Positions 1 through 64,000 of a stretch of DNA of 64,000 nucleotides are shown piece by piece; the stretch's first letter is position 1, and each line of letters opens with the position of its first letter. The position numbers were made by a program, and so were the translations under genes. Under the pieces are notes generated by a model, which was given only the letters and a program-made list of their open reading frames with translations, made no database searches and was not told the origin of the DNA. The stretch lies in the NCBI RefSeq assembly GCF_020736365.1, contig NZ_CP085988.1, positions 750,001 through 814,000 of the forward strand, read 5' to 3'. This stretch comes from Clostridium sp. M62/1. GTDB taxonomy: Bacteria > Bacillota > Clostridia > Lachnospirales > Lachnospiraceae.

Positions 1-973
<973 letters not shown>

Positions 974-1118
974 AGAGGTTGGGTAGGAAGGATGGAAGGT
1001 AGGAAGAAGAAGGAAGAGCGGAAGTTCAATGTGTGGTTTTGAGGGTATGTGTGAATACCTGATAACCGAATAAGCAGATATAGATGACAGAGTCCTGTCA
1101 TCCTATTATCTGAAATAT

Positions 1119-1190
1119 GCGCGAGTGGCTCAGTGGTGGAGTATCGCCTTGCCAAGGCGAGGGTCGCGGGTTCGAATCCCGTCTCGCGCT
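1119..1190 (+). tRNA. tRNA-Gly (anticodon GCC)
   Basis: A full cloverleaf is visible. The 7-bp acceptor stem is GCGCGAG with CTCGCGC, the D-arm carries GGCTCAGTGGT, the anticodon stem-loop is CGCCTTGCCAAGGCG with anticodon GCC, the T-arm is GCGGGTTCGAATCCCGT, and the discriminator base is T. CCA is not encoded; a short T-run follows directly. It is the last gene of the rRNA operon before the insertion sequence. Confidence 0.97.
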
Positions 1191-1320
1191 CTTTTTATTT
1201 ACGGCGGAGACTGTTGAAAAATGAACTTTTGATGCATAATATTGGATGTGATTATTTAAAACAAACCATATTGTGCAGAAATTTTACATTTTGGAACGGC
1301 CTCTATTTTTTTATAATTAA

Positions 1321-1376
1321 CTAAAACTTCCCATACCTAAAATGGGATTCGTTCCTTGAAAATTCAATATTTCAGC
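1321..1376 (+). repeat. IS left inverted repeat
   Basis: This 56-bp terminal repeat matches the reverse complement of 2851-2906 over most of its length. The outer 13 bases (CTAAAACTTCCCA) and the inner 15 bases (TTCAATATTTCAGC region) are nearly identical, with divergence in the middle. Confidence 0.92.
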
Positions 1377-1391
1377 TAACAAAATAGCGAT

Positions 1392-2771
1392 TTATGCCGC
1401 TGCAGCTTCCAAATGGAGTGCTTTTCTCAGATATTCCGGCAATCTTGCTTCAAAATCAGCGGTAAAAGCATTCAGTTGCTCATCGCTTAGTTTAAAGATT
1501 CCCTGAAGACTTGCCATCAAGGCTTCCATCAGGATGCAAAGTGACCTGTTGAAAGTAATGTCTGCCATTTCATCAACAAGGAAGAAGAACAGTTCACCAA
1601 GCGTTCTCTGATCTTCATTTTGGCGCTGCTCCATTGCAAGTAACATATATCGGGTAAACACGATCGCCACATGGGCTGTCAGTGCATCATAAGATAAACT
1701 GTGGCATTCTCCAACCAGATTCAGCATGGATTTGCAGGTTTTGAAAAAGACCTCGATCTGCCAGCGCTTTCCATAAATACGGATAATCTCTTCCTCGGAA
1801 AGTGTTGTAGCTGTACAGATAAAAGCAAGCCAGTCCTTGCGGTTTGCCTTGTTCCTTACGCATACGATTTTCGCCGGAATTGGATTCGCCTTTCCTACCA
1901 TAACATCAACAGAAAGCAGATACTTTGATCTGCCACGGCGCTTTTTGTTCCGGGAATAGATTTCTTTGATATTCAGCTGTTCACCACCGTACGAATATTT
2001 GATCCGGCTACTTTTCTTAATCATGGCAATCACATCCATGCCTTTTGCATGGATGGCTGTGACCTGTGCTGGATTGGAAAACCAGGAATCAAACAGGACA
2101 TAATCCGCTTTCAGCCCTGCACTGAGGGCTGTATTCAGTAAAGTCATCATTGCCTCTGGTGCTTTTGTTTGGGCTAGCGCACGTCTTTTTCCTGCAAGGG
2201 TTCTGTTGTCAAAGTCCTTTACCGGGCCGATGATATTTGTATTCTTTGCAGACGCTAACAGGCAGCTGTTTACAGGGATCAGTGTGTTTCCATCACTCCA
2301 GCTTAAAGTAAGCATCCTGAAGCCCTTTTTGAAATGCATATCCGTGTGGTCAAAAACTTTTGATCCCAGTTCCGTTTTCTTACAGCTGGTACGGTTGAAA
2401 AGGCTGTCATCAATGATAAAGACATTTTTTCTTTCCGGATCTGTCAGATCACGAATGTCATGATTGACAATATCAGCTGCAAGAAGAGAAGTAAAACGAA
2501 GCCAGTTTGTTTTTGAAGAATTAAGGAAACGGTAGAAAGTGTTCTTGGAAAACGCCTCCTTAAAAGAGCCAGTCCGCTGCTGCATATACATACTTCTTCC
2601 GACAAAAATGTTGCTGAGTTTATAACGAAGCAGGGAAACAGATGAAACACCTTTTTCCTTCATTCCATTACATCTGGCAAGGAGCCTGCCAACATGATGT
2701 TTGGAAAAAAATCTCTGAACACAGTCAATTAAGTCGTTCTCAACGAAATAGTTTTGTGGTATACTGGACAT
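1392..2771 (-). CDS. IS4-family DDE transposase
   Basis: A 459-residue transposase that would cut and join the ends of the surrounding insertion sequence. The DDE catalytic triad is visible: the first Asp in the IIDDS motif (about residue 120), the second Asp in FDSWF (about 228), and the Glu in the IS4 signature Y-x2-R-x3-E-x6-K (YGKRWQIEVFFKTCK, about residue 333). The length is normal for the family and the frame is uninterrupted, so the element may still be active. The gene is transcribed against the rRNA operon. Confidence 0.95.
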   Translation of the reverse strand: MSSIPQNYFVENDLIDCVQRFFSKHHVGRLLARCNGMKEKGVSSVSLLRYKLSNIFVGRSMYMQQRTGSFKEAFSKNTFYRFLNSSKTNWLRFTSLLAADIVNHDIRDLTDPERKNVFIIDDSLFNRTSCKKTELGSKVFDHTDMHFKKGFRMLTLSWSDGNTLIPVNSCLLASAKNTNIIGPVKDFDNRTLAGKRRALAQTKAPEAMMTLLNTALSAGLKADYVLFDSWFSNPAQVTAIHAKGMDVIAMIKKSSRIKYSYGGEQLNIKEIYSRNKKRRGRSKYLLSVDVMVGKANPIPAKIVCVRNKANRKDWLAFICTATTLSEEEIIRIYGKRWQIEVFFKTCKSMLNLVGECHSLSYDALTAHVAIVFTRYMLLAMEQRQNEDQRTLGELFFFLVDEMADITFNRSLCILMEALMASLQGIFKLSDEQLNAFTADFEARLPEYLRKALHLEAAAA

Positions 2772-2850
2772 GGCATAAATCTCCTTTGTAAAGATGGTTT
2801 CTAGTCAATTCCATTATACCAAACGGAACAGATTTATGCTTTTTTTATTG

Positions 2851-2906
2851 GCTGAAATATTGAATTATCAAGGATCAACGCACCAATATGGTGTGGGAAG
2901 TTTTAG
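2851..2906 (-). repeat. IS right inverted repeat
   Basis: Mate of the repeat at 1321-1376. Its outer end is followed at once by TAATTAA, the second copy of the 7-bp target duplication. Confidence 0.92.
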
Positions 2907-2940
2907 TAATTAAGAGATAGAGAACGATAAAGATTAATTC

Positions 2941-2987
2941 AAAAGCTTTAGCAAAGCCAGATTTGTTTGGCAAGCTGAAGCTTTTTT
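2941..2987 (+). terminator. Rho-independent terminator, probably of the rRNA operon
   Basis: AAAGCTTTAGC pairs with GCTGAAGCTTT (one G-U), with an inner GCCA/TGGC helix, and is followed by CTTTTTTATTTTT. It lies just beyond the insertion sequence, so before insertion it would have ended the 23S-tRNA transcript. Confidence 0.85.
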
Positions 2988-3063
2988 ATTTTTAAAGCTT
3001 ATTTAGGCAATTTTAATTTGAATAAATTTAAAATTAAAACAAAACAGAATAAATAATCTGATA

Positions 3064-3116
3064 TTGACATATCAACTATTACATGATATTATCTATTATA
3101 AGAATAGAACATTATA
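3064..3116 (+). promoter_or_regulatory. Promoter of the dpp-hyu operon with operator-like motif
   Basis: TTGACA (3064-3069), 17-bp spacer, TATTAT (3087-3092) is a near-consensus sigma-A promoter. AACATTATA at 3108-3116, just downstream of the expected start site, recurs in the frlD promoter (15519-15527) and matches the arms of the dyad before the second GntR gene. It is therefore a candidate site for one of the two GntR regulators (inference). Bases 2772-3191 otherwise hold only the IS end, a terminator and AT-rich leader. Confidence 0.75.
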
Positions 3117-3191
3117 GAAAGTTATATAGTTATATATAAAGATATGAAATATATGTGCTTAAGAAAAGAGGGGTAACGGGGAGGAGATGCC

Positions 3192-4145
3192 ATGACAAAC
3201 TATATTATCAGGAGAACTGCATTGGCGGTGATCACATTTTTTGGAATTACCATTCTGGTCTACTTTATGTCTACATTAGCGCCTGGTTCTCCTTTGGACG
3301 CGCTGTTAGCAGATCCTGGAATGACAAAAGAGGAGATTGCCAGACGCTCCGCAGAACTGGGACTGGATCAGCCCGTTTACATTCAATATTTGTCCTGGCT
3401 GAAGGAATTTCTGCATGGAAATATGGGATTTTCTTATACCTCCTACAGGCCTGTTTCAGATATGATAACAGAACGGATTGGAGCCACTCTTTCTCTTACG
3501 GTGACGGCGATTCTGCTGTCCTATCTGGTAGGAATCCCTTTAGGGCTCATCTCGGCGCTGAAGCCATATTCGCTTCGGGATTATTCCGTATCCACAGCAG
3601 CTTTTGTGATGACAGGAGTCCCCGGCTTCTTTCTGGGGATGATTTTGATTTACATCTTTGCGGTAAAATTAAAGCTCCTGCCTTTCGGCGGCATGTATGA
3701 TTCCAGCGGTTCTAACTCTATCGGCGTGGTTATCAGGCACCTGATACTTCCGGCGGCTGCTATCGCTATACCGGAAATCGGAAAAGTGATGCGCCATGTG
3801 AGAAGCAATATGCTGGAGGTGATGAATGAAGATTACGTGAGGACAGCCAGGGCAAAGGGAGTCAGGGAAAGCGCGGTGGTGATTGTACATGCCTTCCGAA
3901 ATACGCTGATTCCGATTGTTACGGTTCTGAGCGGATCGATTCCCTTTATGATTGGCGGCTCTGTGGTTGTGGAAAAGGTGTTCGGATGGCCTGGGCTCGG
4001 GACTCTCATGATTAATTCCATTACCTCCAGAGATTACCCTGTGATTATGGGAATTTCGGTTGTCATAGCGATTGTGGTGCTGGTTACAAACCTCCTTGTA
4101 GATATTTTGTACGCCTACCTGGATCCTAGAATTACGTATAATTGA
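3192..4145 (+). CDS. ABC transporter permease, DppB/OppB type
   Basis: A 317-residue inner-membrane permease of a peptide/nickel-type importer. It has an N-terminal transmembrane helix with the family-typical ITILVYFMSTLAPGSPLD, an external segment, then five further helices. The EAA loop (DYVRTARAKGVRESAVVIVHAFRN, about 215-237) contacts the ATPase. The start is supported by GGGGAGGAG seven bases upstream. It is the first gene of an operon running to 14397 and should pair with the DppC-type permease 13 bp downstream. The transported substrate cannot be read from sequence. Confidence 0.93.
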   Translation: MTNYIIRRTALAVITFFGITILVYFMSTLAPGSPLDALLADPGMTKEEIARRSAELGLDQPVYIQYLSWLKEFLHGNMGFSYTSYRPVSDMITERIGATLSLTVTAILLSYLVGIPLGLISALKPYSLRDYSVSTAAFVMTGVPGFFLGMILIYIFAVKLKLLPFGGMYDSSGSNSIGVVIRHLILPAAAIAIPEIGKVMRHVRSNMLEVMNEDYVRTARAKGVRESAVVIVHAFRNTLIPIVTVLSGSIPFMIGGSVVVEKVFGWPGLGTLMINSITSRDYPVIMGISVVIAIVVLVTNLLVDILYAYLDPRITYN

Positions 4146-4158
4146 TGAGAGGTAATAT

Positions 4159-5022
4159 ATGGGGAATTTAAAGAAGCAGTCTTATTTTAATGATGTGTTA
4201 AAGCGGTTTGTAAATCACAGGCTTGCGATTACAGGAACGGTCGTGCTCTTCCTGTTAATTGTAACAGTTACGGTGCTTCCCATGATTATAGCATTGGATC
4301 CCTATACAATCGGAAGAGGGCTTCCCTATGGGACTCCTGAGAAGGGACTTCCGCTGGGGCTTGACAGTACGGGAAGGGACAACTTTGCAAGGCTGATCTA
4401 TGGGGGACGGGTATCTCTTCTGGTAGGCCTCCTCTCTACGGCGATCAGTATTGGAATCGGGGTACCCTTGGGGCTGATTGCCGCCTATTACGGGAAGATT
4501 GCAGACGCGGTGATCATGAGGATAGCAGATATTTTTATCTCTTTCCCTTCTATTATCCTCATTCTGGTGCTGGTTTCCATCATTGGCCCTTCCATGTGGT
4601 CAGTGATTGTAATTATCGGGATTATGGGGTGGCCGGAATTTGCCCGGCTGATCAGGGGAAATGTACTGGCTATCCGCCAGAAGGAGTATGTAGAATCAGC
4701 GCGGGCGGTGGGAGCTAAAGACGGGAGGATTATTACGCGCTATCTGCTTCCTAACGCGGTAGCCCCTATTATTGTGGCGGCCACCTTCCGCGTGGCAGGC
4801 GCGATTCTCCAGGAATCCAGCCTGAGCTTTCTGGGAATGGGTGTTCAGCCACCGCAGGCCTCATGGGGAAACATGCTGAATGGGGCCCAGTCTCTGACGG
4901 TCCTCACCTCCCGGCCATGGGTATGGATTCCGCCGGGGCTTCTCCTGGTTATTACCATATGCTGCGTGAATTTTATCGGAGACGGGCTGAGAGACGCACT
5001 TGATCCCAGGATGAAGGTGTAG
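4159..5022 (+). CDS. ABC transporter permease, DppC/OppC type
   Basis: A 287-residue second permease subunit. It has the OppC-type N-terminal helix (LAITGTVVLFLLIVTVTVLP), the LGLDSTGRDNFARLIYGGRVSL segment typical of DppC, five more helices and the EAA loop around EYVESARAVGAKDGRIITRYLLPN (about 175-198). It follows the DppB-type gene by 13 bp and precedes the solute-binding lipoprotein, the usual order for these importers. Confidence 0.93.
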   Translation: MGNLKKQSYFNDVLKRFVNHRLAITGTVVLFLLIVTVTVLPMIIALDPYTIGRGLPYGTPEKGLPLGLDSTGRDNFARLIYGGRVSLLVGLLSTAISIGIGVPLGLIAAYYGKIADAVIMRIADIFISFPSIILILVLVSIIGPSMWSVIVIIGIMGWPEFARLIRGNVLAIRQKEYVESARAVGAKDGRIITRYLLPNAVAPIIVAATFRVAGAILQESSLSFLGMGVQPPQASWGNMLNGAQSLTVLTSRPWVWIPPGLLLVITICCVNFIGDGLRDALDPRMKV

Positions 5023-5114
5023 ATACAGCGGGGAGGAGAAACGGGGGACGCAGGGAATCTGTCTTTTGAGATACTATTATTTTTTTTAATACAAAATAAA
5101 AAGGAGAGTGGGTT

Positions 5115-6758
5115 ATGAAAAAATTATGGATGGCAGCACTGGGAATTTTCCTGGCAGTTGGCCTGACAGCCTGTCAGGGAGAGGGAGCGGGAGAGAGCGG
5201 GAGTACGCAGGCGGCTTCCCAGGAAGGGCAGGCTGCGCAGGAGAGCGGCACGGTGCACAAAGATGTGATTACGATTGGCATCAGCTCTGAGCCGAATACG
5301 TATCATCCCTATAACGCTACATCTACGTCAGGCGACAAGATTTATGATTTTATCTATGACAGGCTTGTGTATACAAGCTACGACGGCACGTTCTCCTCAA
5401 GGCTGGCAGATAGCTGGGAGCAGTCAGAGGACGGAAAAGTAATCACTTTCCATCTGAATCCAGACGTAAAATGGCACGATGGGGAGCCCTTCACCGCTCA
5501 GGATATGGTTTTTGCCGCGCAGGTCGGATCGGCAGAGGCTTCTACTGTGACAAGAAGAAGCTATTTTTCTTCTCTGGAAGGAACGGATGAAAATGGAGTA
5601 TGTACGGATCTGTCTGCACTGGGGGTTGTGGCGGCAGACGATCACACGGTAGAGTATCATTTTAAAAACCCTGTGGCAGTTTCCACCTTTTTGAGTATTG
5701 ACGCGCAGAGATATTACCCCATGCCGTATCATCTTTTGAAGGATGTGCCGATGGAGGAGATGGAAAAGAACGAGTACTGGCAGCATCCCATAGGGACAGG
5801 CCCCTTTATTTTTGACAGTATGGTTTCCGGAGAGAGCATAACAGTTCTGGCTAATAAGGATTACTTTCTGGGAGCGCCTAATGTGGATCGCATTGTCTTT
5901 AAGGTAATGGCTCCCGCGAATTTTTCGGCAGCTCTTATGAGCGGGGAACTGGATTGTGTTATCGACGATGTGCCGCTGCAGGATCTGGCGCTTTTGCAGT
6001 CAACGGAGGGGCTGGTGGCGGAATCCAGGCCGTCTATGAAATATACGTACATGTCGGTCAACTGTGAAAAGGAATATTTTCAGGATTACCGGGTAAGGCT
6101 GGCTTTCAGCAAGGCGATTGACAGAAATGCCATTATTGAGCAGGGGCTTTATGGAAACGGAGTGATTGCGGTCAGCCCCTTAAATCCAGATAACCAGTAC
6201 TTTAACGACGCTATAGCAGGAGATCCCTATGATCCGGAAGGAGCCAGAGAGCTTCTTGAGGAGGCAGGATGGGATTTTGACAGGGAGCTGACATTTGTAA
6301 GCTATAATACCAGCGCTCCCAGGGAGGCGGCGACGCTGATTATCCAGCAGAATCTGGCTGATATCGGGGTGAAGGTCAATGTGCAGATGGTAGACTGGGC
6401 GACTCTGATTGTGATGGCCAGAGAGGGCGAATGCGATCTGTCTATTCTGGGAGGAGCGGGTTCTCTGGATCCGGACGATTCCAGGGTTCTGATGCAGCCG
6501 GACGGCGCGCAGAATTTCTGCAATTTTACAGATCCCAGGTATTATGAGCTGGCTCAGAAGGGACATGACGCGATGACAGTGGAGGAGAAAAAGCGTATTT
6601 ATGACGAGTATCAGCAGCTTCTTCACGATGAGCCGACGTATATCTGGCTTTACCATGACAACGCTTCGCCTGTTTATAAAGACAGCATTAAAAATATTCC
6701 GGCCGACGACTTCATCCATCTGAATTTTAATGCCTACGCCTGGACGTTCGAGCAGTAA
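5115..6758 (+). CDS. Extracellular solute-binding lipoprotein, family 5
   Basis: A 547-residue substrate-binding protein (SBP_bac_5, DppA/OppA-like). The signal peptide ends in a lipobox LTAC, so Cys20 should be lipidated and the protein anchored outside the membrane. A Ser/Gly/Gln linker follows, then the two-lobed binding fold beginning IGISSEPNTYHPYNATS, with the family region SWEQSEDGKVITFHLNPDVKWHDG at about 98-121. Its place between permeases and ATPases indicates one importer. The ligand is unknown; the amidohydrolase and hydantoinase genes downstream suggest an N-acylated or cyclic amino-acid derivative (inference). Confidence 0.93.
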   Translation: MKKLWMAALGIFLAVGLTACQGEGAGESGSTQAASQEGQAAQESGTVHKDVITIGISSEPNTYHPYNATSTSGDKIYDFIYDRLVYTSYDGTFSSRLADSWEQSEDGKVITFHLNPDVKWHDGEPFTAQDMVFAAQVGSAEASTVTRRSYFSSLEGTDENGVCTDLSALGVVAADDHTVEYHFKNPVAVSTFLSIDAQRYYPMPYHLLKDVPMEEMEKNEYWQHPIGTGPFIFDSMVSGESITVLANKDYFLGAPNVDRIVFKVMAPANFSAALMSGELDCVIDDVPLQDLALLQSTEGLVAESRPSMKYTYMSVNCEKEYFQDYRVRLAFSKAIDRNAIIEQGLYGNGVIAVSPLNPDNQYFNDAIAGDPYDPEGARELLEEAGWDFDRELTFVSYNTSAPREAATLIIQQNLADIGVKVNVQMVDWATLIVMAREGECDLSILGGAGSLDPDDSRVLMQPDGAQNFCNFTDPRYYELAQKGHDAMTVEEKKRIYDEYQQLLHDEPTYIWLYHDNASPVYKDSIKNIPADDFIHLNFNAYAWTFEQ

Positions 6759-6864
6759 CAGGAGAGGGAAGAAGGGTTGGAAATTGGTTTATGAAGAAGT
6801 CTGGCGGTAGCGGCGTGAGAGATGATTCTAGCTGCGGCCGGATGAGCAGGGACAGGAGGCAGAA

Positions 6865-7857
6865 ATGGAGCCATTGCTTGAAGTAAAAAACCTCAGGACA
6901 AGTATTAAAACAAAACAGGGATACAGACATGCGGTGCAGGATGTCAGTTTTCAGTTAAACAGAGGAGAGATCCTGGGGATTGTGGGGGAATCCGGCTGCG
7001 GCAAGAGCATGACGGCGCTGTCCATCTTGAAGCTGGTTTCTTCTCCCCCTGTCTATATTACTGGGGGAGAGATCCTTTATGATGGCAGGGATCTTCTGAA
7101 GCTGGATAAAAAAGAGATGAGAAAAATCCGGGGAAACAGGATTTCCATGATTTTCCAGGAACCTATGACATCTCTTAACCCAGTCTATACGGTGGGAAAA
7201 CAGATCATGGAGGCGATTGTCCTTCATCAGCAGGCAGATAAAAAACAGGCTTTTGAACGGGCAGTGGAAACCCTTCGCCTTGTGGGAATTCCATCTCCGG
7301 AGCAGAGAATGAGAGAGTATCCTCATCAGCTCAGCGGAGGAATGAGGCAGAGAGTGATGATAGCCATGGCGCTCTCCTGCCGGCCAGAGCTTTTAATTGC
7401 AGATGAACCGACCACTGCTCTGGACGTGACGATACAGGCGCAGATTCTTGACGAGCTGAGACGGCTTCAGAGGCAGTTTGGAACCTCGATTATGATGATT
7501 ACCCATGATCTGGGAGTGGTTGCGGAGATGGCCCGCAGGGTGCTGGTCATGTATGCAGGCCAGGTAGTAGAATACGGGGCTGTGGAGGAAATCTTCAGGA
7601 ATCCGCTTCATCCGTATACAAGAGGGCTGCTGGAGTCAATTCCCCGTCTGGATCAGACGGTAGAGAAGCTGCATGTGATAAAAGGTATGGTTCCGGGGCT
7701 GAATGAGATGCCCAAAGGCTGCAGATTCTGTCCCAGATGTGCGCAGGCCATGGAAATATGCAGAGAAAAGGAACCAGATCTGTTTGTATACGGCGGTCAG
7801 AAGGCACGATGCTGGCTGTACAAAGAGGGAAAGGCGGATGGGGAGTATGGGGGATAG
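6865..7857 (+). CDS. ABC transporter ATP-binding protein, DppD/OppD type
   Basis: A 330-residue ATPase that energises the importer. Walker A is GESGCGKS (about 43-50), the Q-loop sits in [11 protein letters not shown], the signature is LSGGMRQR (about 158), and Walker B is LLIADEPT (about 175) followed by the H-loop in MITHDLG. The C-terminal oligopeptide-transporter extension has a Cys cluster ([14 protein letters not shown], about 286-299) typical of iron-sulphur-binding DppD proteins. It overlaps the next gene, indicating translational coupling. Confidence 0.94.
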
Positions 7858-8842
7858 CCCGGTTTTACTGGAGATTAGAAATTTAAAAAAATATTTTCCC
7901 ATTACAAGAGGACTGTTTAAGCATACCGTGGGATATGTAAAGGCTGTCGATGGCATAAACCTCAAAATAAAAAGAGGAGAAACTCTGGGACTGGTAGGGG
8001 AATCCGGCTGCGGAAAATCTACTCTTGGAAGGAGTATATTAAGGCTGACAGAGCCCTCAGACGGTGAAATCCTCCTGGATGGAACAGATATCAGGAAGCT
8101 GAATCAGGAGGAGCTCAGACAGTACAGGAAGAAGCTTCAGATCATTTTTCAGGATCCCTTTGCCTCTCTGAATCCCAGAATGACTGTGGGAGATATTGTG
8201 GGAGAGCCTCTGAAAATTCATGGGCTTGTAAAAAAGGACGAGATGGAGGAGCGGGTGGCAGAGCTGCTGACTCTGGTGGGACTTGACAGCCGGATCATGG
8301 GAAGGTATCCGCATCAGTTTTCAGGAGGGCAGAGGCAGAGAATCGGGATAGCCAGAGCCCTCTCGCTGAACCCGGAGCTTGTGATCTGTGATGAGCCTGT
8401 CTCTGCGCTGGATGTATCAGTTCGCTCCCAGGTACTGAATCTGATGAATGAGCTGAAGGAGAAATTGAACCTGACCTTTCTGTTTATATCTCACGATTTA
8501 AGCGTGGTCAAGCATATCAGCGACAGGGTGGCGGTCATGTATCTGGGGCAGCTGGTAGAATTGGCGGACAAGGAAGAAATCTATGAAAATCCGGCTCATC
8601 CGTATACAAAGGCTTTAATGTCAGCGATCCCCATTCCGGATCCTTTTGTGGAGAGAAAACGGATAATTCTTGCGGGAGACGTACCAAGCCCTCTGAATCC
8701 GCCGTCCGGATGCCGCTTTCATCCGCGCTGTCCCCTGGCCTGTCAGGTGTGCAGGGAGCAGGAACCAAAGCTTCGGGAATATAAGAAGGGACATTATGCT
8801 GCCTGCCACAGAGCCGGCGGGAAACAGGAGGAGAGCATATGA
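7838..8842 (+). CDS. ABC transporter ATP-binding protein, DppF/OppF type
   Basis: The second ATPase of the importer, 334 residues from the chosen ATG at 7838. AGAGGG eight bases upstream decides this start; longer readings lack a ribosome site, and the ATG at 7847 has GGGGAG only one base before it. Walker A is GESGCGKS, the signature is FSGGQRQR, and Walker B is LVICDEPV. The C-terminal extension again has Cys residues in [14 protein letters not shown]. The first 20 bases overlap the DppD-type gene, and the stop overlaps the next start as ATGA. Confidence 0.93.
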
Positions 8843-10254
8843 TCACAGAAAATGAGATTTTAGAGCTGATAGAAAAGAAAAGGCAGAACTATATTGACGC
8901 GAGTCTGAAGATCTGGGACTGGGCAGAGCCGATTTTTCAGGAGTACAAGTCTTCTGAATGCCTGGCTGGACTTTTGAGAGACGAGGGATTCCAGATTACA
9001 TCCGGTGTAGCCGGTATGCCTACCGCCTTCGTTGCGGAGTGGGGCGAAGGGCAGCCGGTGATAGGGTTTATGGGGGAATATGACGCCCTTCCAGGCATCA
9101 GCCAGGAGGCCGATACGACAGAGAGAAAGCCCATTAAACCGGGCGGCTGCGGTCATGGCTGCGGCCATCATATCCTGGGAACGGCAGCAGCGGCAGCGGC
9201 TGTGGCCTGCAAAGATTATCTGGAATCCAACCACAGGAGGGGAACGGTCAGGTTTTACGGCTGCCCGGCGGAGGAGGGCGGAGGAGGAAAGGTTCTGATG
9301 AACAATGCGGGCCTGTTTGACGACTGCGCGGCAGCGATCAGCTGGCATCCGACCGATGACAACGGGATCTGGTCTATCAATTTCCATGCCCAGCAGAAGG
9401 TAGAGTATACCTTTGAGGGAGGAAACGGGGCCAGCGCCCTGGACGGGTTAAACCTGTTTTTGATGGGGGCCCAGAATCTCAGGCATCATCTGGAACCGTG
9501 CTTTGTCGTGCGCTCCTCTATTCTCGAAACAGGAGATGAGAGGGAAGGGGAGCTGCCCAAACGGGCAAAAATTCTGTATTCCTACCGGGCCCATACGGGG
9601 GCTCAGATCCGGGAGGCTATGAGCCTTCTCCACTGTGTCGCCAAGGGCGCCGCAGTGGCCAGCGGGTGCCGGCTGACGGCGGAGTACAAAACCGGCTACA
9701 GCGAGCTGCTGCCAAACCGCAGCCTGGAGCGCATCATGTACTCCAAGTATGAAAAGGTGGGTACAGTGCCCATGACAGAAGAGGACTGGCGGTACGCAGA
9801 AAAAATGCATCAGGCTATGCCTGATGGGTGCGAAGAGCCGACCTTCGACCTGATGCGTCTCCTCTATGAGGAGCAGGCCGAGGATATTATCGAGCGGGTA
9901 AAAGGAAAGCCGTACAATGATGTCCTTTACCCGTTCAGGGAAATAGAGATACATAAGCCGGGTTCCACAGATATCTGCGATGTAAGCTGGACAACGCCTA
10001 CCGCCCAGTGTGTTGTGGCCTGCTATGCAAAGGATACACTGGGGCACAGCTGGCAGGAGGTAGCGCAGGGAAGAAGCGGCATCTGCATGAAGGGAATGCT
10101 GGTGGCGGCGAAGGTGATGGGACTGACAGGGATCGAGCTGTTTTCTAATCCAGAGGCGTTAAAGGCAGTCAGGGAGGAGTTTGAGAGAAAGCGGCCAAAT
10201 TACACTTATATTCCGTTAAATGCCAGGACTGTGACAGAAAATGGGAGGGAATAG
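8839..10254 (+). CDS. M20-family amidohydrolase (AbgB-like)
   Basis: A 471-residue metallo-amidohydrolase of the M20D/AbgB group, expected to hydrolyse an amide bond of an imported N-acyl amino acid or aminoacyl compound in the cytoplasm. The metal-site segments are [12 protein letters not shown] (about 107-118) and the catalytic Glu pair in PAEEGGGG (about 146-153). A dimerisation domain lies near residues 195-310 and the catalytic domain resumes after it. The start overlaps the DppF-type stop (ATGA), so uptake and hydrolysis are coupled. The exact substrate is not readable. Confidence 0.87.
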
Positions 10255-10257
10255 GAA

Positions 10258-10602
10258 ATGAAGGAGAGAATCAGGGCCGTTTTTACCGGCGTAAAAGACG
10301 ACGGGCTTGCAGAACGGCAGACAGGGAAAGCAAATTCCAAAATGGGGAATGCCCTGGAAGCCCTGGAGATGTTTCAGATTATTCTGGAATTTGCAAGGAA
10401 GAGACTCCCGACGGGAACCTTTTTCACGGCGAGGATTTTGGAGACAGGGGATGAAGACATGGTAAAGGTTCCGGAGCATACCGAGATTGAACTTAATCTG
10501 TATGCAGAGTACAGGGATAAGCTGGAAGCAATGGAGAAGCTTCTGGAGGATGGAGCGAGAGGGGCGGCCCTGATGGCCGGATGCAGGGCGGAATTTACAT
10601 AA
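10258..10602 (+). CDS. Stand-alone M20 dimerisation-domain-like protein
   Basis: A 114-residue protein three bases downstream of the M20 gene. It has no metal-binding residues but aligns by eye with the dimerisation domain of its neighbour: ILETGDE occurs in both, followed by an EIELNLYAEYRDKLEAMEKL segment matching [22 protein letters not shown], and GARGAALMAGCRAEF matching [14 protein letters not shown]. It is either a duplicated remnant or a small partner that could pair with the full enzyme. The frame is clean and in operon context, so I treat it as a real gene. Confidence 0.7.
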   Translation: MKERIRAVFTGVKDDGLAERQTGKANSKMGNALEALEMFQIILEFARKRLPTGTFFTARILETGDEDMVKVPEHTEIELNLYAEYRDKLEAMEKLLEDGARGAALMAGCRAEFT

Positions 10603-10621
10603 AACATTATGAGGTGACAGT

Positions 10622-12685
10622 ATGAGTTTTTTGATTGGGGTAGATGTGGGCGGAACATTTACGGATTTCTCGACGTTTGATACGGAGACGGGAGTCCTGA
10701 AGCACTTTAAGCAGAGTTCGACGCCGGAAGATCCGTCGCGGGCTATTGTCAGCGGGATCCTTTATGTACTTTCAGATAATGGAATTTCCCCTTCTCAGGT
10801 TGGCTATCTGGCCCACGGGACAACGGTGGCTACCAATGCTCTGATAGAGAGGAAGGGGGCAAAGCTGGGACTTATCACAACAAAGGGATTCCGGGATCTG
10901 ATGGAAATCGGCTGGCAGAAGCGTCCTTCCCTGTATGATTTGTCAAAACAGAAACCTGAAAGCCTGATTCCGGATGGAATGAACTGCGAAGCAGAGGAGA
11001 GGATTCTCTATGACGGCACGGTGAGGACGCCGCTGAATGAGGAAAGTGTCAGAAAAGCCGTGAGGTATCTGAAGGACAGGAAAGCAAAGGCCATCGCTGT
11101 GTGTACGCTGTTTTCCTTTTTGAATCCCTCCCATGAGAAACGGATTAAGGAGATCATCCGGGAGGAATATCCGGAGGTCTATGTATCAGTCTCCCACGAG
11201 CTGGTGCCGGAGTTCCGCGAGTACTCAAGAATGAGCACAACGGTTCTGAACGCCTACCTGGGCCCCGTGATGGAGACGTATGTTCACAATTTTGAGAACT
11301 CGATTAAGGAGGCCGGGATCACGGTAGCTCCCTATGTTACCCAGTCGAACGGCTCTGTGATCTCCATTGCGGAAACTATTGACTGCCCGATCAAGACGGC
11401 TGTATCCGGTCCGAGTGCGGGAGTGATTGGGGCGGCTTATATTGGAAAGCAGTGCGGCATTGACAAGATTATCACCTTCGATATGGGTGGAACGAGTATT
11501 GATGTAAGTCTGATAGAACATGGAAAGGCGTCTCTCTCGAATGAACGCCTGGTGGAGGGATACCCGGCCCGGATTCCCATGATCGATATTGTGACAGTGG
11601 GAGCGGGAGGAGGCTCTATCGCCCGTATTGACGCAGGAGGAGCCCTCAAGGTAGGGCCGGACAGCGCCGGAGCAACGCCGGGGCCTGCCTGCTACGGGAG
11701 AGGAGGAACACAGCCCTGTGTGACAGACGCCAACCTTATCCTGGGGAAGCTGAATCAGGAAAGGATTCTGGGAGGAAGGATGGAGGTATATCCGGAACTG
11801 GCCAGACAGGCTGTGGAGGAGCAGATCTGCAGGCCTTCCGATTTGACTCTCGCCCAGGCGGCTGCCGGAATTATCTCAGTCGTCAATTCCAACATGACGA
11901 GAGCGATCCGTGTGGTTTCTGTAGAGCGGGGCTATGACGCCAGGGAATTTACGCTGATGGCATTTGGAGGCGCCGGCCCGCTGCACGCCTGCGAGGTTGC
12001 ACAGGACATGGGAATTACCTCTGTGCTGATTCCGCCCTCACCGGGAACCCTGTGCTCCCTGGGGCTTCTGATGGCAGACACAAAGTTCGATATCAGCCGC
12101 TCCCGTGTGATGATAGCGGACAGAGAGAATCTTTGCAGGGTACAGGAGATATTTGATTCTCTCACAAGGGAAGGCAGCGAGCTTTTAGATCGAGAGGGAA
12201 TAGACAGGAAGGACAGAAGCTTTACGTACTTCATTGAGTGCAGATATGAGCGGCAGAATTATGAGATCGGGATAGAGGTAGAGGGAAGCTTCACAGAAAA
12301 AGCCATGGAAGAGATGATAGAAAAATTCCATCAGGAGCACAACCGCTCTTACGGATATTTCAACCGGGCGATGCGGATTCAGATGGTCAATTACCGGGTA
12401 AGCGCAGTAGGAGACATTGTGAAGCCGGATCTGAAAGCGGAGCCGGTTGCAAAGGATGCCGCCGCGCCCCTGCCGGTATCTGTAAGGCAGGTGCTGTTTG
12501 ACAGAGAAAGCAGATATATTCCCACGAACATTTACCGAAGAGAGGATTTTGTGCCGGGAAGCCAGATCGAAGGGCCGGCGATTATTGAGCAGATGGATTC
12601 TACCTCTGTGATTCCGCCGGGATGGACGGCATATACAGACTGTTACAGGAATCTTCGCGTGACTTATGAGGGAGGGAAGAGGTAA
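10622..12685 (+). CDS. Hydantoinase/oxoprolinase A-type subunit
   Basis: A 687-residue protein of the HyuA family (ATP-dependent N-methylhydantoinase, 5-oxoprolinase and acetone/acetophenone carboxylase alpha-like subunits). An actin-like ATPase fold is shown by IGVDVGGTFTDFSTFDT at the N-terminus and a second phosphate loop FDMGGTSIDVSLI (about 287). The HyuB partner gene follows directly with a one-base overlap (TAATG). Such pairs open cyclic amides or carboxylate ketones using ATP; here, next to a peptide importer and an M20 enzyme, an imported cyclic or N-modified amino acid is likely (inference). Confidence 0.9.
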   Translation: MSFLIGVDVGGTFTDFSTFDTETGVLKHFKQSSTPEDPSRAIVSGILYVLSDNGISPSQVGYLAHGTTVATNALIERKGAKLGLITTKGFRDLMEIGWQKRPSLYDLSKQKPESLIPDGMNCEAEERILYDGTVRTPLNEESVRKAVRYLKDRKAKAIAVCTLFSFLNPSHEKRIKEIIREEYPEVYVSVSHELVPEFREYSRMSTTVLNAYLGPVMETYVHNFENSIKEAGITVAPYVTQSNGSVISIAETIDCPIKTAVSGPSAGVIGAAYIGKQCGIDKIITFDMGGTSIDVSLIEHGKASLSNERLVEGYPARIPMIDIVTVGAGGGSIARIDAGGALKVGPDSAGATPGPACYGRGGTQPCVTDANLILGKLNQERILGGRMEVYPELARQAVEEQICRPSDLTLAQAAAGIISVVNSNMTRAIRVVSVERGYDAREFTLMAFGGAGPLHACEVAQDMGITSVLIPPSPGTLCSLGLLMADTKFDISRSRVMIADRENLCRVQEIFDSLTREGSELLDREGIDRKDRSFTYFIECRYERQNYEIGIEVEGSFTEKAMEEMIEKFHQEHNRSYGYFNRAMRIQMVNYRVSAVGDIVKPDLKAEPVAKDAAAPLPVSVRQVLFDRESRYIPTNIYRREDFVPGSQIEGPAIIEQMDSTSVIPPGWTAYTDCYRNLRVTYEGGKR

Positions 12686-14397
12686 TGGGAAAGAGAGTGG
12701 ACGCGGTGACAGTGGAGATTGTGGGAAATCTCCTGCTCTCAATCGCCGAGGAGATGGGAGTGGCTCTGATAAAAAGCGCCTATTCCACGAACATAAAAGA
12801 GAGAAGAGATATTTCGACTGCTGTGTTTGATCCGGAGGGGAACATGGTAGCGCAGGCGGAGCATGTGGCCATGCACCTGGGTTCCCTTCTAGGGATTATC
12901 AAGGAGGTTTACAGAAAGCATCCCATATCTGAAATACATCCCGGAGATATGTTTATGGGAAATGATCCCTACAATGGAGGCGGAACACATCTGCCGGACA
13001 TTACAGTGGCTCAGCCTGTCTTTGCAGGGGAAACACTGATCGGGTGGGTGGCAAATCTGGCCCACCACAGCGATGTAGGGGGAAAGGTGGCTGGCTCTAC
13101 CTCAGGAGACGCAGTAAGCATTTTTCAGGAAGGGTTAAAAATTCCTCTGGTGAGGGTATGCGAAAAAGGAAAGGTTAAGGAGGATATTGTGAGCTTTCTG
13201 CTGGCCAACAGCCGGATACCCGGAGAGAGGCAGGGGGATTTGCAGGCTCAGATCGCTTCCAACCGGGTAGGGGCAAGACGGCTTTTGGAGGCCTTTGACC
13301 GGTATCATACGCTTCTGATTGACAGCATGCATGAGCTTCAGGACTATGCGGAGCGGAGACTGCGGGCGGGAATCAAAGCTCTTCCGGATGGAGAGTATGA
13401 GTTTACGGACTATATGGACGACGCCGGCATTAATCATCCAAGTCCTATTAAAATCCACGTGAAAATCAGTATTAAAGACGACTTTATGTATCTGGATTTT
13501 ACCGGAACTGATCCCCAGGTGAACGGCCCCAATAATGTGACAAAAAACGGTCTTTTGGCGACGGTGTTCTACTGCCTGAAGGCGCTGATTGATCCGGAGA
13601 TTCCGTCAAACGCGGGGATCTACCGGGCATTCCAGGTGGAAGCCGAGGAGGGGAGCATTGTGAACGCGGTGAATCCGGCTCCGGTGGGAGCGAGAATAGA
13701 CACCTGTATGAGGGTGGCGGATGTGATTTTCGGCGCCCTTGGGCCTGCAGTGCCAGAGAGGGCTATGGCAGGCTGCAATTCCTCCTGCACCTCAGCCATT
13801 TTCAGCGGCGCTGACCCGCAGGATTCCTCTCATTTTTATGTATATCTGGAAACAATTGCCGGAGGTTCCGGAGCGCAGAAAGGCCGGGATGGCCTGAGCG
13901 GGGTTCAGGTACATATGACGAACACCTCCAATCTGCCGGTGGAGGCTCTTGAAATGGAATTTCCTCTGCTGACAGTACACAAGTATGGCCTGATTGAAAA
14001 CAGCGGAGGTGCGGGACAGTACAGGGGAGGCCTGGGAATTGAGAGGATTTTTGAGGCTATGTATGACAATATCAGCTTTACAGGGCTGGGAGACAGGCAG
14101 CTTTACAGGCCGTGGGGACTGTACGGAGGACTGCCGGGAGCCGGAGGCGAGTATTTTATCACAAGGGCAGACGGAACCGTGGAAAAGCTGATGTCAAAAT
14201 GTACGGATATTCCCCTCCATAAGGGAGATACTGTGACGGTACATACGCCGGGAGCCGGAGGATACGGGGATCCCAAAAAGAGAGATCCAAAGGCAGTGCT
14301 TCGGGACTGTATTGAACACAAGGTATCTGTGGATCAGGCAGAAAGCAAGTACGGAGTCAGAGTAATCCGAGAGGGAAATCAGTACAGGCTGGCATAG
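12685..14397 (+). CDS. Hydantoinase/oxoprolinase B-type subunit
   Basis: A 570-residue HyuB-family partner of the preceding gene. Typical segments are ERRDISTAVFDPEGNMVAQAEH near residue 40, MGNDPYNGGGTHLPDITV (about 92) and the Gly-rich C-terminal ENSGGAGQYRGGLGIER (about 438) with TPGAGGYGDP near the end. It should form the catalytic complex with HyuA. It is the last gene of the operon; a CTGGGA/TCCCAG hairpin with a long loop at 14414-14446 is the only terminator-like structure before the next gene. Confidence 0.9.
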   Translation: MGKRVDAVTVEIVGNLLLSIAEEMGVALIKSAYSTNIKERRDISTAVFDPEGNMVAQAEHVAMHLGSLLGIIKEVYRKHPISEIHPGDMFMGNDPYNGGGTHLPDITVAQPVFAGETLIGWVANLAHHSDVGGKVAGSTSGDAVSIFQEGLKIPLVRVCEKGKVKEDIVSFLLANSRIPGERQGDLQAQIASNRVGARRLLEAFDRYHTLLIDSMHELQDYAERRLRAGIKALPDGEYEFTDYMDDAGINHPSPIKIHVKISIKDDFMYLDFTGTDPQVNGPNNVTKNGLLATVFYCLKALIDPEIPSNAGIYRAFQVEAEEGSIVNAVNPAPVGARIDTCMRVADVIFGALGPAVPERAMAGCNSSCTSAIFSGADPQDSSHFYVYLETIAGGSGAQKGRDGLSGVQVHMTNTSNLPVEALEMEFPLLTVHKYGLIENSGGAGQYRGGLGIERIFEAMYDNISFTGLGDRQLYRPWGLYGGLPGAGGEYFITRADGTVEKLMSKCTDIPLHKGDTVTVHTPGAGGYGDPKKRDPKAVLRDCIEHKVSVDQAESKYGVRVIREGNQYRLA

Positions 14398-14584
14398 AGA
14401 GACAGAAAAAGGACTGGGACTAAGAAACGGATTTTGTGTATCCCAGAGGCCAGGATCCGGATCGTTTAGTGGATAAGAGGAGGTATATGTGGAAGGCGGC
14501 GTATTAAACGAGCAGTAAAGCAAAGAAAGAGCGAGGAGAGAAACAAATGTCTGGTTATGTTAGACAGGGGAAATGTGAGGAATT

Positions 14585-15313
14585 ATGCTGGATGGAAAAG
14601 CGGCTACACCATTATATGTTCAGCTGATACAGGAGCTGGAAGCTAAAATTTCAGAAGGAATTTTAACACCGGAGGCCCGCCTGCCCTCTGAAAGCGAGCT
14701 TTCGAAGCAATATGGGGTAAGTATTATAACGGTCAGAAAGGCCGTCGGCAGCCTGGCAGAAAAGGGGCTGGTTGAAAAAAAGCAGGGGAAGGGAACCTAT
14801 GTCACCAAAAAGAAATATACACGGGATATGAAAAACCTTCAGAGCTTTACAGAGCTGTGCGGCAGATATGGGGTAAGGGCTGGAGGAAGAATGCTGGAAA
14901 ACAGGATTGTTGTGCCGGATGAAAGGATAGCCAGGCTCTTAGGGCTTGAGCCGGGAAGCCAAACGGTATTTATCTCTAGGGTACGGTGCGCAGACGGGGA
15001 GCCTGTGGTGATTGAACATAATTATTTTCCATTGAGCTATTCATTTCTTCTGGGAGAGACCTTTCATGATAATTCGCTGTTTCAGTATTTAAGGGACAAA
15101 AGAGAGGTGACGGTGGATGGATCAGAAAAATGGTTTGAGCTGTGCAGAGCGGGAGTAAAGGAGGCCAGGCTTTTAAAAGTTAAAAAAGGAGGGGCGCTGC
15201 TTCGAATCAGGAGCGTGGCGTATAACATTCAGGGAAAGCCGATCTATGCCGGCGTTCAGCTTGTAAAGGGAGAATGTTTTTCCTTCTATGTCTATGAGAG
15301 AGGAAAGAAGTAG
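14585..15313 (+). CDS. GntR-family regulator with UTRA domain (copy 1)
   Basis: A 242-residue cytoplasmic repressor. The N-terminal winged helix (about 1-75) contains the family helix SESELSKQYGVSIITVRKAVG, and the UTRA ligand-binding domain fills about 90-240. It is roughly half identical to the second GntR at 17569; both share MKNLQSFTE, MLEN and a VSIITVR recognition helix. UTRA repressors usually sense the sugar or phosphosugar handled by nearby genes, so this one may control frlDB downstream, the dpp-hyu operon upstream, or both (inference). Confidence 0.9.
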   Translation: MLDGKAATPLYVQLIQELEAKISEGILTPEARLPSESELSKQYGVSIITVRKAVGSLAEKGLVEKKQGKGTYVTKKKYTRDMKNLQSFTELCGRYGVRAGGRMLENRIVVPDERIARLLGLEPGSQTVFISRVRCADGEPVVIEHNYFPLSYSFLLGETFHDNSLFQYLRDKREVTVDGSEKWFELCRAGVKEARLLKVKKGGALLRIRSVAYNIQGKPIYAGVQLVKGECFSFYVYERGKK

Positions 15314-15338
15314 CAAAAGAGGAATCATAAGCGCTTTG

Positions 15339-15399
15339 CCTGTCTGTCAGAGTCTGGGATAGAATTTTATTTGGCTCTGTCGGGCAGGTATTTTTTATT
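15339..15399 (+). terminator. Rho-independent terminator after GntR copy 1
   Basis: CCTGTC pairs with GGCAGG and, inside it, CAGAG with CTCTG across a 22-base loop; TATTTTTTATT follows. It separates the first GntR gene from the frlDB transcription unit. Confidence 0.75.
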
Positions 15400-15483
15400 A
15401 GGGGCGTAAATCAGAGGGAGGAGGCTATTGGAAAAAGCTTTACAGGGGAGTGGAGATTTCCGCTCCGTGGCATACAAAAGGTG

Positions 15484-15540
15484 TTGACAAAATGGGGGAC
15501 ACTATTATAATATAATATAACATTATATAATATTATATTT
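15484..15540 (+). promoter_or_regulatory. frlDB promoter with AT-rich operator
   Basis: TTGACA (15484-15489), 16-bp spacer, TATAAT (15506-15511). It is followed by an AT-rich dyad containing ATAATAT and ATATTAT arms around TAACATTATA (15518-15527). The same AACATTATA core lies at 3108-3116, and TAACATT/AATGTTA form the dyad before the second GntR gene, so these are probable sites for the local GntR repressors. Confidence 0.75.
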
Positions 15541-15557
15541 GCTGGGAGGGCAAAGGC

Positions 15558-16415
15558 ATGAGGGTGATCGGTATTGGAGACAATGTGTGCGACAAGTACA
15601 TTTATTTGAATACCATGTTTCCTGGAGGACAGGCTTTAAATTTTGCTGTCTATACAAAAATGCTGGGAGCGGATTCTTCATATATGGGAACCTTTGGCCG
15701 TGATGAAGTGGCGGAGCACATACTGGCCACTCTGGATGAGCTGGGAGTGAAGCATGAGCGCTGCAGACAGTACGATGGTGAAAATGGATATGCCAGAGTA
15801 ACTCTGGTAGATGGAGACAGGGTATTTTTAGGAAGCAACAAAGGCGGAATTGCAAAAGAGCACCCGGTAGTGCTGGATTCTGACGATATGGAATATGTAA
15901 AGCAGTTTTCCCATATTCATACAAGCAATAACAGCTATTTCGACAGTCAGCTGCCTAAGCTAGCAGAAGCAGGCTTATCGGTTTCCTATGATTTTTCCGG
16001 ACAGTGGACAGATCCGGAAAAAGTGGCTCGGGTGGCTCCGTATATCAGATATGCTTTTTTATCCTGCGGTTCGATACCAGTGGAGGAGGCAGAAAAAATC
16101 TGCCGCGCTATTCATGAGGCAGGATGCCCGATGGTAATTACTACAAGAGGAAGCTATGGTTCGATGTTATATGACGGAAACAGGTTTTATGAACAGAAAC
16201 CGCAGCTGGTAGAAGCGGTAGATACACTAGGAGCCGGGGATTCCTTTGCCGCAGCGTTTTTGCTTTCCTATATTGGAAGCCTGGAGGATAAAAAGGCGCA
16301 GGGCAGGGCAGACCAGGGAGCCTTTATCAAAAAGGCGATGGCGGCAGGCGCCGAATTCGCGGCAAAAACCTGTATGGTGCAGGGAGCCTTTGGATACGGA
16401 AGGGCATTGGTATAG
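15558..16415 (+). CDS. frlD: Fructoselysine 6-kinase-like PfkB kinase
   Basis: A 285-residue ribokinase-family sugar kinase closest to FrlD, which phosphorylates fructoselysine (the Amadori product of glucose and lysine) on C6. The N-terminal substrate region contains PGGQALNFAVYTKMLGA, and the C-terminal PfkB signature DTLGAGDSFAAAF (about 223-235) has the catalytic Asp in GAGD. The next gene is the matching deglycase, which is what supports this assignment over a general fructokinase. A ribosome site (GGGAGG) lies upstream of the ATG. Confidence 0.85.
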   Translation: MRVIGIGDNVCDKYIYLNTMFPGGQALNFAVYTKMLGADSSYMGTFGRDEVAEHILATLDELGVKHERCRQYDGENGYARVTLVDGDRVFLGSNKGGIAKEHPVVLDSDDMEYVKQFSHIHTSNNSYFDSQLPKLAEAGLSVSYDFSGQWTDPEKVARVAPYIRYAFLSCGSIPVEEAEKICRAIHEAGCPMVITTRGSYGSMLYDGNRFYEQKPQLVEAVDTLGAGDSFAAAFLLSYIGSLEDKKAQGRADQGAFIKKAMAAGAEFAAKTCMVQGAFGYGRALV

Positions 16416-16449
16416 CGCTGTAAGAACAGAAAAACAGGAGGGAAGAATC

Positions 16450-17427
16450 ATGACGAAAACGGTAAAGGAAATTGTTAAAGAGATTAAGGAGAAAATGGAT
16501 CGGGCGGGTGGATTAAAGCATGTGTATTTTGTTGCCTGCGGAGGCTCTAAGGCTGCGATTTTCCCAGGTCTTTACCTGCTTCAGAGCGAGGCGAAGACCT
16601 TTGGCGCTACTACCTATACAAGCAATGAGTTTGTACACGCTGTACCGAAGGGGTTGGATAACAGATGCGTGGCTGTGATCTGCTCTTTAAAGGCAACACC
16701 TGAGACCGTGGAGGCAGTGAAGACAGCCAATGCCGCAGGCGCAGTGACGGTTGCCATGACAGGTTCTATGGAGACGGGCATGGCAAAGGTAGGCCAGTAT
16801 GTTGTAACCTACTCCAATGGAGACGACCAGGTATACAGCGATTCCAACCAGGCGAATGCTCTCCGCATTGGATTTGAGTTATTAAAGCAGTTTGAGAACT
16901 ACGAAAACTATGACAAGGCCATGGCAGCCTATACAGAGATTGACCAGATCGTTGCAGAGGGAAAAGAGAAGGCCCTTCCAATCGCCCAGAAGTGGGCAGA
17001 CACTTACAAGGATGAGCCGATCTTCTACGTACTGGCATCCGGCCCTAACTATGGTGTGGCTTACTCCATGTGCTGCTGCCATTTCATGGAAATGCAGTGG
17101 AAACATGCCGTCTGCCTTCATACGGGAGAGTATTTCCACGGGCCGTTCGAGACTACAGATAAACAGCTTCCGATAGTACTCTTAATGAGCGAGGGGAGAA
17201 CAAGGGCCTTAGATGAGAGATGCCTGAAGTTCCTCAGGCAGTATGCAGAAAATTACATTACCATTGACTTTAAGGAGTTAAACCAGGGCAGAATTGCGCC
17301 GGAAGTAGCAGAATTCTTTAACCCGGTTGTCATGATCCCGATTGAGAGATTCTACGTGGCTCAGATGGCAGAGGTGAGAGGCCATTCTATGGATGAGAGA
17401 CGTTATATGTGGAAAGTAGAGTACTAA
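16450..17427 (+). CDS. frlB: Fructoselysine-6-phosphate deglycase-like SIS protein
   Basis: A 325-residue protein with two sugar-isomerase (SIS) domains, similar to FrlB, which cleaves fructoselysine 6-phosphate into glucose 6-phosphate and lysine. The first SIS domain starts at KHVYFVACGGSKAAIFPG (about 21-38); the second is around PIFYVLASGPNYGVAYS with HTGEYFHGPFE. The ATG at 16450 is chosen because AGGAGG lies just upstream and the SIS family begins here. With FrlD it gives a two-step route for glycated lysine. No dedicated transporter is adjacent. Confidence 0.87.
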   Translation: MTKTVKEIVKEIKEKMDRAGGLKHVYFVACGGSKAAIFPGLYLLQSEAKTFGATTYTSNEFVHAVPKGLDNRCVAVICSLKATPETVEAVKTANAAGAVTVAMTGSMETGMAKVGQYVVTYSNGDDQVYSDSNQANALRIGFELLKQFENYENYDKAMAAYTEIDQIVAEGKEKALPIAQKWADTYKDEPIFYVLASGPNYGVAYSMCCCHFMEMQWKHAVCLHTGEYFHGPFETTDKQLPIVLLMSEGRTRALDERCLKFLRQYAENYITIDFKELNQGRIAPEVAEFFNPVVMIPIERFYVAQMAEVRGHSMDERRYMWKVEY

Positions 17428-17468
17428 GCAAAATACTGCTTAAACCATGGAAGAATAAGGAAAATTCT

Positions 17469-17538
17469 TTGCCTTTTATAAAAGATTGAGATATAATGTT
17501 ATTGACGAGACATATTAATATGTTTTGCCAGTAACATT
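17469..17538 (+). promoter_or_regulatory. Promoter and nested palindromic operator of GntR copy 2
   Basis: TTGCCT (17469-17474), 17 bp, TATAAT (17492-17497). Overlapping the -10 is a two-level dyad with one centre: outer arms AATGTTA (17495-17501) and TAACATT (17532-17538), inner palindrome ACATATTAATATGT (17510-17523), both centred at 17516.5. Its position over the start site fits autorepression by the GntR protein encoded 31 bp downstream. Confidence 0.75.
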
Positions 17539-17568
17539 ACTTGAAAAAGAGATAGAGGAACGATAGCT

Positions 17569-18297
17569 ATGCTGAATGGAAAGACAGTGACCCCATTATA
17601 CGTGCAGTTAATGAAGCAGATAGAAGAAAAAATACGGTGCGGCGTTTATCAGCCAGGTGAAAGACTCCAGTCTGAAAGCGAGATGGCAAAATCCTTTGGA
17701 GTCAGCATTATCACAGTAAGAAGCGCTGTCAGCGGCTTAGTAGAAAAGGGGCTGGTAGAGAAGAAACAGGGAAAGGGAACCTTTGTTTCCAGGCCTAAAT
17801 TCACCAAGGATATGAAAAATCTTCAGAGCTTTACGGAGATGTGCCGCTATATGGGCATGGAGCCGGGGGGAAAGATGCTGGAAAACTGTCTTGTATCCCC
17901 AGATGAGAAAACCAGGAAACTGTTAGGACTGGAGAAAGGCAGCCAGGTTATTTCCATTTCACGTTTAAGATATGCAGACGGACAGCCTGTGGCAATCGAA
18001 AAAAATTATTTTCCAATAAAATATGCGTTTTTATTAGATGAAACATTTGATAATAATTCATTATTTTCATTTCTTCATGAAAAGGCAAAAGTAACCGTTT
18101 CAGCGTCAGAAAAATGGATTGGAATTTGCAGGACTACTGCCTCGGAAGCAAAGCTGTTAGGAGTAAGCAAGGGATCTCCTCTGCTTTTTATTAAGAGCGT
18201 CACATATACCCAGGATAATGAGCCTCTGTATGTGGGAGTCCAGATATTTAACGGTGAAAACTGTTCCTTCTACATTTACCAGTCAAACGGAATGTGA
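17569..18297 (+). CDS. GntR-family regulator with UTRA domain (copy 2, FrlR-like)
   Basis: A 242-residue paralogue of the regulator at 14585, the same length and alignable without gaps. The winged helix carries SESEMAKSFGVSIITVRSAVS; the UTRA domain follows. It lies directly after frlB but has its own promoter with a strong dyad operator. In other bacteria FrlR is the GntR-type repressor of frl genes, so this copy is a likely FrlR; the division of labour with copy 1 is unknown. Confidence 0.9.
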   Translation: MLNGKTVTPLYVQLMKQIEEKIRCGVYQPGERLQSESEMAKSFGVSIITVRSAVSGLVEKGLVEKKQGKGTFVSRPKFTKDMKNLQSFTEMCRYMGMEPGGKMLENCLVSPDEKTRKLLGLEKGSQVISISRLRYADGQPVAIEKNYFPIKYAFLLDETFDNNSLFSFLHEKAKVTVSASEKWIGICRTTASEAKLLGVSKGSPLLFIKSVTYTQDNEPLYVGVQIFNGENCSFYIYQSNGM

Positions 18298-18368
18298 GAG
18301 GGAGTGGGGGAGAGAAAACGGCTGCTATATACGGCCGGATAGCAGAAAACAGGACAGGAAGGGTAATT

Positions 18369-18406
18369 AAGCCTGGAATGAGCTCAAGCGTTTCATTCCA
18401 GGCTTT
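18369..18406 (+). terminator. Rho-independent terminator
   Basis: AGCCTGGAATGA pairs perfectly with TCATTCCAGGCT across an 11-base loop and is followed by TTTT. It ends the GntR copy 2 transcript ahead of the convergent kinase gene. Confidence 0.85.
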
Positions 18407-18467
18407 TGCCATGCTGGGGACGTATCCGGCTTAATCCGGCCCGGGGGAGGCAGCGCTGTGAAACCTA

Positions 18468-19313
18468 TCAGGCTTTATCCAACCTCTCCTCCAGCATCTG
18501 GCACAGCTTCGGAATCTGTGATTCAAACTCCACTCCATACCATCTTGCAGACTCGGAGGCAGCGGTTGCCTCAATGCAGATTACCACAAAATCTGCTGCC
18601 AGGGCCAGAGCGTCGCCTAGATCTAATCCCCGCATCAGTCCGCCCAGTACGGTGGAAGAGTAGAGATCCCCAGTTCCATGGAAGCTCTGGGGACAGCGGC
18701 GGGTAAAATAGGAAAATTCCTTTCCGCTGCGGTCCAGATAGGCCACCCCCAGCTGATCCGGCTGGTAGCTGACACCGGTGAGGACGGCAGTTTTGCAGCC
18801 CAGCTCCAAAAGCTTTTCCATCAGGGAGCGGATATAGTCAGGCCCATACTCTGTACGGTAGGGCGTTCCGGTGAGCAGACAGGCCTCTGTGATATTGGGA
18901 AGAATAATATCCGCCTTGGCGCAGACCTTGGCCATCTCTGCCGGGAAGCTAGCGTCAAAGGCGGCATACAGCTTTCCATTGTCCGCCATGGCCGGATCGA
19001 CCAGAATCAGATTATCTTTCGTGCCGAAGCGGTCAAAGAACTGACAGATCTGATGGCACTGCTCACCGGAGGCCAGATAGCCGGTGTAGATGCTGTCAAA
19101 GGTGATCTGTTCTCTCTCCCAGGCCTCGGAAATCGGCTCAATCTGATCCGAGAGATCCTTGCAGGTAAAGGTTTTAAACATGGTGTGGGTGGATAACACC
19201 GCTGTGGGCAGAATACCGCACTCCACACCCATTGCAGAGAGAATGGGCAGGGCTACGGTGATGGAACAGCGTCCTACGCAGGAAATATCCTGTAATGTGA
19301 TAATTCGTTTCAT
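18468..19313 (-). CDS. Pyridoxal/pyridoxamine kinase family protein
   Basis: A 281-residue ribokinase-like kinase of the PdxK/PdxY family that would phosphorylate B6 vitamers for salvage of pyridoxal phosphate. It starts MKRIITLQDISCVGRCSITVA, typical of the family, and has a C-terminal GTGDLYSS catalytic loop (family GTGD with the base Asp) near residue 224. The ATG at 19313 is chosen over an upstream in-frame ATG because AGGAGG sits eight bases before it. Convergent with the GntR gene. Substrate specificity within the family is not certain. Confidence 0.85.
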   Translation of the reverse strand: MKRIITLQDISCVGRCSITVALPILSAMGVECGILPTAVLSTHTMFKTFTCKDLSDQIEPISEAWEREQITFDSIYTGYLASGEQCHQICQFFDRFGTKDNLILVDPAMADNGKLYAAFDASFPAEMAKVCAKADIILPNITEACLLTGTPYRTEYGPDYIRSLMEKLLELGCKTAVLTGVSYQPDQLGVAYLDRSGKEFSYFTRRCPQSFHGTGDLYSSTVLGGLMRGLDLGDALALAADFVVICIEATAASESARWYGVEFESQIPKLCQMLEERLDKA

Positions 19314-19537
19314 TGGTCTTGTCCTCCTGAATTTTCCTGCCATGGGAATCCGCCGAAGGAAGGCCTGCCGGGGGGATTCGCTTGCAGAACGATTATTATG
19401 ATGACAAAAGTATAGCAGGATGCAGACAGATTAAAAATAGCCAAAAAAGTAAAAAATAATCAGTCCAGTTAAGGGACTGGAACAGGAACGCCGGTTAAAA
19501 GAAAAGAATATAAAGAAATATGTAAGAAAGAAGGCGA

Positions 19538-19566
19538 TTGCGGATAGGATTTTCTGCCGTTATAAT
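19538..19566 (+). promoter_or_regulatory. Promoter for the CAP-domain protein
   Basis: TTGCGG (19538-19543), 17-bp spacer, TATAAT (19561-19566), giving a leader of about 135 bases. The rest of the gap 19314-19710 shows only a small CAGTCC/GGACTG hairpin near 19460. Confidence 0.65.
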
Positions 19567-19710
19567 AATCTATATATCTGCAGACGCAGAAGGTATTCCG
19601 GCAGGACAGGAAAATACAGAGGAAAATGCAGAAGAAAACAGCTTAAAAGCAAGGCGGTGCCTGCGGCCGTTGCACGCAGGCAAAACAGGCTTGGAGGGCG
19701 GGAGGTTCAG

Positions 19711-20691
19711 ATGAAACATAAGGCGGCGGTGATTTTACTGACTGCGGTATTCAGCGCAGGGACAATTTTTCCGGCTATGGCGGGAAGCTGGCAGAAAAAT
19801 GAAGCCGGCTGGTGGTATCGAAATGATGACGGCTCATGGCCGGCCGGGATTTGGCAGTGGGTGGACGGAAATTCTGACGGGGCGGCAGAGTGTTACCATT
19901 TTGACTCAAATGGCTATATGCTGGAATCCACGGTCACACCGGACGGATATATGGTAAATGAGAATGGAGCATGGACTGTGGATGGCACTGTCCAGACAAA
20001 GCAGGTTCAGTCAGGGAAAACGAGCGGTTCAGACGGCTGGCATTATGAAAACGGCGGCTGGAAATATTATGAAAACGGCAGCTTCCTCAGGAATGCATGG
20101 AAGTACACCCGCGGAAACTGGTATTATTTTTCCGGGAACGGAAACATGGCTACAGGGCTGATTTATGTGTCAGGCGACCGGTACTATCTCAATTCAGACG
20201 GGAGCCTGAGGATGGATTCCTTTGAGGAGAATGGAATCTATTACCAGACAGACAGCAACGGAAAAATTGTCAGTGAGACAGACAGAAGAAAAGAGGCGCA
20301 GCTATCAGGGCGTTTTGATGAGGAGAGCGGGCAGGAGGTGCTGAAGCTCACAAATGAGGCCAGAACAGAGGCAGGAGTGGGAACACTGGAATGGGACGAG
20401 GGTCTGGCAGGATGCGCCCGCACGCGCGCAGTGGAAATCGGGAAAAATTTCGCACATTCAAGGCCGGACGGGAGAAGCTGGAAAACGGTTATCGATGAAG
20501 CAGGTATTGTCACAATGGCATGGGGAGAAAATATTGCCCAAGGACAGTTCACTTCCGAGGAGGCGATGGAGGACTGGCTAAGCTCAGAAGGGCACCGGGC
20601 GAATCTCCTGAAGGAAAGGTATACAAAGACAGGAGCGGCCTGCTATGTGGAAAATGGTGTACATTACTGGGTTCAGCTGTTTATCCAGTAG
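19711..20691 (+). CDS. Secreted CAP-domain protein with cell-wall-binding repeats
   Basis: A 326-residue exported protein. The signal peptide (about 1-24) ends AMA. Aromatic cell-wall/choline-binding-type repeats follow (GWWYRNDDGSW, GWHYENGGWKYYENGSF, GNWYYFSGNGNMATG, YYLNSDG; about 28-185), and the C-terminal CAP/SCP-like domain (about 205-326) has HSRPDGRSWKTV, WGENIAQG and SEGHRANLL, the family motifs. It should sit on the cell wall; the CAP activity is unknown. The ATG at 19711 is preceded by GGGAGG, and longer readings lack a ribosome site. Confidence 0.9.
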   Translation: MKHKAAVILLTAVFSAGTIFPAMAGSWQKNEAGWWYRNDDGSWPAGIWQWVDGNSDGAAECYHFDSNGYMLESTVTPDGYMVNENGAWTVDGTVQTKQVQSGKTSGSDGWHYENGGWKYYENGSFLRNAWKYTRGNWYYFSGNGNMATGLIYVSGDRYYLNSDGSLRMDSFEENGIYYQTDSNGKIVSETDRRKEAQLSGRFDEESGQEVLKLTNEARTEAGVGTLEWDEGLAGCARTRAVEIGKNFAHSRPDGRSWKTVIDEAGIVTMAWGENIAQGQFTSEEAMEDWLSSEGHRANLLKERYTKTGAACYVENGVHYWVQLFIQ

Positions 20692-20762
20692 ATGAAGAGA
20701 CGGGAACAGGACGGACAGCGTCCTGTGGTCCTGGAAGCTGCGCGGAAAAAAAGGAGTAAAAT

Positions 20763-21539
20763 ATGGATGTTTTATTGGGCTTGATGATCCCGTTTATCGG
20801 GACAACGCTGGGAGCAGCGGGAGTATTTTTCCTGAAAAAGGAAATAGGACCCTTTGTACAGAAGGCACTTCTGGGGTTTGCGTCGGGGGTGATGGTGGCG
20901 GCATCTGTGTGGTCCCTTCTGATCCCGGCGATGGATATGTCTTCGCATCTGGGAAAATTTGCCTTCGCTCCGGCGGCCGTAGGATTTTTAACAGGAGTTG
21001 CCTTTCTGCTGGCAATGGATAAGGTGATCCCCCATCTGCATCTGGGAAATGCCCAGCCGGAGGGCCCCAAGAGCCGGCTTCAGAGGACAACGCTCCTCAT
21101 GCTGGCAGTGACGCTCCACAATTTTCCTGAGGGAGCTGCAGCCGGAGCGGCCTATGCGGGAGTCCTTTCCGGAAGCGGGCAGATCAGTATGGCGGGAGCG
21201 CTTGCCCTGTCCATAGGAATAGCAATCCAGAATTTCCCCGAGGGGATTATCATTTCCTTCCCTTTAAGAAGCGCGGGGGCCGGCAGGCTTAAGGCCTTTA
21301 CGGCAGGAATGCTCTCCGGCATCGTGGAGCCGGCAGGAGCGGCTCTGGCTATTCTCCTGGCATCTCAGATAGCAGGGGTGCTGCCGTATCTTCTTGCCTT
21401 TGCAGCGGGCGCCATGATCTATGTGGTGGTGGAGGAGCTGATTCCGGAGGCCAGTGAGGGAGAGCACAGCAATACGGCGACTATTGGATTTGCCGTCGGA
21501 TTTGCGGTGATGATGGCGCTGGATGTGGCGCTTGGATAG
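20763..21539 (+). CDS. ZIP-family metal transporter (ZupT-like)
   Basis: A 258-residue, eight-helix membrane protein of the ZIP family, importing zinc or other divalent metals. The metal-binding helices carry LHNFPEGAAAG (about 119) and IQNFPEGIIIS (about 157), the paired HNFPEG/QNFPEG motif of ZupT-type members. A His-rich loop (PHLHLG, about 89) precedes helix 4. It is followed by a strong terminator; a 71-base gap separates it from the CAP-protein gene, so the two may be cotranscribed. Confidence 0.92.
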   Translation: MDVLLGLMIPFIGTTLGAAGVFFLKKEIGPFVQKALLGFASGVMVAASVWSLLIPAMDMSSHLGKFAFAPAAVGFLTGVAFLLAMDKVIPHLHLGNAQPEGPKSRLQRTTLLMLAVTLHNFPEGAAAGAAYAGVLSGSGQISMAGALALSIGIAIQNFPEGIIISFPLRSAGAGRLKAFTAGMLSGIVEPAGAALAILLASQIAGVLPYLLAFAAGAMIYVVVEELIPEASEGEHSNTATIGFAVGFAVMMALDVALG

Positions 21540-21551
21540 AGATAGAAACAG

Positions 21552-21604
21552 AAGAGCCTTGGAAGTCAGGCGGGTAAGCCGCCTGATTTCCAAGGCTCTT
21601 TTTC
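21552..21604 (+). terminator. Rho-independent terminator
   Basis: AGAGCCTTGGAA pairs with TTCCAAGGCTCT and, inside it, TCAGGCGG with CCGCCTGA; TTTTT follows. It sits between the ZIP gene and the convergent response regulator gene and could serve both strands. Confidence 0.9.
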
Positions 21605-21656
21605 TGCCGGAAAACCTATCGTCATCTTCCGGCCTGCAGCTGTGGTATTCTCCGGA

Positions 21657-22367
21657 TTAATTCATCTCATCTTCAATCATCCGATACCCGATCCCTATCT
21701 CCGTAAAGATATACTCCGGTTCTGCCGGATTCTTTTCCAGCTTTCTTCTGATATGCGCCATATTTACCCTCAGGATGCTGTTGTCCCCGTCTGCGTAGGG
21801 GCCCCAGATATTCTCGATAATCGAGTCATAGGTCATGACGCGGCCGGAATTTTTGGCCAGGAGGGAGATAATTTTAAACTCATTCTGTGTCAGATGGATC
21901 TCGTTCCCATTCAGGGTCACCAGGTGCTTCTCAAAGTCGATGATCAGATCCTTTGCCTGGAAAGGCCGTTTGTACAGCAGAGAGTCTGTGTTCAGCTTGT
22001 TGCTGTGGCGCATGGCTGTACGGATGCGGGCGAGAAGCTCAGAGGTTCCGATGGGTTTGGTCAGATAATCGTCAGCCCCCAGATCCAGAGCAGTCACCTT
22101 TTCCTGTTCCTGTGTGCGCGCGGAGATAACAATGATCGGGATACTTGCCCATGTCCTCACCTGGCGGATAATCTCCATGCCGTCTATGTCCGGCAGTCCC
22201 AGATCGAGAAGAATCAGATCCGGGCAGAGGGAAGTGATGATGGAGAGAGCATCCTTTCCTGTATGGGCCAGAGTGATTTTGTAGTCATGGGAAGCCAGGG
22301 CGGCGGTGATAAATCCGCAGATGTTTGGCTCGTCCTCCACTAATAAAATAGAAATTTTATGTGCCAA
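21657..22367 (-). CDS. OmpR/KdpE-family response regulator
   Basis: A 236-residue two-component regulator. The receiver domain (about 3-115) has the acidic pair in LLVEDEPN, the phospho-acceptor Asp in LILLDLGLPD (about 53) and the conserved Lys in LTKPIG. The winged-helix DNA-binding domain (about 135-230) contains LTQNEFKIISLLAKNSGRV. A TTG start at 22367 with GGGGG nine bases upstream fits best; it overlaps the kinase gene's stop by 11 bp. Closest in type to KdpE. Confidence 0.88.
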   Translation of the reverse strand: MAHKISILLVEDEPNICGFITAALASHDYKITLAHTGKDALSIITSLCPDLILLDLGLPDIDGMEIIRQVRTWASIPIIVISARTQEQEKVTALDLGADDYLTKPIGTSELLARIRTAMRHSNKLNTDSLLYKRPFQAKDLIIDFEKHLVTLNGNEIHLTQNEFKIISLLAKNSGRVMTYDSIIENIWGPYADGDNSILRVNMAHIRRKLEKNPAEPEYIFTEIGIGYRMIEDEMN

Positions 22368-23469
22368 TGTTTTGTTCCCCCTTTGGAAGTGTAAAATAAA
22401 ATTCCGCCCCGTCAGCGTGGTTGACAGCGGCCAGCGTGCCGCCGTGGGCGGTGATAATGGTCTTGCAGATGGAAAGCCCGATTCCCATTCCTTTTCGTCC
22501 GTCTGTGGACGTGCTGGTAGTAGAGGAGGAGCCGTCAAAAATGGTTTCCAGCTTCTCCGGAGGGATTCCGATTCCGTAGTCCCGCACATGGAAGGTGACG
22601 CAAGAGACGCCTGCCTCTACAAAGCATTCAATGGGCTTTGTGCTTTTGGAGTGCACGATTGCGTTTTCCATCAGATTGATTAATACCTGTTCAATGAGAA
22701 TCGCATCCATGGGTATCATCAGGAACTCGTCCGGGACGCTCACCTTCACCTGCGCGTCCGGAAGGCGCTTTTTAAGGCGGCTGATGGATTCGCCGAGCAC
22801 CTCCTCCACTGGTTCCAGAGAGGTGCTTACCTTTGCCGTTTCATTGTTGATTCGGGTGACGGAAAGAAGGTTTTCCACCATATTCAAAAGCCAGTTGGAA
22901 TCTTCTAAAATATGGCTCACAAGCGCTCTTTTGTCGGAATCACTGAGGGATGTCTCGTTTTCCAGATAAACGGTACTGGAACCGATGATGCTCGTAAGCG
23001 GCGTCCGGATATCGTGGGAGATCGCCCGCAGAAGGTTTGCCCTCATCTTTTCCTTTTCCGCCTCTATGAGCATCTTTTCTCTTTCAGAGATAATCCTTGA
23101 CTGCTCCTTGATGTTGGTTGTCAGGGCGCTTGTGATAATGGAGATGGTGAACATGGCGATAAAGGTAATGGGGTATCCGCTCAGCGTAAAGTTCAGCTCG
23201 AAGTACGGGTAGGTAAACAGGAAGTTCACACATACGACTCCCACCAGGGCTGAGAGGATTCCATAGAAATATCCGGACGTATACCTGGCAGTCAGGAACA
23301 GAGCCAGAATATAGCACAGACTGATGCTGGATGACGGAGCTTCCATTTTCGCAAAAAAGAAAAAGGAAACTGCCGTGGCCGTAAACAGCAGAACCAGCAT
23401 GATGACGGTATTGGAAACCCTGGTCTGCGACTCCAGAAAACGAAGCAGTTTATTCTTGCATTTTTTCAT
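22357..23469 (-). CDS. Sensor histidine kinase, short KdpD-like form
   Basis: A 370-residue membrane kinase. Four transmembrane helices (DUF4118/KdpD type, about 25-115) are followed by a coiled stretch, the HisKA box AISHDIRTPLTSIIGSS with the phospho-His (about 165), and the ATPase domain with NLMENAIVHSK (N box) and DYGIGIPPEKLETIF/GMGIGLSI (G boxes). The large N-terminal KdpD and Usp domains of classical KdpD are missing, and no kdpFABC genes are in the window. The ATG at 23469 is preceded by AGGAG. It pairs with the overlapping response regulator gene. Confidence 0.88.
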   Translation of the reverse strand: MKKCKNKLLRFLESQTRVSNTVIMLVLLFTATAVSFFFFAKMEAPSSSISLCYILALFLTARYTSGYFYGILSALVGVVCVNFLFTYPYFELNFTLSGYPITFIAMFTISIITSALTTNIKEQSRIISEREKMLIEAEKEKMRANLLRAISHDIRTPLTSIIGSSTVYLENETSLSDSDKRALVSHILEDSNWLLNMVENLLSVTRINNETAKVSTSLEPVEEVLGESISRLKKRLPDAQVKVSVPDEFLMIPMDAILIEQVLINLMENAIVHSKSTKPIECFVEAGVSCVTFHVRDYGIGIPPEKLETIFDGSSSTTSTSTDGRKGMGIGLSICKTIITAHGGTLAAVNHADGAEFYFTLPKGEQNIGT

Positions 23470-23757
23470 TGATGATTTCTCCTGTTGCGCGGTTTGGGCA
23501 GCAGTAAGGCTTTCCGGCCAGCTGAGCCTAGAGTTCATTATACCTGTTTCCTGTAAAAAATAAAGTAAAAAATATGATAAGATCCGGGAAAAATTGATTT
23601 TTCCAGGCCTATGTGATAGACTTCTGGTGTTGGGATGGATATAGGGGCAAAAATCGATGAAAACGGAAGCTGCCCTGCCTATCCATCGGAATTAGGAAAA
23701 TGGATTGAGCATGAAGAACATGAATAAAATGATGAATAAAGAAGGGAAGAGCAGAAA

Positions 23758-24630
23758 ATGAAAAAACTGGGAAGAAATGACGCCTGCTGGTGCGGCAGCG
23801 GGAAAAAGTATAAGCACTGCCATGAGGCATTTGATGAAAAGCTGGAGGCGGCAGCCAGGGAGGGACATTTCATTCCGTCCCACGATATGATTAAGACGCC
23901 GGAGCAGATTGAGAAGATAAGAGAGAGCTGTAAAATCAATATTGCGGTGCTGGACTATGTGGCCGAGCATATCAGGGCGGGCGTAACGACAGCTGAGATT
24001 GATCAGTGGGTGTATGATGAAACCACGCGGATGGGAGGGATTCCTGCCCCCCTTGGATATGAGGGATTTCCGAAAAGCGTGTGCACTTCTATCGACGACC
24101 AGGTATGCCACGGGATCCCTTCTGAGGAGGTAGTCTTGAAGGACGGAGATATCATCAATGTGGACGTTTCTACTATATATAATGGATATTATTCCGACTC
24201 CTCCCGCATGTTCTGCATCGGTGAAGTCAGCCCTGAGAAGAAACGGCTGGTGGAAGTCGTGAAAGAGTGTGTGGAGCTTGGCCTTAAGGAGGTGAAGCCC
24301 TGGGGATTTTTAGGAGATATGGCACATGCGGTCAATGAGCATGCGGTAAAGAACGGCTACAGCGTTGTCCGTGAGATCGGAGGACATGGAGTGGGCCTGG
24401 AATTCCATGAGGAGCCGTGGGTGGGCTATATCGGGGACAGGGGAACCGGAATGATGATGGCCCCGGGAATGGTTTTTACCATTGAACCGATGGTGAATAT
24501 GGGCGGCAGCGAGGTCTATGTAGATGACAATGACGGCTGGGGCGTCTATACGGAGGACGGGAAACCGTCTGCCCAGTGGGAGATCATGGTACTTGTGACA
24601 GAAAATGGCCATGAGGTTCTGTGCTGGTAG
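23758..24630 (+). CDS. map: Methionine aminopeptidase type I with N-terminal SEC-C motif
   Basis: A 290-residue cytosolic enzyme removing initiator methionine. The first 25 residues form a zinc-binding SEC-C motif (RNDACWCGSGKKYKHCH), an extension found in some Firmicute MetAPs that suggests ribosome or nascent-chain contact. The catalytic domain has all five metal ligands: Asp in NVDVS and in YSDSSRM, His in GGHGVG, Glu in TIEPM and in WEIMV. Usually a second, shorter MetAP sits in the ribosomal protein cluster; this copy stands alone. Confidence 0.95.
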   Translation: MKKLGRNDACWCGSGKKYKHCHEAFDEKLEAAAREGHFIPSHDMIKTPEQIEKIRESCKINIAVLDYVAEHIRAGVTTAEIDQWVYDETTRMGGIPAPLGYEGFPKSVCTSIDDQVCHGIPSEEVVLKDGDIINVDVSTIYNGYYSDSSRMFCIGEVSPEKKRLVEVVKECVELGLKEVKPWGFLGDMAHAVNEHAVKNGYSVVREIGGHGVGLEFHEEPWVGYIGDRGTGMMMAPGMVFTIEPMVNMGGSEVYVDDNDGWGVYTEDGKPSAQWEIMVLVTENGHEVLCW

Positions 24631-24762
24631 GGAAACTGCCGGCAGCAGGATGGAAAGGGCTCATCTGGAATAAATTGCTGAAATAAACGGACGGTATAAA
24701 CTGCCGGAAGAATGCAGACAACAGGAAAAAAGAGGACAAAAAAGAGGAACACTCAAAAAAGA

Positions 24763-24811
24763 GGAGCACTGCCAGGCGATTGCGCCGTATCATGCAGTGC
24801 TCCCGTTTTTT
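24763..24811 (+). terminator. Rho-independent terminator
   Basis: GGAGCACTGC pairs with GCAGTGCTCC across a 21-base loop and is followed by CGTTTTTTC. It lies 133 bases after map. Confidence 0.85.
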
Positions 24812-24883
24812 CTGAAACGTAAAAGGGGGGAAAGGAAAAGGGTTCCAGAAAATCTATATAAAGGAAATTGTTGTTAGGCGAGC

Positions 24884-24920
24884 CCAATGAAACAATGCGC
24901 GCATGTTCCGGATTCATTGG
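24884..24920. other. Intergenic hairpin of unknown role
   Basis: CCAATGAA pairs with TTCATTGG around a 21-base interior containing GCGCGC, with no T-run on either strand. It is the only structure between the map terminator and the thrH stop (24812-25042). It could be a transcript end stabiliser, a small RNA or a protein site; I cannot tell. Confidence 0.35.
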
Positions 24921-25042
24921 CCTCTTGTTGTTTACAGGAATTATAATAAAGGATAAATGTGTCCAATTTTTGTCTATTCTCTAAAAAACTTCTAAATCAA
25001 TCTTACGGAAAACTAAAGAAATCATAACCAATTTTGAAACGG

Positions 25043-25654
25043 TTAGTCTTTCTGCTTTACAGCTTCCCTGACAGCGGACAGCAGCTCGTCGAAGGTCTCG
25101 TAAGCCGGAATCTCCGGGACGGAGGAGCGGATGCTTTCCGGGCTTCTGAAGAGGAAGCCGGCATGGCTTGCGCGTATCATATCCAGATCATTGTAGCTGT
25201 CACCGCTGGCAATGGTTTTATAGCCGATGGACTGAAGTGCGCGCACAGTTGTGAGTTTGGAATGCTCCACTCTCATCTTAAAATCCGTGATCGTGCCGTC
25301 CGGTGCCACTTCCAGGCTGTTGCACAGAAGGGTGGGGTAGCCCAGCTTCTTCATCAAAGGCATGGCAAATTCCTCAAAGGTATCGCTTAGGACGACTACC
25401 TGGGTAAAGGAGCGGAGCTCATCAAGAAATTCCTTTGCGCCCGGCAGCGGATCAATGGTTGAGATGGTCTCCTGTATCTGCCCAAGGCCCAGCCCGTGCT
25501 GCTTCAAAATGTCAAGTCTCCACCGCATCAGACGGTTATAGTCCGGTTCATCCCGTGTAGTGCGCGTAAGTTCCGGGATATTGCTGGCCTTTGCAAATTC
25601 AATCCAGATTTCAGGAACCAGAACTCCCTCCATATCCAAACATACAATATACAT
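25043..25654 (-). CDS. thrH: ThrH-like phosphoserine phosphatase / homoserine phosphotransferase
   Basis: A 203-residue HAD-superfamily hydrolase. The nucleophile motif is LDMEGVLVPE (Asp near residue 7, with Glu replacing the usual second Asp, as in ThrH). Motif II is VVLSDTFEEF, and motif III/IV is ASGDSYNDLDMI. ThrH of Pseudomonas is a phosphoserine phosphatase that can transfer phosphate to homoserine. The ATG at 25654 is chosen because AGGAGG lies eight bases before it; a TTG two codons upstream is too close to that site. Confidence 0.87.
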   Translation of the reverse strand: MYIVCLDMEGVLVPEIWIEFAKASNIPELTRTTRDEPDYNRLMRWRLDILKQHGLGLGQIQETISTIDPLPGAKEFLDELRSFTQVVVLSDTFEEFAMPLMKKLGYPTLLCNSLEVAPDGTITDFKMRVEHSKLTTVRALQSIGYKTIASGDSYNDLDMIRASHAGFLFRSPESIRSSVPEIPAYETFDELLSAVREAVKQKD

Positions 25655-25929
25655 ACCCAAGTCCTCCTCTTTCTTTTTATGCTGCAGACGCCTGATGGCA
25701 GGCTGTTACAAAAAATACTATCATCGGCAATCCGGGGTGTCAAGAGCAGAAAAACCGGTTCCGGTAAAATGGGGTTGGAGAAGGCCCTGTCCTTTGATGG
25801 AGGCGGTTCATTCAAGAGTGCAGCGCCCTCAATGATTTCAATATGAAACGCTTTTTCATAAATATGAAGGTTTCTGAAATTATAACGAATTATCGTTTCA
25901 AAATTAAACAAAAAGGCAGAGGCAAAAGG

Positions 25930-25958
25930 TTGTGTGAGCAGGACATCTCAGGTAGAAT
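25930..25958 (+). promoter_or_regulatory. Promoter for the DUF1537 kinase gene
   Basis: TTGTGT (25930-25935), 17-bp spacer, TAGAAT (25953-25958). The gap 25655-26009 also holds several GAAAC/GTTTC half-sites around 25848-25905; one, CGTTTCAAAATT (25894-25905), is an exact inverted copy of 25030-25041 beyond the far end of thrH. Confidence 0.55.
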
Positions 25959-26009
25959 AAATAAAAAAGCGACTGATGCTCGAGGGGAGCACAGAAAGGA
26001 ATATTGACT

Positions 26010-27260
26010 ATGGTGAAATTATTGGTTATTGCAGATGATTTCACTGGCGCACTTGATACAGGAGTACAGTTTGCGGCGAGTGGAGCAGAGACGAGAGTAG
26101 TTACAAATATTGAGTATGATTTCAGCCGGACTGGAAGAGAGGTTCAGGTTCTGGTGCTGGTAGCAGAGACAAGGCATGTGAAGTGGGAGGAGGCCTACCG
26201 CATGGTCTACGGTATCGCCAAAAGAGCCTGTGAGAGCGGGATCCCGTATCTATATAAAAAGACAGACTCAGCGCTCAGGGGAAATATCGGAAGTGAATTA
26301 AAAGCAGTTCTCGATGCTGCGGGGAAGCACACTCTCCACTTTCTGCCGGCATTTCCCAGAATGAACCGGGTGACCAGAAACGGTATCCACTATATTGACG
26401 GAAGTCCGGTCCATGAGAGTGTGTTTGGAAAGGATCCGTTTGAGCCTGTGACCTGCTCCTACATACCGGATATAATGAGGGGAGAGGTTTCCGTAACGGT
26501 TGTGGAGAGTATGGACGGCTGGGAGAGGCAGAACGGCGTTATGGTTTACGATGCATCCACAGATGAGGAGCTGATGAGTATAGGCTCCTTTTTGAAGGAA
26601 AAGGGAGAGCTTGGGCTGATTGCCGGCTGCGCCGGCTTTGCAGCAGTTCTTCCGCAGCTTCTTGGACTCTCTGGAAAGAGGCGTGAGAGGATTTCCCTGG
26701 ATAAAAAGTTTCTGGTAGCCTGCGGAAGCGTCAATCCAATCACAGTCAGACAGCTGGATTATGCAGAGAGGGCCGGAATGAAGAGGATCCGTCTGACGCC
26801 AGAGCAGAAACTGGAAAAGGACTATCTGGAATCGGAGGAAGGAAACAGGGCTTTAGAGGAGTGGACGAAGACGGCACTGGAGGAGGAGTGCTGCATCTTT
26901 GATACCAATGATCTGCCTGGCTGCCGCGCTGCCTGCGAGTATGCCGGAAGCCATGGGCTTTCGCTGGATGAGCTGAGAGTGCGGATCGCAGATACGCTCG
27001 GCCGGGTGGTGGAGCACCTGGTCAGAGCAGGCGTGAAAAGCACCATGCTTCTGACAGGCGGAGATACGCTTATGGGATTTATGAGGCACATCGGCTGTGA
27101 CGAGATTGTGCCTGCGTGCGAGATGGCGCCGGGAACAGTGCTCTCCCAGGTCGATATAGATGGGAGAACCTACAGCATTATCTCAAAATCAGGAGGCTTT
27201 GGAGAGGAAAAGCTGATAGCAGAGCTGGCAGAGAAGATTGGCGAAAGGCATCTGGAGTAG
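26010..27260 (+). CDS. Four-carbon acid sugar kinase family protein (DUF1537)
   Basis: A 416-residue kinase of the OtnK/DtnK/LtnK family, which phosphorylates threonate, erythronate or related C4 sugar acids. The N-terminal domain has VIADDFTGALDTGVQF (about 5-20), with the conserved catalytic DDxTGA, then KKTDSALRGNIG (about 87-98). The C-terminal nucleotide-binding domain carries LLTGGDTLMG near residue 351. The partner aldolase, epimerase or dehydrogenase usually found beside it is absent, so the substrate is open. ATG at 26010 is preferred over the TTG at 26004, which is only three bases from the AGGA ribosome site. Confidence 0.88.
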   Translation: MVKLLVIADDFTGALDTGVQFAASGAETRVVTNIEYDFSRTGREVQVLVLVAETRHVKWEEAYRMVYGIAKRACESGIPYLYKKTDSALRGNIGSELKAVLDAAGKHTLHFLPAFPRMNRVTRNGIHYIDGSPVHESVFGKDPFEPVTCSYIPDIMRGEVSVTVVESMDGWERQNGVMVYDASTDEELMSIGSFLKEKGELGLIAGCAGFAAVLPQLLGLSGKRRERISLDKKFLVACGSVNPITVRQLDYAERAGMKRIRLTPEQKLEKDYLESEEGNRALEEWTKTALEEECCIFDTNDLPGCRAACEYAGSHGLSLDELRVRIADTLGRVVEHLVRAGVKSTMLLTGGDTLMGFMRHIGCDEIVPACEMAPGTVLSQVDIDGRTYSIISKSGGFGEEKLIAELAEKIGERHLE

Positions 27261-27273
27261 AGGCCGGATAAAT

Positions 27274-27340
27274 AAAACACTGTCAAATGAGGAGGGCTGA
27301 CGATGAAAGTCGGGCAGGGAGGCATTTGACGGTGTTTTTT
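27274..27340 (+). terminator. Rho-independent terminator
   Basis: AACACTGTCAAATG pairs with CATTTGACGGTGTT around an inner GCTGAC/GTCGGGC segment, followed by TTTTT. It directly abuts the palindromic repeat at 27341. Confidence 0.85.
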
Positions 27341-27404
27341 CATATAACAGGAAACTTCGTTCCCTGTTATATGAAAACGCTCCGCGGGGATCGCACTGCG
27401 GCGG
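27341..27404. repeat. Dispersed palindromic repeat, copy A
   Basis: An AT-rich palindrome (ATAACAGG ... CCTGTTAT around GAAACTTCGTTC) is joined to a GC-rich tail AACGCTCCGCGGGG ... ACTGCGGCGG. The same unit appears at 52974-53037 and 53105-53164, with matched changes in the two arms. The rest of the gap 27405-27571 shows no further feature. Confidence 0.8.
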
Positions 27405-27571
27405 ATCAGAAAGAGGAGGAAAAATATTTCATTACTGCTGCGTAATTCAGGCCGATATTTCACAATCAATCTGGACGAACCTTCCACTTTGTTGTATGAT
27501 AAAAAATACGGCGGAGAAAGTACGGAGGGACAGCGGCTGGCTGCTGTTTTGACGGAAAGGGGGACGGATCT

Positions 27572-28791
27572 GTGAATGGTGAGGGAAAGAAGAAACTGAC
27601 AGTTCATATGCTGGGACGCTTTTCACTTCAGTATGGGGATGAGGTTCTGTCACTGGGGAGAAACAGCGCCTCTAAGCTCGCCCAGCTTCTTCAGATCCTG
27701 TGGCTGTCCGGTGAGAAGGGGATCGGCAGAGACGATCTGGTGGGAATGCTCTATGACAGGGATTCTCTGTCCAGTCTCAACAACAGCCTCAATAATCTCA
27801 TTTACCGCCTGCGCCATGTCCTGCCGCTGGGAGGTTTTCCCAAGTCTCAGTATGTCATCAATCGTGACGGAGTCTATTTCTGGGATCAGGAGATTCCGGT
27901 GTGGGTGGATGCCAGAGAATTTGAGAACCTTATAGAAGCAGGAGAACGCATGGAGCAGCGGGGAGAGGATCCGTATGAATGCTACAGACAGGCGGAGGAA
28001 CTCTATCAGGGAGAGCTTCTGAGCGCCAATTCCACAGAAAACTGGGTGATTGTGGAGAGCTTGCGTTTTAAGAGAATGTATGAGAAGGCGGTTTCCTGGC
28101 TGGGGGATTATCTGAAGGTTCAGAAGGATTATCCGGGAATGTACCGGCTCTACCGACAGGCCGCTCAGGTGTATCCGTTTGACGGCTGGCAGACCGGGCA
28201 GATTGAGAGCATGATATTTATGGGCAATACAAGGAAGCTTTCCGCCTCTATGATCAGACAGCCAGAAGATATTCCGAGGAGATGGGACTGCCTCCTTCTG
28301 ATAAGATGCTGGAATGCTACCGGAAGATGAGCCAGCAGTTTGTGAGCTGTCCCGACGGCCTGGACAATATCAGGGCCGAACTATGTGAGAGAAACGGCAC
28401 AGATGGGGAGAATGCCTATTACTGCTCTTATCCAAGTTTCATAGATATCTACAGACTTATGGCCAGAAGGAGTGAGAGAAGCGGACAGCCTATGTGCCTG
28501 ATGCTGTGTACACTGGTAGATTATGAGGGGAAAATTATTCAGAACCAGGAAAAGCAGAAGGCCCGTTCTGAGCTTTTGAAAAAGGCTATCGGACATGTGC
28601 TGAGAAGAGGCGACGTCTATGCCAGGTACAGCGCATATCAGTACCTGATTCTTCTTACAGGCGTAAGCGTGGAGAGCAGCCATTCCATTGGAAACAGAAT
28701 CAGCCGTTATTTTAAGACTCTGTGCGGAAAGAGGGCGGAGGTGAATTTCTCCGTATCCGCTTACCAGACCGGACAGGAAATCAGGTTTTAA
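27572..28791 (+). pseudogene. BTAD-domain transcriptional regulator, frameshifted
   Basis: Two overlapping frames make one 406-residue SARP/BTAD-type regulator: 27572 to about 28221, then a -1 shift. Part one has an N-terminal winged helix (LTVHMLGRFSLQYGDEV, NNLIYRLRHVLPL) and the BTAD tetratricopeptide-like domain. Part two resumes as QYKEAFRLYDQTARRYSEEM-GLPPSDKMLECYRKM and runs to 28791. Restoring one G in GGG at 28224-28226 joins them without gap. Start GTG 27572 has AAAGGGGG upstream. It lies just before the surface cluster and may be its regulator. It could be a true mutation, a phase-variable run or a base-calling error. Confidence 0.8.
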
Positions 28792-28862
28792 GAGGCGTAC
28801 AGAGAAAAGGGCGGAGAACGCCAGACTCTTTTCTGACAGAAAAACAAAAAATATATGTCTAT

Positions 28863-28892
28863 ACCGGCCTTTGGAGAAAGGGCCGGTTTTTT
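28863..28892 (+). terminator. Rho-independent terminator after the BTAD gene
   Basis: ACCGGCC pairs with GGCCGGT, with inner TTT/AAA pairing, followed by TTTTTTG. Confidence 0.8.
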
Positions 28893-28931
28893 GATTATAG
28901 GAAATTCTTACGAATCTCCTATAATCAAAAA
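28888..28931. repeat. AT-rich perfect hairpin, possible relative of the dispersed repeat
   Basis: TTTTTGATTATAGGA pairs perfectly with TCCTATAATCAAAAA across a 14-base loop with its own AATTC/GAATC symmetry. Like the dispersed repeats, it is an AT palindrome enclosing an AGGAAA core, followed by a GC-rich tail (GCCCTGCCTGGCGGG), but the primary sequence differs. It could act as a terminator on both strands. Confidence 0.55.
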
Positions 28932-29164
28932 GCCCTGCCTGGCGGGAACACATCAGGTCAGAATTTACCGACGAAGCAGCCTGCGGCAGGCGAAAAACCT
29001 GAAAAGCCGGGAGGCAAAGAAATCATTAAAACAAATCTTCTGGCATCATCTCAGAGGGGAAAATTCCCTTCATCTTCAGAACAAATTTTTACAATCTTTT
29101 GCGGTTTCAGCTATGTCCTCAAAATAATAAGAAAAACAAAAAAAATCATTTTTTGTGATAGGTT

Positions 29165-29217
29165 TTGTGATTGCCCTTCTAATACACTATAAGAAAGCCT
29201 AAGAAAATTTTAAGAAA
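29165..29217 (+). promoter_or_regulatory. Promoter of the surface-protein cluster with TAAGAAA repeats
   Basis: TTGTGA (29165-29170), 17 bp, TATAAG (29188-29193). TAAGAAA occurs at 29190, 29200 and 29211, spaced 10 and 11 bases, overlapping the -10 and early transcript. This looks like a phased site for a regulator, possibly the BTAD protein upstream (inference). Confidence 0.6.
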
Positions 29218-29260
29218 ATTTATAAACAAAACATATTTTTACAAAAAAGGGGAGCAGGTA

Positions 29261-29481
29261 TTGATACAGAAAGCATCAGACAACAGAAAAGTGGAGGCAG
29301 CTTTCGTAATTAACATCAAGTATCGCCGCGATGCCGCCTGGCATGGGCAGGCAATATGGGCAGACAAAAAGCGTTCAGGTGCTTTAAAAGTATGCTGGAA
29401 CTGTTAAAGATGATGGACAGTGCCCTTGATATAGAAAAAGAGGAGGTTGAGTTGAAAAAATGGAAGGAAAGGCGGGAGTAA
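29261..29481 (+). CDS. Small leader protein split between two -1-related frames
   Basis: The zero frame starts at TTG 29261 (GGGGAG six bases upstream) and runs 48 codons to TAA at 29405. The -1 frame continues SMLELLKMMDSALDIEKEE to TAA 29479-29481. Joined, they give about 73 residues resembling a small-protein family I recall from Lachnospiraceae genomes, with a W-x-G...W and F(R/K)SxLELxxxMDSAL pattern. The heptamer T TTA AAA (29383-29389) lies in the overlap, seven bases before a hairpin (GGAACTGT/ACAGTGCC). Either a programmed -1 frameshift or a one-base loss in AAAAA (29366-29370) explains it. The -1 stop is two bases before the next start. Confidence 0.6.
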
Positions 29482-29483
29482 GA

Positions 29484-32400
29484 ATGGATTCCAGAAGAGG
29501 AAAATCGCGTGGAAAAAGTAACAGGCCTTTGAAGAGAAGCCTCCGTCGGGCAGTTGCATGGCTGCTTGTGTTCTGCATGTGTATGGCGAACATGAACTCG
29601 GCAGCATTCGCGGCTGAGATTGCCACTGCCAGCAACGCTCTTATGGCGGCAACTCCCAGCGACGCAAAGGCAACAGACAGCGATGCCATGGAAATCCTGA
29701 TGCCGGAGGAAGTAATCAGCGGAGAGGATTTGGCCACAGAGGCAGCGCGGGCAATCTCGGAGGGAAATGAGTTTGATTTTGACTCTGAGATTCAGGTGAA
29801 GAAGGATGACCTGGGAAAGGACGAGGGATATGAGGAGCTGTTTAAGGGCCGAAGAAGCTTTGTGCTGTTTGCGGACAACGGAAACGGCGGACGCATCCAG
29901 GGGGACAATCCCAATGCCTATGGTTATATTCTTGTTCAGGTAGATGAGAAAGACTATAAAGCATTTGAGGAGGAGGCAGGAGCCGCTAAAGCGACGGATT
30001 CCAATGCCACGGACTCTGATGCGGCAGAGAGAAGCTGGACGCTTACGGGAGACGAGGAGTTAGTATTCCTCTACATCAATGCAGATGACGGAAGCGTAAC
30101 CTTCACATTAAATATTGAAAACCTCCAGGCAGATGACATTGTGGTTCCAAGCTACAGTGAGCTTAGGGAGGAGCAGAAGGCAGAGGAAGAGGAAAGCAAG
30201 GAAGAATCAGAAGCCAATAACCCGGCCACACTTCCGGCAGATGACGGAAGTGAGAACGGAGGAAGCGCAGGCGGCTCCGGAAGCGGCAGCGCAGGAAGCT
30301 CCGACAGCGCCGGGGATATGGAAGAAATAGAAGACGCAGATAAGCCGGACGGCTCTAGCGACGGCCAGGGTTCCGAGTCAGGCACAGATGGAGGCTCGGA
30401 GGACAGCACAGATGGAGCCGGTCAGGGAAGCGAGGATGCAGGAAACTCCGACAGCTCTGACGGCGCAGAAGATGCAGATAAGCCGGATGATTCCGATGAC
30501 GGCCAGAACGGCGGTCAGGATGCAGGAAACAGCGCAGAGGACGGAAATGGTTCCCAGTCAGGTTCCGGTTCCGGTGACACCGACAGCGGAAAAGCAGAGG
30601 GATCCGGCGATGCGGGAAGCCAGAAACCGGATGATTCCGATGATGGCCAGAATTCCGGTTCTGACCATGGATCTGATACAGGAAACAGCGGCTCCGGAAC
30701 AGAAGGGGACAAGAACAGTGGCTCCGGAAGTGAAGGAAACACAGGTTCAGGAAACACAGGAAGCTCCGACAAGGGAGACTCCGGAAAGGGAGATTCCAAT
30801 AAGGGAGACAGCGGCAGCAGCTCTTCTGACAAGGGAAGCTCCGATACAGGAAACAGCGGCAGCAGTTCTGATAAAGGAAGCTCCGACAAGGGCGGAAGCT
30901 CTGACACAGCGAAGCTGTCAAAATCCAGCTATGATGTCCCTGTTGTTATGGGCCCGAATCCAAACGCAGAGTTTGAGAGCGACGAATTCGGCGATGACAT
31001 CAGCTTCGACGAGTGGCAGGAGATGATGGAAGAGGCCGAGGAGGAAGAAGAGGAAGACTACGAGGACTACATAGAAGAGACCGATCTGGCCTATGAGGAT
31101 GAAGACGGAACGACCTATCTTGGAATGAGCATGCTTCCGGCAGTAAGCGCTACGGTGAAGAAAGAGAAGAAAGCCAACCCGATCGCCCGCCTGCTCCGCA
31201 TGAAAGCGGCTGCAGAGGAGACACCGGCGGTGGTGATGGCCGGGACAGCGGCGTTAAGCGACCTGGTTCCTTCTGAGGATACCTACTACAAACAGATAGA
31301 GGCAAACGGTGATGGAACCTACCGTCTGCATCTGGGCATTACCGGCGGCGATCAGCAGGGACTGGATATTGTTCTGGTGATCGACCTGTCAAACAGCATG
31401 GATGACGGAATCTCAGAGGACAGCAGTGACAGCAGACTGAAAGTGCTGAAAGATACTCTGGGGTACTATCGGACAAGTTATGGCTCTCACGGGAGGCCGT
31501 CAACAGAAGGAAAAGAAGGCTTTATCGATGAGCTGTTTGAACAGTCTCCGAACAGCCGTTTCTCTATCGTGACATATTCAACGGATGCCTCCACAGAGCT
31601 GGGATGGACAGAGTATGGCCGGAATGGAAGCGGTCAGCAGACAATCAAAAAGGCGATAGGGGATCTTCAGGCAAACGGCGGTACGAACTATGAGGCCGGT
31701 TTATATCAGGCCGTGGAAGTGCTTAAAGAACGCGGAAACAGCAGCAATATACCGGTTGTGATTTTCCTCAGCGATGGAAAGCCGACATACTATTATTCAG
31801 ATGTAGATGAGTTCAATGGACTGGAGACAGGATGGTTGCCCATGATAGGTAACTATGATAACCGCGAGGGTGATGGCGGCAGTATTGACACAGATACAGG
31901 CGACGGCACTATTTTCGCTGCAGGCAGGTTCCATGAGGAGATGGAGGCGCTGCAGGGGATCACTTACTGTGTGGGCTTTGGCATTCCAGAGCTGGAGGAC
32001 AACGACTACGACCGCTACGCTCCAGAACAGTACCTGTACACAATTGCCGAGGGACTCGACTGGACGACAGATCGGGACGGCAAGTATATAGCCCCAACGG
32101 CAAGCGCCACAACAATCGAGGTGGAGGCAGAAAGTTCCGAACTGACGACCGCTTTCCAGAGTATTCTGAATAACCTGAAAATGAAGAACGTAACAATTTC
32201 CGATACTCTGAGCCAGTTTGTAACCTTTGCGGGAGATGAAAGTGCATCGAATGTACAGGTCAGAAAGTTTACGAGAAACAATAGGGGAGAGCTTGTCGAT
32301 GGAGGCCTCCTTCAGGAAGGGACAGACTACGAGGATATTATATTTGATGAGCAAAACGGCAAGATTGAGCTGAGGTTCGGTGAAGACAGACAACTCCAGT

Positions 32401-35400
32401 CAGGCACCGTCTATGAGCTGTCCTTTGACATCAAGTTAAAAGCAGGAGTGGAGATTACTGCAGCAGATAAAATAGAGGGAGATGAAAATACAGATTACAG
32501 AGAAAACGAAAATCTGAGCTCCGGCCAGAGGGGAGTGCTAACCAATGAAGACGCCTACTTCTCCTTCGGTGAGGATGGAACGACAAAGGTAAGATTCCCG
32601 CACCCGGTTATCCCGGCTCCGGCCACCAATCATCCTGAGTATAGAAAATATATTAAGGATAATGGAAACGGTACTTATACTCTGACGCTGGATGTAAAGT
32701 CTGATGTAGGCTCTGTGACAACCGGACAGAAGGATCCGACACCGACAGCAGTTATGTTTGTGATCGACAAGTCGGGAAGTATGGATCAGAGTTTTGGAAG
32801 CGGAAATAGTGATGCGAGAAGAGAAGTAGTGAATTCGGCACTCGAGCTGTTTTTCAATCAGCTTTCTGACGGAGACTACAATATTCAGTTTGGCGGATAC
32901 AAGTTCAGCGATAGCGGAGAAAGAGTCAACTTTAACGATCAGGGATGGGAGACTGAATATTGGGAAACTGATACTTCAAATGCGCTCAGCCATTTAAAGC
33001 TTACATCCCGGGAAACGGATGGAAGTACATACCCCTCCCAAACTCTGCGCTCAGCCATTAGCGCATTAGAAAATGTTGAACTTGGCGAAAACGGGAAGAG
33101 ATACCTGATTTTCCTGACAGACGGAGAACCTGGACAAAATAGTTATAGTTTCAGCGAGAAAGAGGCAGAAAATTGTTACTCTGCAATTAAAAATCTGGAT
33201 TCGGGCACTACCTTTTATGCGATTCAGGTAGCTAACAGTGATTCCCACGGTTTTATGGAATCTATGGTCAGCAATGCCAATTCTGTAGATGGCGTTACGG
33301 CACAGAAATTTGTCGGAAACAGCGCGGATGAGCTGAACGCTGCCTTTTCCCAGATGGCGGCTGAGATTTCAGGAAGCGCCGGAACGACAGTTCCGGGAGC
33401 TGCCAATGTGGTAATCACAGATACGCTCAGCGAATACGCCGACATGGTAAATCCGGGCAGTATAACAGTCAGCTGCAGCAACGGTGTCCAGCTGTCAGCC
33501 AGCGACTATACGGCAACCTATGATCAGGCGACCAGAACCGTTACCGTTCAGTTCAGAGCAGATTATGAATTGGAGAAGGATGCGACCTACAGCATATCCT
33601 TTGATGTGAAGCCTTCAGAAGAGGCCTATAACAAATTCGAGAAGGACGGCGGGTACTACCGGAATGAAGATGGAGGCTACATTTTAGCTGACGGAGAAGA
33701 ACCATCAGAAGAAAATCAGTATAAGGGTGATGAAAAGACAGACGATCCATCTGTACCAGAAGATTCCCAGACCAGCTCCGGAAAGCCCGGATTCCCGGCC
33801 AATAAAAAGGCGACGCTTCAGTATACCTATGACGGAGGGACGGGGAGGTTTGAATATCCGCATCCGGTGCTCCAGATTCCAGAACCGGTACTGCCGGATG
33901 AGTACAATAAGCGCATCGAACCCAATGATGACGGCACCTATTCCCTGACGCTGGATGTGACGGGAATTGAGGGCAATCCGGCTACAGTAACCACGAAGTA
34001 TCCGGTGGATCTTGTGTTTGTGATCGATAAGTCGCTCAGTATGGATTACGATATAGACGGCAATGAGATTAAATGGTGGGATGATGAAACGGAGAGCAGG
34101 AAGGATATAGTGAACGACGCTCTGGAAGAGATAATTCCGGATCTGTGTTCCCAGCAGTATGATATTCAGATTGCCGGGTATCAGTTCAGCGGCAGCAGCA
34201 CTCGTGTTCTGGATTGGAGCAGAGAGGAACAGCAGGTACTCAGCGGACTGAAGATTGCGAGGACGAGCAGTTCTACGGAGCCATCACAGGCGCTGGCGGA
34301 TGCGCTGGATATGCTGAAAACAGGATCGCCGGCCCACCGGAATCAGAGTAATGTAAAGAAATATCTGATTTTCATGACAGACGGAGAGCCTACCGAACCA
34401 GAGGATTGGTCTTACAATGCTGTTAGAAATCATGCTGTCCCGGGAGCCAGCATCTACACAATAGGAGTTTCCTCTGACGCGTCAACTAACCTGATGGAAG
34501 GTATACGTTCTACGGCATTAAGTAACGGAATGTACGCCCCTGCGACATTTAAAGGAACGTCTGCCCAGCTGATAAGAGATGCGTTTACTCAGATAAAGGA
34601 CGAGATTATCAGTACAAGCACTCCTCCGGCAGGAATCAGCAGCGTGGTAATCAAAGATACTCTCAGCGAATATGCGGACATGGTTTCCACAGAAGGCGAG
34701 GTTGAAATCTTAAAAGATGGCAGTCCAATGAGTGAGAGAGAATCTGCGGAGGCAGTAGAAAGCATAAGCATAAATGGGAATGAGATAACTGTTACGTTTA
34801 AGCCCGGCTATGCGCTGGAAGATGGTGTGACCTACGGAATCCGGTTTAAGGTAAAGCCGAGCCAGTATGCGGAAGAGCAGTTTGCAGCAAACGGAGGCTA
34901 CTACGAGTTGGGTGATGATGGGCTGCTCTCCGATACGGAGACAACCGGAGAGGAAGATACCGGAAGCCACAGCTCTGGAAAGCCTGGCTTCCCGTCCAAC
35001 GAGGAGGCAACGCTTTCCTACTCCTACGACGGATACCCGCAGCCGGATCTGGAATACAGGCATCCGGTTCTCCAGGTTCCCGAGGAAGGCAGCTTCACAG
35101 TTAAGAAATTAATTGTGGATGAGGATGGAAATCCGGCAGAGGGAGCAGATCCAGACCAGAAGTTTATCATTTATATTGAAAAGCAGACGGAAGAGGGAGA
35201 GTGGGTTCCCTACTCCTCCGTAGCCCTTGCAAACGGTGAGAGATCGCCGGAAATCAGGACAGAGGGCGAAGGAACATTCAGAATTTCAGAGGTTGTTCCT
35301 ATGGAATACAGCCTGCGCGGGATCACTGTGACGAAGAATGCAGACGGGCAGTCTGAGGAAGTCTCCGTGACAGAGGACGGGGAGGCTGTGTACTTTACCG

Positions 35401-35621
35401 TTCATCTGGCAGACAAACTGGAAGTGACCGTAGAGAATATTCTGGGACACAAGGGATATTTCCACAGTACGGCGGACGTAAAGAATACGACAACCGGAGA
35501 CCCTGAGGAACCGTTCAGCAACGGCTCAGCAGCGCAGCAGGCTGCCAGTGAGCTTCCGAGAGCGGAGGCGGCTAAAAAGAAGGTAGAAATTGAGACAGAG
35601 GAGGGTGAGCCACTTGTATAA
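29484..35621 (+). CDS. Giant secreted surface protein with three VWA modules
   Basis: A 2045-residue exported protein. The signal peptide has an Arg/Lys-rich n-region and ends near AAFAAE. A Ser/Gly/Asp low-complexity region spans about 225-482, and an acidic Glu/Asp stretch lies near 510-530. Three modules of 420-450 residues follow, starting near 600, 1051 and 1472. Each has a DGTY-type strand, a VWA domain with intact DxSxS metal site (DLSNS, DKSGS, DKSLS) and a TLSxY(A)-type repeat. A Cna-B-like domain lies near 1868-1960. No LPxTG or C-terminal membrane helix is present. ATG 29484 is chosen for GGGAG five bases upstream; ATG 29460 has poor spacing. Probable adhesin of the cluster. Confidence 0.85.
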   Translation: MDSRRGKSRGKSNRPLKRSLRRAVAWLLVFCMCMANMNSAAFAAEIATASNALMAATPSDAKATDSDAMEILMPEEVISGEDLATEAARAISEGNEFDFDSEIQVKKDDLGKDEGYEELFKGRRSFVLFADNGNGGRIQGDNPNAYGYILVQVDEKDYKAFEEEAGAAKATDSNATDSDAAERSWTLTGDEELVFLYINADDGSVTFTLNIENLQADDIVVPSYSELREEQKAEEEESKEESEANNPATLPADDGSENGGSAGGSGSGSAGSSDSAGDMEEIEDADKPDGSSDGQGSESGTDGGSEDSTDGAGQGSEDAGNSDSSDGAEDADKPDDSDDGQNGGQDAGNSAEDGNGSQSGSGSGDTDSGKAEGSGDAGSQKPDDSDDGQNSGSDHGSDTGNSGSGTEGDKNSGSGSEGNTGSGNTGSSDKGDSGKGDSNKGDSGSSSSDKGSSDTGNSGSSSDKGSSDKGGSSDTAKLSKSSYDVPVVMGPNPNAEFESDEFGDDISFDEWQEMMEEAEEEEEEDYEDYIEETDLAYEDEDGTTYLGMSMLPAVSATVKKEKKANPIARLLRMKAAAEETPAVVMAGTAALSDLVPSEDTYYKQIEANGDGTYRLHLGITGGDQQGLDIVLVIDLSNSMDDGISEDSSDSRLKVLKDTLGYYRTSYGSHGRPSTEGKEGFIDELFEQSPNSRFSIVTYSTDASTELGWTEYGRNGSGQQTIKKAIGDLQANGGTNYEAGLYQAVEVLKERGNSSNIPVVIFLSDGKPTYYYSDVDEFNGLETGWLPMIGNYDNREGDGGSIDTDTGDGTIFAAGRFHEEMEALQGITYCVGFGIPELEDNDYDRYAPEQYLYTIAEGLDWTTDRDGKYIAPTASATTIEVEAESSELTTAFQSILNNLKMKNVTISDTLSQFVTFAGDESASNVQVRKFTRNNRGELVDGGLLQEGTDYEDIIFDEQNGKIELRFGEDRQLQSGTVYELSFDIKLKAGVEITAADKIEGDENTDYRENENLSSGQRGVLTNEDAYFSFGEDGTTKVRFPHPVIPAPATNHPEYRKYIKDNGNGTYTLTLDVKSDVGSVTTGQKDPTPTAVMFVIDKSGSMDQSFGSGNSDARREVVNSALELFFNQLSDGDYNIQFGGYKFSDSGERVNFNDQGWETEYWETDTSNALSHLKLTSRETDGSTYPSQTLRSAISALENVELGENGKRYLIFLTDGEPGQNSYSFSEKEAENCYSAIKNLDSGTTFYAIQVANSDSHGFMESMVSNANSVDGVTAQKFVGNSADELNAAFSQMAAEISGSAGTTVPGAANVVITDTLSEYADMVNPGSITVSCSNGVQLSASDYTATYDQATRTVTVQFRADYELEKDATYSISFDVKPSEEAYNKFEKDGGYYRNEDGGYILADGEEPSEENQYKGDEKTDDPSVPEDSQTSSGKPGFPANKKATLQYTYDGGTGRFEYPHPVLQIPEPVLPDEYNKRIEPNDDGTYSLTLDVTGIEGNPATVTTKYPVDLVFVIDKSLSMDYDIDGNEIKWWDDETESRKDIVNDALEEIIPDLCSQQYDIQIAGYQFSGSSTRVLDWSREEQQVLSGLKIARTSSSTEPSQALADALDMLKTGSPAHRNQSNVKKYLIFMTDGEPTEPEDWSYNAVRNHAVPGASIYTIGVSSDASTNLMEGIRSTALSNGMYAPATFKGTSAQLIRDAFTQIKDEIISTSTPPAGISSVVIKDTLSEYADMVSTEGEVEILKDGSPMSERESAEAVESISINGNEITVTFKPGYALEDGVTYGIRFKVKPSQYAEEQFAANGGYYELGDDGLLSDTETTGEEDTGSHSSGKPGFPSNEEATLSYSYDGYPQPDLEYRHPVLQVPEEGSFTVKKLIVDEDGNPAEGADPDQKFIIYIEKQTEEGEWVPYSSVALANGERSPEIRTEGEGTFRISEVVPMEYSLRGITVTKNADGQSEEVSVTEDGEAVYFTVHLADKLEVTVENILGHKGYFHSTADVKNTTTGDPEEPFSNGSAAQQAASELPRAEAAKKKVEIETEEGEPLV

Positions 35622-36333
35622 AAGCAGAGCAAAAAAGAATATGGTGAAGCTGACAGGAATCGCCCTCCTGGCAGCCCTCACCGCAGGGATTGGAGGCACG
35701 GCCGCTGTCATTCGCCATCAGGTAAATATGCGAAATGAGATTGCCACTCCTACTGTTGAGGTCAGCGTGAACGAAAACTTAGACGGGGATCTGACAGGTG
35801 GAGACAAACCCAAAGAGGTGAAATTTACCAACAATGGCACGGCGGACATATTTTTGAGAGTTTCCTATGCAGAAAGCTGGAAGCTGGATGCAGGCGGCGG
35901 GACAGAGGAACTTCTGAACAATTATGATGAAGAGGGCCAGATTCCTGTTGTGACCAAGCAGAATAGTCCGGAGGGATTTCTGAGCGGGTCAGACTGGGTT
36001 TATATCGACGGCTGGTACTACTATACAAAGATTCTCCCTGCCGGAGGGACAACGGAACCTGTTTTAAAGAGTGTAGATTTCTCCAAATTAACAGGTACAA
36101 TCGATGAAAACCTGACAGATTATCAGAATGCCGGCTACGAACTGTATTTTCAGACAGAGGCCGTACAGGCCAGCGATGAGCTGAAGGTAAGTATGGATGC
36201 GGCTGAGGAGCTGTTTGGGGAAGGTTTTGTTCCATATGAGACGGCAGACAAACAAGAAGAGATGAACAGCGAGACATGGCAGGAAGATCGGTTAAACGCC
36301 TATATTGACTGGACAGAGGAAGGAGGTAACTAA
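35614..36333 (+). CDS. TasA/camelysin-like SipW-dependent surface subunit 1
   Basis: A 239-residue exported protein starting at TTG 35614 (AGGAGG nine bases upstream), overlapping the giant gene's stop by eight bases. After a basic start comes a hydrophobic helix LTGIALLAALTAGIGGTAAV, then a beta-rich domain with the VKFTNNGTADIFLRVSYAESW strand typical of the group. It is the most divergent subunit: its signal region lacks the Trp-Ala-Tyr motif seen in the others. Translational coupling to the giant protein suggests the two work together. Confidence 0.72.
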   Translation: MYKSRAKKNMVKLTGIALLAALTAGIGGTAAVIRHQVNMRNEIATPTVEVSVNENLDGDLTGGDKPKEVKFTNNGTADIFLRVSYAESWKLDAGGGTEELLNNYDEEGQIPVVTKQNSPEGFLSGSDWVYIDGWYYYTKILPAGGTTEPVLKSVDFSKLTGTIDENLTDYQNAGYELYFQTEAVQASDELKVSMDAAEELFGEGFVPYETADKQEEMNSETWQEDRLNAYIDWTEEGGN

Positions 36334-36335
36334 TT

Positions 36336-36992
36336 ATGAAGTATTATAAGCAATTAGGTATCATCCTGGCCGGCGGTGTCCTGGCGGTGGGAATCAGCGC
36401 GACGTGGGCGTATTTTTCCGACAGAAATGATATTGCCAACCCGTTTCATACAAGCAACAGCGCCATTGACATGATTGAGAATTATAACCCGGCAGAGACG
36501 GTTCTGCCGGGAGAAACCGTAGAGAAGGAGCCATATTTTGTCAACCAGGGAAGCACAGATTTAGTGCTCCGGCTTAAGATGGATACCTATTGGATCGATC
36601 AGAACGGGAACAGAAAAGATGATTTGGGAGGGGCGTATATTTTCGGGGGTTTACAACCTGAGGAGGATGATTATGTCACTCTGTATCTTCCGGATGGATG
36701 GGATGACGACTGGGTGCAGATAGAGGATTACTACTATTATAAGCACATTCTTCCCGGCAAGGAGGAAGGCGTTCAGAACACGACTTCAAATTTTCTGGAT
36801 CATCTGACCTTAAGTCCAGAGGTTTCCAACGATGAGCATGCAGCAGATTACAGCGGCTGCAAATTCATAGTTGATTTTCATGCGGAGGCAGTTCCGGCAG
36901 ATGAGCTGGCCATCGAAGTTGCAGACTGGGATTTAATTCAGACAGATGCAGGCGGATTGTTAGACTGGGCAAAACTGCTTCCAGAATCATAG
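36336..36992 (+). CDS. TasA/camelysin-like SipW-dependent surface subunit 2
   Basis: A 218-residue protein. The signal segment LGIILAGGVLAVGISATWAYFSD is of the SipW-cognate class (cleavage expected after the ATWA region), followed by NPFHTSNSAIDMIENYNP, the conserved G/S-x(4)-E-x-(F/Y)-x-P start of the mature domain, and the FVNQGSTDLVLRLKMDTYW strand. Three bases separate it from subunit 1. It is probably a fibre or matrix subunit; no enzymatic motif is visible. Confidence 0.78.
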   Translation: MKYYKQLGIILAGGVLAVGISATWAYFSDRNDIANPFHTSNSAIDMIENYNPAETVLPGETVEKEPYFVNQGSTDLVLRLKMDTYWIDQNGNRKDDLGGAYIFGGLQPEEDDYVTLYLPDGWDDDWVQIEDYYYYKHILPGKEEGVQNTTSNFLDHLTLSPEVSNDEHAADYSGCKFIVDFHAEAVPADELAIEVADWDLIQTDAGGLLDWAKLLPES

Positions 36993-37058
36993 AACACGGA
37001 AAAATCGTTGGAAAACCTTTCCTGAATATCAGGGAAGCAGGACAGGAGGAGACAGAAA

Positions 37059-37964
37059 ATGAGGAAGAAACATATCGCTGCATTAGCAGGTATCGCAGCA
37101 GTGTTTGCAGTCGGCGGCTCCCTGGCATATTTCAATCAGAATCTGGAAGCAGTAAATGTTTTAAATGTGGGAAAGTTCGACACAGAGGTTGTGGAGATCT
37201 TTAATCCAGAAGAAGGAGAAAACTGGCAGCCGGGAGTAACGGTAAATAAACAGTATTCCGTGAAAAATTCCGGATCGATTGATTCACTGGTGCGGGTGAA
37301 ACTTCAGGAAACTTGGACGCGGAAGGGAGAAGAAGAGCCGTTCCTTTCCATTGATTCCTCAGAAGAGCCAGAGATACTGGGGAATAATCCGGAAGCGGAC
37401 AATAAGATTGAAAGCGTGTTTCAGTCCGATAATACGGACGGGGCGGCCGGCAACGACAGGGATGATTCGGTCGTCTGGAAGGAGCTGCAGACAGATGCAG
37501 GTGACGACTGGGCCTACTATAAAGGATATTACTATTACGAAAAGACACTGACGCCGGGAACGACTACAAATGCGCTCTTGGAATCTGTGACCTTGGATAA
37601 GGATATTGATTTGGGAGAGATGCTGTTTGTTAAAAAATATTCTACCAAACCGGGAAATGACCTTATAGAAAGCGATTGGAAGGAGTTTCCTTTAAATGCA
37701 GATGGAAAACAGATGTCAGAAAGAGAGCTTGTGGAGTTTTTGAAAGAAAACGGAGAAACGGCTTATCATCTGAAAACAGAAATTGTAGTCAGTGCTGAGG
37801 CTCCGGGATACTCTGATGCAGATTATAACCTGATTATTACAGCACAGTCAGTTCAGCCCACAGAGGAAGCGGTCAGAGATCTGTTTGGCGAAGACGTACT
37901 GTTCCACGCAAAAGAAAGCGGCTGGCTTTGGGAATTCCAGGAAGATGTAGTAAAAAATCAGTAG
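37059..37964 (+). CDS. TasA/camelysin-like SipW-dependent surface subunit 3
   Basis: A 301-residue protein. The signal segment AALAGIAAVFAVGGSLAYFNQ is followed by VGKFDTEVVEIFNPEEGENW-QPGVTV and VKNSGSIDSLVRVKLQETW, the block shared by all later subunits. An acidic insertion lies near 110-135, and YYYEKTLTPGTTTNALLESVTL near 167 is another shared block. The C-terminal part has SVQPTEEAVRDLFGED, matching subunits 4-6. AGGAGG precedes the ATG. Confidence 0.8.
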   Translation: MRKKHIAALAGIAAVFAVGGSLAYFNQNLEAVNVLNVGKFDTEVVEIFNPEEGENWQPGVTVNKQYSVKNSGSIDSLVRVKLQETWTRKGEEEPFLSIDSSEEPEILGNNPEADNKIESVFQSDNTDGAAGNDRDDSVVWKELQTDAGDDWAYYKGYYYYEKTLTPGTTTNALLESVTLDKDIDLGEMLFVKKYSTKPGNDLIESDWKEFPLNADGKQMSERELVEFLKENGETAYHLKTEIVVSAEAPGYSDADYNLIITAQSVQPTEEAVRDLFGEDVLFHAKESGWLWEFQEDVVKNQ

Positions 37965-38008
37965 AACTGATTTTATAATTTTCTATTAATTATTAGGAGG
38001 AAATAGCT

Positions 38009-38845
38009 ATGAAAATGAACAAAAAAGTGACGGCATTAGGTGGCTTAGTAGCGCTTGCAGCAGTGGGAGGAACATGGGCATATTTCAATCAGACAGCAGA
38101 GATTACGAACCCATTTGATACTGGAAAATACGGCGGAAGCGTAATCGAGCACTTCAACCCCAGCGACGGCGGTGACTGGCAGCCAGGTGCAACTGTAGAC
38201 AAGGAAGTTATCGCTCAGAATACAGGAGATCAGCCATTATTAGTTCGTGTAAAGATGGCAGAAACTTGGTCCAGAAATGAAATGGCAGGGACACTTCCCA
38301 ATATTACCAGTGCAGATGGAGAAGCATTTTTAGTAGTGGATCAGGTGGATGCAGAAGATGGAGATACTGTAGGTGATCAGACAGTAGTGCGTAAAAACTT
38401 TGCTAACAATAATATGTGGACTCAGGGAGGAGATGGATACTGGTATTACAATGGCCAGTTAGCCCCTGGAACCAGTACCGAGGCTCTTCTTGAATCTGTA
38501 ACCTTGGCTGAAAATGTTGACCTTGGTAAGTATACGACAACGTATCAGTACTGCACGACAGAGGGAAAAGATTCTCTGCCAGATGGAGACACTGAGTGGA
38601 CAGTAGCTCCTGGTGGAGAGAAGGACTCAGACATGCTGGCTGCAGCGGAGGCTGCCAAGAAGGCGGGAGATTCCTTCCATGTTAAGAAAGAGGTTGCACT
38701 TGATGAAAATGCTGCAGGATATGCAGATGCTGAATATGAGCTGACAATTACTGTTGAGATGGTTCAGCCGACAGAAGATGCAGTTATTGCAGAGTGGGGA
38801 GAGGACAGCCTTCAGTATCTGGTTGCCTGGGCTGAGGCAGAATAA
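38009..38845 (+). CDS. TasA/camelysin-like SipW-dependent surface subunit 4
   Basis: A 278-residue subunit with signal segment ALGGLVALAAVGGTWAYFNQ, then GKYGGSVIEHFNPSDGGDW-QPGATV. The blocks VKMAETWSRNE, YWYYNGQLAPGTSTEALLESVTL and VEMVQPTEDAVIAEWGEDSL align with subunit 3. An excellent AGGAGG site precedes the ATG, and the base composition is slightly less GC-rich than its neighbours, which may reflect high expression. It lies immediately before sipW, the place TasA-type substrates usually occupy. Confidence 0.82.
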   Translation: MKMNKKVTALGGLVALAAVGGTWAYFNQTAEITNPFDTGKYGGSVIEHFNPSDGGDWQPGATVDKEVIAQNTGDQPLLVRVKMAETWSRNEMAGTLPNITSADGEAFLVVDQVDAEDGDTVGDQTVVRKNFANNNMWTQGGDGYWYYNGQLAPGTSTEALLESVTLAENVDLGKYTTTYQYCTTEGKDSLPDGDTEWTVAPGGEKDSDMLAAAEAAKKAGDSFHVKKEVALDENAAGYADAEYELTITVEMVQPTEDAVIAEWGEDSLQYLVAWAEAE

Positions 38846-38874
38846 AATGACTGCTTGATAAGAGGACACAATTC

Positions 38875-39384
38875 ATGCGGCTAATCAAAGGACTATTTAC
38901 TATCCTGTCCTGGGCGGTATACGCCTGCATCGCCTGCTATCTTCTGATCGCAGCTCCGATGCTGGCGGGATACCATCCCGTCGTCGTTCTCAGCGGCAGT
39001 ATGGAGCCTACCTTTCATGTTGGAAGTGTGATCTATTATAAAGAAGCGGAATTCGCAGATATTAATGTCGGCGATGCTATCACTTTCCGGGCAGGAGAGG
39101 ATGGCATGGTAACTCACCGGGTAACAGAAAAGAGTGAGCTTTCCCAGACCTTTACAACCAAAGGAGATGCGAACCTTTCCGAGGATCCAAATCCCGTTGA
39201 ATACAGCGATGTACTCGGTAAGGTATGGAAGATAAACATACCCTATGCAGGATATTTTGTAAATTACAGCAAAAACATAACAACAATCGCCGTGATGGCG
39301 GCAATCATCATTATAAATATTGTTCTTGACATGATTTTCCCGGATAAGGAAAAGAAGAAAAAAGAACCATCTGCACAAGAGTGA
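38875..39384 (+). CDS. sipW: Signal peptidase I, SipW (ER) type
   Basis: A 169-residue membrane peptidase expected to process the TasA-like subunits on both sides of it. The N-terminal helix is followed by VVVLSGSMEPTFHVGS with catalytic Ser42, and the general base is His81 in DGMVTHRVTE rather than the Lys of ordinary bacterial signal peptidases, which marks the SipW/ER type. TTKGDANLSEDPNPV (about 97-111) is the third conserved box. A C-terminal membrane helix ends in a Lys-rich tail. Twenty-nine bases separate it from subunit 4. Confidence 0.93.
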   Translation: MRLIKGLFTILSWAVYACIACYLLIAAPMLAGYHPVVVLSGSMEPTFHVGSVIYYKEAEFADINVGDAITFRAGEDGMVTHRVTEKSELSQTFTTKGDANLSEDPNPVEYSDVLGKVWKINIPYAGYFVNYSKNITTIAVMAAIIIINIVLDMIFPDKEKKKKEPSAQE

Positions 39385-39444
39385 ATCAATACCGGCTGAT
39401 AAGCCGGCCGGCAGATACATTGCAAAAAAGAGAGGTAGATCGAG

Positions 39445-40293
39445 ATGAAAAAGAAAGCGGCGTTAGGCCTTGCGGGAATCGCAGCAGTGGCAGTGATTGG
39501 CGGAACCTGGGCATACTGGAGCCAGGATTTGACAGCGACCAATGAGTTTGAGACAGGAAAATTTGATTCTGATATTGTGGAGCAGTTTACACCTCCGGCA
39601 GTGGGCGAGTGGCTTCCTGGCGTGACCACAGAAAAGAATGTAAAGGTTACCAACAGCGGCGACGTAGATATGGCCCTTGTAGCAGAGATTACGCAGGAGT
39701 GGAACCGGGAGGGGGAGAGCCTTCCGATTCGGTTCGCAGCTCCGGATCCTTCTCCAATAACTCGGGGATACGAAAATGCAGCTGTCATCAACTGGGGCGA
39801 GAATACAGCAATGCATGATATTACAGCCATTGACTCTGTGGCGGAGGAAGCCAGGGAGATGGGAATCACTGCCTCTGTCAGCAGTTTAGGGGACAGCGAG
39901 GCGAAAGATAAGTGGGTTTTAGTGGATGTGAGCGATGACTATTCCAAGCTGATCTTCGTTTACAACGGCATCGTTCCAGCTGGGGAGGAAACACCGGAAC
40001 TTCTGAATTCCGTGACATTAAACTCCAAAATCGAATCATGGGTATCAGAGAAGAATTATTTTTATGACGAAAACGGAGAGCAGCAGGTGGAAGAAAAAGG
40101 ATGGATGGAAGTGAACTATGAGGACGCCCAGTATACCATGGACATCCATGTAAACACCGTTCAGGCTACAGGCGATGCAATCCGCGAGATCTTCTCCCAG
40201 TATGAGGGCGTAGATGTGGATGGTTTCCTTTCCGCAAATGCTGATGATATTGCCGACGCATACCTGGAGGCTACTTCAAGCAACGCCAATTAA
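39445..40293 (+). CDS. TasA/camelysin-like SipW-dependent surface subunit 5
   Basis: A 282-residue subunit. The signal segment LGLAGIAAVAVIGGTWAYWSQ is a textbook SipW-cognate signal; the mature start ATNEFETGKFDSDIVEQFTPP is followed by W-LPGVTTEKNVKVTNSGDVDMALVAEITQEW. C-terminal blocks are ELLNSVTLNSKI and VNTVQATGDAIREIF. GAGAGG lies upstream. A 125-base gap with a very stable hairpin separates it from the last subunit. Confidence 0.82.
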   Translation: MKKKAALGLAGIAAVAVIGGTWAYWSQDLTATNEFETGKFDSDIVEQFTPPAVGEWLPGVTTEKNVKVTNSGDVDMALVAEITQEWNREGESLPIRFAAPDPSPITRGYENAAVINWGENTAMHDITAIDSVAEEAREMGITASVSSLGDSEAKDKWVLVDVSDDYSKLIFVYNGIVPAGEETPELLNSVTLNSKIESWVSEKNYFYDENGEQQVEEKGWMEVNYEDAQYTMDIHVNTVQATGDAIREIFSQYEGVDVDGFLSANADDIADAYLEATSSNAN

Positions 40294-40344
40294 TGCCAAT
40301 TATGAGTAAATAGCTGATCATTCCGGAAAGGAATGAATCCCGCT

Positions 40345-40393
40345 CCTCCCCGGAAGCCGGCGGACGTCTGACGCCTGTCGGCTTCCGGGGAGG
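40345..40393 (+). other. Very stable intercistronic hairpin
   Basis: CCTCCCCGGAAGCCG pairs perfectly over 15 bp with CGGCTTCCGGGGAGG across a 19-base loop, with no T-run after it. It sits between subunit 5 and the LPKTG subunit in an otherwise continuous operon. It may protect the upstream mRNA from 3' exonucleases or partly attenuate, so that the anchor protein is made in smaller amount than the repeated subunits (inference). Confidence 0.7.
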
Positions 40394-40418
40394 GGTAAAA
40401 GACAGGAGACAGAACGAT

Positions 40419-42176
40419 ATGAGGAAAGGCAAACATGCAGTATTAGGCCTGGCAGCGCTCGCATCAGTGGCTGCCATTGGCGCAACATGGGCAAGCTGGA
40501 CTCAGGAACTGAAAGCCGGAAATGAGTTTATGACCGGGGACTATCATACTTCTCTGGACGAAACCTTTGAATCTCCAGACAACTGGCAGCCGGGAACCAC
40601 CACACAGAAAGCGGTGTGGGTTGCCAACGACGGGACAGTGGACGCCATGGCAAAGGTTGTAATCAGTCAGAGCTGGGTGCGGACAGAGGATGTAATGGCT
40701 ACTGTGCTCGCCAGTGACGGAAACGCAACAGAGGAGGTACCAGTAAAACCACTGGCAGGAGAATCCTTTCCTCTGACGTTTGACACCGGAAATGGCAGGG
40801 AATATGCAGCAGTTCCTGAATTCAGCAGGGAAAATGTAGTTCTTCTGGCATCCTCCGCCGATGCGGACGGAGAGCCGGGAAACCGCTGGGGCCTTGAGGA
40901 AGCAGAAACCCTTGGCCAGGCAGAGGGAAAGTGGCTGCTGATGAACGAGGAGCCTCAGGGGGAGGAGGGAACTTTCACCCTCTACTACATGGGGACCATC
41001 GAGGCAGGGGCGAAATCTCCGCAGTTTCTGGACAGCGTGACCATGAACCCGGACATCCCGAGAAGTGTGACGGGAAAGGACACCGTCTACACCAGGGATG
41101 AGAAGGGCAATGTAAAACAGATCACCATCGACACGGTGGGAGAGGTTCCTGGCTATGAGAATGCCCGCTATACGATGACCATCAACGCCACCACCGTGCA
41201 GGCCACCCAGGCAGCGGTGGAGGAGATCTTCGGATCAGGAAACGCAGAAGAAGATCCTGGTACGGATGCAGACAGCCAGACTCTGGATTACCTGGTAAAG
41301 CTGGCGGATGAGGCGGTCTTCGACCACTCAGCGGAAGTTAAGACGCTGAAATTCGACGAGACCAACGGAACCATGACCTATGTGCCCTACCGGGACGGAA
41401 ACGGAAATGTGGAGGAAGGCAACTGGTTCATGAGCTTTACCGACATGGTTCCCGGCGGTGTGTACAAGGATCTGTTAAACATTGAAAACGCCAGCAATAA
41501 AGAGTGGAACCTCTATATGAGGGCCCTCCCGAGAGAGCAGGAAGCCATCAAAGATGAACTTCTCGAGAAGATTTCCATGACCGTGTGGTATAAGACGCCG
41601 GACATGGAGAACGAGACAAAGCTCTATGAGGGAACTGCCATGGGTTCCACCTTCCTGACAGACGAAGGAAACGCCGACGGAGCCGACGGAATGCGTGCGG
41701 TGTACATCGGAAACTACGATGCAGGGGAAAACGGTTATATCCGGGTAGAGCTTACTCTGGATCCGAATCTGGTACTGGAAGAAGATCCAAGCCTTACTCC
41801 GGGAGAAGGAGAGAGCAGCCTGGTCAACCACTACGCAGGGGTACTTTCCAAGATCGACTGGCAGTTTATGGTCACAGAGGTTAAGACCGAAGGCGGAAAT
41901 GGAGACAATGGCGGCGGAGGCGGAAGCCACGGCGGAGGAAGCAGCGGAGGCGGAGGCGGAAGACGGATTGACATCGCTGACAATGAGACGCCTCTTTCCC
42001 CACCGCTTACCGACGAGACCATCCTGGACGAACCGGTACCGTTAGCCGTCCTGCCAAAGACCGGTGACGAGACACCGATTATCCCGGCAGTGGTGACCTT
42101 ACTGGGAAGCGGAATTATCCTGCTGTGGCTGGGAAGCTCCCTGAGAAAGAAGAAAGAGACAGAGAGCCCAAGCTAG
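40419..42176 (+). CDS. LPKTG-anchored TasA/camelysin-like protein (subunit 6)
   Basis: A 585-residue protein with a SipW-cognate signal (LGLAALASVAAIGATWASWTQ), a mature start GNEFMTGDYHTSLDETFESP and subunit-type domain to about residue 290 (TTVQATQAAVEEIFGSGN). A second beta-rich domain follows (about 305-490, with FMSFTDMVPGGVYKDLLNIENASN), then a Gly/Ser spacer (about 496-516) and the sortase signal LPKTG (545-549) with a hydrophobic helix and RKKKE tail. It is probably the wall-bound base of the structure, joined by the sortase two genes' length downstream. No other subunit has an LPxTG. Confidence 0.88.
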   Translation: MRKGKHAVLGLAALASVAAIGATWASWTQELKAGNEFMTGDYHTSLDETFESPDNWQPGTTTQKAVWVANDGTVDAMAKVVISQSWVRTEDVMATVLASDGNATEEVPVKPLAGESFPLTFDTGNGREYAAVPEFSRENVVLLASSADADGEPGNRWGLEEAETLGQAEGKWLLMNEEPQGEEGTFTLYYMGTIEAGAKSPQFLDSVTMNPDIPRSVTGKDTVYTRDEKGNVKQITIDTVGEVPGYENARYTMTINATTVQATQAAVEEIFGSGNAEEDPGTDADSQTLDYLVKLADEAVFDHSAEVKTLKFDETNGTMTYVPYRDGNGNVEEGNWFMSFTDMVPGGVYKDLLNIENASNKEWNLYMRALPREQEAIKDELLEKISMTVWYKTPDMENETKLYEGTAMGSTFLTDEGNADGADGMRAVYIGNYDAGENGYIRVELTLDPNLVLEEDPSLTPGEGESSLVNHYAGVLSKIDWQFMVTEVKTEGGNGDNGGGGGSHGGGSSGGGGGRRIDIADNETPLSPPLTDETILDEPVPLAVLPKTGDETPIIPAVVTLLGSGIILLWLGSSLRKKKETESPS

Positions 42177-42262
42177 GACAGGAACGAGAAAGCAAAGACC
42201 AGGCAGGAACAATCAAGAAAATCAGCAAAGCAAAAGAAACGAAGACCGATTTCAGAAACAGG

Positions 42263-42287
42263 AAGGCCCTGAGAAATTCAGGGCCTT
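42263..42287 (+). terminator. Hairpin between the LPKTG protein and sortase genes
   Basis: AAGGCCCTGA pairs with TCAGGGCCTT across a five-base loop, but only CTGCTG follows rather than a T-run. It is likely a partial attenuator or mRNA-stability hairpin rather than a full terminator. Confidence 0.45.
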
Positions 42288-42344
42288 CTGCTGATCCCGG
42301 GGTTATTGCAGCTGATCAAATCAGACAGGCAGGAGGATAGAGTG

Positions 42345-43124
42345 ATGAAGCTGAAAAAAGTCGTATTTATTCTGGCGCTTCTTATTTTTCTCGGAGCGCT
42401 GGGGTATCTGGGAGTAGTATGGTATTCCTACTATTCGGCCGGGAAGGCCTATGAGGAGCTGGAGGAGGCCGTTGTCACCCGGCAGGAGGGAACGGACACG
42501 GGGGAAGAAGGGGAAGGTGCAGAGGCAGTCTGGGAGCCCCTCACCATCGATTTCGGGGCCCTGCAGGAGATCTCAGAAAATGTGGTGCTCTGGATTGACA
42601 TTCCGGGCACCTCTGTCAGCTACCCGGTGGCCCAGGCGGCGGACAATGACTATTACCTGAAACGGAGTCTGAACGGTTCCTACAATTTTGCCGGGACGGT
42701 TTTCATGGACTTCCGGAACGATCCGTCCCTCGCAGATGACAATACGATCCTCTATGGACACAACATGAGAAACGGCTCCATGTTCGGAATCCTGAGCCAT
42801 TATGCCGATGAGGAGTTCTATAAGAGCCACCCGGAGATTGACTTGTATCTGCCGGGAAGAATCCTGCGCTGCACGGTTCTGTCAAGCCATCAGGAGGAGG
42901 CGGCAGAGGAAAATTTCCCCACCCGTTTTGAGATGGAGGAGGAGAAGCTGGCATTCATCAGCCGGATGAAGTCCAGGGCCTACTATGATACGGGGACTGA
43001 GGCCGGGGCGGACGATCACCTGGTGACACTGGTCACCTGTACGGGGAACGGCTACACCCACCGGTGGGTGGTGCAGGCGAAGGTGACGGAGGAGATCAGG
43101 ATGACAGAAGAAGCCGGGCACTAA
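42345..43124 (+). CDS. Class B sortase
   Basis: A 259-residue membrane-anchored transpeptidase: N-terminal helix (about 4-30), linker, then the sortase beta-barrel. The catalytic residues are visible: His139 in YGHNMRNGSMFG, Cys232 in LVTCTGNG and Arg240 in THRWVV. The YGHNM motif and spacing place it in class B. Its genomic partner is the LPKTG protein immediately upstream, although class B enzymes classically take NPQTN-type signals; clostridial class B sortases often use LPxTG-like signals. The ATG at 42345 has AGGAGG eight bases upstream. Confidence 0.92.
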   Translation: MKLKKVVFILALLIFLGALGYLGVVWYSYYSAGKAYEELEEAVVTRQEGTDTGEEGEGAEAVWEPLTIDFGALQEISENVVLWIDIPGTSVSYPVAQAADNDYYLKRSLNGSYNFAGTVFMDFRNDPSLADDNTILYGHNMRNGSMFGILSHYADEEFYKSHPEIDLYLPGRILRCTVLSSHQEEAAEENFPTRFEMEEEKLAFISRMKSRAYYDTGTEAGADDHLVTLVTCTGNGYTHRWVVQAKVTEEIRMTEEAGH

Positions 43125-43205
43125 ATTCTGCCGGGGACTGCCATACCAGAAGGATATGTTACAGTGGCATGGTAACAGCGATATCAAAATAGGGGGCGGG
43201 AAATT

Positions 43206-45074
43206 TTGGAAGTCAAAAAGGAAGGGACTGTTTCGGAAGAAACTGCAGAGGAGCTTCGGATGGAGCTCAGTGAATGCCGGGAGGATGAGAGGAGCGCTCA
43301 GAACCAGATTGTCCAGGTGATCTCTACTGCCGGGACAGTTTTGAGCGTTATTTTTGGTGTGTCTTCATATTTGAAAGAGATAGATGCCTCGATGGCGCAG
43401 ATGCGTCATTATTTATTTTACCTGAGTTCGCTTGTACTGATCCTGACACTGTCCTATATTACCGCGCTGGGAATGAGAAATGTACTTCGGTTTCATTATA
43501 TCAGGGATTTGGAGGACAGACTATATTGTATAAATCGGAATGATATGGTGCACTGGATGAGCTTCTCTTCTCCCATAACAACCAGAAATCCCCTTCATCT
43601 GAAGAATGGGTACAGTATTTTTCATTATCTGTCCTATGCGATAGCGACGGTATGTGCGATTTCTTTTTGCCTGGTGATCCAGTATGTCCAGTATATCAGT
43701 ATTAAGCCTCATGACACGGTGGATAAAGCAGTTATATTTGTTTTAGGAGCCATAGCTGTCCTTGACTGCGGTGCATTTGTCATCATGTCTGTCAAAGCGC
43801 AGAAGATGTTTTGCTGGGCAGCGCGCGTGTCGCGGGAGAGAAGGAGAAAAAGGGTACTGGGGGGAGAGACAAAGTTACAATTAAAAGACAAAATACAAAT
43901 TTTTCTGTATTATCTTTATCCGAAAAAGAAGGATTTTCAGAAATCCTTTATCATCGGCATCGGCTTTGCAACAGGTATTTTTTTGTTTTATGACGCTCAT
44001 ATGACCTGGCAGATGTGGAATCCTTTTTTCCTTTCTTTTTTTGTAATTGAGTTTCTTGTCTATCAGGCCAGGTATCTCTGGAATGATGTGAGAGGAATCG
44101 GCGATATCAGGAAAGGGGAGAAGGGGCGCCTGCCGGTTCACTGTCTTGGGGAAAGGAGAGCAGGACTAGCGGCTTTTTTTATCGTTTTCACCAGGATAAT
44201 TGCCGCAGGGTTTATAGTTATTCAGTTTGGCGGAGAGATTGCCGTTCCGCTGGCGGTGAGTATGTCGGTGATTCTGGTGATTTCTGTTATGTATGAGGCG
44301 GGAAGAACGAAGAAATGGGACCGAATGGTGTTCTTTTTGGTAAGCTTCGGCTATCCGGTCAGATTTTTCTCAGGCCTTTGGGCGTCCTGTCCGGATTTCT
44401 GGAATCGAAAGGCAGAGGCGGCAGGCAGCACAAATATGAATATTCTCCTTTTTCTTTTATTTCTTTCCTACATGTGTCTGGGAGAATTCTCTGCTGTCCT
44501 TCCCTGGGCACATGAAGCTTTCACACAAAAGAGGGGCGGGGAGCGAATCACAAAATCTTACTGCAATACGTTGATTGAAAAGATGTCTCAACATCGGGAA
44601 TGCACAGTAAGTACAGATATTCTATTTCCTATGAGAGAGGAAGGAAAGCTGTCTGATGTGTGGAATATATCTTTTTTATTGGGAATTTTCTTCTTAACGA
44701 TGATGACTGTATTGCTTAAAAGAGACGGTTTTTTGTGGCTGCTAGAAATATCCATACTGTTTTGCACGATGAAATTATGCGTTTCAGGCCATGGAAAGAT
44801 TCTTGTATATACAATTTTAAGCATAGTGCTGCTGTCGGCAAAAACTGTGCTCTGTGCCGCCTCCGATGCGGTTCTCTGTATTTATGTCTGTGTTACAGAG
44901 GCGGTTTTTATTTTATTATATTTTAGTCTGAGATACTTATTTGATCCTTCCTTTGACTTCTTCCATCTATTGAGGTCATCGGCGGTTTGGGCGGGCTCTA
45001 AAATCAGGAGGGCAGGCTCGAAAATCCTGTATCTGTTTGCCGGCAGGGATCTCCAGGATCATACTGGGAAATGA
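43206..45074 (+). CDS. Large polytopic membrane protein of unknown function
   Basis: A 622-residue protein from TTG 43206 (GGGGGCGGG upstream). A charged N-terminus with predicted coiled-coil character (about 8-33) is followed by two helices near 38-90, two near 155-210, and then at least eight more from about 250 to 590. The central part has VYQARYLWNDVRGIGDIRKGEKGRLPV, in which N-D-x-R-G resembles the Asp-rich motif of UbiA-type prenyltransferases, but the second Asp motif is not evident. It lies 81 bp after the sortase in the same direction and could belong to the surface operon. Confidence 0.6.
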   Translation: MEVKKEGTVSEETAEELRMELSECREDERSAQNQIVQVISTAGTVLSVIFGVSSYLKEIDASMAQMRHYLFYLSSLVLILTLSYITALGMRNVLRFHYIRDLEDRLYCINRNDMVHWMSFSSPITTRNPLHLKNGYSIFHYLSYAIATVCAISFCLVIQYVQYISIKPHDTVDKAVIFVLGAIAVLDCGAFVIMSVKAQKMFCWAARVSRERRRKRVLGGETKLQLKDKIQIFLYYLYPKKKDFQKSFIIGIGFATGIFLFYDAHMTWQMWNPFFLSFFVIEFLVYQARYLWNDVRGIGDIRKGEKGRLPVHCLGERRAGLAAFFIVFTRIIAAGFIVIQFGGEIAVPLAVSMSVILVISVMYEAGRTKKWDRMVFFLVSFGYPVRFFSGLWASCPDFWNRKAEAAGSTNMNILLFLLFLSYMCLGEFSAVLPWAHEAFTQKRGGERITKSYCNTLIEKMSQHRECTVSTDILFPMREEGKLSDVWNISFLLGIFFLTMMTVLLKRDGFLWLLEISILFCTMKLCVSGHGKILVYTILSIVLLSAKTVLCAASDAVLCIYVCVTEAVFILLYFSLRYLFDPSFDFFHLLRSSAVWAGSKIRRAGSKILYLFAGRDLQDHTGK

Positions 45075-45214
45075 TTTTACATAAGACGGAGCCAAAACGC
45101 TTGGGGAGCGCCGAAAAATGATCAGTGAGATACTCCTTCAGTGCTCCCTGTCCGTATGGCCGCCGCTGCAAAATGGCGGCTTCTGGAAAGTTCCCTTTTA
45201 AAAACGGTTTCCTG

Positions 45215-45982
45215 TTATTCCCAGAACCTCTCCAGATACCCTTCAGCCTCCTCGCAGGAAATGGAAAACCGCCTGATGAGGGCGGATGAAACGGTCTCCC
45301 TGGAGGCCCCCAGCTCCCGGCAGGTCTGAATCAGGGCACAGATCCCCTGCTCCATTCCCTGTTCCATCCCCTCTTTTTTGCCGAATTCATACTCGGCCTT
45401 CCTCAGCAATTCTTTTTCCCGCTCCTCGTTGTACTCAAAAATGCTCACATTGGTCACCTCCGCCCGATATTTCAATAAAAAATCTCTGAGGATCCCCTCA
45501 TGGATACATTCTTCCACAGGCGTTTCAAAGGCGTCGGAGAGCTTTAAGACGCACCGCTCCTCCTGCTTCTCTCTGCCGTTGTAGAAAACGATAAACCTGG
45601 GAACAGGCAGTTTTATCAGTCGGGAGGAATAGAGGGACTGATCCCGAATCAGCATCTCATACTCTCTGGCAGCATAGAACAGATCCCGAAGAGGCATGTT
45701 CGGATTCCAGGTGGACTGATGCTCATAGAGATTCAGCTCAAAGCCCAGGAGAAATGCCAGATCGTTTTTCACATTCATGTAGACGGCATTTTCCAGGGTA
45801 ACGATCTGGAGCAGGGAGGGATCCCGGTAGTCCGTATTTCCTACTGCATTGTAGAGGGAGAGCAGAGCTTCCCTGTCATTGAAAAGCATGCGAAACAGGG
45901 TATCCTTGTAATCGCGCCTGGGCCGGACGGGAGCGAGACTGCCCCTTCCTGCCTTCTTTTGTTTCATTTCCTGTTCACTCAT
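45215..45982 (-). CDS. Rpn/PD-(D/E)XK-family nuclease (putative transposase-type)
   Basis: A 255-residue protein of the Rpn (recombination-promoting nuclease) group, often labelled a PD-(D/E)XK transposase. The N-terminus has the YKDTLFRMLFNDREALLSLYNA motif, and the nuclease core is NDLAFLLGFELNLYEHQST (Asp, Glu, Glu-x-Gln; about 74-92). Tandem GMEQGMEQG repeats and a helical tail near residue 210 are typical. Such genes are domesticated rather than within an insertion sequence. AAAGGAGG precedes the ATG. The gap to 43206's gene end holds a GCCGCC/GGCGGC hairpin at 45162-45183. Confidence 0.88.
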   Translation of the reverse strand: MSEQEMKQKKAGRGSLAPVRPRRDYKDTLFRMLFNDREALLSLYNAVGNTDYRDPSLLQIVTLENAVYMNVKNDLAFLLGFELNLYEHQSTWNPNMPLRDLFYAAREYEMLIRDQSLYSSRLIKLPVPRFIVFYNGREKQEERCVLKLSDAFETPVEECIHEGILRDFLLKYRAEVTNVSIFEYNEEREKELLRKAEYEFGKKEGMEQGMEQGICALIQTCRELGASRETVSSALIRRFSISCEEAEGYLERFWE

Positions 45983-46267
45983 AGAACCTCCTTTCGCAGA
46001 AGGCCTTTAAGCGCTCAGAAGCATGTGCATCTGCTGAAGCCAGAAAACCTTCTGCTCTTGTATGATAGTGGGAAAAGCATAGATTTTCTGATGTTCTGAG
46101 AGAAATGAAAATAACGCCTGGGCCTGTGGAAAAGGCCCGATATGGGGAATGTATGCTTTCGTAAGGACAGTATAACACAGAGACAGGCTTCCTGCAATGG
46201 GCCCTGTCCGCTGTTTTGCTGTCCTGGTATATAATCGTTTCAAATTAAAAATTATGGCTGCTTTTGG

Positions 46268-46296
46268 TTGAATAACCTTCTGCGAACTCTTATAAT
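46268..46296 (+). promoter_or_regulatory. Promoter for the AEC transporter gene
   Basis: TTGAAT (46268-46273), 17-bp spacer, TATAAT (46291-46296). The rest of the 432-base gap 45983-46414 shows a GGGCC/GGCCC hairpin near 46124-46140 and no convincing small gene. Confidence 0.75.
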
Positions 46297-46414
46297 AGAG
46301 TGCATAATGCTCTATTTTGGTAAGGTGCTGCAGGGTAAGGCGCAAGGCTTTTCAGGTGCTTTGGAACCTGCGGCTGCCGCTTGAAAATTCTGGCAGAGGA
46401 GAGGAACAGGTATT

Positions 46415-47353
46415 ATGGAGAGCTTTCTTGTGGCCGTCAACGCAGTTATGCCGTTTCTGATTTATATATCCTTTGGATATGGAGTCCGAATGAGCGGACT
46501 GGTGGACGAGGCCTTTATGAACAAGCTGAATAAGCTGATTTTCAGGGCGTTTTTCCCGATTCTGATGTTTAATAATCTGTATAAGGTAGAACCGGGCTTT
46601 ACGCTGGACGGACGTCTGGTGGCTGTGGGCGTCGGGAGCGTGCTCCTTCTGGAGCTCATCTTAGTCTTTCTGGTGCCGAAATTTGTGAAGGGAAATCCCC
46701 AGAGAGGCGTCGTGATTCAGGCTATCTACCGCAGCAATTTTGTGCTGTTTGCGATTCCCCTGACCACAAGCCTGTTCGGAGAAACAGGCTCTGTCCTGGC
46801 TTCTATGATGGTGGCCATCGTCATTCCCATCTACAATGTAACGGCAGTGATTATCCTGGAGCTGTTTCACGGAGGCAAGTCAGATATCCGTGTCCTCGTA
46901 AAAAATGTATGCACGAACCCTCTGATTTTAGGAGCGCTTGTGGGATTTATTTTTTTCATGCTTCAGATTAAACTCCCGGCCTGCATTGACGAAACGGCTG
47001 CACAGTTTGCCGATCTCACAACGCCGCTGGCGCTTTTCGTTCTGGGAGGCACCCTTCACTTCTCCGCGGTAAGAGGAAACCTGAAATATCTGGTACCGTC
47101 TCTGACAGTGAAAATGGTGTTTCTTCCGGCAGTGATCACAGCTCTGGCGACAGCCATGGGCTTTGGAAATCTGGAACGCTTCGTGCTTTTTACAATGTAT
47201 GCGACTCCTGTGGCGACGGCTTCCTACTCCATGGCCCAGAATATGGGCGGCGACGGGGAGCTGGCGGGACAGTTCGTGGTTATCAGCACAGCGGTGTCTA
47301 TTGTAACCATTTTCCTGTGGGTACTGTTTTTTAAGACCATGGGCATGATTTAG
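46415..47353 (+). CDS. AEC-family transporter (auxin efflux carrier type)
   Basis: A 312-residue membrane protein with ten predicted helices in two five-helix halves. Family features are the FGYGVRMSGLVDEAFMNKLNKLIFRAFFPILMFNNLY segment near the start, FVLFAIPLTTSLFGETG in the fourth helix region and TPLALFVLGGTLHF (about 209). AEC proteins in bacteria export or import small organic acids such as malate or malonate. The promoter at 46268 suggests it is transcribed alone; the gene downstream is convergent. Confidence 0.9.
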   Translation: MESFLVAVNAVMPFLIYISFGYGVRMSGLVDEAFMNKLNKLIFRAFFPILMFNNLYKVEPGFTLDGRLVAVGVGSVLLLELILVFLVPKFVKGNPQRGVVIQAIYRSNFVLFAIPLTTSLFGETGSVLASMMVAIVIPIYNVTAVIILELFHGGKSDIRVLVKNVCTNPLILGALVGFIFFMLQIKLPACIDETAAQFADLTTPLALFVLGGTLHFSAVRGNLKYLVPSLTVKMVFLPAVITALATAMGFGNLERFVLFTMYATPVATASYSMAQNMGGDGELAGQFVVISTAVSIVTIFLWVLFFKTMGMI

Positions 47354-47380
47354 GGAAAGAGAAGATTCTGGGCGGCTGTT

Positions 47381-48133
47381 TCAGAGATTCTGCCGGCAGG
47401 CCCTGCAGAAGGCCTCAAACAGCACTTCCCCCTCGTCTCTGCCGAGCCGTTCAGGGTGCCACTGCACACCCAGCAGGAAGGGATGCTCTCTGTGCTCCAC
47501 AGCCTCTGCAACTTTGTCAGAGGCGCGGGCGCAGATAGTCAGGCAGGACCCTGGAGCGCGGACGGCCTGGTGATGACAGCTGTTTACGGAAAGCGTCTCC
47601 TTTCCGACGATCCGGTGCAGAAGGCTTCCAGGAAGGATGGAAATCCTGTGGGCGGGAAGGTCGGGCGAATAGGGCTGACTGTGGCAGATACGGCTTTCGG
47701 GACAGTCGGAGGGAAGATCCTGCCACAGTGTTCCGCCAAAACAGACATTGATTATCTGCGCGCCCCGGCAGATACCGAATACAGGTTTCTGAACCCTGAA
47801 AAAGGCGTGCAGGAGAGAAAGCTCCGTCTGATCGCGGACAGGGGAAACAAAGCCGCAGCCGGTTCGGGTCTCCTCGCCAAAGAGGGAGGGGTGCGGATCC
47901 GGCCCTCCGGTGAGAAGAAGTCCGTCCAGCCGGTCGGCAAAGGGGACTGCCTCAGAGGCGTCTGACAGGAAAGGAAGCAGGACGGGAAGCCCTCCTGCTT
48001 TTTTTACTGCGTCCATATAAAAACGGCGAAGGGACAGGCTGCCGTCGTCAGTCTGCCCTGGTGAGAGGCCGATAAGGGGAAGTCTGCCCTCCGGGCGCTC
48101 ATTTCTGAAACCGGCTGTAAGAAAGTGATACAT
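47381..48133 (-). CDS. Gamma-glutamyl-gamma-aminobutyrate hydrolase family protein
   Basis: A 250-residue class I glutamine-amidotransferase-like hydrolase (PuuD type), which cleaves gamma-glutamyl amides. It has PLIGLSPG at the N-terminus, LLLTGGPDPHPSLFGEE (about 74-90), the nucleophile Cys in FGICRGAQIINVCFGGTLWQD (about 118) and the His-Pro-Glu end of the triad in LGVQWHPERLG (about 219). The ribosome site (GGGAG) is about 12 bases upstream of the ATG, which is long, but no better start is visible. Convergent with the AEC gene 27 bp away. Confidence 0.9.
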   Translation of the reverse strand: MYHFLTAGFRNERPEGRLPLIGLSPGQTDDGSLSLRRFYMDAVKKAGGLPVLLPFLSDASEAVPFADRLDGLLLTGGPDPHPSLFGEETRTGCGFVSPVRDQTELSLLHAFFRVQKPVFGICRGAQIINVCFGGTLWQDLPSDCPESRICHSQPYSPDLPAHRISILPGSLLHRIVGKETLSVNSCHHQAVRAPGSCLTICARASDKVAEAVEHREHPFLLGVQWHPERLGRDEGEVLFEAFCRACRQNL

Positions 48134-48295
48134 GATAAGATTACACTCCCTGATGCCTGAGCATTCTGTTTTATTGTATAAAGGGTATTCTGAAAGAAGA
48201 GGGATTATGACCGGCAGAAAGAAAAATGATTTGAAAGCATCGGCAGCCCGCGTATAATTTGCGGATGCCTGCAGAAAATAGTACTGTAAAACCCG

Positions 48296-48349
48296 GAAAA
48301 AAATAAGAGGGTAACGTCAGAGTGTAAAAACAACTCCGGCGTTACCCTC
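48296..48349 (-). terminator. Rho-independent terminator of the ferredoxin gene
   Basis: On the minus strand GAGGGTAACG pairs with CGTTACCCTC, with inner GAGT/ACTC pairing, and TTATTTTTTTCC follows. It lies 50 bases beyond the ferredoxin stop. Confidence 0.85.
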
Positions 48350-48398
48350 CTGTGCAATCGCATGACTCCTGCCTTTACGGCAGAACACTCAGCTTAAA

Positions 48399-48569
48399 TT
48401 AAGCCTCCTCGATTGCGCCTGTTGGGCATGTACCAGCGCAAGCTCCGCAGTCGATGCAAGCTGCTGCGTCGATCTCGTACTTGCCGTCTCCCTCGCTGAT
48501 TGCGCCTACTGGACATCCGCCAGCGCAAGCTCCGCAGCTAACGCATGTATCTGTAATTACATATGCCAT
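48399..48569 (-). CDS. 2[4Fe-4S] ferredoxin
   Basis: A 56-residue clostridial-type ferredoxin. Two CxxCxxCxxxCP clusters are clear: CVSCGACAGGCPVGAI (about 9-24) and CIDCGACAGTCPTGAI (about 38-53). It is a soluble low-potential electron carrier for pyruvate:ferredoxin oxidoreductase, hydrogenase and Rnf-type enzymes. An AAAGGAGG site precedes the ATG, and it has a strong promoter and its own terminator, so it is probably monocistronic and abundant. It is divergent from the DUF1858 redox gene. Confidence 0.97.
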   Translation of the reverse strand: MAYVITDTCVSCGACAGGCPVGAISEGDGKYEIDAAACIDCGACAGTCPTGAIEEA

Positions 48570-48603
48570 GATAAATTACCTCCTTTAATTAATCTGTTCC
48601 TAC

Positions 48604-48632
48604 ATTTTAAACTAAAAATGCGAAATATTCAA
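48604..48632 (-). promoter_or_regulatory. Ferredoxin gene promoter
   Basis: On the minus strand TTGAAT (48627-48632), 17-bp spacer, TAAAAT (48604-48609). The start site falls about 30 bases before the ferredoxin ATG. Confidence 0.8.
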
Positions 48633-48780
48633 GATGGTACCAGAAAAATCCTTGTTCTAAAATAGAAGCAAAGGAAAAAATTGCAAAGTTACAGAGACAG
48701 GGGCGGCAGAACAGACGGATTTTGATGGATTCTGCTCAGAATTTTTGCAAATTTACATACTTTTCTGACGAAATTAAGCC

Positions 48781-48809
48781 TTGCAATAGAAGTCGAAAAG
48801 TATTATATT
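48781..48809 (+). promoter_or_regulatory. Promoter of the DUF1858 gene
   Basis: TTGCAA (48781-48786), 17-bp spacer, TATATT (48804-48809), followed by AGAAGGAGG before the ATG at 48840. Confidence 0.75.
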
Positions 48810-48839
48810 ATGGGTATAAAAACAGAAGGAGGTACAAAC

Positions 48840-49040
48840 ATGCAGATTAATAAAGAAATGTTAATCGGAGATCTGGTTCGTCTGGATGACGGAATTGCAC
48901 CTATCCTTATGGGAGCTGGAATGCACTGCTTAGGCTGACCGGCTTCTCAGATGGAGTCTCTGGAAGAGGCCAGTATGGTTCATGGAATACAGGTTGATAC
49001 ATTAGTAAATGCGATCAATGAATACCTGGCTCAGAAGTAA
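48840..49040 (+). CDS. DUF1858 redox protein with in-frame UGA, probable selenoprotein
   Basis: Read through one TGA, this is a 66-residue DUF1858 protein (hybrid-cluster-associated disulphide family). The TGA (48936-48938, codon 33) falls exactly where the family has the second Cys of its CxxC: MGAGMHCLG-U-PASQMESLEEA. The reading frame, family motifs and stop continue normally after it (MVHGIQVDTLVNAINEYLAQK). A hairpin with a bulged T follows the TGA. Cys30 and residue 33 would form a selenenylsulphide-type redox pair. A nonsense mutation is the alternative but would not be expected to hit this one codon. A strong promoter, ribosome site and terminator surround it. Confidence 0.85.
48943..48966 (+). 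promoter_or_regulatory. Candidate bacterial SECIS hairpin
   Basis: CTTC pairs with GAAG, then a single bulged T (48947), then CAGA with TCTG, closing a TGGAGTC loop. The layout (stem, bulged U, short stem, loop with GG) resembles the fdhF selenocysteine insertion element, although it begins only four bases after the TGA, closer than in E. coli. Confidence 0.6.
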
Positions 49041-49060
49041 TAAGAGCTGGGAAATGAAAG

Positions 49061-49113
49061 ATACGCCGGAGTACCGGCAGCGCTTGACAGCTGCCGGTAC
49101 TCCGGCGTATTTG
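49061..49113 (+). terminator. Very strong Rho-independent terminator
   Basis: A perfect 21-bp stem (49061-49081 with 49090-49110, beginning ATACGCCGGAGTACC) across an eight-base loop, followed by TTTGATT. It ends the DUF1858 transcript and faces the convergent mecA gene. Confidence 0.88.
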
Positions 49114-49169
49114 ATTCATGCAGACAGGGCCGTAAGCAGTCCGCATTTTCAGCCTTGCCGCCGAAAATG

Positions 49170-50021
49170 CTACAGGCGGCTCAGGACAGCTACGGCATTC
49201 TCCTTTATGATGCAGTCATAATGCTCATCGAAATAAGCGCGGGATGCATACTCTGCCCGGACGCTGCTTCCGTACTCAATCAGCAGATTGCAGAATCGTA
49301 TGAAATGTTCGCATCCCGGAGTGAGCTCCTGAAGGGCCAGGTAATACTTGCCAGTCCGACTGTTTTTATACAGGCGGCTTTCTCCCTCAAATGCCTGTCC
49401 GCCGATGCGGGCTGCCCTGGTTACTGCGTCCAGGGAGTCAAAGCAGAAGATGCGCTGCGACAGGGTGTCTGCATAGGTTCTGCCGTTTTCTACGTTTCCT
49501 GAACTTCCAGCGCCGGAAACGGAGGAATCAGATTTTCCCTGACTTCCGCGCTGTTTATCGGCGGCGTGCGGACTGCTCTCCGGGGCGGAAGCTGCGTTCA
49601 GCCGGGACAGCAGTCCCGATTGGGAGCCTTCCTTCCCGTCGGGAAGGCTGGAGGCAAAGAGCCCCAGAAGACTGTCTGCTCCCTCCAGCAGATCCTGGGG
49701 AAGAGAGCCGAGAGGGGAATCCTCCTCCTCTGAGGCTGGGGAGAACCTGGAAAATCTCGTGTCCAGCTCCTCGGGATCTTCTATTTTCGTGATGACAAGC
49801 ATGATGCTCTCTCCTGAGAGCGGAATTGCCTCAACCATCAGCGGTATGTCCTCTGCGTCAAAGCCAACCTCGGCTTCAGCCTGCTTAATCATCTCGCGGA
49901 ACAGCTTTTTGGCCTTTTCGCTGCCATAGGCCAGCTCCCCGATATTCAGGTTCCGTATGCTTAAGTCGAAGCTGGTAAGAGTGCAGCGAATCTGGTTTTC
50001 ATTGATACGTTCTATCTTCAT
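49170..50021 (-). CDS. mecA: MecA-family ClpC adaptor
   Basis: A 283-residue adaptor that delivers substrates to ClpC-ClpP. The N-terminal substrate-binding domain starts MKIERINENQIRCTLTSFDL, the family hallmark, and runs to about 85. A long acidic and Ser/Gly-rich linker (about 88-185) is followed by the C-terminal ClpC-binding domain (IFCFDSLDAVTRAAR, LYKNSRTGKYYLALQE, CNLLIEYGSSV). The linker is longer than in Bacillus MecA (about 218 residues in all). In firmicutes it controls competence and stress proteins. Confidence 0.9.
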   Translation of the reverse strand: MKIERINENQIRCTLTSFDLSIRNLNIGELAYGSEKAKKLFREMIKQAEAEVGFDAEDIPLMVEAIPLSGESIMLVITKIEDPEELDTRFSRFSPASEEEDSPLGSLPQDLLEGADSLLGLFASSLPDGKEGSQSGLLSRLNAASAPESSPHAADKQRGSQGKSDSSVSGAGSSGNVENGRTYADTLSQRIFCFDSLDAVTRAARIGGQAFEGESRLYKNSRTGKYYLALQELTPGCEHFIRFCNLLIEYGSSVRAEYASRAYFDEHYDCIIKENAVAVLSRL

Positions 50022-50069
50022 CGGATCACTCGCCTTTCATTACAGCCTGAATTTGGGTTCTATATACCC

Positions 50070-50099
50070 AATATACTATATAATATAACAGATTGGCAA
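50070..50099 (-). promoter_or_regulatory. mecA promoter
   Basis: On the minus strand TTGCCA (50094-50099), 18-bp spacer, TATATT (50070-50075). A TTGGGT/ACCCAA dyad at 50053-50071 overlaps the start site and may be an operator. Confidence 0.6.
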
Positions 50100-50150
50100 T
50101 TCCTATGTAAAAAAATTAAAAGAAATTTTAGGAAATTTGCCTGAAAATGG

Positions 50151-50179
50151 TTGTAAATCACCGCGGCGTATATTAGAAT
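50151..50179 (+). promoter_or_regulatory. Promoter of the kinase-ATPase gene set
   Basis: TTGTAA (50151-50156), 17-bp spacer, TAGAAT (50174-50179), about 25 bases before the ribosome site. Confidence 0.7.
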
Positions 50180-50210
50180 ACAGGTTAAGAAGTGGTAGTT
50201 CCGAAAGGAG

Positions 50211-51704
50211 GTGCAGGAGACAGAAGACACCGTACTGTTTGGAAAATACCAGATAACCGGAACGCTGGGAACCGGAAGAAACGGCACCGTCCTTCTGGCG
50301 GTACACCTGGGGCTTCGTGAATACAGAGCCATTAAGCGTGTGAGGAAGGAGCAGCGGCCAGGCGTCTTTCTGAGGGAGGCTGAGATTTTAAAAAGCCTGA
50401 GAGATCCGGGAATACCGGTTATCTACGATCTGGAAGAGGATCAGAACTATTTCTATATTATCGAAGAATATCTGGAAGGTCATTCTTTATCTGCCCTGAT
50501 GAAAGAGAGGGGCAGTCTTACCCGAGCAGAGATCGCAGCATATGGGAGCGAGCTTTGCCGGATCTTGGTTTATCTGCATTCGCTGAAACCAAACCCTATT
50601 TTACATTTGGATCTGCAGCCGAAGAATCTGATGATCTGCGGCGGCGCACTGAAACTAATTGATTTTGACCAGGCTGTCTTTTCTGCCGGAAATGAGGGCA
50701 GAGCTCTGCGCTTTGGGACTCCCGGGTTTGCGGCTCCTGAGCTTTATCGGAACGAAGCTCCTGATGAGAGAGCAGACATCTATGCCATTGGTGCCCTTCT
50801 GTTCTATATGGGGACGGGGCGAAGCCCGGAGGGAGAAAACTGTGTGGAGAATGCCGGCTTTGACGGCAGGCTGGAAGCGGTTATTGAGCAGTGTTTAAGT
50901 CCGCAAAAAGAGAAGCGATTTCAGACTGCAAAGGAACTGTTGGAGGCGCTTGGCGCCCTCAGAACGGGAGTTTTCACTGAGAATCAAATGCCACTTCTTA
51001 CGATTGCTGTGGCCGGAAGCCGCCCGGGCACGGGAACTACTCTTGCGGCCCTGGCTCTGTCAGCCTTTTTGAACCTTCATGCAGGCCCCTGCCTTTACGA
51101 GGAGAGAAATTCTTCGGGGGCAGCGGCGTCACTGGGACGAGCTATGGGAAAGCGGCCTGACAGAAGAGGGATTTTTCAGGCGGGAATCGTGCCTGTCAAA
51201 CCTCTCTTTGGGAAAAATGTTCATCCCGATGAGAACAGCTTCCGAATCCGGGTTCTGGACATGGGAGCTCTGGACAGCCAGAATCTGAAGGGGATTTCCC
51301 GGGAAGATCATGAGGCGTTCCAGGCACAGCTGTTCCTTCTGGTTTGCGGGGGCAGGCCGTGGGAGCTTTCAGACTGCCGGAGGGCGGCAGGGAAGCTGTT
51401 TCGGGAATCACAGACGTCCCAGGAGCCGTGGGAGTCACAGAAAGCAAGGATAAAAATTCTTGTAAACCGCAGGGAGTCTGCGGGCAATATTCTGCTTCCG
51501 GAGGAAGCCAGGGACTGTGCCGCAGGATTTCTGCCCTGGATTGAGGATCCTATTTCCGGAGAGGAGGAGACAGCCACGGAGGCATTTTACAGTCTCCTTT
51601 CAGGAACAGAGGCCGCAAAGTGGCTCCTCAAAAGAGAGCAGAAAGGACGGAAACACCGTATCAGAGGGCTTTTAAGGCTGATTAAAGGCCAAAACCGAAG
51701 ATAA
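50211..51704 (+). CDS. Serine/threonine kinase fused to a ParA/CpaE-like ATPase-type domain
   Basis: A 497-residue fusion. Residues about 8-260 are a Hanks-type kinase: glycine loop GTLGTGRNGTV (18-28), Lys42 in AIKRV, catalytic HLDLQPKN (His132) and a DFD in place of DFG (151-153). From about 262 a P-loop segment TIAVAGSRPGTGTTLAALALS resembles deviant Walker A of CpaE/MinD proteins. No membrane helix or PASTA repeats are present. AAAGGAGG directly abuts the GTG start and a stop codon lies just upstream, so the start is odd; no other start is available near the kinase domain. The next gene is a second ParA-like ATPase. Confidence 0.82.
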   Translation: MQETEDTVLFGKYQITGTLGTGRNGTVLLAVHLGLREYRAIKRVRKEQRPGVFLREAEILKSLRDPGIPVIYDLEEDQNYFYIIEEYLEGHSLSALMKERGSLTRAEIAAYGSELCRILVYLHSLKPNPILHLDLQPKNLMICGGALKLIDFDQAVFSAGNEGRALRFGTPGFAAPELYRNEAPDERADIYAIGALLFYMGTGRSPEGENCVENAGFDGRLEAVIEQCLSPQKEKRFQTAKELLEALGALRTGVFTENQMPLLTIAVAGSRPGTGTTLAALALSAFLNLHAGPCLYEERNSSGAAASLGRAMGKRPDRRGIFQAGIVPVKPLFGKNVHPDENSFRIRVLDMGALDSQNLKGISREDHEAFQAQLFLLVCGGRPWELSDCRRAAGKLFRESQTSQEPWESQKARIKILVNRRESAGNILLPEEARDCAAGFLPWIEDPISGEEETATEAFYSLLSGTEAAKWLLKREQKGRKHRIRGLLRLIKGQNRR

Positions 51705-51727
51705 AAGAGAGAAAGGACATATATCTG

Positions 51728-52357
51728 ATGGGCAGAAGAGACAAGGCTCCGAAAAAAGCGGAGCCAGGCGAAAGCTACGGTGCACCCCTTATGGTAGGGG
51801 TGGCCGGCAGCAGCCGCGGCGTTGGAACAACGCATTTTTCCATCATGACAGCCGCCTATCTGTCTGGAGTCCTGGGAAAGAAAACTGCCCTGCTGGAGCG
51901 CAATGACAGCGGGGATTTTGCCCGGATAGAGGAGGTGTTTGAGACACATCCTGTATTAAAGAAAAATGGATGTTCGTTCAATATTCTGGAAATTTCCTTT
52001 ATCAAGGGAGCCGGATCCCATGCATTTTCAGATCTTGCTAATTCAGACTTCGATACGGTTGTCGTTGATTTTGGAAATAATTTCGATGCAGCCAGGCCGG
52101 AATTCCTGCTCTGCCGGAAAAAATTTCTCGTAGGATCCCTGGCTGAATGGAAACTGGCAGCGTTCCTGGAGCTGATAGAGGGGAAAAAACACTCGGAAGG
52201 GCTTTGGGAATATTTTGCCTGCTCGGGAAGCAGGGAGCTCGAGACAGAACTGAAACGGTATCCTGGGATTGTTATCAGACGTATTCCGAGAACAGAGGAT
52301 GCACTCTCCGTGACGGGGGAGGCGATGGATTTCTTTGGGGAATTTCTGGAATATTAG
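51728..52357 (+). CDS. ParA/MinD-like P-loop protein
   Basis: A 209-residue protein with a deviant Walker A (VGVAGSSRGVGTTHFSIM, about 23-40) and FDTVVVDFGNNFD (about 111-123) in the Walker B place. It lacks the usual signature Lys in GKGGxGKT (here G-S-S-R-G-V-G-T-T), so ATP hydrolysis is doubtful. It resembles the second half of the preceding fusion protein, so the pair may have arisen by duplication. Such proteins occur in clostridial Tad/type IVb pilus-like loci, but no secretion ATPase or pilin gene follows here. Confidence 0.75.
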   Translation: MGRRDKAPKKAEPGESYGAPLMVGVAGSSRGVGTTHFSIMTAAYLSGVLGKKTALLERNDSGDFARIEEVFETHPVLKKNGCSFNILEISFIKGAGSHAFSDLANSDFDTVVVDFGNNFDAARPEFLLCRKKFLVGSLAEWKLAAFLELIEGKKHSEGLWEYFACSGSRELETELKRYPGIVIRRIPRTEDALSVTGEAMDFFGEFLEY

Positions 52358-52431
52358 GGAAATGGTAAAATAATATATCACACAGCCTCCTTGGAGGGAT
52401 TTCATACCGTTTTCCAGACAGGAGATATAAC

Positions 52432-52686
52432 ATGAGGGATAAAAGCTTGAGAACAGTACAGAAGAAAAAGCGGGAACAGGAGGAAAAGCGCCGCTATCTG
52501 GATGGAATCAGGAGATATCAGAGTGTGGGAGTAACCGTGCTGGTAGATGGAAAAGAGCCGGGTCCAGGCGAGCTGGAGCAGATTGTGGAAGTCAGGGAGG
52601 ATGGAGCCTTTTATATGGGCGATTACATTACTGACGAAACAGGAAAACTGGTGGAGATCCATTTCGACAAGGTTTACCACAGATAG
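52432..52686 (+). CDS. Small conserved-looking protein of unknown function
   Basis: Eighty-four residues: a basic helical N-terminus (LRTVQKKKREQEEKRRYLDG) followed by a compact strand-rich half (VTVLVDGKEPGPGELEQIVEVRE, GAFYMGDYITDETGKLVEIHF). AGGAG precedes the ATG. It follows the ParA-like gene in the same direction at 74 bp. I do not recognise the family. Confidence 0.65.
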   Translation: MRDKSLRTVQKKKREQEEKRRYLDGIRRYQSVGVTVLVDGKEPGPGELEQIVEVREDGAFYMGDYITDETGKLVEIHFDKVYHR

Positions 52687-52779
52687 AAGGAATGGACGGG
52701 CGGCGCAGAATAAAGACTGAGCGAAAGCCCGGATAAGCTGAAAGAGGAAAAGAATCGGGAAAGGAGGAGGTAAAAATCC

Positions 52780-52827
52780 ATGGGATACATGAACCTGGAC
52801 TTTGGCCTGACCGGGGAGGGTAGCTAG
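52780..52827 (+). CDS. Possible 15-residue peptide or truncated gene start
   Basis: AAGGAGGAGG nine bases upstream of an ATG gives a strong ribosome site, but the frame encodes only MGYMNLDFGLTGEGS before TAG. It may be the remnant of a longer gene lost when the repeat-rich stretch 52850-53200 formed, or a true micropeptide. Confidence 0.35.
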   Translation: MGYMNLDFGLTGEGS

Positions 52828-52973
52828 GACAAGGCCGCCGGAAAAAAACAGGAAAACGCCATTTTAAAACCCACTGACAGCCGGAGAGGACAAAAAGACG
52901 GAAATGCGGAGGATACTGTTATGCCTTGACAGGGAACCTGAGAACATGTCTGCTGTCCAAACCGGCTGTCTTT

Positions 52974-53037
52974 TATATAGCAGGAAACTTCGTTCCCTGC
53001 TATATAAAAACGCTCCGCTGGGATCGCACTGCGGCGG
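52974..53037. repeat. Dispersed palindromic repeat, copy B
   Basis: Same unit as 27341-27404, with arms ATAGCAGG and CCTGCTAT (both changed so pairing is kept), core GAAACTTCGTTC, and the GC-rich tail ACGCTCCGCTGGGATCGC ending GCGGCGG. Confidence 0.8.
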
Positions 53038-53074
53038 AAAAGAAAATGTCGCTTCTGCGACCCGCCGCAGGCGG

Positions 53075-53100
53075 AGAATCCTGCAAAGCAGGATTCTTTC
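53075..53100 (+). terminator. Hairpin with short T-rich tail between repeats
   Basis: AGAATCCTGC pairs perfectly with GCAGGATTCT across an AAA loop, followed by TTC. It lies between two copies of the palindromic repeat and could terminate leftward or rightward transcripts weakly. Confidence 0.5.
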
Positions 53101-53104
53101 TTGA

Positions 53105-53164
53105 ATCACAGGAAACTTCGTTCCCTGTGATATAAAAACGCTCCGCGGGGATAGAACTGCGGCG
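53105..53164. repeat. Dispersed palindromic repeat, copy C
   Basis: Third copy: arms ATCACAGG and CCTGTGAT, the same GAAACTTCGTTC core, tail AACGCTCCGCGGGGATAG to GCGGCG. The 52828-53356 gap holds only copies B and C, the hairpin between them and an AT-rich leader with an extended -10 (TGCTAGAAT, 53270-53278) for the GH18 gene. Confidence 0.8.
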
Positions 53165-53356
53165 AAAAGGAAAATATCGCCAACGCAAAACAGGGATAAA
53201 TTACGTGAATAAAAAATGAGAACCATAAAAATTGTAAGAAAAAATAAAGTAGTCTGTTGTATATGGATATGCTAGAATAGAAACAGGTATCGGGGAGAGA
53301 ATCTCCCGGCGCCTGAATTGATATGATTCATTTCACGTGATTTTCGGAGGATATGT

Positions 53357-55063
53357 ATGAAAAGCAGGAGAAATCCTATCCTGAAGGCCTTCCTGTTCCT
53401 TCTGATCCTGGCTGTACTGGCCGGCGGAGCGTTTCTGTACTGGAAATTTGCGCCTTCCAGGGAGAGGGCAGATCTCAGGGAGGTTTATCAGGCTGAGGAG
53501 AACAGAACGATTTTATATCTGAACTATGAAAAACAGGAGGCCCAGGGAATCTATGAGAACGGGCAGACTTATCTGCCGGCAGACTGGGTGGCGGAGCATG
53601 TCAACAGCCGCTTCTACTGGGACGAGAATGAGGAGATGCTGGTCTATGCCCTCCCGGAAGAGATTCTCTATACAGACGACACTGCCGTGGGAAGCTCAGG
53701 GGAGCCGCTGATTGTGAAGCGGGAGGACGGCGTTTATCTGTCCATGGGTCTTGTGCTCAATTATACAAAGGTGAGGATACAGGCCTTCGACAGCACAGAT
53801 ATCAAGAGGGTATTTATCGAGAATGACTGGGACGGGACGCCCACTGCAGATGTAAGGGGCAGGGTGAAGGTGCGCGTGGAGGCGGACGTAAAAAGCCCTA
53901 TTCTGACAGAGTGCTACAGAGGCGACAGCGTCACTGTGCTGGAAACTACAGACGAGTGGGTGAAGATCGCCACAGCAGACGGCCATATCGGATATGTGAA
54001 AAACAGAAAGCTTAAGAATCTGCGCTCCGTGGTGCCGGAAACTGACTTTAAGGAGCCGGAATACAAAAATATTTCTCTGGATGAAAAGATCGTGCTTGCA
54101 TTTCACCAGGTGACGATACCTGAGGCCAACCAGAAGATGGGGGAGCTGCTGGAGCCGTCCAAAGGGGTCAATGTCATTGTACCTACCTGGTTTACGCTCA
54201 GCGACAACGAGGGAAGCTATGAGTCCCTGGCCAGCAGAAGCTATGTGGAAGAGGCCCATGAGAGGGGACTTCAGGTGTGGGCCATGGTTGACAATTTCAG
54301 CAAAGAGTGCAGCAGGAATGTCCAGTCCGAGATCCTTCTGTCGAAAACCTCCACCCGGAGAAAGCTTATTGAAAGCCTGATGGATGAGGCCAAAACCTAT
54401 GGCTTTGACGGCTTTAACCTGGATTTTGAGAGCATGAAGACGGAGGCTCTGCCTCACTATGTCCAGTTTATCAGGGAGCTGTCTGTGTCCTGCCGGAAGG
54501 AAGGGATTGTCCTCTCTGTTGACAACTACGTGCCTTCTGCCTACACAGCGGGCTATAACAGAAAAGAGCAGGGCATTGTGGCAGACTATGTGATCGTTAT
54601 GGGATATGACGAGCATTTTGCCGGCGGAGAGAAGGGCTCCACCGCTTCTTTAGGCTTTGTGGAGCAGGGAATCAGGGACACGCTTCAGGAGGTCCCGAAG
54701 GAAAAGGTGATCAATGCCGTGCCGTTCTACACAAGGCTGTGGCAGGAGAAGGACGGCGAGACCACCTCTTCTGCTCTGGGAATCTATAAGGCCAAGGACT
54801 GGATAGAGGAAAATCATGTGGAGCTTTCCTGGCAGGATGAAACAGGCCAGTATTACGGGGAGCTTGAGGAGTCAGACGGAACCATGGACTATCTCTGGAT
54901 GGAGGAGGAGCGTTCCCTTGGGCTTAAGATGGATCTGATCCGCCAGAATGATCTGGCAGGCGTGGCCTGCTGGAAGCTGGGGCTTGAGAGTGAGGAGATC
55001 TGGGACGTAATCCAGTGGGATCAGCCGGACGGAGAGGAAAAACAGCCGGACAGCAGCAATTAG
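53357..55063 (+). CDS. Membrane-anchored SH3b and GH18-family hydrolase
   Basis: A 568-residue protein: N-terminal signal anchor (about 8-28), a copper-amine-oxidase-like/stalk region, an SH3b domain (KVRVEADVKSPILTECYRGD to IGYVKNRKL, about 172-220), and a GH18 catalytic domain (about 245-545). The GH18 motif DxxxDxE is intact in FDGFNLDFE (about 354-362). Relatives include cortex-lytic and peptidoglycan N-acetylglucosaminidases such as YaaH/SleL and YvbX. It lies just upstream of a CwlD-like amidase gene, so a role in cell-wall or spore-cortex processing is plausible. Confidence 0.9.
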   Translation: MKSRRNPILKAFLFLLILAVLAGGAFLYWKFAPSRERADLREVYQAEENRTILYLNYEKQEAQGIYENGQTYLPADWVAEHVNSRFYWDENEEMLVYALPEEILYTDDTAVGSSGEPLIVKREDGVYLSMGLVLNYTKVRIQAFDSTDIKRVFIENDWDGTPTADVRGRVKVRVEADVKSPILTECYRGDSVTVLETTDEWVKIATADGHIGYVKNRKLKNLRSVVPETDFKEPEYKNISLDEKIVLAFHQVTIPEANQKMGELLEPSKGVNVIVPTWFTLSDNEGSYESLASRSYVEEAHERGLQVWAMVDNFSKECSRNVQSEILLSKTSTRRKLIESLMDEAKTYGFDGFNLDFESMKTEALPHYVQFIRELSVSCRKEGIVLSVDNYVPSAYTAGYNRKEQGIVADYVIVMGYDEHFAGGEKGSTASLGFVEQGIRDTLQEVPKEKVINAVPFYTRLWQEKDGETTSSALGIYKAKDWIEENHVELSWQDETGQYYGELEESDGTMDYLWMEEERSLGLKMDLIRQNDLAGVACWKLGLESEEIWDVIQWDQPDGEEKQPDSSN

Positions 55064-55129
55064 GAGAAGGTGAGTAAAAAGAGCAGGCAAAACCGGGACA
55101 AATGAGACGGAAAGATAAGAGATAAAACG

Positions 55130-55182
55130 AAAACGGGAGAGACGGTTTCGGCGCGAGCCGGGAGGTTTTTCCCGTTTTGTTA
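55130..55182 (+). terminator. Rho-independent terminator
   Basis: AAAACGGGA pairs with TCCCGTTTT around a GGTTTCGGCGCGAGCC interior, followed by GTTATTTTG. It ends the GH18 transcript. Confidence 0.75.
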
Positions 55183-55499
55183 TTTTGTTATGGTGTTATA
55201 ATGCCGGGTGAGAAATGCCGGGTGGGAGTTTTTTAAAGCAGCCTCCCCAGGGCAGAAGGGGAAAGGCTTTGGCCCTGGTGGAATGGGACGAGGAAAACAG
55301 GGAATATACTGGGCGTAAGGAGACGATTTCCAGGTGAAGTAATTTGAAAATTGTATGCTTTCTGGACCGCCATCTGGCAGGAACGCTGGCGGCTGTGTTT
55401 TTAATTGTCTTTCTGTTTTCTGTGTTCCGCTATACCGGGCTGGACGCAGCTGGGCGCAGTGTCCATATCGGAAAGGAGAAGCCGGTGGTGGTCATTGAC

Positions 55500-55522
55500 G
55501 CAGGGCATGGCAGGGGACGGAT
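55500..55522 (+). other. attL-like junction
   Basis: Left junction: cwlD bases GCAGGGCATGG joined to element bases CAGGGGACGG. Core CATGG at 55506-55510. Confidence 0.8.
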
Positions 55523-55605
55523 GCGGCCGTACAGAGGAAAAACGGCAGGGAGAATCCGGCAAAAGTCAGGCACAGATAAGTAAAATAGTGAAGGAAGGAT
55601 ACAGA

Positions 55606-56121
55606 ATGAAAGAGAACAGAAAGGACAGGGAGCTTAGACTGAGGGAGTACAGAAGAGAGGATCTGGAGGAGATGGAGCGTCTGTTTTTTGAGACAGTGCA
55701 CACGGTAAACGCAGCTGATTACACAGAAGAGCAGCTTTGGGCCTGGGCGGACAAAGAGGTGGATCACAGGGCCTGGCACGAGTCCTTCTGCCGCCACAGG
55801 ACGGTGATTGCCGAGCTTGGAGGGCGGATTGCGGGCTTTGGAGATATGGCGCCGGACGGTTATCTGGACAGGCTGTACGTTCACAGGGAGGAGCAGGGTC
55901 AGGGAATCGGGACTGCTATCTGTGATTATCTGGAAGGGGAGCAGGCAGAGGCGGGGAGCAGGACAGAAGGAAAAGAGAAGAGATTTGTGACTCACGCCTC
56001 TGTTACGGCGAGACCATTTTTTGAAAAACGGGGATACAGGGTGGTAAAGGAGCAGCAGGTGGAGAGAAAGGGGGTTATGCTGACGAATTACATGATGGAG
56101 AAAAGGACGGGAGGAAACTAG
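55606..56121 (+). CDS. GNAT-family N-acetyltransferase (element cargo)
   Basis: A 171-residue acetyltransferase. The N-terminal REYRREDLEEMERLFFETVHTVNAADYTEEQLWAWA block is typical of GNATs of the YafP type. The acetyl-CoA motif A is LDRLYVHREEQGQGIGTAIC (R/Q-x-x-G-x-G/A as EQGQGIG, about 86-105), and the C-terminal ASVTARPFFEKRGYRVVKEQ is conserved. AAGGA precedes the ATG. It lies wholly inside the element and is probably cargo; its acceptor substrate is unknown. Confidence 0.88.
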   Translation: MKENRKDRELRLREYRREDLEEMERLFFETVHTVNAADYTEEQLWAWADKEVDHRAWHESFCRHRTVIAELGGRIAGFGDMAPDGYLDRLYVHREEQGQGIGTAICDYLEGEQAEAGSRTEGKEKRFVTHASVTARPFFEKRGYRVVKEQQVERKGVMLTNYMMEKRTGGN

Positions 56122-56210
56122 CAGATAAAGAGGAAGACGCTCTGAAACAGCCGGAATAGTGGACAGGCAGCGGCGAATAACCTGTAGCAAAAACGGACAG
56201 GAGATAAGAG

Positions 56211-56450
56211 ATGGAAGAGAAAAAAAGGGAGACAAAAAAGGGCAAACCGGATGGAATTTCCGGCAGGAGCGTGAGGAGAAAAAGCCTTGACCGGTACTCC
56301 AGAGCAGAGTTTCTGAGGAGGCTTATAGAGGCCGGAATTCTGAAGCGCGATACAGGGGAAGGTGAGAAAAAGAGCTTACAGGAAGGGCAGGCTGTCTGCA
56401 AAAGGAATCAGAGAGAGGGACAGAAGACGGGCCGGGAGGCGAGCCTGTGA
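56211..56450 (+). CDS. Small basic protein, candidate recombination directionality factor
   Basis: Seventy-nine highly charged residues (Lys/Arg/Glu-rich). A likely helical central part, SRAEFLRRLIEAGILKRDTGEG, is the only ordered-looking stretch. AGGAG is well spaced before the ATG, and its TGA overlaps the recombinase GTG (GTGA), so the two are translationally coupled. No family recognised. Serine recombinases need a small partner to excise, and this gene has the right size and place; the role is inferred only from that. Confidence 0.6.
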   Translation: MEEKKRETKKGKPDGISGRSVRRKSLDRYSRAEFLRRLIEAGILKRDTGEGEKKSLQEGQAVCKRNQREGQKTGREASL

Positions 56451-57970
56451 GCCGGCCGGGAGGCGGAAAAGCTGCAGTCTACCAGACAGCTGTGTACATC
56501 AGGCTTTCCAGGGAGGACGGCGATAAGGCAGAGAGCGACAGCGTGGGAAATCAGAGAAAGCTTCTGATGGATTTTCTTAAGTCGGAGCCGGAGCTTTCCC
56601 TGTTTTCTGAGTATGTAGATGACGGCTGGTCGGGGACCAGTTTTAAGCGGCCGGCTTTTGAGCGCATGATCAGGGATATTGAGGCCGGGCTTGTGGACTG
56701 CGTGGCGGTGAAGGATCTGTCGCGCCTGGGCAGAGACTACATTGACACGGGGCGGCTGCTGGAACGATATTTTCCTGACATGGGAGTGAGGTTTATCTCT
56801 CTTGCCGACGGGATTGACAGCAGAAAGCAGGAGTACGACATGCTGCTCCCCATCAAAAACATCTTCAATGAGCAGTATGCCAGAGATATTTCGAGAAAAA
56901 TTCACGCTGTGGTCAGAACCAAGCAGAAGGCCGGAGAGTTTATCGGAGCATTTGCCTGCTACGGCTACCGGAAGTCGCCGTCCGACAAAAACCGCCTGGT
57001 GGTGGATGAGAGGGCAGCTGAGGTGGTGAGGATGATCTTTCAGCTTTTTCTGGAGGGAAAGGGAAAAAATACCATTGCCAGGATGCTGAATGACCGGGGG
57101 ATTCCCTGCCCGTCCGAGTACAAGCGGCTGAACGGGGAAAACTACAGGAACGGAGGGCGTCTTTCGGGACAGTCCTGCTGGACGTATTCCACCGTTAATA
57201 AGATCCTCCACAGCGAGATGTATCTGGGCAATATGGTACAGGGGCGGCGTTTCCAGAGGATGCGGGGGAAGGCAAGGCAGGTGGACAGGGAAAACTGGAT
57301 TGTGGTGGAGGGAACCCATGAGGCAATCATAGACAGGCAGGTATGGGAGCAGACCAGGAAGCTTCTGAAGAGCCGTTATGCCCCGTTTCAGCCTGCAGCA
57401 GGAGAAAATGTGTTTGCCGGCTTTATCAGGTGCGGGGACTGCGGCCGGGCCATGGTCAGAAAGGGAAGAGACCGGTACCTGTGCGGAACTTATGTGCGGG
57501 CCGGAAAGGCCTACTGTTCAGGCCATGGGGTGAAAAGGCAGGAATTGGAGGAGATCGTGCTCGCAGAACTTGCCCGGGCAGTGGAGGAGGAACAGCAGAG
57601 GGGAAGCCTTGCAGAGCTGTTTGAGAGAGCAGAGAAAGGGAGAATGAAACAGGGTACAGGAGCGGTATCAGAAAAGAGAGGGGGGAGGAAAAAGGAGAGG
57701 TGGCAGACGGAGTGGCCGTGGGAACTGGCTGAAAGGGCAGAAAACGGACAGGAGGAGGCCGAAAACGAGGAAAGGGAGGAGGAATTTTGGCCTCTTGCAG
57801 GCGTTTCCGGGATTCTCGTAAGGCGGGATGACAGCTCCATGCGCAGACTCCTTGCACAGATGGCGGAGGAAATCCTGATTTTTGAGGACGGGAGTGTGGA
57901 GCTGGTCTGCCTCTACGGGGATTTGCAGGGAGGAGAAGCGCATCCGGCCCCCTCCTCATGGAGGCAATGA
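56447..57970 (+). CDS. Large serine recombinase
   Basis: A 507-residue site-specific recombinase. The resolvase domain (about 10-160) has catalytic Ser21 in AVYIRLSRED, then DLSRLGRDYIDTGRLLE with the conserved Arg residues. The recombinase domain (about 175-290) contains YGYRKSPSDKNRLVVDERAAEVVRMIF; the zinc-ribbon domain has CGDCGRAM (from Cys329) and CGTYVRAGKAYCSGHG. GTG start with GGGAGG seven bases upstream. Its last three codons and stop lie across attR: the TGA belongs to the cwlD sequence. In an excised circle the frame would run on into the left end for about 22 more codons. Confidence 0.95.
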   Translation: MSRPGGGKAAVYQTAVYIRLSREDGDKAESDSVGNQRKLLMDFLKSEPELSLFSEYVDDGWSGTSFKRPAFERMIRDIEAGLVDCVAVKDLSRLGRDYIDTGRLLERYFPDMGVRFISLADGIDSRKQEYDMLLPIKNIFNEQYARDISRKIHAVVRTKQKAGEFIGAFACYGYRKSPSDKNRLVVDERAAEVVRMIFQLFLEGKGKNTIARMLNDRGIPCPSEYKRLNGENYRNGGRLSGQSCWTYSTVNKILHSEMYLGNMVQGRRFQRMRGKARQVDRENWIVVEGTHEAIIDRQVWEQTRKLLKSRYAPFQPAAGENVFAGFIRCGDCGRAMVRKGRDRYLCGTYVRAGKAYCSGHGVKRQELEEIVLAELARAVEEEQQRGSLAELFERAEKGRMKQGTGAVSEKRGGRKKERWQTEWPWELAERAENGQEEAENEEREEEFWPLAGVSGILVRRDDSSMRRLLAQMAEEILIFEDGSVELVCLYGDLQGGEAHPAPSSWRQ

Positions 57971-57972
57971 TC
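57948..57972 (+). other. attR-like junction
   Basis: Right junction: element bases CCCCCTCCTCATGG joined to cwlD bases AGGCAATGATC. The inferred attP (CCCCCTCCT-CATGG-CAGGGG) has dyad symmetry, CCCC against GGGG around the core, as expected for serine-recombinase sites. Confidence 0.8.
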
Positions 57973-58482
57973 CCGGCAAGGTGGGGGTGGATCAGAGTCT
58001 CGAGAAGGACATTAACCTTGCCATATCAAAAAAGCTGGCTCGCTATCTTGAGCTGGCGGACGTGGAGGTGGTGATGACCCGAAGCGAGGACAAGGGGCTT
58101 TACAGTGAAACGGACAGCAGGAAAAAGTCGGCAGACATGAAGGCCAGATGCAGCCTGATTGACGAGGCAGAGCCGGATCTGGTAGTCAGCATCCATCAGA
58201 ACAGCTACCATGAGGAAAATGTCTCGGGAGGCCAGGTGTTCTACTATAACGGCTCGGTAAAGGGGAAAAAGCTGGCAGAGATTCTGCAGAAACGGTTTGA
58301 CTATGTGCTTGGAGAAAAGAATACAAGACAGGCGAAGGCAAACGACAGCTATTACCTGCTTCTTCATGTGAAAAGCCCCATTGTGATTGTGGAGTGCGGC
58401 TTCCTGAGCAATTATGAGGAGGCGGCCCTGTTAAATACAGATGAATATCAGGACCGCCTCGCGTGGACAATACATATGGGAA

Positions 58483-59616
58483 TTATGGAGTATCTGAACC
58501 GGCGTTAGAGGACGGCTCATTCAGGCAGTCATCTACCAGTGATTTCTCAATCCGGTCTGCGGCCATGGAGCCGGCTGGACGGACATAGTAGTATTCGCCT
58601 GACTCGTCCAGGCTTCCGATTTCAATGGAAAACTCCTTCAGAGAGCTCATCCCGGAACCGTCATCAGAGCCGTTTTCCGCATTTTCGGCATCTTCGGCAT
58701 TTTCATCATCAGAGGAATCTTCCTCAGAGGGCTTTGCAGCTTCTGTCTCATCCTCTGTCTCAGAGCCGGAATCGCTCTGTGAATCTTCCTCCTCGTAGGA
58801 AAACCAGATGACGGCTTGGAGGTTATCAAGACCGTACTGGGACAGCTCGCTGTCCGTGACTTTGTAATCTGCGCAGTCGAAGATGGCAAGGTTCGTGATG
58901 GCTGTGGCCAGATGGTTGGGAACGCTTACGTCCTCCACGCGGTTTTCCTCGCTTTCTTTCGAATCCCGGTACCAGATAAAATTACCTTCGTCATCCTTTC
59001 CAGTACGGATATAGTGGGAGGACTTGCCTTCTGCGTCAATCTTAAATTCCTTCACATCTGCTGTGAAAACAGAGGGAAGCTCATCTGTCTTAAGCCAGTC
59101 ATAGAGTGTGTAATCGGAGTAGTTCATCAGCACATCGCTTATGGTGTAAACATGGCTGTCTCCGCTCTTTATCGCATAGTAATCGCCGTCTTCTGTTTCA
59201 TTTCCGATGGTTATAACGGTATCCTGGCCGTCAGTGCCTGTAAAAGAAAAGGTGGCAGCAGGGGCGTCGAGCCCGTATACGGAAAGGTCCGTAACCTCGC
59301 CCAGATCCCGTTTGGCAGTTATGTCTCCCAGATCATTGGCAAGGGTCTGGACAGAGGCCTGAAGAGCGGGAAAATCGTCGTCCTCCGTATACTTCCATAT
59401 TCCATCTTTGTCCTTCTCAAAGGAGATGGAGGTGCCTGCCGAAGTATAGGAGAGAGCAGCAAGCTCAGCGCAGTCTGTAAACGGGATCACGCCCGCTGCC
59501 TCCGCCTGCTCCCGCTTCCTGTCCTCTCTTGCCGAAAAGCCGGACACAAAGGCATAGGCTGCAGCCAGGGCTGCCAGAAGAAGGCAGCCGATGGCCAGAG
59601 TATGTTTCCTTGACAT
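58483..59616 (-). CDS. DUF4340 domain protein of a Gld-type ABC system
   Basis: A 377-residue protein: N-terminal signal anchor (about 7-24), two DUF4340-type beta-rich repeats (VIPFTDCAELAALSY to about 180 and FTADVKEFKID onward), and an acidic low-complexity insertion (Ser/Asp/Glu, about 275-320). It follows the GldG-like gene by 23 bp in the same operon. DUF4340 proteins regularly accompany GldFG-type ABC transporters; the function is unknown. Its 3' end overlaps the convergent cwlD gene by 26 bp. Confidence 0.85.
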   Translation of the reverse strand: MSRKHTLAIGCLLLAALAAAYAFVSGFSAREDRKREQAEAAGVIPFTDCAELAALSYTSAGTSISFEKDKDGIWKYTEDDDFPALQASVQTLANDLGDITAKRDLGEVTDLSVYGLDAPAATFSFTGTDGQDTVITIGNETEDGDYYAIKSGDSHVYTISDVLMNYSDYTLYDWLKTDELPSVFTADVKEFKIDAEGKSSHYIRTGKDDEGNFIWYRDSKESEENRVEDVSVPNHLATAITNLAIFDCADYKVTDSELSQYGLDNLQAVIWFSYEEEDSQSDSGSETEDETEAAKPSEEDSSDDENAEDAENAENGSDDGSGMSSLKEFSIEIGSLDESGEYYYVRPAGSMAADRIEKSLVDDCLNEPSSNAGSDTP

Positions 59617-59639
59617 ATTTGTCCCTCCTTTTATCTGTT

Positions 59640-61004
59640 CTACAGTTTTCTTCTTTTCATCCAGACGATAAAACCGACAAGAGCCACTGCGGCAGGAATC
59701 ACAAGGATGAAAATAAAGGATAGGGTTCCGCTGCCTGAAATCGTGTTGAAGGTCATCTCAAGGCTCTTTGAAGGGATGGACACATTTTCCACATCCTCAA
59801 AGTTCCAGACTGCTGCGTTCATGAAAATGTCCAGGTTGGTCAGGTTGGAAAATACTTCTGTGATGCCTGGATCAATCAGGGACGGGCAGGAGAACACAAC
59901 GAGACTTGCCTTTCCATTGTCTGTTTCTTTCTCAGCGGAGGCAGCCAGCACAAAGCTTCCCGGTACCTGCTCTGTGTCAGAGACAATGCGCACCGCATTG
60001 TCAGAGGTGGTGAGGAAGGCCTCAGCTGTGACTCCCTCAGGAACAGAATCTGAGATCCTCAGCGCACCGCTCTGGGCCACAAGGGCCAGACTTCTGGAAT
60101 CCAGCGGGCTTGTAATCGGATGGGCGCTGTTATAGATCGGGAACATGTAAAATGGGTTGTTCTGGTAATACCGATCCATATCTGCAGCGTATCCCGGAAG
60201 CTGTTCTATGCCGTAGGCGTCCATAACCTTTTTAAAGTGGGGACGCTCCTCTGTGAGAGGGCCTGACAGAATCATTACATGGCCTCCCCTGTCCAGATAG
60301 GAGAGGATCATGTCTGCTTCGTCCTCGGCCAGATCCGTCTGGGGATTATTGATGATCAGAAGACTGCAGTCCTCGGGCACGGAGCCGGCTGTCAGAAGAT
60401 TTACGTCAGCCAGGGAAAAATTGGATTTTTTCAGCATGGATGTCACAGATTCAGAGAGCTGTGACTCTCCGTGGCTGCCGGTCTGATAGGCGATTTTCTG
60501 AATATCGCTTACCACTCCCTTGATGGCGCTTGTCACCTGTCCCTCTCCGTCAAAGGCAGACTCCTGAGGATAGCCGTACATGGTGTAGGTTGTCTGGATA
60601 ATATCGTCAAAGGGGACAGTTTCCTTTCGGCCTGTATCCTCACAGGAGATCAGAAGGGAATTATTTTCCGCCTCCATAGCCTGCACCTGATCCGGATGGA
60701 GGATGCTGTCAAGGGTTTCCACCTTCACATGGGAGGATGCAGATTCGTACTGCTCCAGGAAATGGGTGATTCTCGTATCCACAGAATCGGGATCAGCCAC
60801 CACATAGATGGTCACATCTTTGTCAAGTCCGTCCAGGACTTCCTTCGTAGTTTCGCCAATCGAGTAGATTTTCGTATTGCTCAGGTCAATTTTTGTCAGA
60901 TTTTCGGGAAGCTTTCCCACAATCATATTAAACAGGATCAGGGCGGCCACCGCAATTAAAGCAAGGATGGCTGTATACCCGCCTCTTTTCAGCTTCTTAT
61001 TCAT
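59640..61004 (-). CDS. GldG-like ABC transporter auxiliary protein
   Basis: A 454-residue protein: N-terminal membrane helix (AILALIAVAALILFNMIVG), a large extracytoplasmic GldG/ABC_transp_aux domain (IYSIGETTKEVLDGLDKDVTIYVVADPD near 48; LLIINNPQTDLAEDEADMILSYLDRGGHVMILSGP near 217-252) and a C-terminal helix followed by KRRKL. It is named for the Flavobacterium gliding genes, but in Firmicutes these systems are uncharacterised. It sits between the permease (10 bp) and the DUF4340 gene. Confidence 0.9.
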   Translation of the reverse strand: MNKKLKRGGYTAILALIAVAALILFNMIVGKLPENLTKIDLSNTKIYSIGETTKEVLDGLDKDVTIYVVADPDSVDTRITHFLEQYESASSHVKVETLDSILHPDQVQAMEAENNSLLISCEDTGRKETVPFDDIIQTTYTMYGYPQESAFDGEGQVTSAIKGVVSDIQKIAYQTGSHGESQLSESVTSMLKKSNFSLADVNLLTAGSVPEDCSLLIINNPQTDLAEDEADMILSYLDRGGHVMILSGPLTEERPHFKKVMDAYGIEQLPGYAADMDRYYQNNPFYMFPIYNSAHPITSPLDSRSLALVAQSGALRISDSVPEGVTAEAFLTTSDNAVRIVSDTEQVPGSFVLAASAEKETDNGKASLVVFSCPSLIDPGITEVFSNLTNLDIFMNAAVWNFEDVENVSIPSKSLEMTFNTISGSGTLSFIFILVIPAAVALVGFIVWMKRRKL

Positions 61005-61014
61005 AATGCCCTCC

Positions 61015-61881
61015 TTAACTCCATCTGCGCTTTTCTACGGACAAAACGGTGAGAAAAATAAAGAAAATAATCGTGCTCACGTACAGTAAAAGTCCGCCTA
61101 TATCCAGGATGTGATCCGCCACAAAGGTCTGGAACACGTCTGTAAATGCCAGTTTTCCCAGCACATCAGAGAGGCTGTGCTCGAGAAGGGACGGCTTTGC
61201 AAAATAGAGGACAGCCAGGACTGCCGCACCGGCCGCCTCCAGCACAAATCCCAGGGCCGCCCAGTCCGTTACCCGGAGAATGATCAGCACTGCCGCTGTC
61301 CAGATGAGGAAAAAGCCCACGGCACATCCAGATGCCGTTGTCGGCAGAAACATCATAAGGCTGGGCCACAGGAACAGAAGAAGCAGCACGCCGAAGGTGG
61401 AAACTGCTGCGATAATCTGGCTTTCTGTCAGGGACGAAAGAAACAGTCCGATGGAGATGTAAACACAGCCCAGCAGAAAATAGGCCAGCAGGGAGGCATA
61501 GTCAGCGGCCAGATACGCCGTGCCGTTTGCCATAATGATGAGAGGACAGAGGGCAGCAACCAGAACCGTTGCGGCGAACACTGTTATCATGGACAGGTAC
61601 TTGCCCAGGACAATCCCCGTGACAGACACAGGGGAGGTTAAGAGAAGCTGGTCAGTCCGGCTCCTTCTCTCATCGGAAAGACTTCTCATGGTCAGGACAG
61701 GAATGGAGAACATCATAATGGACAGCATGCCTGTCAGAGAAAAGGAAAAGTAGGGATAACCGCTTCCCAGGTTGTAGGACATAAAATAAATGCCCAGAAA
61801 AAGTGTCATGAAGGCGATAAAGATACAGCCTGTCATGGAATAAAAATAAGATTTCAGTTCACGTTTATAAATCGCTGCCAT
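61015..61881 (-). CDS. ABC-2 type permease (GldF-like)
   Basis: A 288-residue permease with six or seven helices. The family start MAAIYKRELKSYFYSMTGCIFIAFM and the RSLSDERRSRTDQLLLTSPVSVTGIVLGKYLS loop (about 66-97) are typical of the ABC-2 GldF group. It overlaps the ATPase gene by 17 bp, so the ATPase, permease, GldG and DUF4340 proteins form one operon. Confidence 0.9.
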   Translation of the reverse strand: MAAIYKRELKSYFYSMTGCIFIAFMTLFLGIYFMSYNLGSGYPYFSFSLTGMLSIMMFSIPVLTMRSLSDERRSRTDQLLLTSPVSVTGIVLGKYLSMITVFAATVLVAALCPLIIMANGTAYLAADYASLLAYFLLGCVYISIGLFLSSLTESQIIAAVSTFGVLLLLFLWPSLMMFLPTTASGCAVGFFLIWTAAVLIILRVTDWAALGFVLEAAGAAVLAVLYFAKPSLLEHSLSDVLGKLAFTDVFQTFVADHILDIGGLLLYVSTIIFFIFLTVLSVEKRRWS

Positions 61882-63208
61882 TGCTGTCCTCCTGTTCGGG
61901 GCTTGAAGTTTTGCTCACAGATGAAAGTGAGGAATCGGGTATATCGCTTCCGGCCTGTTCTGTAGCTCCAGAAGTCAAAGCCGGGTCTTCTCCGTGAAGA
62001 TGCACAGATCCTCCTTCTGCAGGCAGGGAGCCGGATACATTCCCGTGATGTCTGGACGGACGCCAGTGCCTCTTTTCTGAAACGTGCTTTCCGGCTCTTC
62101 CACGGCCCGCTGTTTCCTCCCCCTGTTCGGGCTGCTGCTGGCCGGACTGGGTCAGTTCCAGGAATACCTGCTCCAGAGAGGTCTTTTCCAGCTGCATGGA
62201 GAGGATGGGGAGCCTGTTTTCAGATAAGGTATAAAAAATATCTTCTCGGACCCTGACGCTGTCCCTGTCAGGATTCTGAGAGGGAGAGAGGGAGAGGCGC
62301 AGGCTGGTAAGGCAGCTTCGGTCAGAAGCTTTGTCTGCCTCCTGATTTTCAGCCTGCTCTGTCTCTGATTCCATTTCTGATTCCATTTCAGGTTCCATTT
62401 CAGATTTTATCTCAGGTTTCATCTCAGACTTTATTTCAGGCTCCGAGGTCTCGATGGAAGCGATCCCGTCTACAGATGACAGAGCGCTGCTCACTGCATC
62501 AGGGGAGCCCTTCACCGTCATAACCACAGTCTGAGCTCCTGCCATCTGGCTTTCCAGGCTTTCCGGGGTGCCGTTTGCCGCCAGCCTTCCGTGGGAGATA
62601 ATCAGAATATGGTCACAGACGGCGCTGACCTCTGAAAGAATATGGGAACTTAAAATAACCGTGTGCTTTTTCCCCAGAGATTTGATCAGATCACGTATCT
62701 CGATAATCTGTTTCGGATCAAGTCCTACCGTAGGCTCATCGAGGATAATGACAGGCGGCATACCGAGCACAGCCTGGGCCAGACCGACGCGCTGTCTGTA
62801 GCCCTTGGAGAGATTTTTAATCAGACGCCCTTTTACGTCGTTAAGCATCGTCAGCTCCATGGCTTTGGAGACGGCCTCTTCCCTGTCTTTTTTAGGAATC
62901 TTTTTCAATTCGGCTGCAAAGCTTAAGTATTCCAGCACCGTCATATCCAGGTAGAGAGGCGGGATTTCCGGCAGATAGCCGATGAGCCGCCTGGCCTCAT
63001 CCGGTTCCTCCAGAATGTTTTTCCCGTCGATCAGAACCTCCCCGTCAGTAGCGCCCAGGTATCCGGTCATAATGTTCATGGTTGTGGATTTCCCCGCTCC
63101 GTTGGGCCCGAGGAAACCGATAATTTCTCCGTCCCGGATAGTAAAGCTCAGGTGATCCACAGCCAGGCATCCCCCGTAGTCCTTAACGAGATTTTTCACT
63201 TCAATCAA
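61865..63208 (-). CDS. ABC transporter ATP-binding protein (GldA-like) with long tail
   Basis: A 447-residue ATPase. Walker A is GPNGAGKST (about 38), the signature is LSKGYRQRVGLAQA (about 134), Walker B is VIILDEPTVG (about 157), and the H-loop is in ILSSHILSE. After the normal domain (about 235) comes an acidic tandem repeat (SEMKPEIKSEMEPEMESEME) and a low-complexity tail of about 90 residues that is unusual and poorly ordered. The TTG at 63208 is preceded by AGGAGG at eight bases; longer readings have no site. First gene of the minus-strand operon. Confidence 0.9.
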   Translation of the reverse strand: MIEVKNLVKDYGGCLAVDHLSFTIRDGEIIGFLGPNGAGKSTTMNIMTGYLGATDGEVLIDGKNILEEPDEARRLIGYLPEIPPLYLDMTVLEYLSFAAELKKIPKKDREEAVSKAMELTMLNDVKGRLIKNLSKGYRQRVGLAQAVLGMPPVIILDEPTVGLDPKQIIEIRDLIKSLGKKHTVILSSHILSEVSAVCDHILIISHGRLAANGTPESLESQMAGAQTVVMTVKGSPDAVSSALSSVDGIASIETSEPEIKSEMKPEIKSEMEPEMESEMESETEQAENQEADKASDRSCLTSLRLSLSPSQNPDRDSVRVREDIFYTLSENRLPILSMQLEKTSLEQVFLELTQSGQQQPEQGEETAGRGRAGKHVSEKRHWRPSRHHGNVSGSLPAEGGSVHLHGEDPALTSGATEQAGSDIPDSSLSSVSKTSSPEQEDSNGSDL

Positions 63209-63307
63209 GATAGAATCCTCCTTTTTCACCGAGGGCGCAAAACCGCCTGCCCCGAAGCCATAAACCACTCCAGGGCATCAGAAAAACGTCCCCTGCATCT
63301 AGGAGGG

Positions 63308-63370
63308 ATCATAGAAAGAAAAAGTGAAAATTCTGTGTTCATTCTGTGAGAAAACCATGATAATTCTGTG
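63308..63370 (-). promoter_or_regulatory. Phased direct repeats at the probable gld promoter
   Basis: ATTCTGTG (plus strand) occurs at 63330-63337, 63341-63348 and 63363-63370, that is at spacings of 11 and 22 bp on one face of the helix. On the minus strand a TATGAT -10 lies at 63308-63313 with no good -35, and the repeats sit just upstream, as for promoters activated by OmpR/PhoB-type regulators (inference). The rest of the 63209-63598 gap shows only the extended -10 listed next. Confidence 0.5.
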
Positions 63371-63438
63371 TCCTCCCGGGAATCAACCGCAGCAAACGAC
63401 ACCCGAAACAAAAAATGGTACAGCGCGAAGGGAAGATG

Positions 63439-63447
63439 TGGTATACT
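63439..63447 (+). promoter_or_regulatory. Extended -10 element before the jetA-like gene
   Basis: TG-G-TATACT at 63439-63447 with no clear -35. It is the best promoter candidate for the gene starting at 63599. Confidence 0.4.
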
Positions 63448-63598
63448 AGCGAGGAAAATGCATGCCATGCCTGCATGAGCCTGCATTTGACGAGCAGTCC
63501 CCCTACCCGGCAGGAGCAGGGCGCGCCCCGGCAGAAATCCGGATCCTTTCTTGCAGCCCCTTTACGCTCGATTACACCCCATTCAAAGGAGTCACCAC

Positions 63599-64000
63599 AT
63601 GAAACTTCTGAACGAAATCCCGTCCTCATTCTGGGGACTTTTCCGTTCCCCAAACAGGGAAATATATATAGAAGCCCTCTTAAAAATCAACGAAGAGTAT
63701 CAGTACAGCAACTATTTCCTGAGCAGGGAGATGTGCATCCAGGTGCTGGGCGATTACTTTTCCAGGCGCCAGGTGGAGATTGAGAGAGAACAGGAGGAGG
63801 CTGAGGCAGATACCCTGGAGCCGCCGGCCACACGTATTCTCAACTGGCTGATCAGAACCAGGTGGCTGCGCCGCCAGGAGGATTTTGTCAACCTGTCGGT
63901 CAATATCGTCATTCCCGACTATGCCGCGGTCTTTATCGGCGCATTCGAGCGGCTGATCGGGGAGGAGGGAGACGAGGCGGACATCTATATCCAGAACATT
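63599..64000 (+). CDS. jetA: Wadjet JetA-family protein, N-terminal part
   Basis: The first 134 residues of a gene running off the window. The start MKLLNEIPSSFWGLFRSPN-REIYIEALLKINEEYQYSNY and the later LNWLIRTRWLRRQEDFVNLSVNIVIPDYA match the JetA (DUF5716) pattern: IP-x-FW/F, SPN-x-EIY-x-AL, and a winged-helix region ending with VPDYA-like. JetA is the MukF-like kleisin of the Wadjet SMC complex, which clears foreign circular DNA. AAAGGAG precedes the ATG. jetB, jetC and jetD should follow beyond 64000 if the system is complete. Confidence 0.75.
   Translation, partial: MKLLNEIPSSFWGLFRSPNREIYIEALLKINEEYQYSNYFLSREMCIQVLGDYFSRRQVEIEREQEEAEADTLEPPATRILNWLIRTRWLRRQEDFVNLSVNIVIPDYAAVFIGAFERLIGEEGDEADIYIQNI

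Follow-up and report, generated by a model that had tools for sequence, protein, structure and literature searches.

A large serine recombinase element splits a cwlD-type amidase gene at its zinc-ligand codon and belongs to a family found in cell-wall enzyme genes

Introduction

In the stretch of DNA analyzed here (the window, 64,000 nucleotides), a cwlD-type amidase gene lies in two parts. Has this gene been broken, or is it put together again when a spore is formed? The introduction of the yin paper lists sigK, spsM, spoVFB and gerE, plus yabG, as interrupted sporulation genes, and cwlD is not mentioned there (PMC10747680). According to the accessible text of another report, CwlD cleaves the peptide and PdaA then forms the lactam (PMC12444981). 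A preliminary description of the window had regarded the insertion either as a regulatory element that controls the amidase or as a parasite that has silenced it.

Results

The cwlD-type gene is split within the codon of a zinc-ligand histidine

The gene spans positions 55344-58508 and is split by a 2451-bp element inside the zinc-ligand His codon (Table 1). The 5' part reads ...VVVIDAGHG up to the core CATGG, and the 3' part restarts at a second CATGG. The preliminary description had placed CATGG at both junctions with this spacing, and it was right to the base (55506 and 57957). When the insert and one CATGG copy are removed in silico, a single open frame of 237 aa is formed, with DAGHGGNDPGKVGVD in frame. 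The claim that the joined protein is CwlD-like and keeps its catalytic residues also holds: by motif, these metal and catalytic residues are H55, E70, H134 and E200. In the accessible text on C. difficile CwlD, the counterparts are H49, E65, H133 and E199, and His49 is a zinc ligand (PMC8496864). The best NCBIfam model for the joined protein is spore_cwlD (TIGR02883), with 205.5 bits against a curated cut-off of 221.55. Because this score is under the cut-off, we use the term "cwlD-type". Two uninterrupted relatives score 205.5 and 198.5 bits on the same model.

An intact second cwlD, in combination with missing empty-site reads or products, had been named beforehand as evidence against a reassembled gene. 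The search of the genome that contains the window (3.92 Mb, two contigs; G000) gave no further CwlD-type gene: the remaining three Amidase_3 genes score 84.7, 75.3 and 22.7 bits on spore_cwlD. The DUF4340 gene downstream of the window's cwlD has no match beside intact or cut copies in other genomes.

Table 1. Positions of the split genes, the inserted element and its recombination sites (window coordinates, except for the last line)
Feature	Position	Strand	Remarks
SH3 + GH18 protein, upstream neighbour of cwlD	53357..55063	+	relatives adjoin intact and interrupted copies in other genomes
cwlD-type amidase, 5' part	55344..55505	+	TTG start at 55344; hydrophobic N-terminal stretch; ...VVVIDAG to exchange point; N-part recognised by CwlD profile
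left core CATGG (attL)	55506..55510	+	exchange dinucleotide most likely CA, 55506-55507
P' arm of attP, inside element	55508..55529	+	near mirror image of P arm
GNAT-family acetyltransferase, 171 aa, cargo	55606..56121	+	PF13673, 1.5e-20
79-aa ORF overlapping LSR start	56211..56450	+	candidate directionality factor by position only
large serine recombinase (LSR), 507 aa	56447..57970	+	Resolvase, Recombinase and zinc-ribbon domains (Pfam)
P arm of attP, inside element	57935..57956	+	reconstructed attP
right core CATGG (attR)	57957..57961	+	second copy, 2451 bp from first
cwlD-type amidase, 3' part	57957..58508	+	HGGNDPGKVG... to stop 58506-58508; PF01520, 4e-43
cores of pdaB insert	C1:3532854 and 3531154		1700 bp

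The element carries a large serine recombinase and a near-palindromic attP

The large serine recombinase (LSR) reported earlier in the insert is borne out by its three domains (Table 1). Its final codons and stop come from cwlD DNA, and the protein is predicted to have 527 aa in the excised circle. The 79-aa ORF has no Pfam match, and no relative of it was found at 1e-3 among the ORFs of the other 20 elements described below.

The shared core CATGG had been noted before; the symmetry of attP narrows the bases exchanged within it. The attP reconstructed from the window element is a near-palindrome about the exchange site (14/22 arm positions). We compared the attP arms of 21 elements for which both junctions were available (lengths 2451-15670 bp). 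All 21 are symmetric about the CA of the His codon, with a mean of 14.81/22 (range 11-18). In the same elements, 16 dinucleotide centres at shifted positions gave 4.05-7.67, and 17 centres on a single base gave 4.1-8.43. The left core copy of one element, L169, reads CAG instead of CAT, which likewise favours CA. Exchange most likely takes place at CA, with which the His codon begins, and not across the whole CATGG.

Interrupted and uninterrupted forms occur side by side

A comparison with relatives for an uninterrupted gene had been suggested, and such a gene exists. The public protein P0001 is uninterrupted, 237 aa long and 99% identical to the joined window protein; its three substitutions are all in the N-part. 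The public proteins also include cut amidase 3' parts of this species or a sister species (P0006, P0008 and P0009) and relatives of the LSR (P0121, 98% identity; P0122, 90%). As a separate observation, three 173-aa public proteins begin deeper within the amidase 3' part; by themselves they are no proof. On the interrupted side the clusters have 66 (P0008) and 131 (P0121) members versus seven for P0001. By these counts the window's species seems to carry the interrupted form more often than the uninterrupted one; the comparison is rough, since the clusters were built at 90% identity. Among eight genomes of the genus, cwlD is uninterrupted in six and cut in two. The second cut genome (G002) has an element of 4599 bp; its LSR shares about 38% identity with the window LSR and falls in another clade with the LSRs of G118 and G280. 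The genus LSR loci outside the clade of the window LSR (L006-L034) showed no amidase match in their 1.5-kb flanks.

An assembly artefact or a misjoined contig could also produce a split gene. We regard this as negligible and found nothing in its favour: the cut recurs in public proteins, which include near-identical LSRs (P0121 and P0122) and cut 3' parts (P0006 and P0009), and in dozens of other genomes. Moreover, the contig is 3.9 Mb long.

Related elements interrupt Amidase_3 and PdaB-type genes

Beyond what had been described before, the element was found to belong to a large, horizontally spreading family, and pdaB is split in the same genome. A scan of named genomes with the window LSR confirmed 131 loci, of which the best 80 were analyzed. 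At 75 of the 80 a piece of an Amidase_3 or PdaB-type gene is seen; the other five (L041, L052, L082, L097 and L112) have no assigned target. The target is an Amidase_3 3' part cut at the His codon at 51 loci, only a 5' part at three (L065 and L111, N-half only; L070, motif only) and a PdaB-type gene at 21. When the loci were searched with the CwlD profile in six frames, an amidase 3' part was found downstream of the LSR in 47 of the 80, and in all 47 an in-frame CAYGG (= HGG) is at the start of the match. By profile strength, 27 of these are CwlD-like (E < 1e-20) and 20 are more distant. Four more loci (L056, L067, L077 and L108), all CwlD-like, were added from whole-genome matches or longer stretches, so that the 51 amidase targets consist of 31 CwlD-like genes and 20 that are only weakly CwlD-like. 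A reading of L057 as uninterrupted (profile hit 27-230) was rejected, as its attR shows the cut. An attP that is nearly palindromic at the exchange site, together with dozens of related loci cut at the same codon, is more than chance would give.

The 21 PdaB-type loci contain one or both parts of a polysaccharide deacetylase that is broken at about FDAA|WG. The break corresponds to query residues 83-97 in most loci; the alignments of L099 and L109 begin at 67-68, and the matches of L045 and L114 are weak. The deacetylase and the LSR are on opposite strands in the 11 loci with such sites, and share a strand in L053, L087 and L109. The best NCBIfam model for the joined deacetylase of L037 is PdaB (TIGR02764), with 196.3 bits against a cut-off of 237.4; because the joined deacetylases are under this cut-off, we call them "PdaB-type".

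Host loci are mostly from Lachnospiraceae according to the record titles. The LSRs of L182 and L183 differ with a dS of 0.06, versus 0.98 for their amidases. L101 (Hominisplanchenecus) and L103 (Erysipelotrichaceae) belong to different orders by record title, and their LSR dS is 0.084. For L081 and L086 the LSR dS is 0.30 and the amidases are saturated. These distances indicate that the element family spreads horizontally.

The same spread, read from LSR dS versus amidase dS, would be expected of a plain mobile element that uses conserved catalytic-motif codons as attB and is excised rarely and without relation to development. The spores of carriers would then germinate poorly, and survival of the gene would be due to the recent date of the integrations and to a population in which uninterrupted copies prevail. 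The diverse cargo of the family (van-like enzymes, CotH/VTC, toxin-antitoxin pairs and transporters) fits this explanation, as do the distantly related amidases among the targets, two of which were tested and carry a SPOR domain; such SPOR-domain targets may not be spore-specific. The apparently low frequency fits as well: at least four further cut copies were confirmed among the matches listed, which came from 191 of the 299 genomes of the family sample. However, 52 of the 80 targets are CwlD-like or PdaB-type, that is, spore-wall genes by the best model of the members tested, and the interrupted form looks commoner in the protein clusters, as far as that rough count goes. We consider this explanation possible but unlikely; the sequence of the interrupted genes bears further on it.

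Most interrupted amidase genes remain open and appear constrained

The survey covered 40 loci in 39 host genomes. A cut 3' part is the best CwlD-type match in 30 hosts, and in seven this match is apparently uninterrupted; G316 and G330 are outside both classes, and G314, G326 and G336 are counted among the 30 although their alignments cross the junction. In six of the seven apparently uninterrupted hosts (G337-G343) the LSR is in pdaB, and L111 of G337 has the amidase N-half. None of the 30 cut hosts has an uninterrupted CwlD-type match above 41% identity. In G327, G329, G332 and G336 even the cut amidase reaches no more than 36-39% identity to the query.

The interrupted amidase 3' part is an open frame in 45 of 46 assessable cases. 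The exception, L043, has a premature stop, and the amidase of L059 is truncated by the end of the locus. Among three interrupted orthologues that carry related elements, dN/dS is 0.03-0.12, based on three genomes and with the larger dS values near saturation. These open frames and ratios speak against permanent silencing, so the second of the two roles first proposed for the insertion is disfavoured. Given the horizontal movement, recent arrival is a possible alternative cause for the open frames.

The same element is present in L171 and L176. Between them, dS is 0.17-0.27 for four element genes and 0.179 for the amidase 3' part (dN 0.022); their left flanks show 96.7% identity. Between L168 and L171, the dS is 0.77 for the LSR, 1.19-1.36 for three other element genes and 1.65 for the amidase (dN 0.044). 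Element and constrained amidase appear to have diverged together in L171 and L176, and probably also in L168, which argues against a plain mobile element of rare excision. Unless elements have repeatedly been gained and lost, joint divergence under constraint suggests at least occasional restoration of the interrupted amidase.

Sporulation genes, promoter-like sites and circular forms

Spo0A, SigE, SigG and SigK are open frames in G000. The sigK gene is a single open frame and has no skin-type insertion. We scanned for sigE-, sigG-, sigK- and sigA-like consensus sites with at most two mismatches. No sporulation-type or sigA site was found within two mismatches upstream of the window's cwlD, which again fits a plain mobile element. 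Upstream of 21 uninterrupted orthologues, sigE sites were found in three (shuffles: mean 0.9, maximum 3) and sigA sites in three (mean 0.85, maximum 2), and sigG and sigK sites were at the shuffle level. No class of site upstream of 20 LSR genes exceeded the range of 20 shuffles. The promoter scan lends no support to sporulation timing.

The family attP pattern, which represents the circular form, had no match in viral contigs, and phage and plasmid collections gave short matches only. Two phage-labelled records contain cwlD-type sequence; their amidase is uninterrupted (one ends at the end of the record) and they have no LSR match. An attP-like palindrome in L109 was considered as an excised circle, and this reading was dropped because the contig shows no supporting repeat or overlap.

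A PdaB-type gene is split in the same genome

Directly upstream of spo0A in G000, a 1700-bp insert interrupts a PdaB-type gene at FDAA|WG (Table 1). The only large gene of the insert encodes a 499-aa protein resembling xanthine permeases; it scores 363.3 bits on TIGR03173 (cut-off 414.15) and passes the cut-off of the NCS2 superfamily model. No recombinase gene was found in the insert. Joining the halves in silico restores the frame, and PdaB is the best model for the product (223.3 bits; the cut-off of 237.4 is not reached). With TG (CA on the other strand) as the centre, the arms of the insert match symmetrically at 13/24 positions, versus 6-7 at three neighbouring centres. They are identical to the window attP at 29 of 44 arm positions, as compared with 23 for the best of 500 shuffles; with the centre included the value is 31/46, versus 8-18/46 in shifted registers. 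The arms fit other family members equally well or better (for example L171, 31/44).

The other LSR matches in G000 comprise short fragments (47-48% identity) and longer sequences of at most 43%; three of them were placed in the tree and lie outside the clade of the window LSR. Since these matches are short or distant, the window LSR would be the likeliest enzyme for both the cwlD and the pdaB elements. One may go further and suppose that the LSR of the cwlD element works in trans on the recombinase-less 1.7-kb element, and that one sporulation-timed event reassembles both enzymes together. We consider this idea unlikely, though possible. If it is true, the family would be a widespread developmental reassembly system for spore-wall genes, with domesticated non-autonomous members.

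It counts against such an enzyme for both that an uninterrupted pdaB of the window's species was not among the best 120 proteins listed; the cut form (P0343) has 37 members. G006 and G007 have uninterrupted copies at 72-73% identity, and no pdaB match above 35% was found in the other five members of the genus. Among 32 other hosts with a cut cwlD, the PdaB-type gene is apparently uninterrupted in 11, has no match at 1e-30 in 14, is cut in three (G306, G324 and G334) and is partial or distant in four; G320, one of the 11, has a second copy that is cut.

Two split spore-wall genes in one genome, one of them with an insert that lacks a recombinase, could also mean that a parasite resides in a host that is losing sporulation, with cwlD and pdaB both permanently broken. 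The uninterrupted pdaB missing among those 120 proteins would agree with this. However, the frames of Spo0A, SigE, SigG and SigK are open, the halves of cwlD and pdaB are open and can be restored in frame, and an uninterrupted CwlD (P0001) exists, apparently in a strain that is nearly identical. We judge such a loss to be quite improbable.

Discussion

A small autonomous element would have entered the DAGHGG codons of a cwlD-type gene, its attB, by means of its own LSR. Recombination between attP and attB at the CA dinucleotide would give the present attL and attR; run in reverse, it would free the element as a 2.45-kb circle and leave an exactly restored gene. Landing sites of the family would be Amidase_3 genes, cwlD-type and others, and pdaB-type deacetylases. 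Growing cells do not need spore genes, so an insertion there would cost little. The element could persist by departing frequently enough, probably from the mother cell, that the spore is still supplied with the enzyme. We infer that precise excision happens, and the interrupted genes look as if they are reassembled when spores form.

In our view, an LSR-driven element that resembles gin in gerE, has spread horizontally and is able to leave precisely, probably in the mother cell, is the probable explanation of this locus. Our confidence is lowered by the amidase targets, 20 of 51 being only distantly CwlD-like. The pdaB insert without a recombinase, the spore_cwlD score under the cut-off and the premature stop of L043 also weigh against this explanation. 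That excision is timed to sporulation is a narrower claim, which we put at slightly better than even. Horizontal moves, SPOR-domain targets, diverse cargo and the null result of the promoter scan mark these elements as mobile first; the choice of targets, the constraint and the known precedents are the grounds on which a developmental use is proposed.

The window element lies within a sporulation-type coding sequence, encodes a site-specific recombinase and allows exact restoration of the frame in silico, as expected of an intervening element. The term "skin-like" of the preliminary description is loose, since no phage genes are present. Skin (sigK), SPbeta (spsM), vfbin (spoVFB) and yin (yabG) likewise interrupt sporulation genes and can restore them, as stated in the accessible texts (PMC10747680, PMC5025042, PMC4191935). 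In the first of these sources they are prophages or prophage-like (PMC10747680), whereas the window element is 2.45 kb long. Unlike these four, it shares its genome with a recombinase-less element that has matching att arms and splits a second gene.

Because of the missing phage genes, gin is a closer comparison than skin. According to the accessible text of its description, gin is a non-phage element with a site-specific recombinase in gerE of Bacillus cereus ATCC10987 (PMC5595907). Both are non-phage elements with a recombinase inside a sporulation gene and a short common sequence at their ends, and both allow precise reconstitution (PMC5595907, same text). In contrast, gin has gerE as its target, a Bacillus host, three recombinase genes and a 9-bp consensus, and its excision during sporulation has been shown (PMC5595907, same text); the window element has a cwlD-type target, one LSR, a Lachnospiraceae host and a predicted excision.

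The preliminary description knew of no element of this kind in cwlD, and the open-access PMC literature, in the texts accessible, names none in cwlD or pdaB. As far as seen in these texts, a gene-intervening LSR element is known, and the target genes and the host group would be new. Reassembly of sporulation genes has so far been described for a handful of elements, going by the accessible part of PMC10747680; here there are dozens, in the same catalytic codons of cell-wall enzymes. The family supplies natural LSR/att pairs with known sites and a hypothesis of two genes and one recombinase.

Large serine integrases of the phiC31 and Bxb1 type have a characteristic domain order, a palindromic attP, exchange at a dinucleotide and an attB within a gene. 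The window LSR shares these four features. What sets its family apart from the phiC31 and Bxb1 type is the attB: in peptidoglycan amidases it is the codon of the zinc ligand, and in PdaB-type deacetylases the codons for FDAA|WG.

Insertions in pdaB-type and cwlD-type genes

The genome that contains the window (G000) also possesses a split pdaB-type gene (spore polysaccharide deacetylase gene; locus L225). The insert carries a xanthine permease-like gene as cargo, and its att arms belong to the same family as those of the window element. Further cut points in pdaB-type genes, in L254 and L252/L253, suggest that this gene is a hot spot. At another cut pdaB gene (L109/L219, about 4672-4715), a complete attP-like palindrome adjoins the large serine recombinase (LSR) gene and the 3' part of pdaB; no tandem copy or circle was indicated at this locus. 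Within the insert that splits the cwlD-type gene of L203, no LSR relative was found. Thus, this insert is possibly another non-autonomous member of the family.

Split genes and their inserts
Locus	Genome or position	Gene	Cut or parts	Insert	Neighboring genes
L225	G000:C1:3531154-3532854	pdaB-type		1700 bp, recombinase-less	spo0A adjoining
L254	G334	pdaB-type	near residue 115		other recombinase-like genes alongside
L252/L253	G324	pdaB-type	AG|HDLGNHS	~45 kb	other recombinase-like genes alongside
L203	G112	cwlD-type	N part 1273, C part 7866	~6.6 kb	

Cargo and recombinases

In Lachnospiraceae MAGs, the elements in the cwlD-type genes (L168, L171 and L176) encode three enzymes, which were assigned by Pfam on the L171 copies only: a VanX-like dipeptidase, a D-Ala-type ligase and a 2-hydroxyacid dehydrogenase. 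Response-regulator-like ORFs were also spotted by eye in these elements. The cargo of the cwlD elements of L170 and L172 includes a CotH kinase-type protein together with one that has a VTC domain; Pfam gave the assignment for the L170 copies, and clustering gave it for the L172 relatives. A conserved ORF of 143-176 aa adjoins the LSR gene in L039, L043, L051, L171 and L191, and the 2.7-kb L191 element consists mostly of these two genes. The L191 copy of this ORF, which may encode a directionality factor or be cargo, matched no Pfam family.

Two public proteins are LSR variants: P0126 is of the window type and ends at residue 301, and P0127 is a hybrid, the C-terminal part of which closely resembles that of the window LSR. 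LSR genes may have recombined with each other, or these variants may be chimaeras from assembly. In the 3.9-Mb genome of G000, there are 24 LSR matches, fragments among them.
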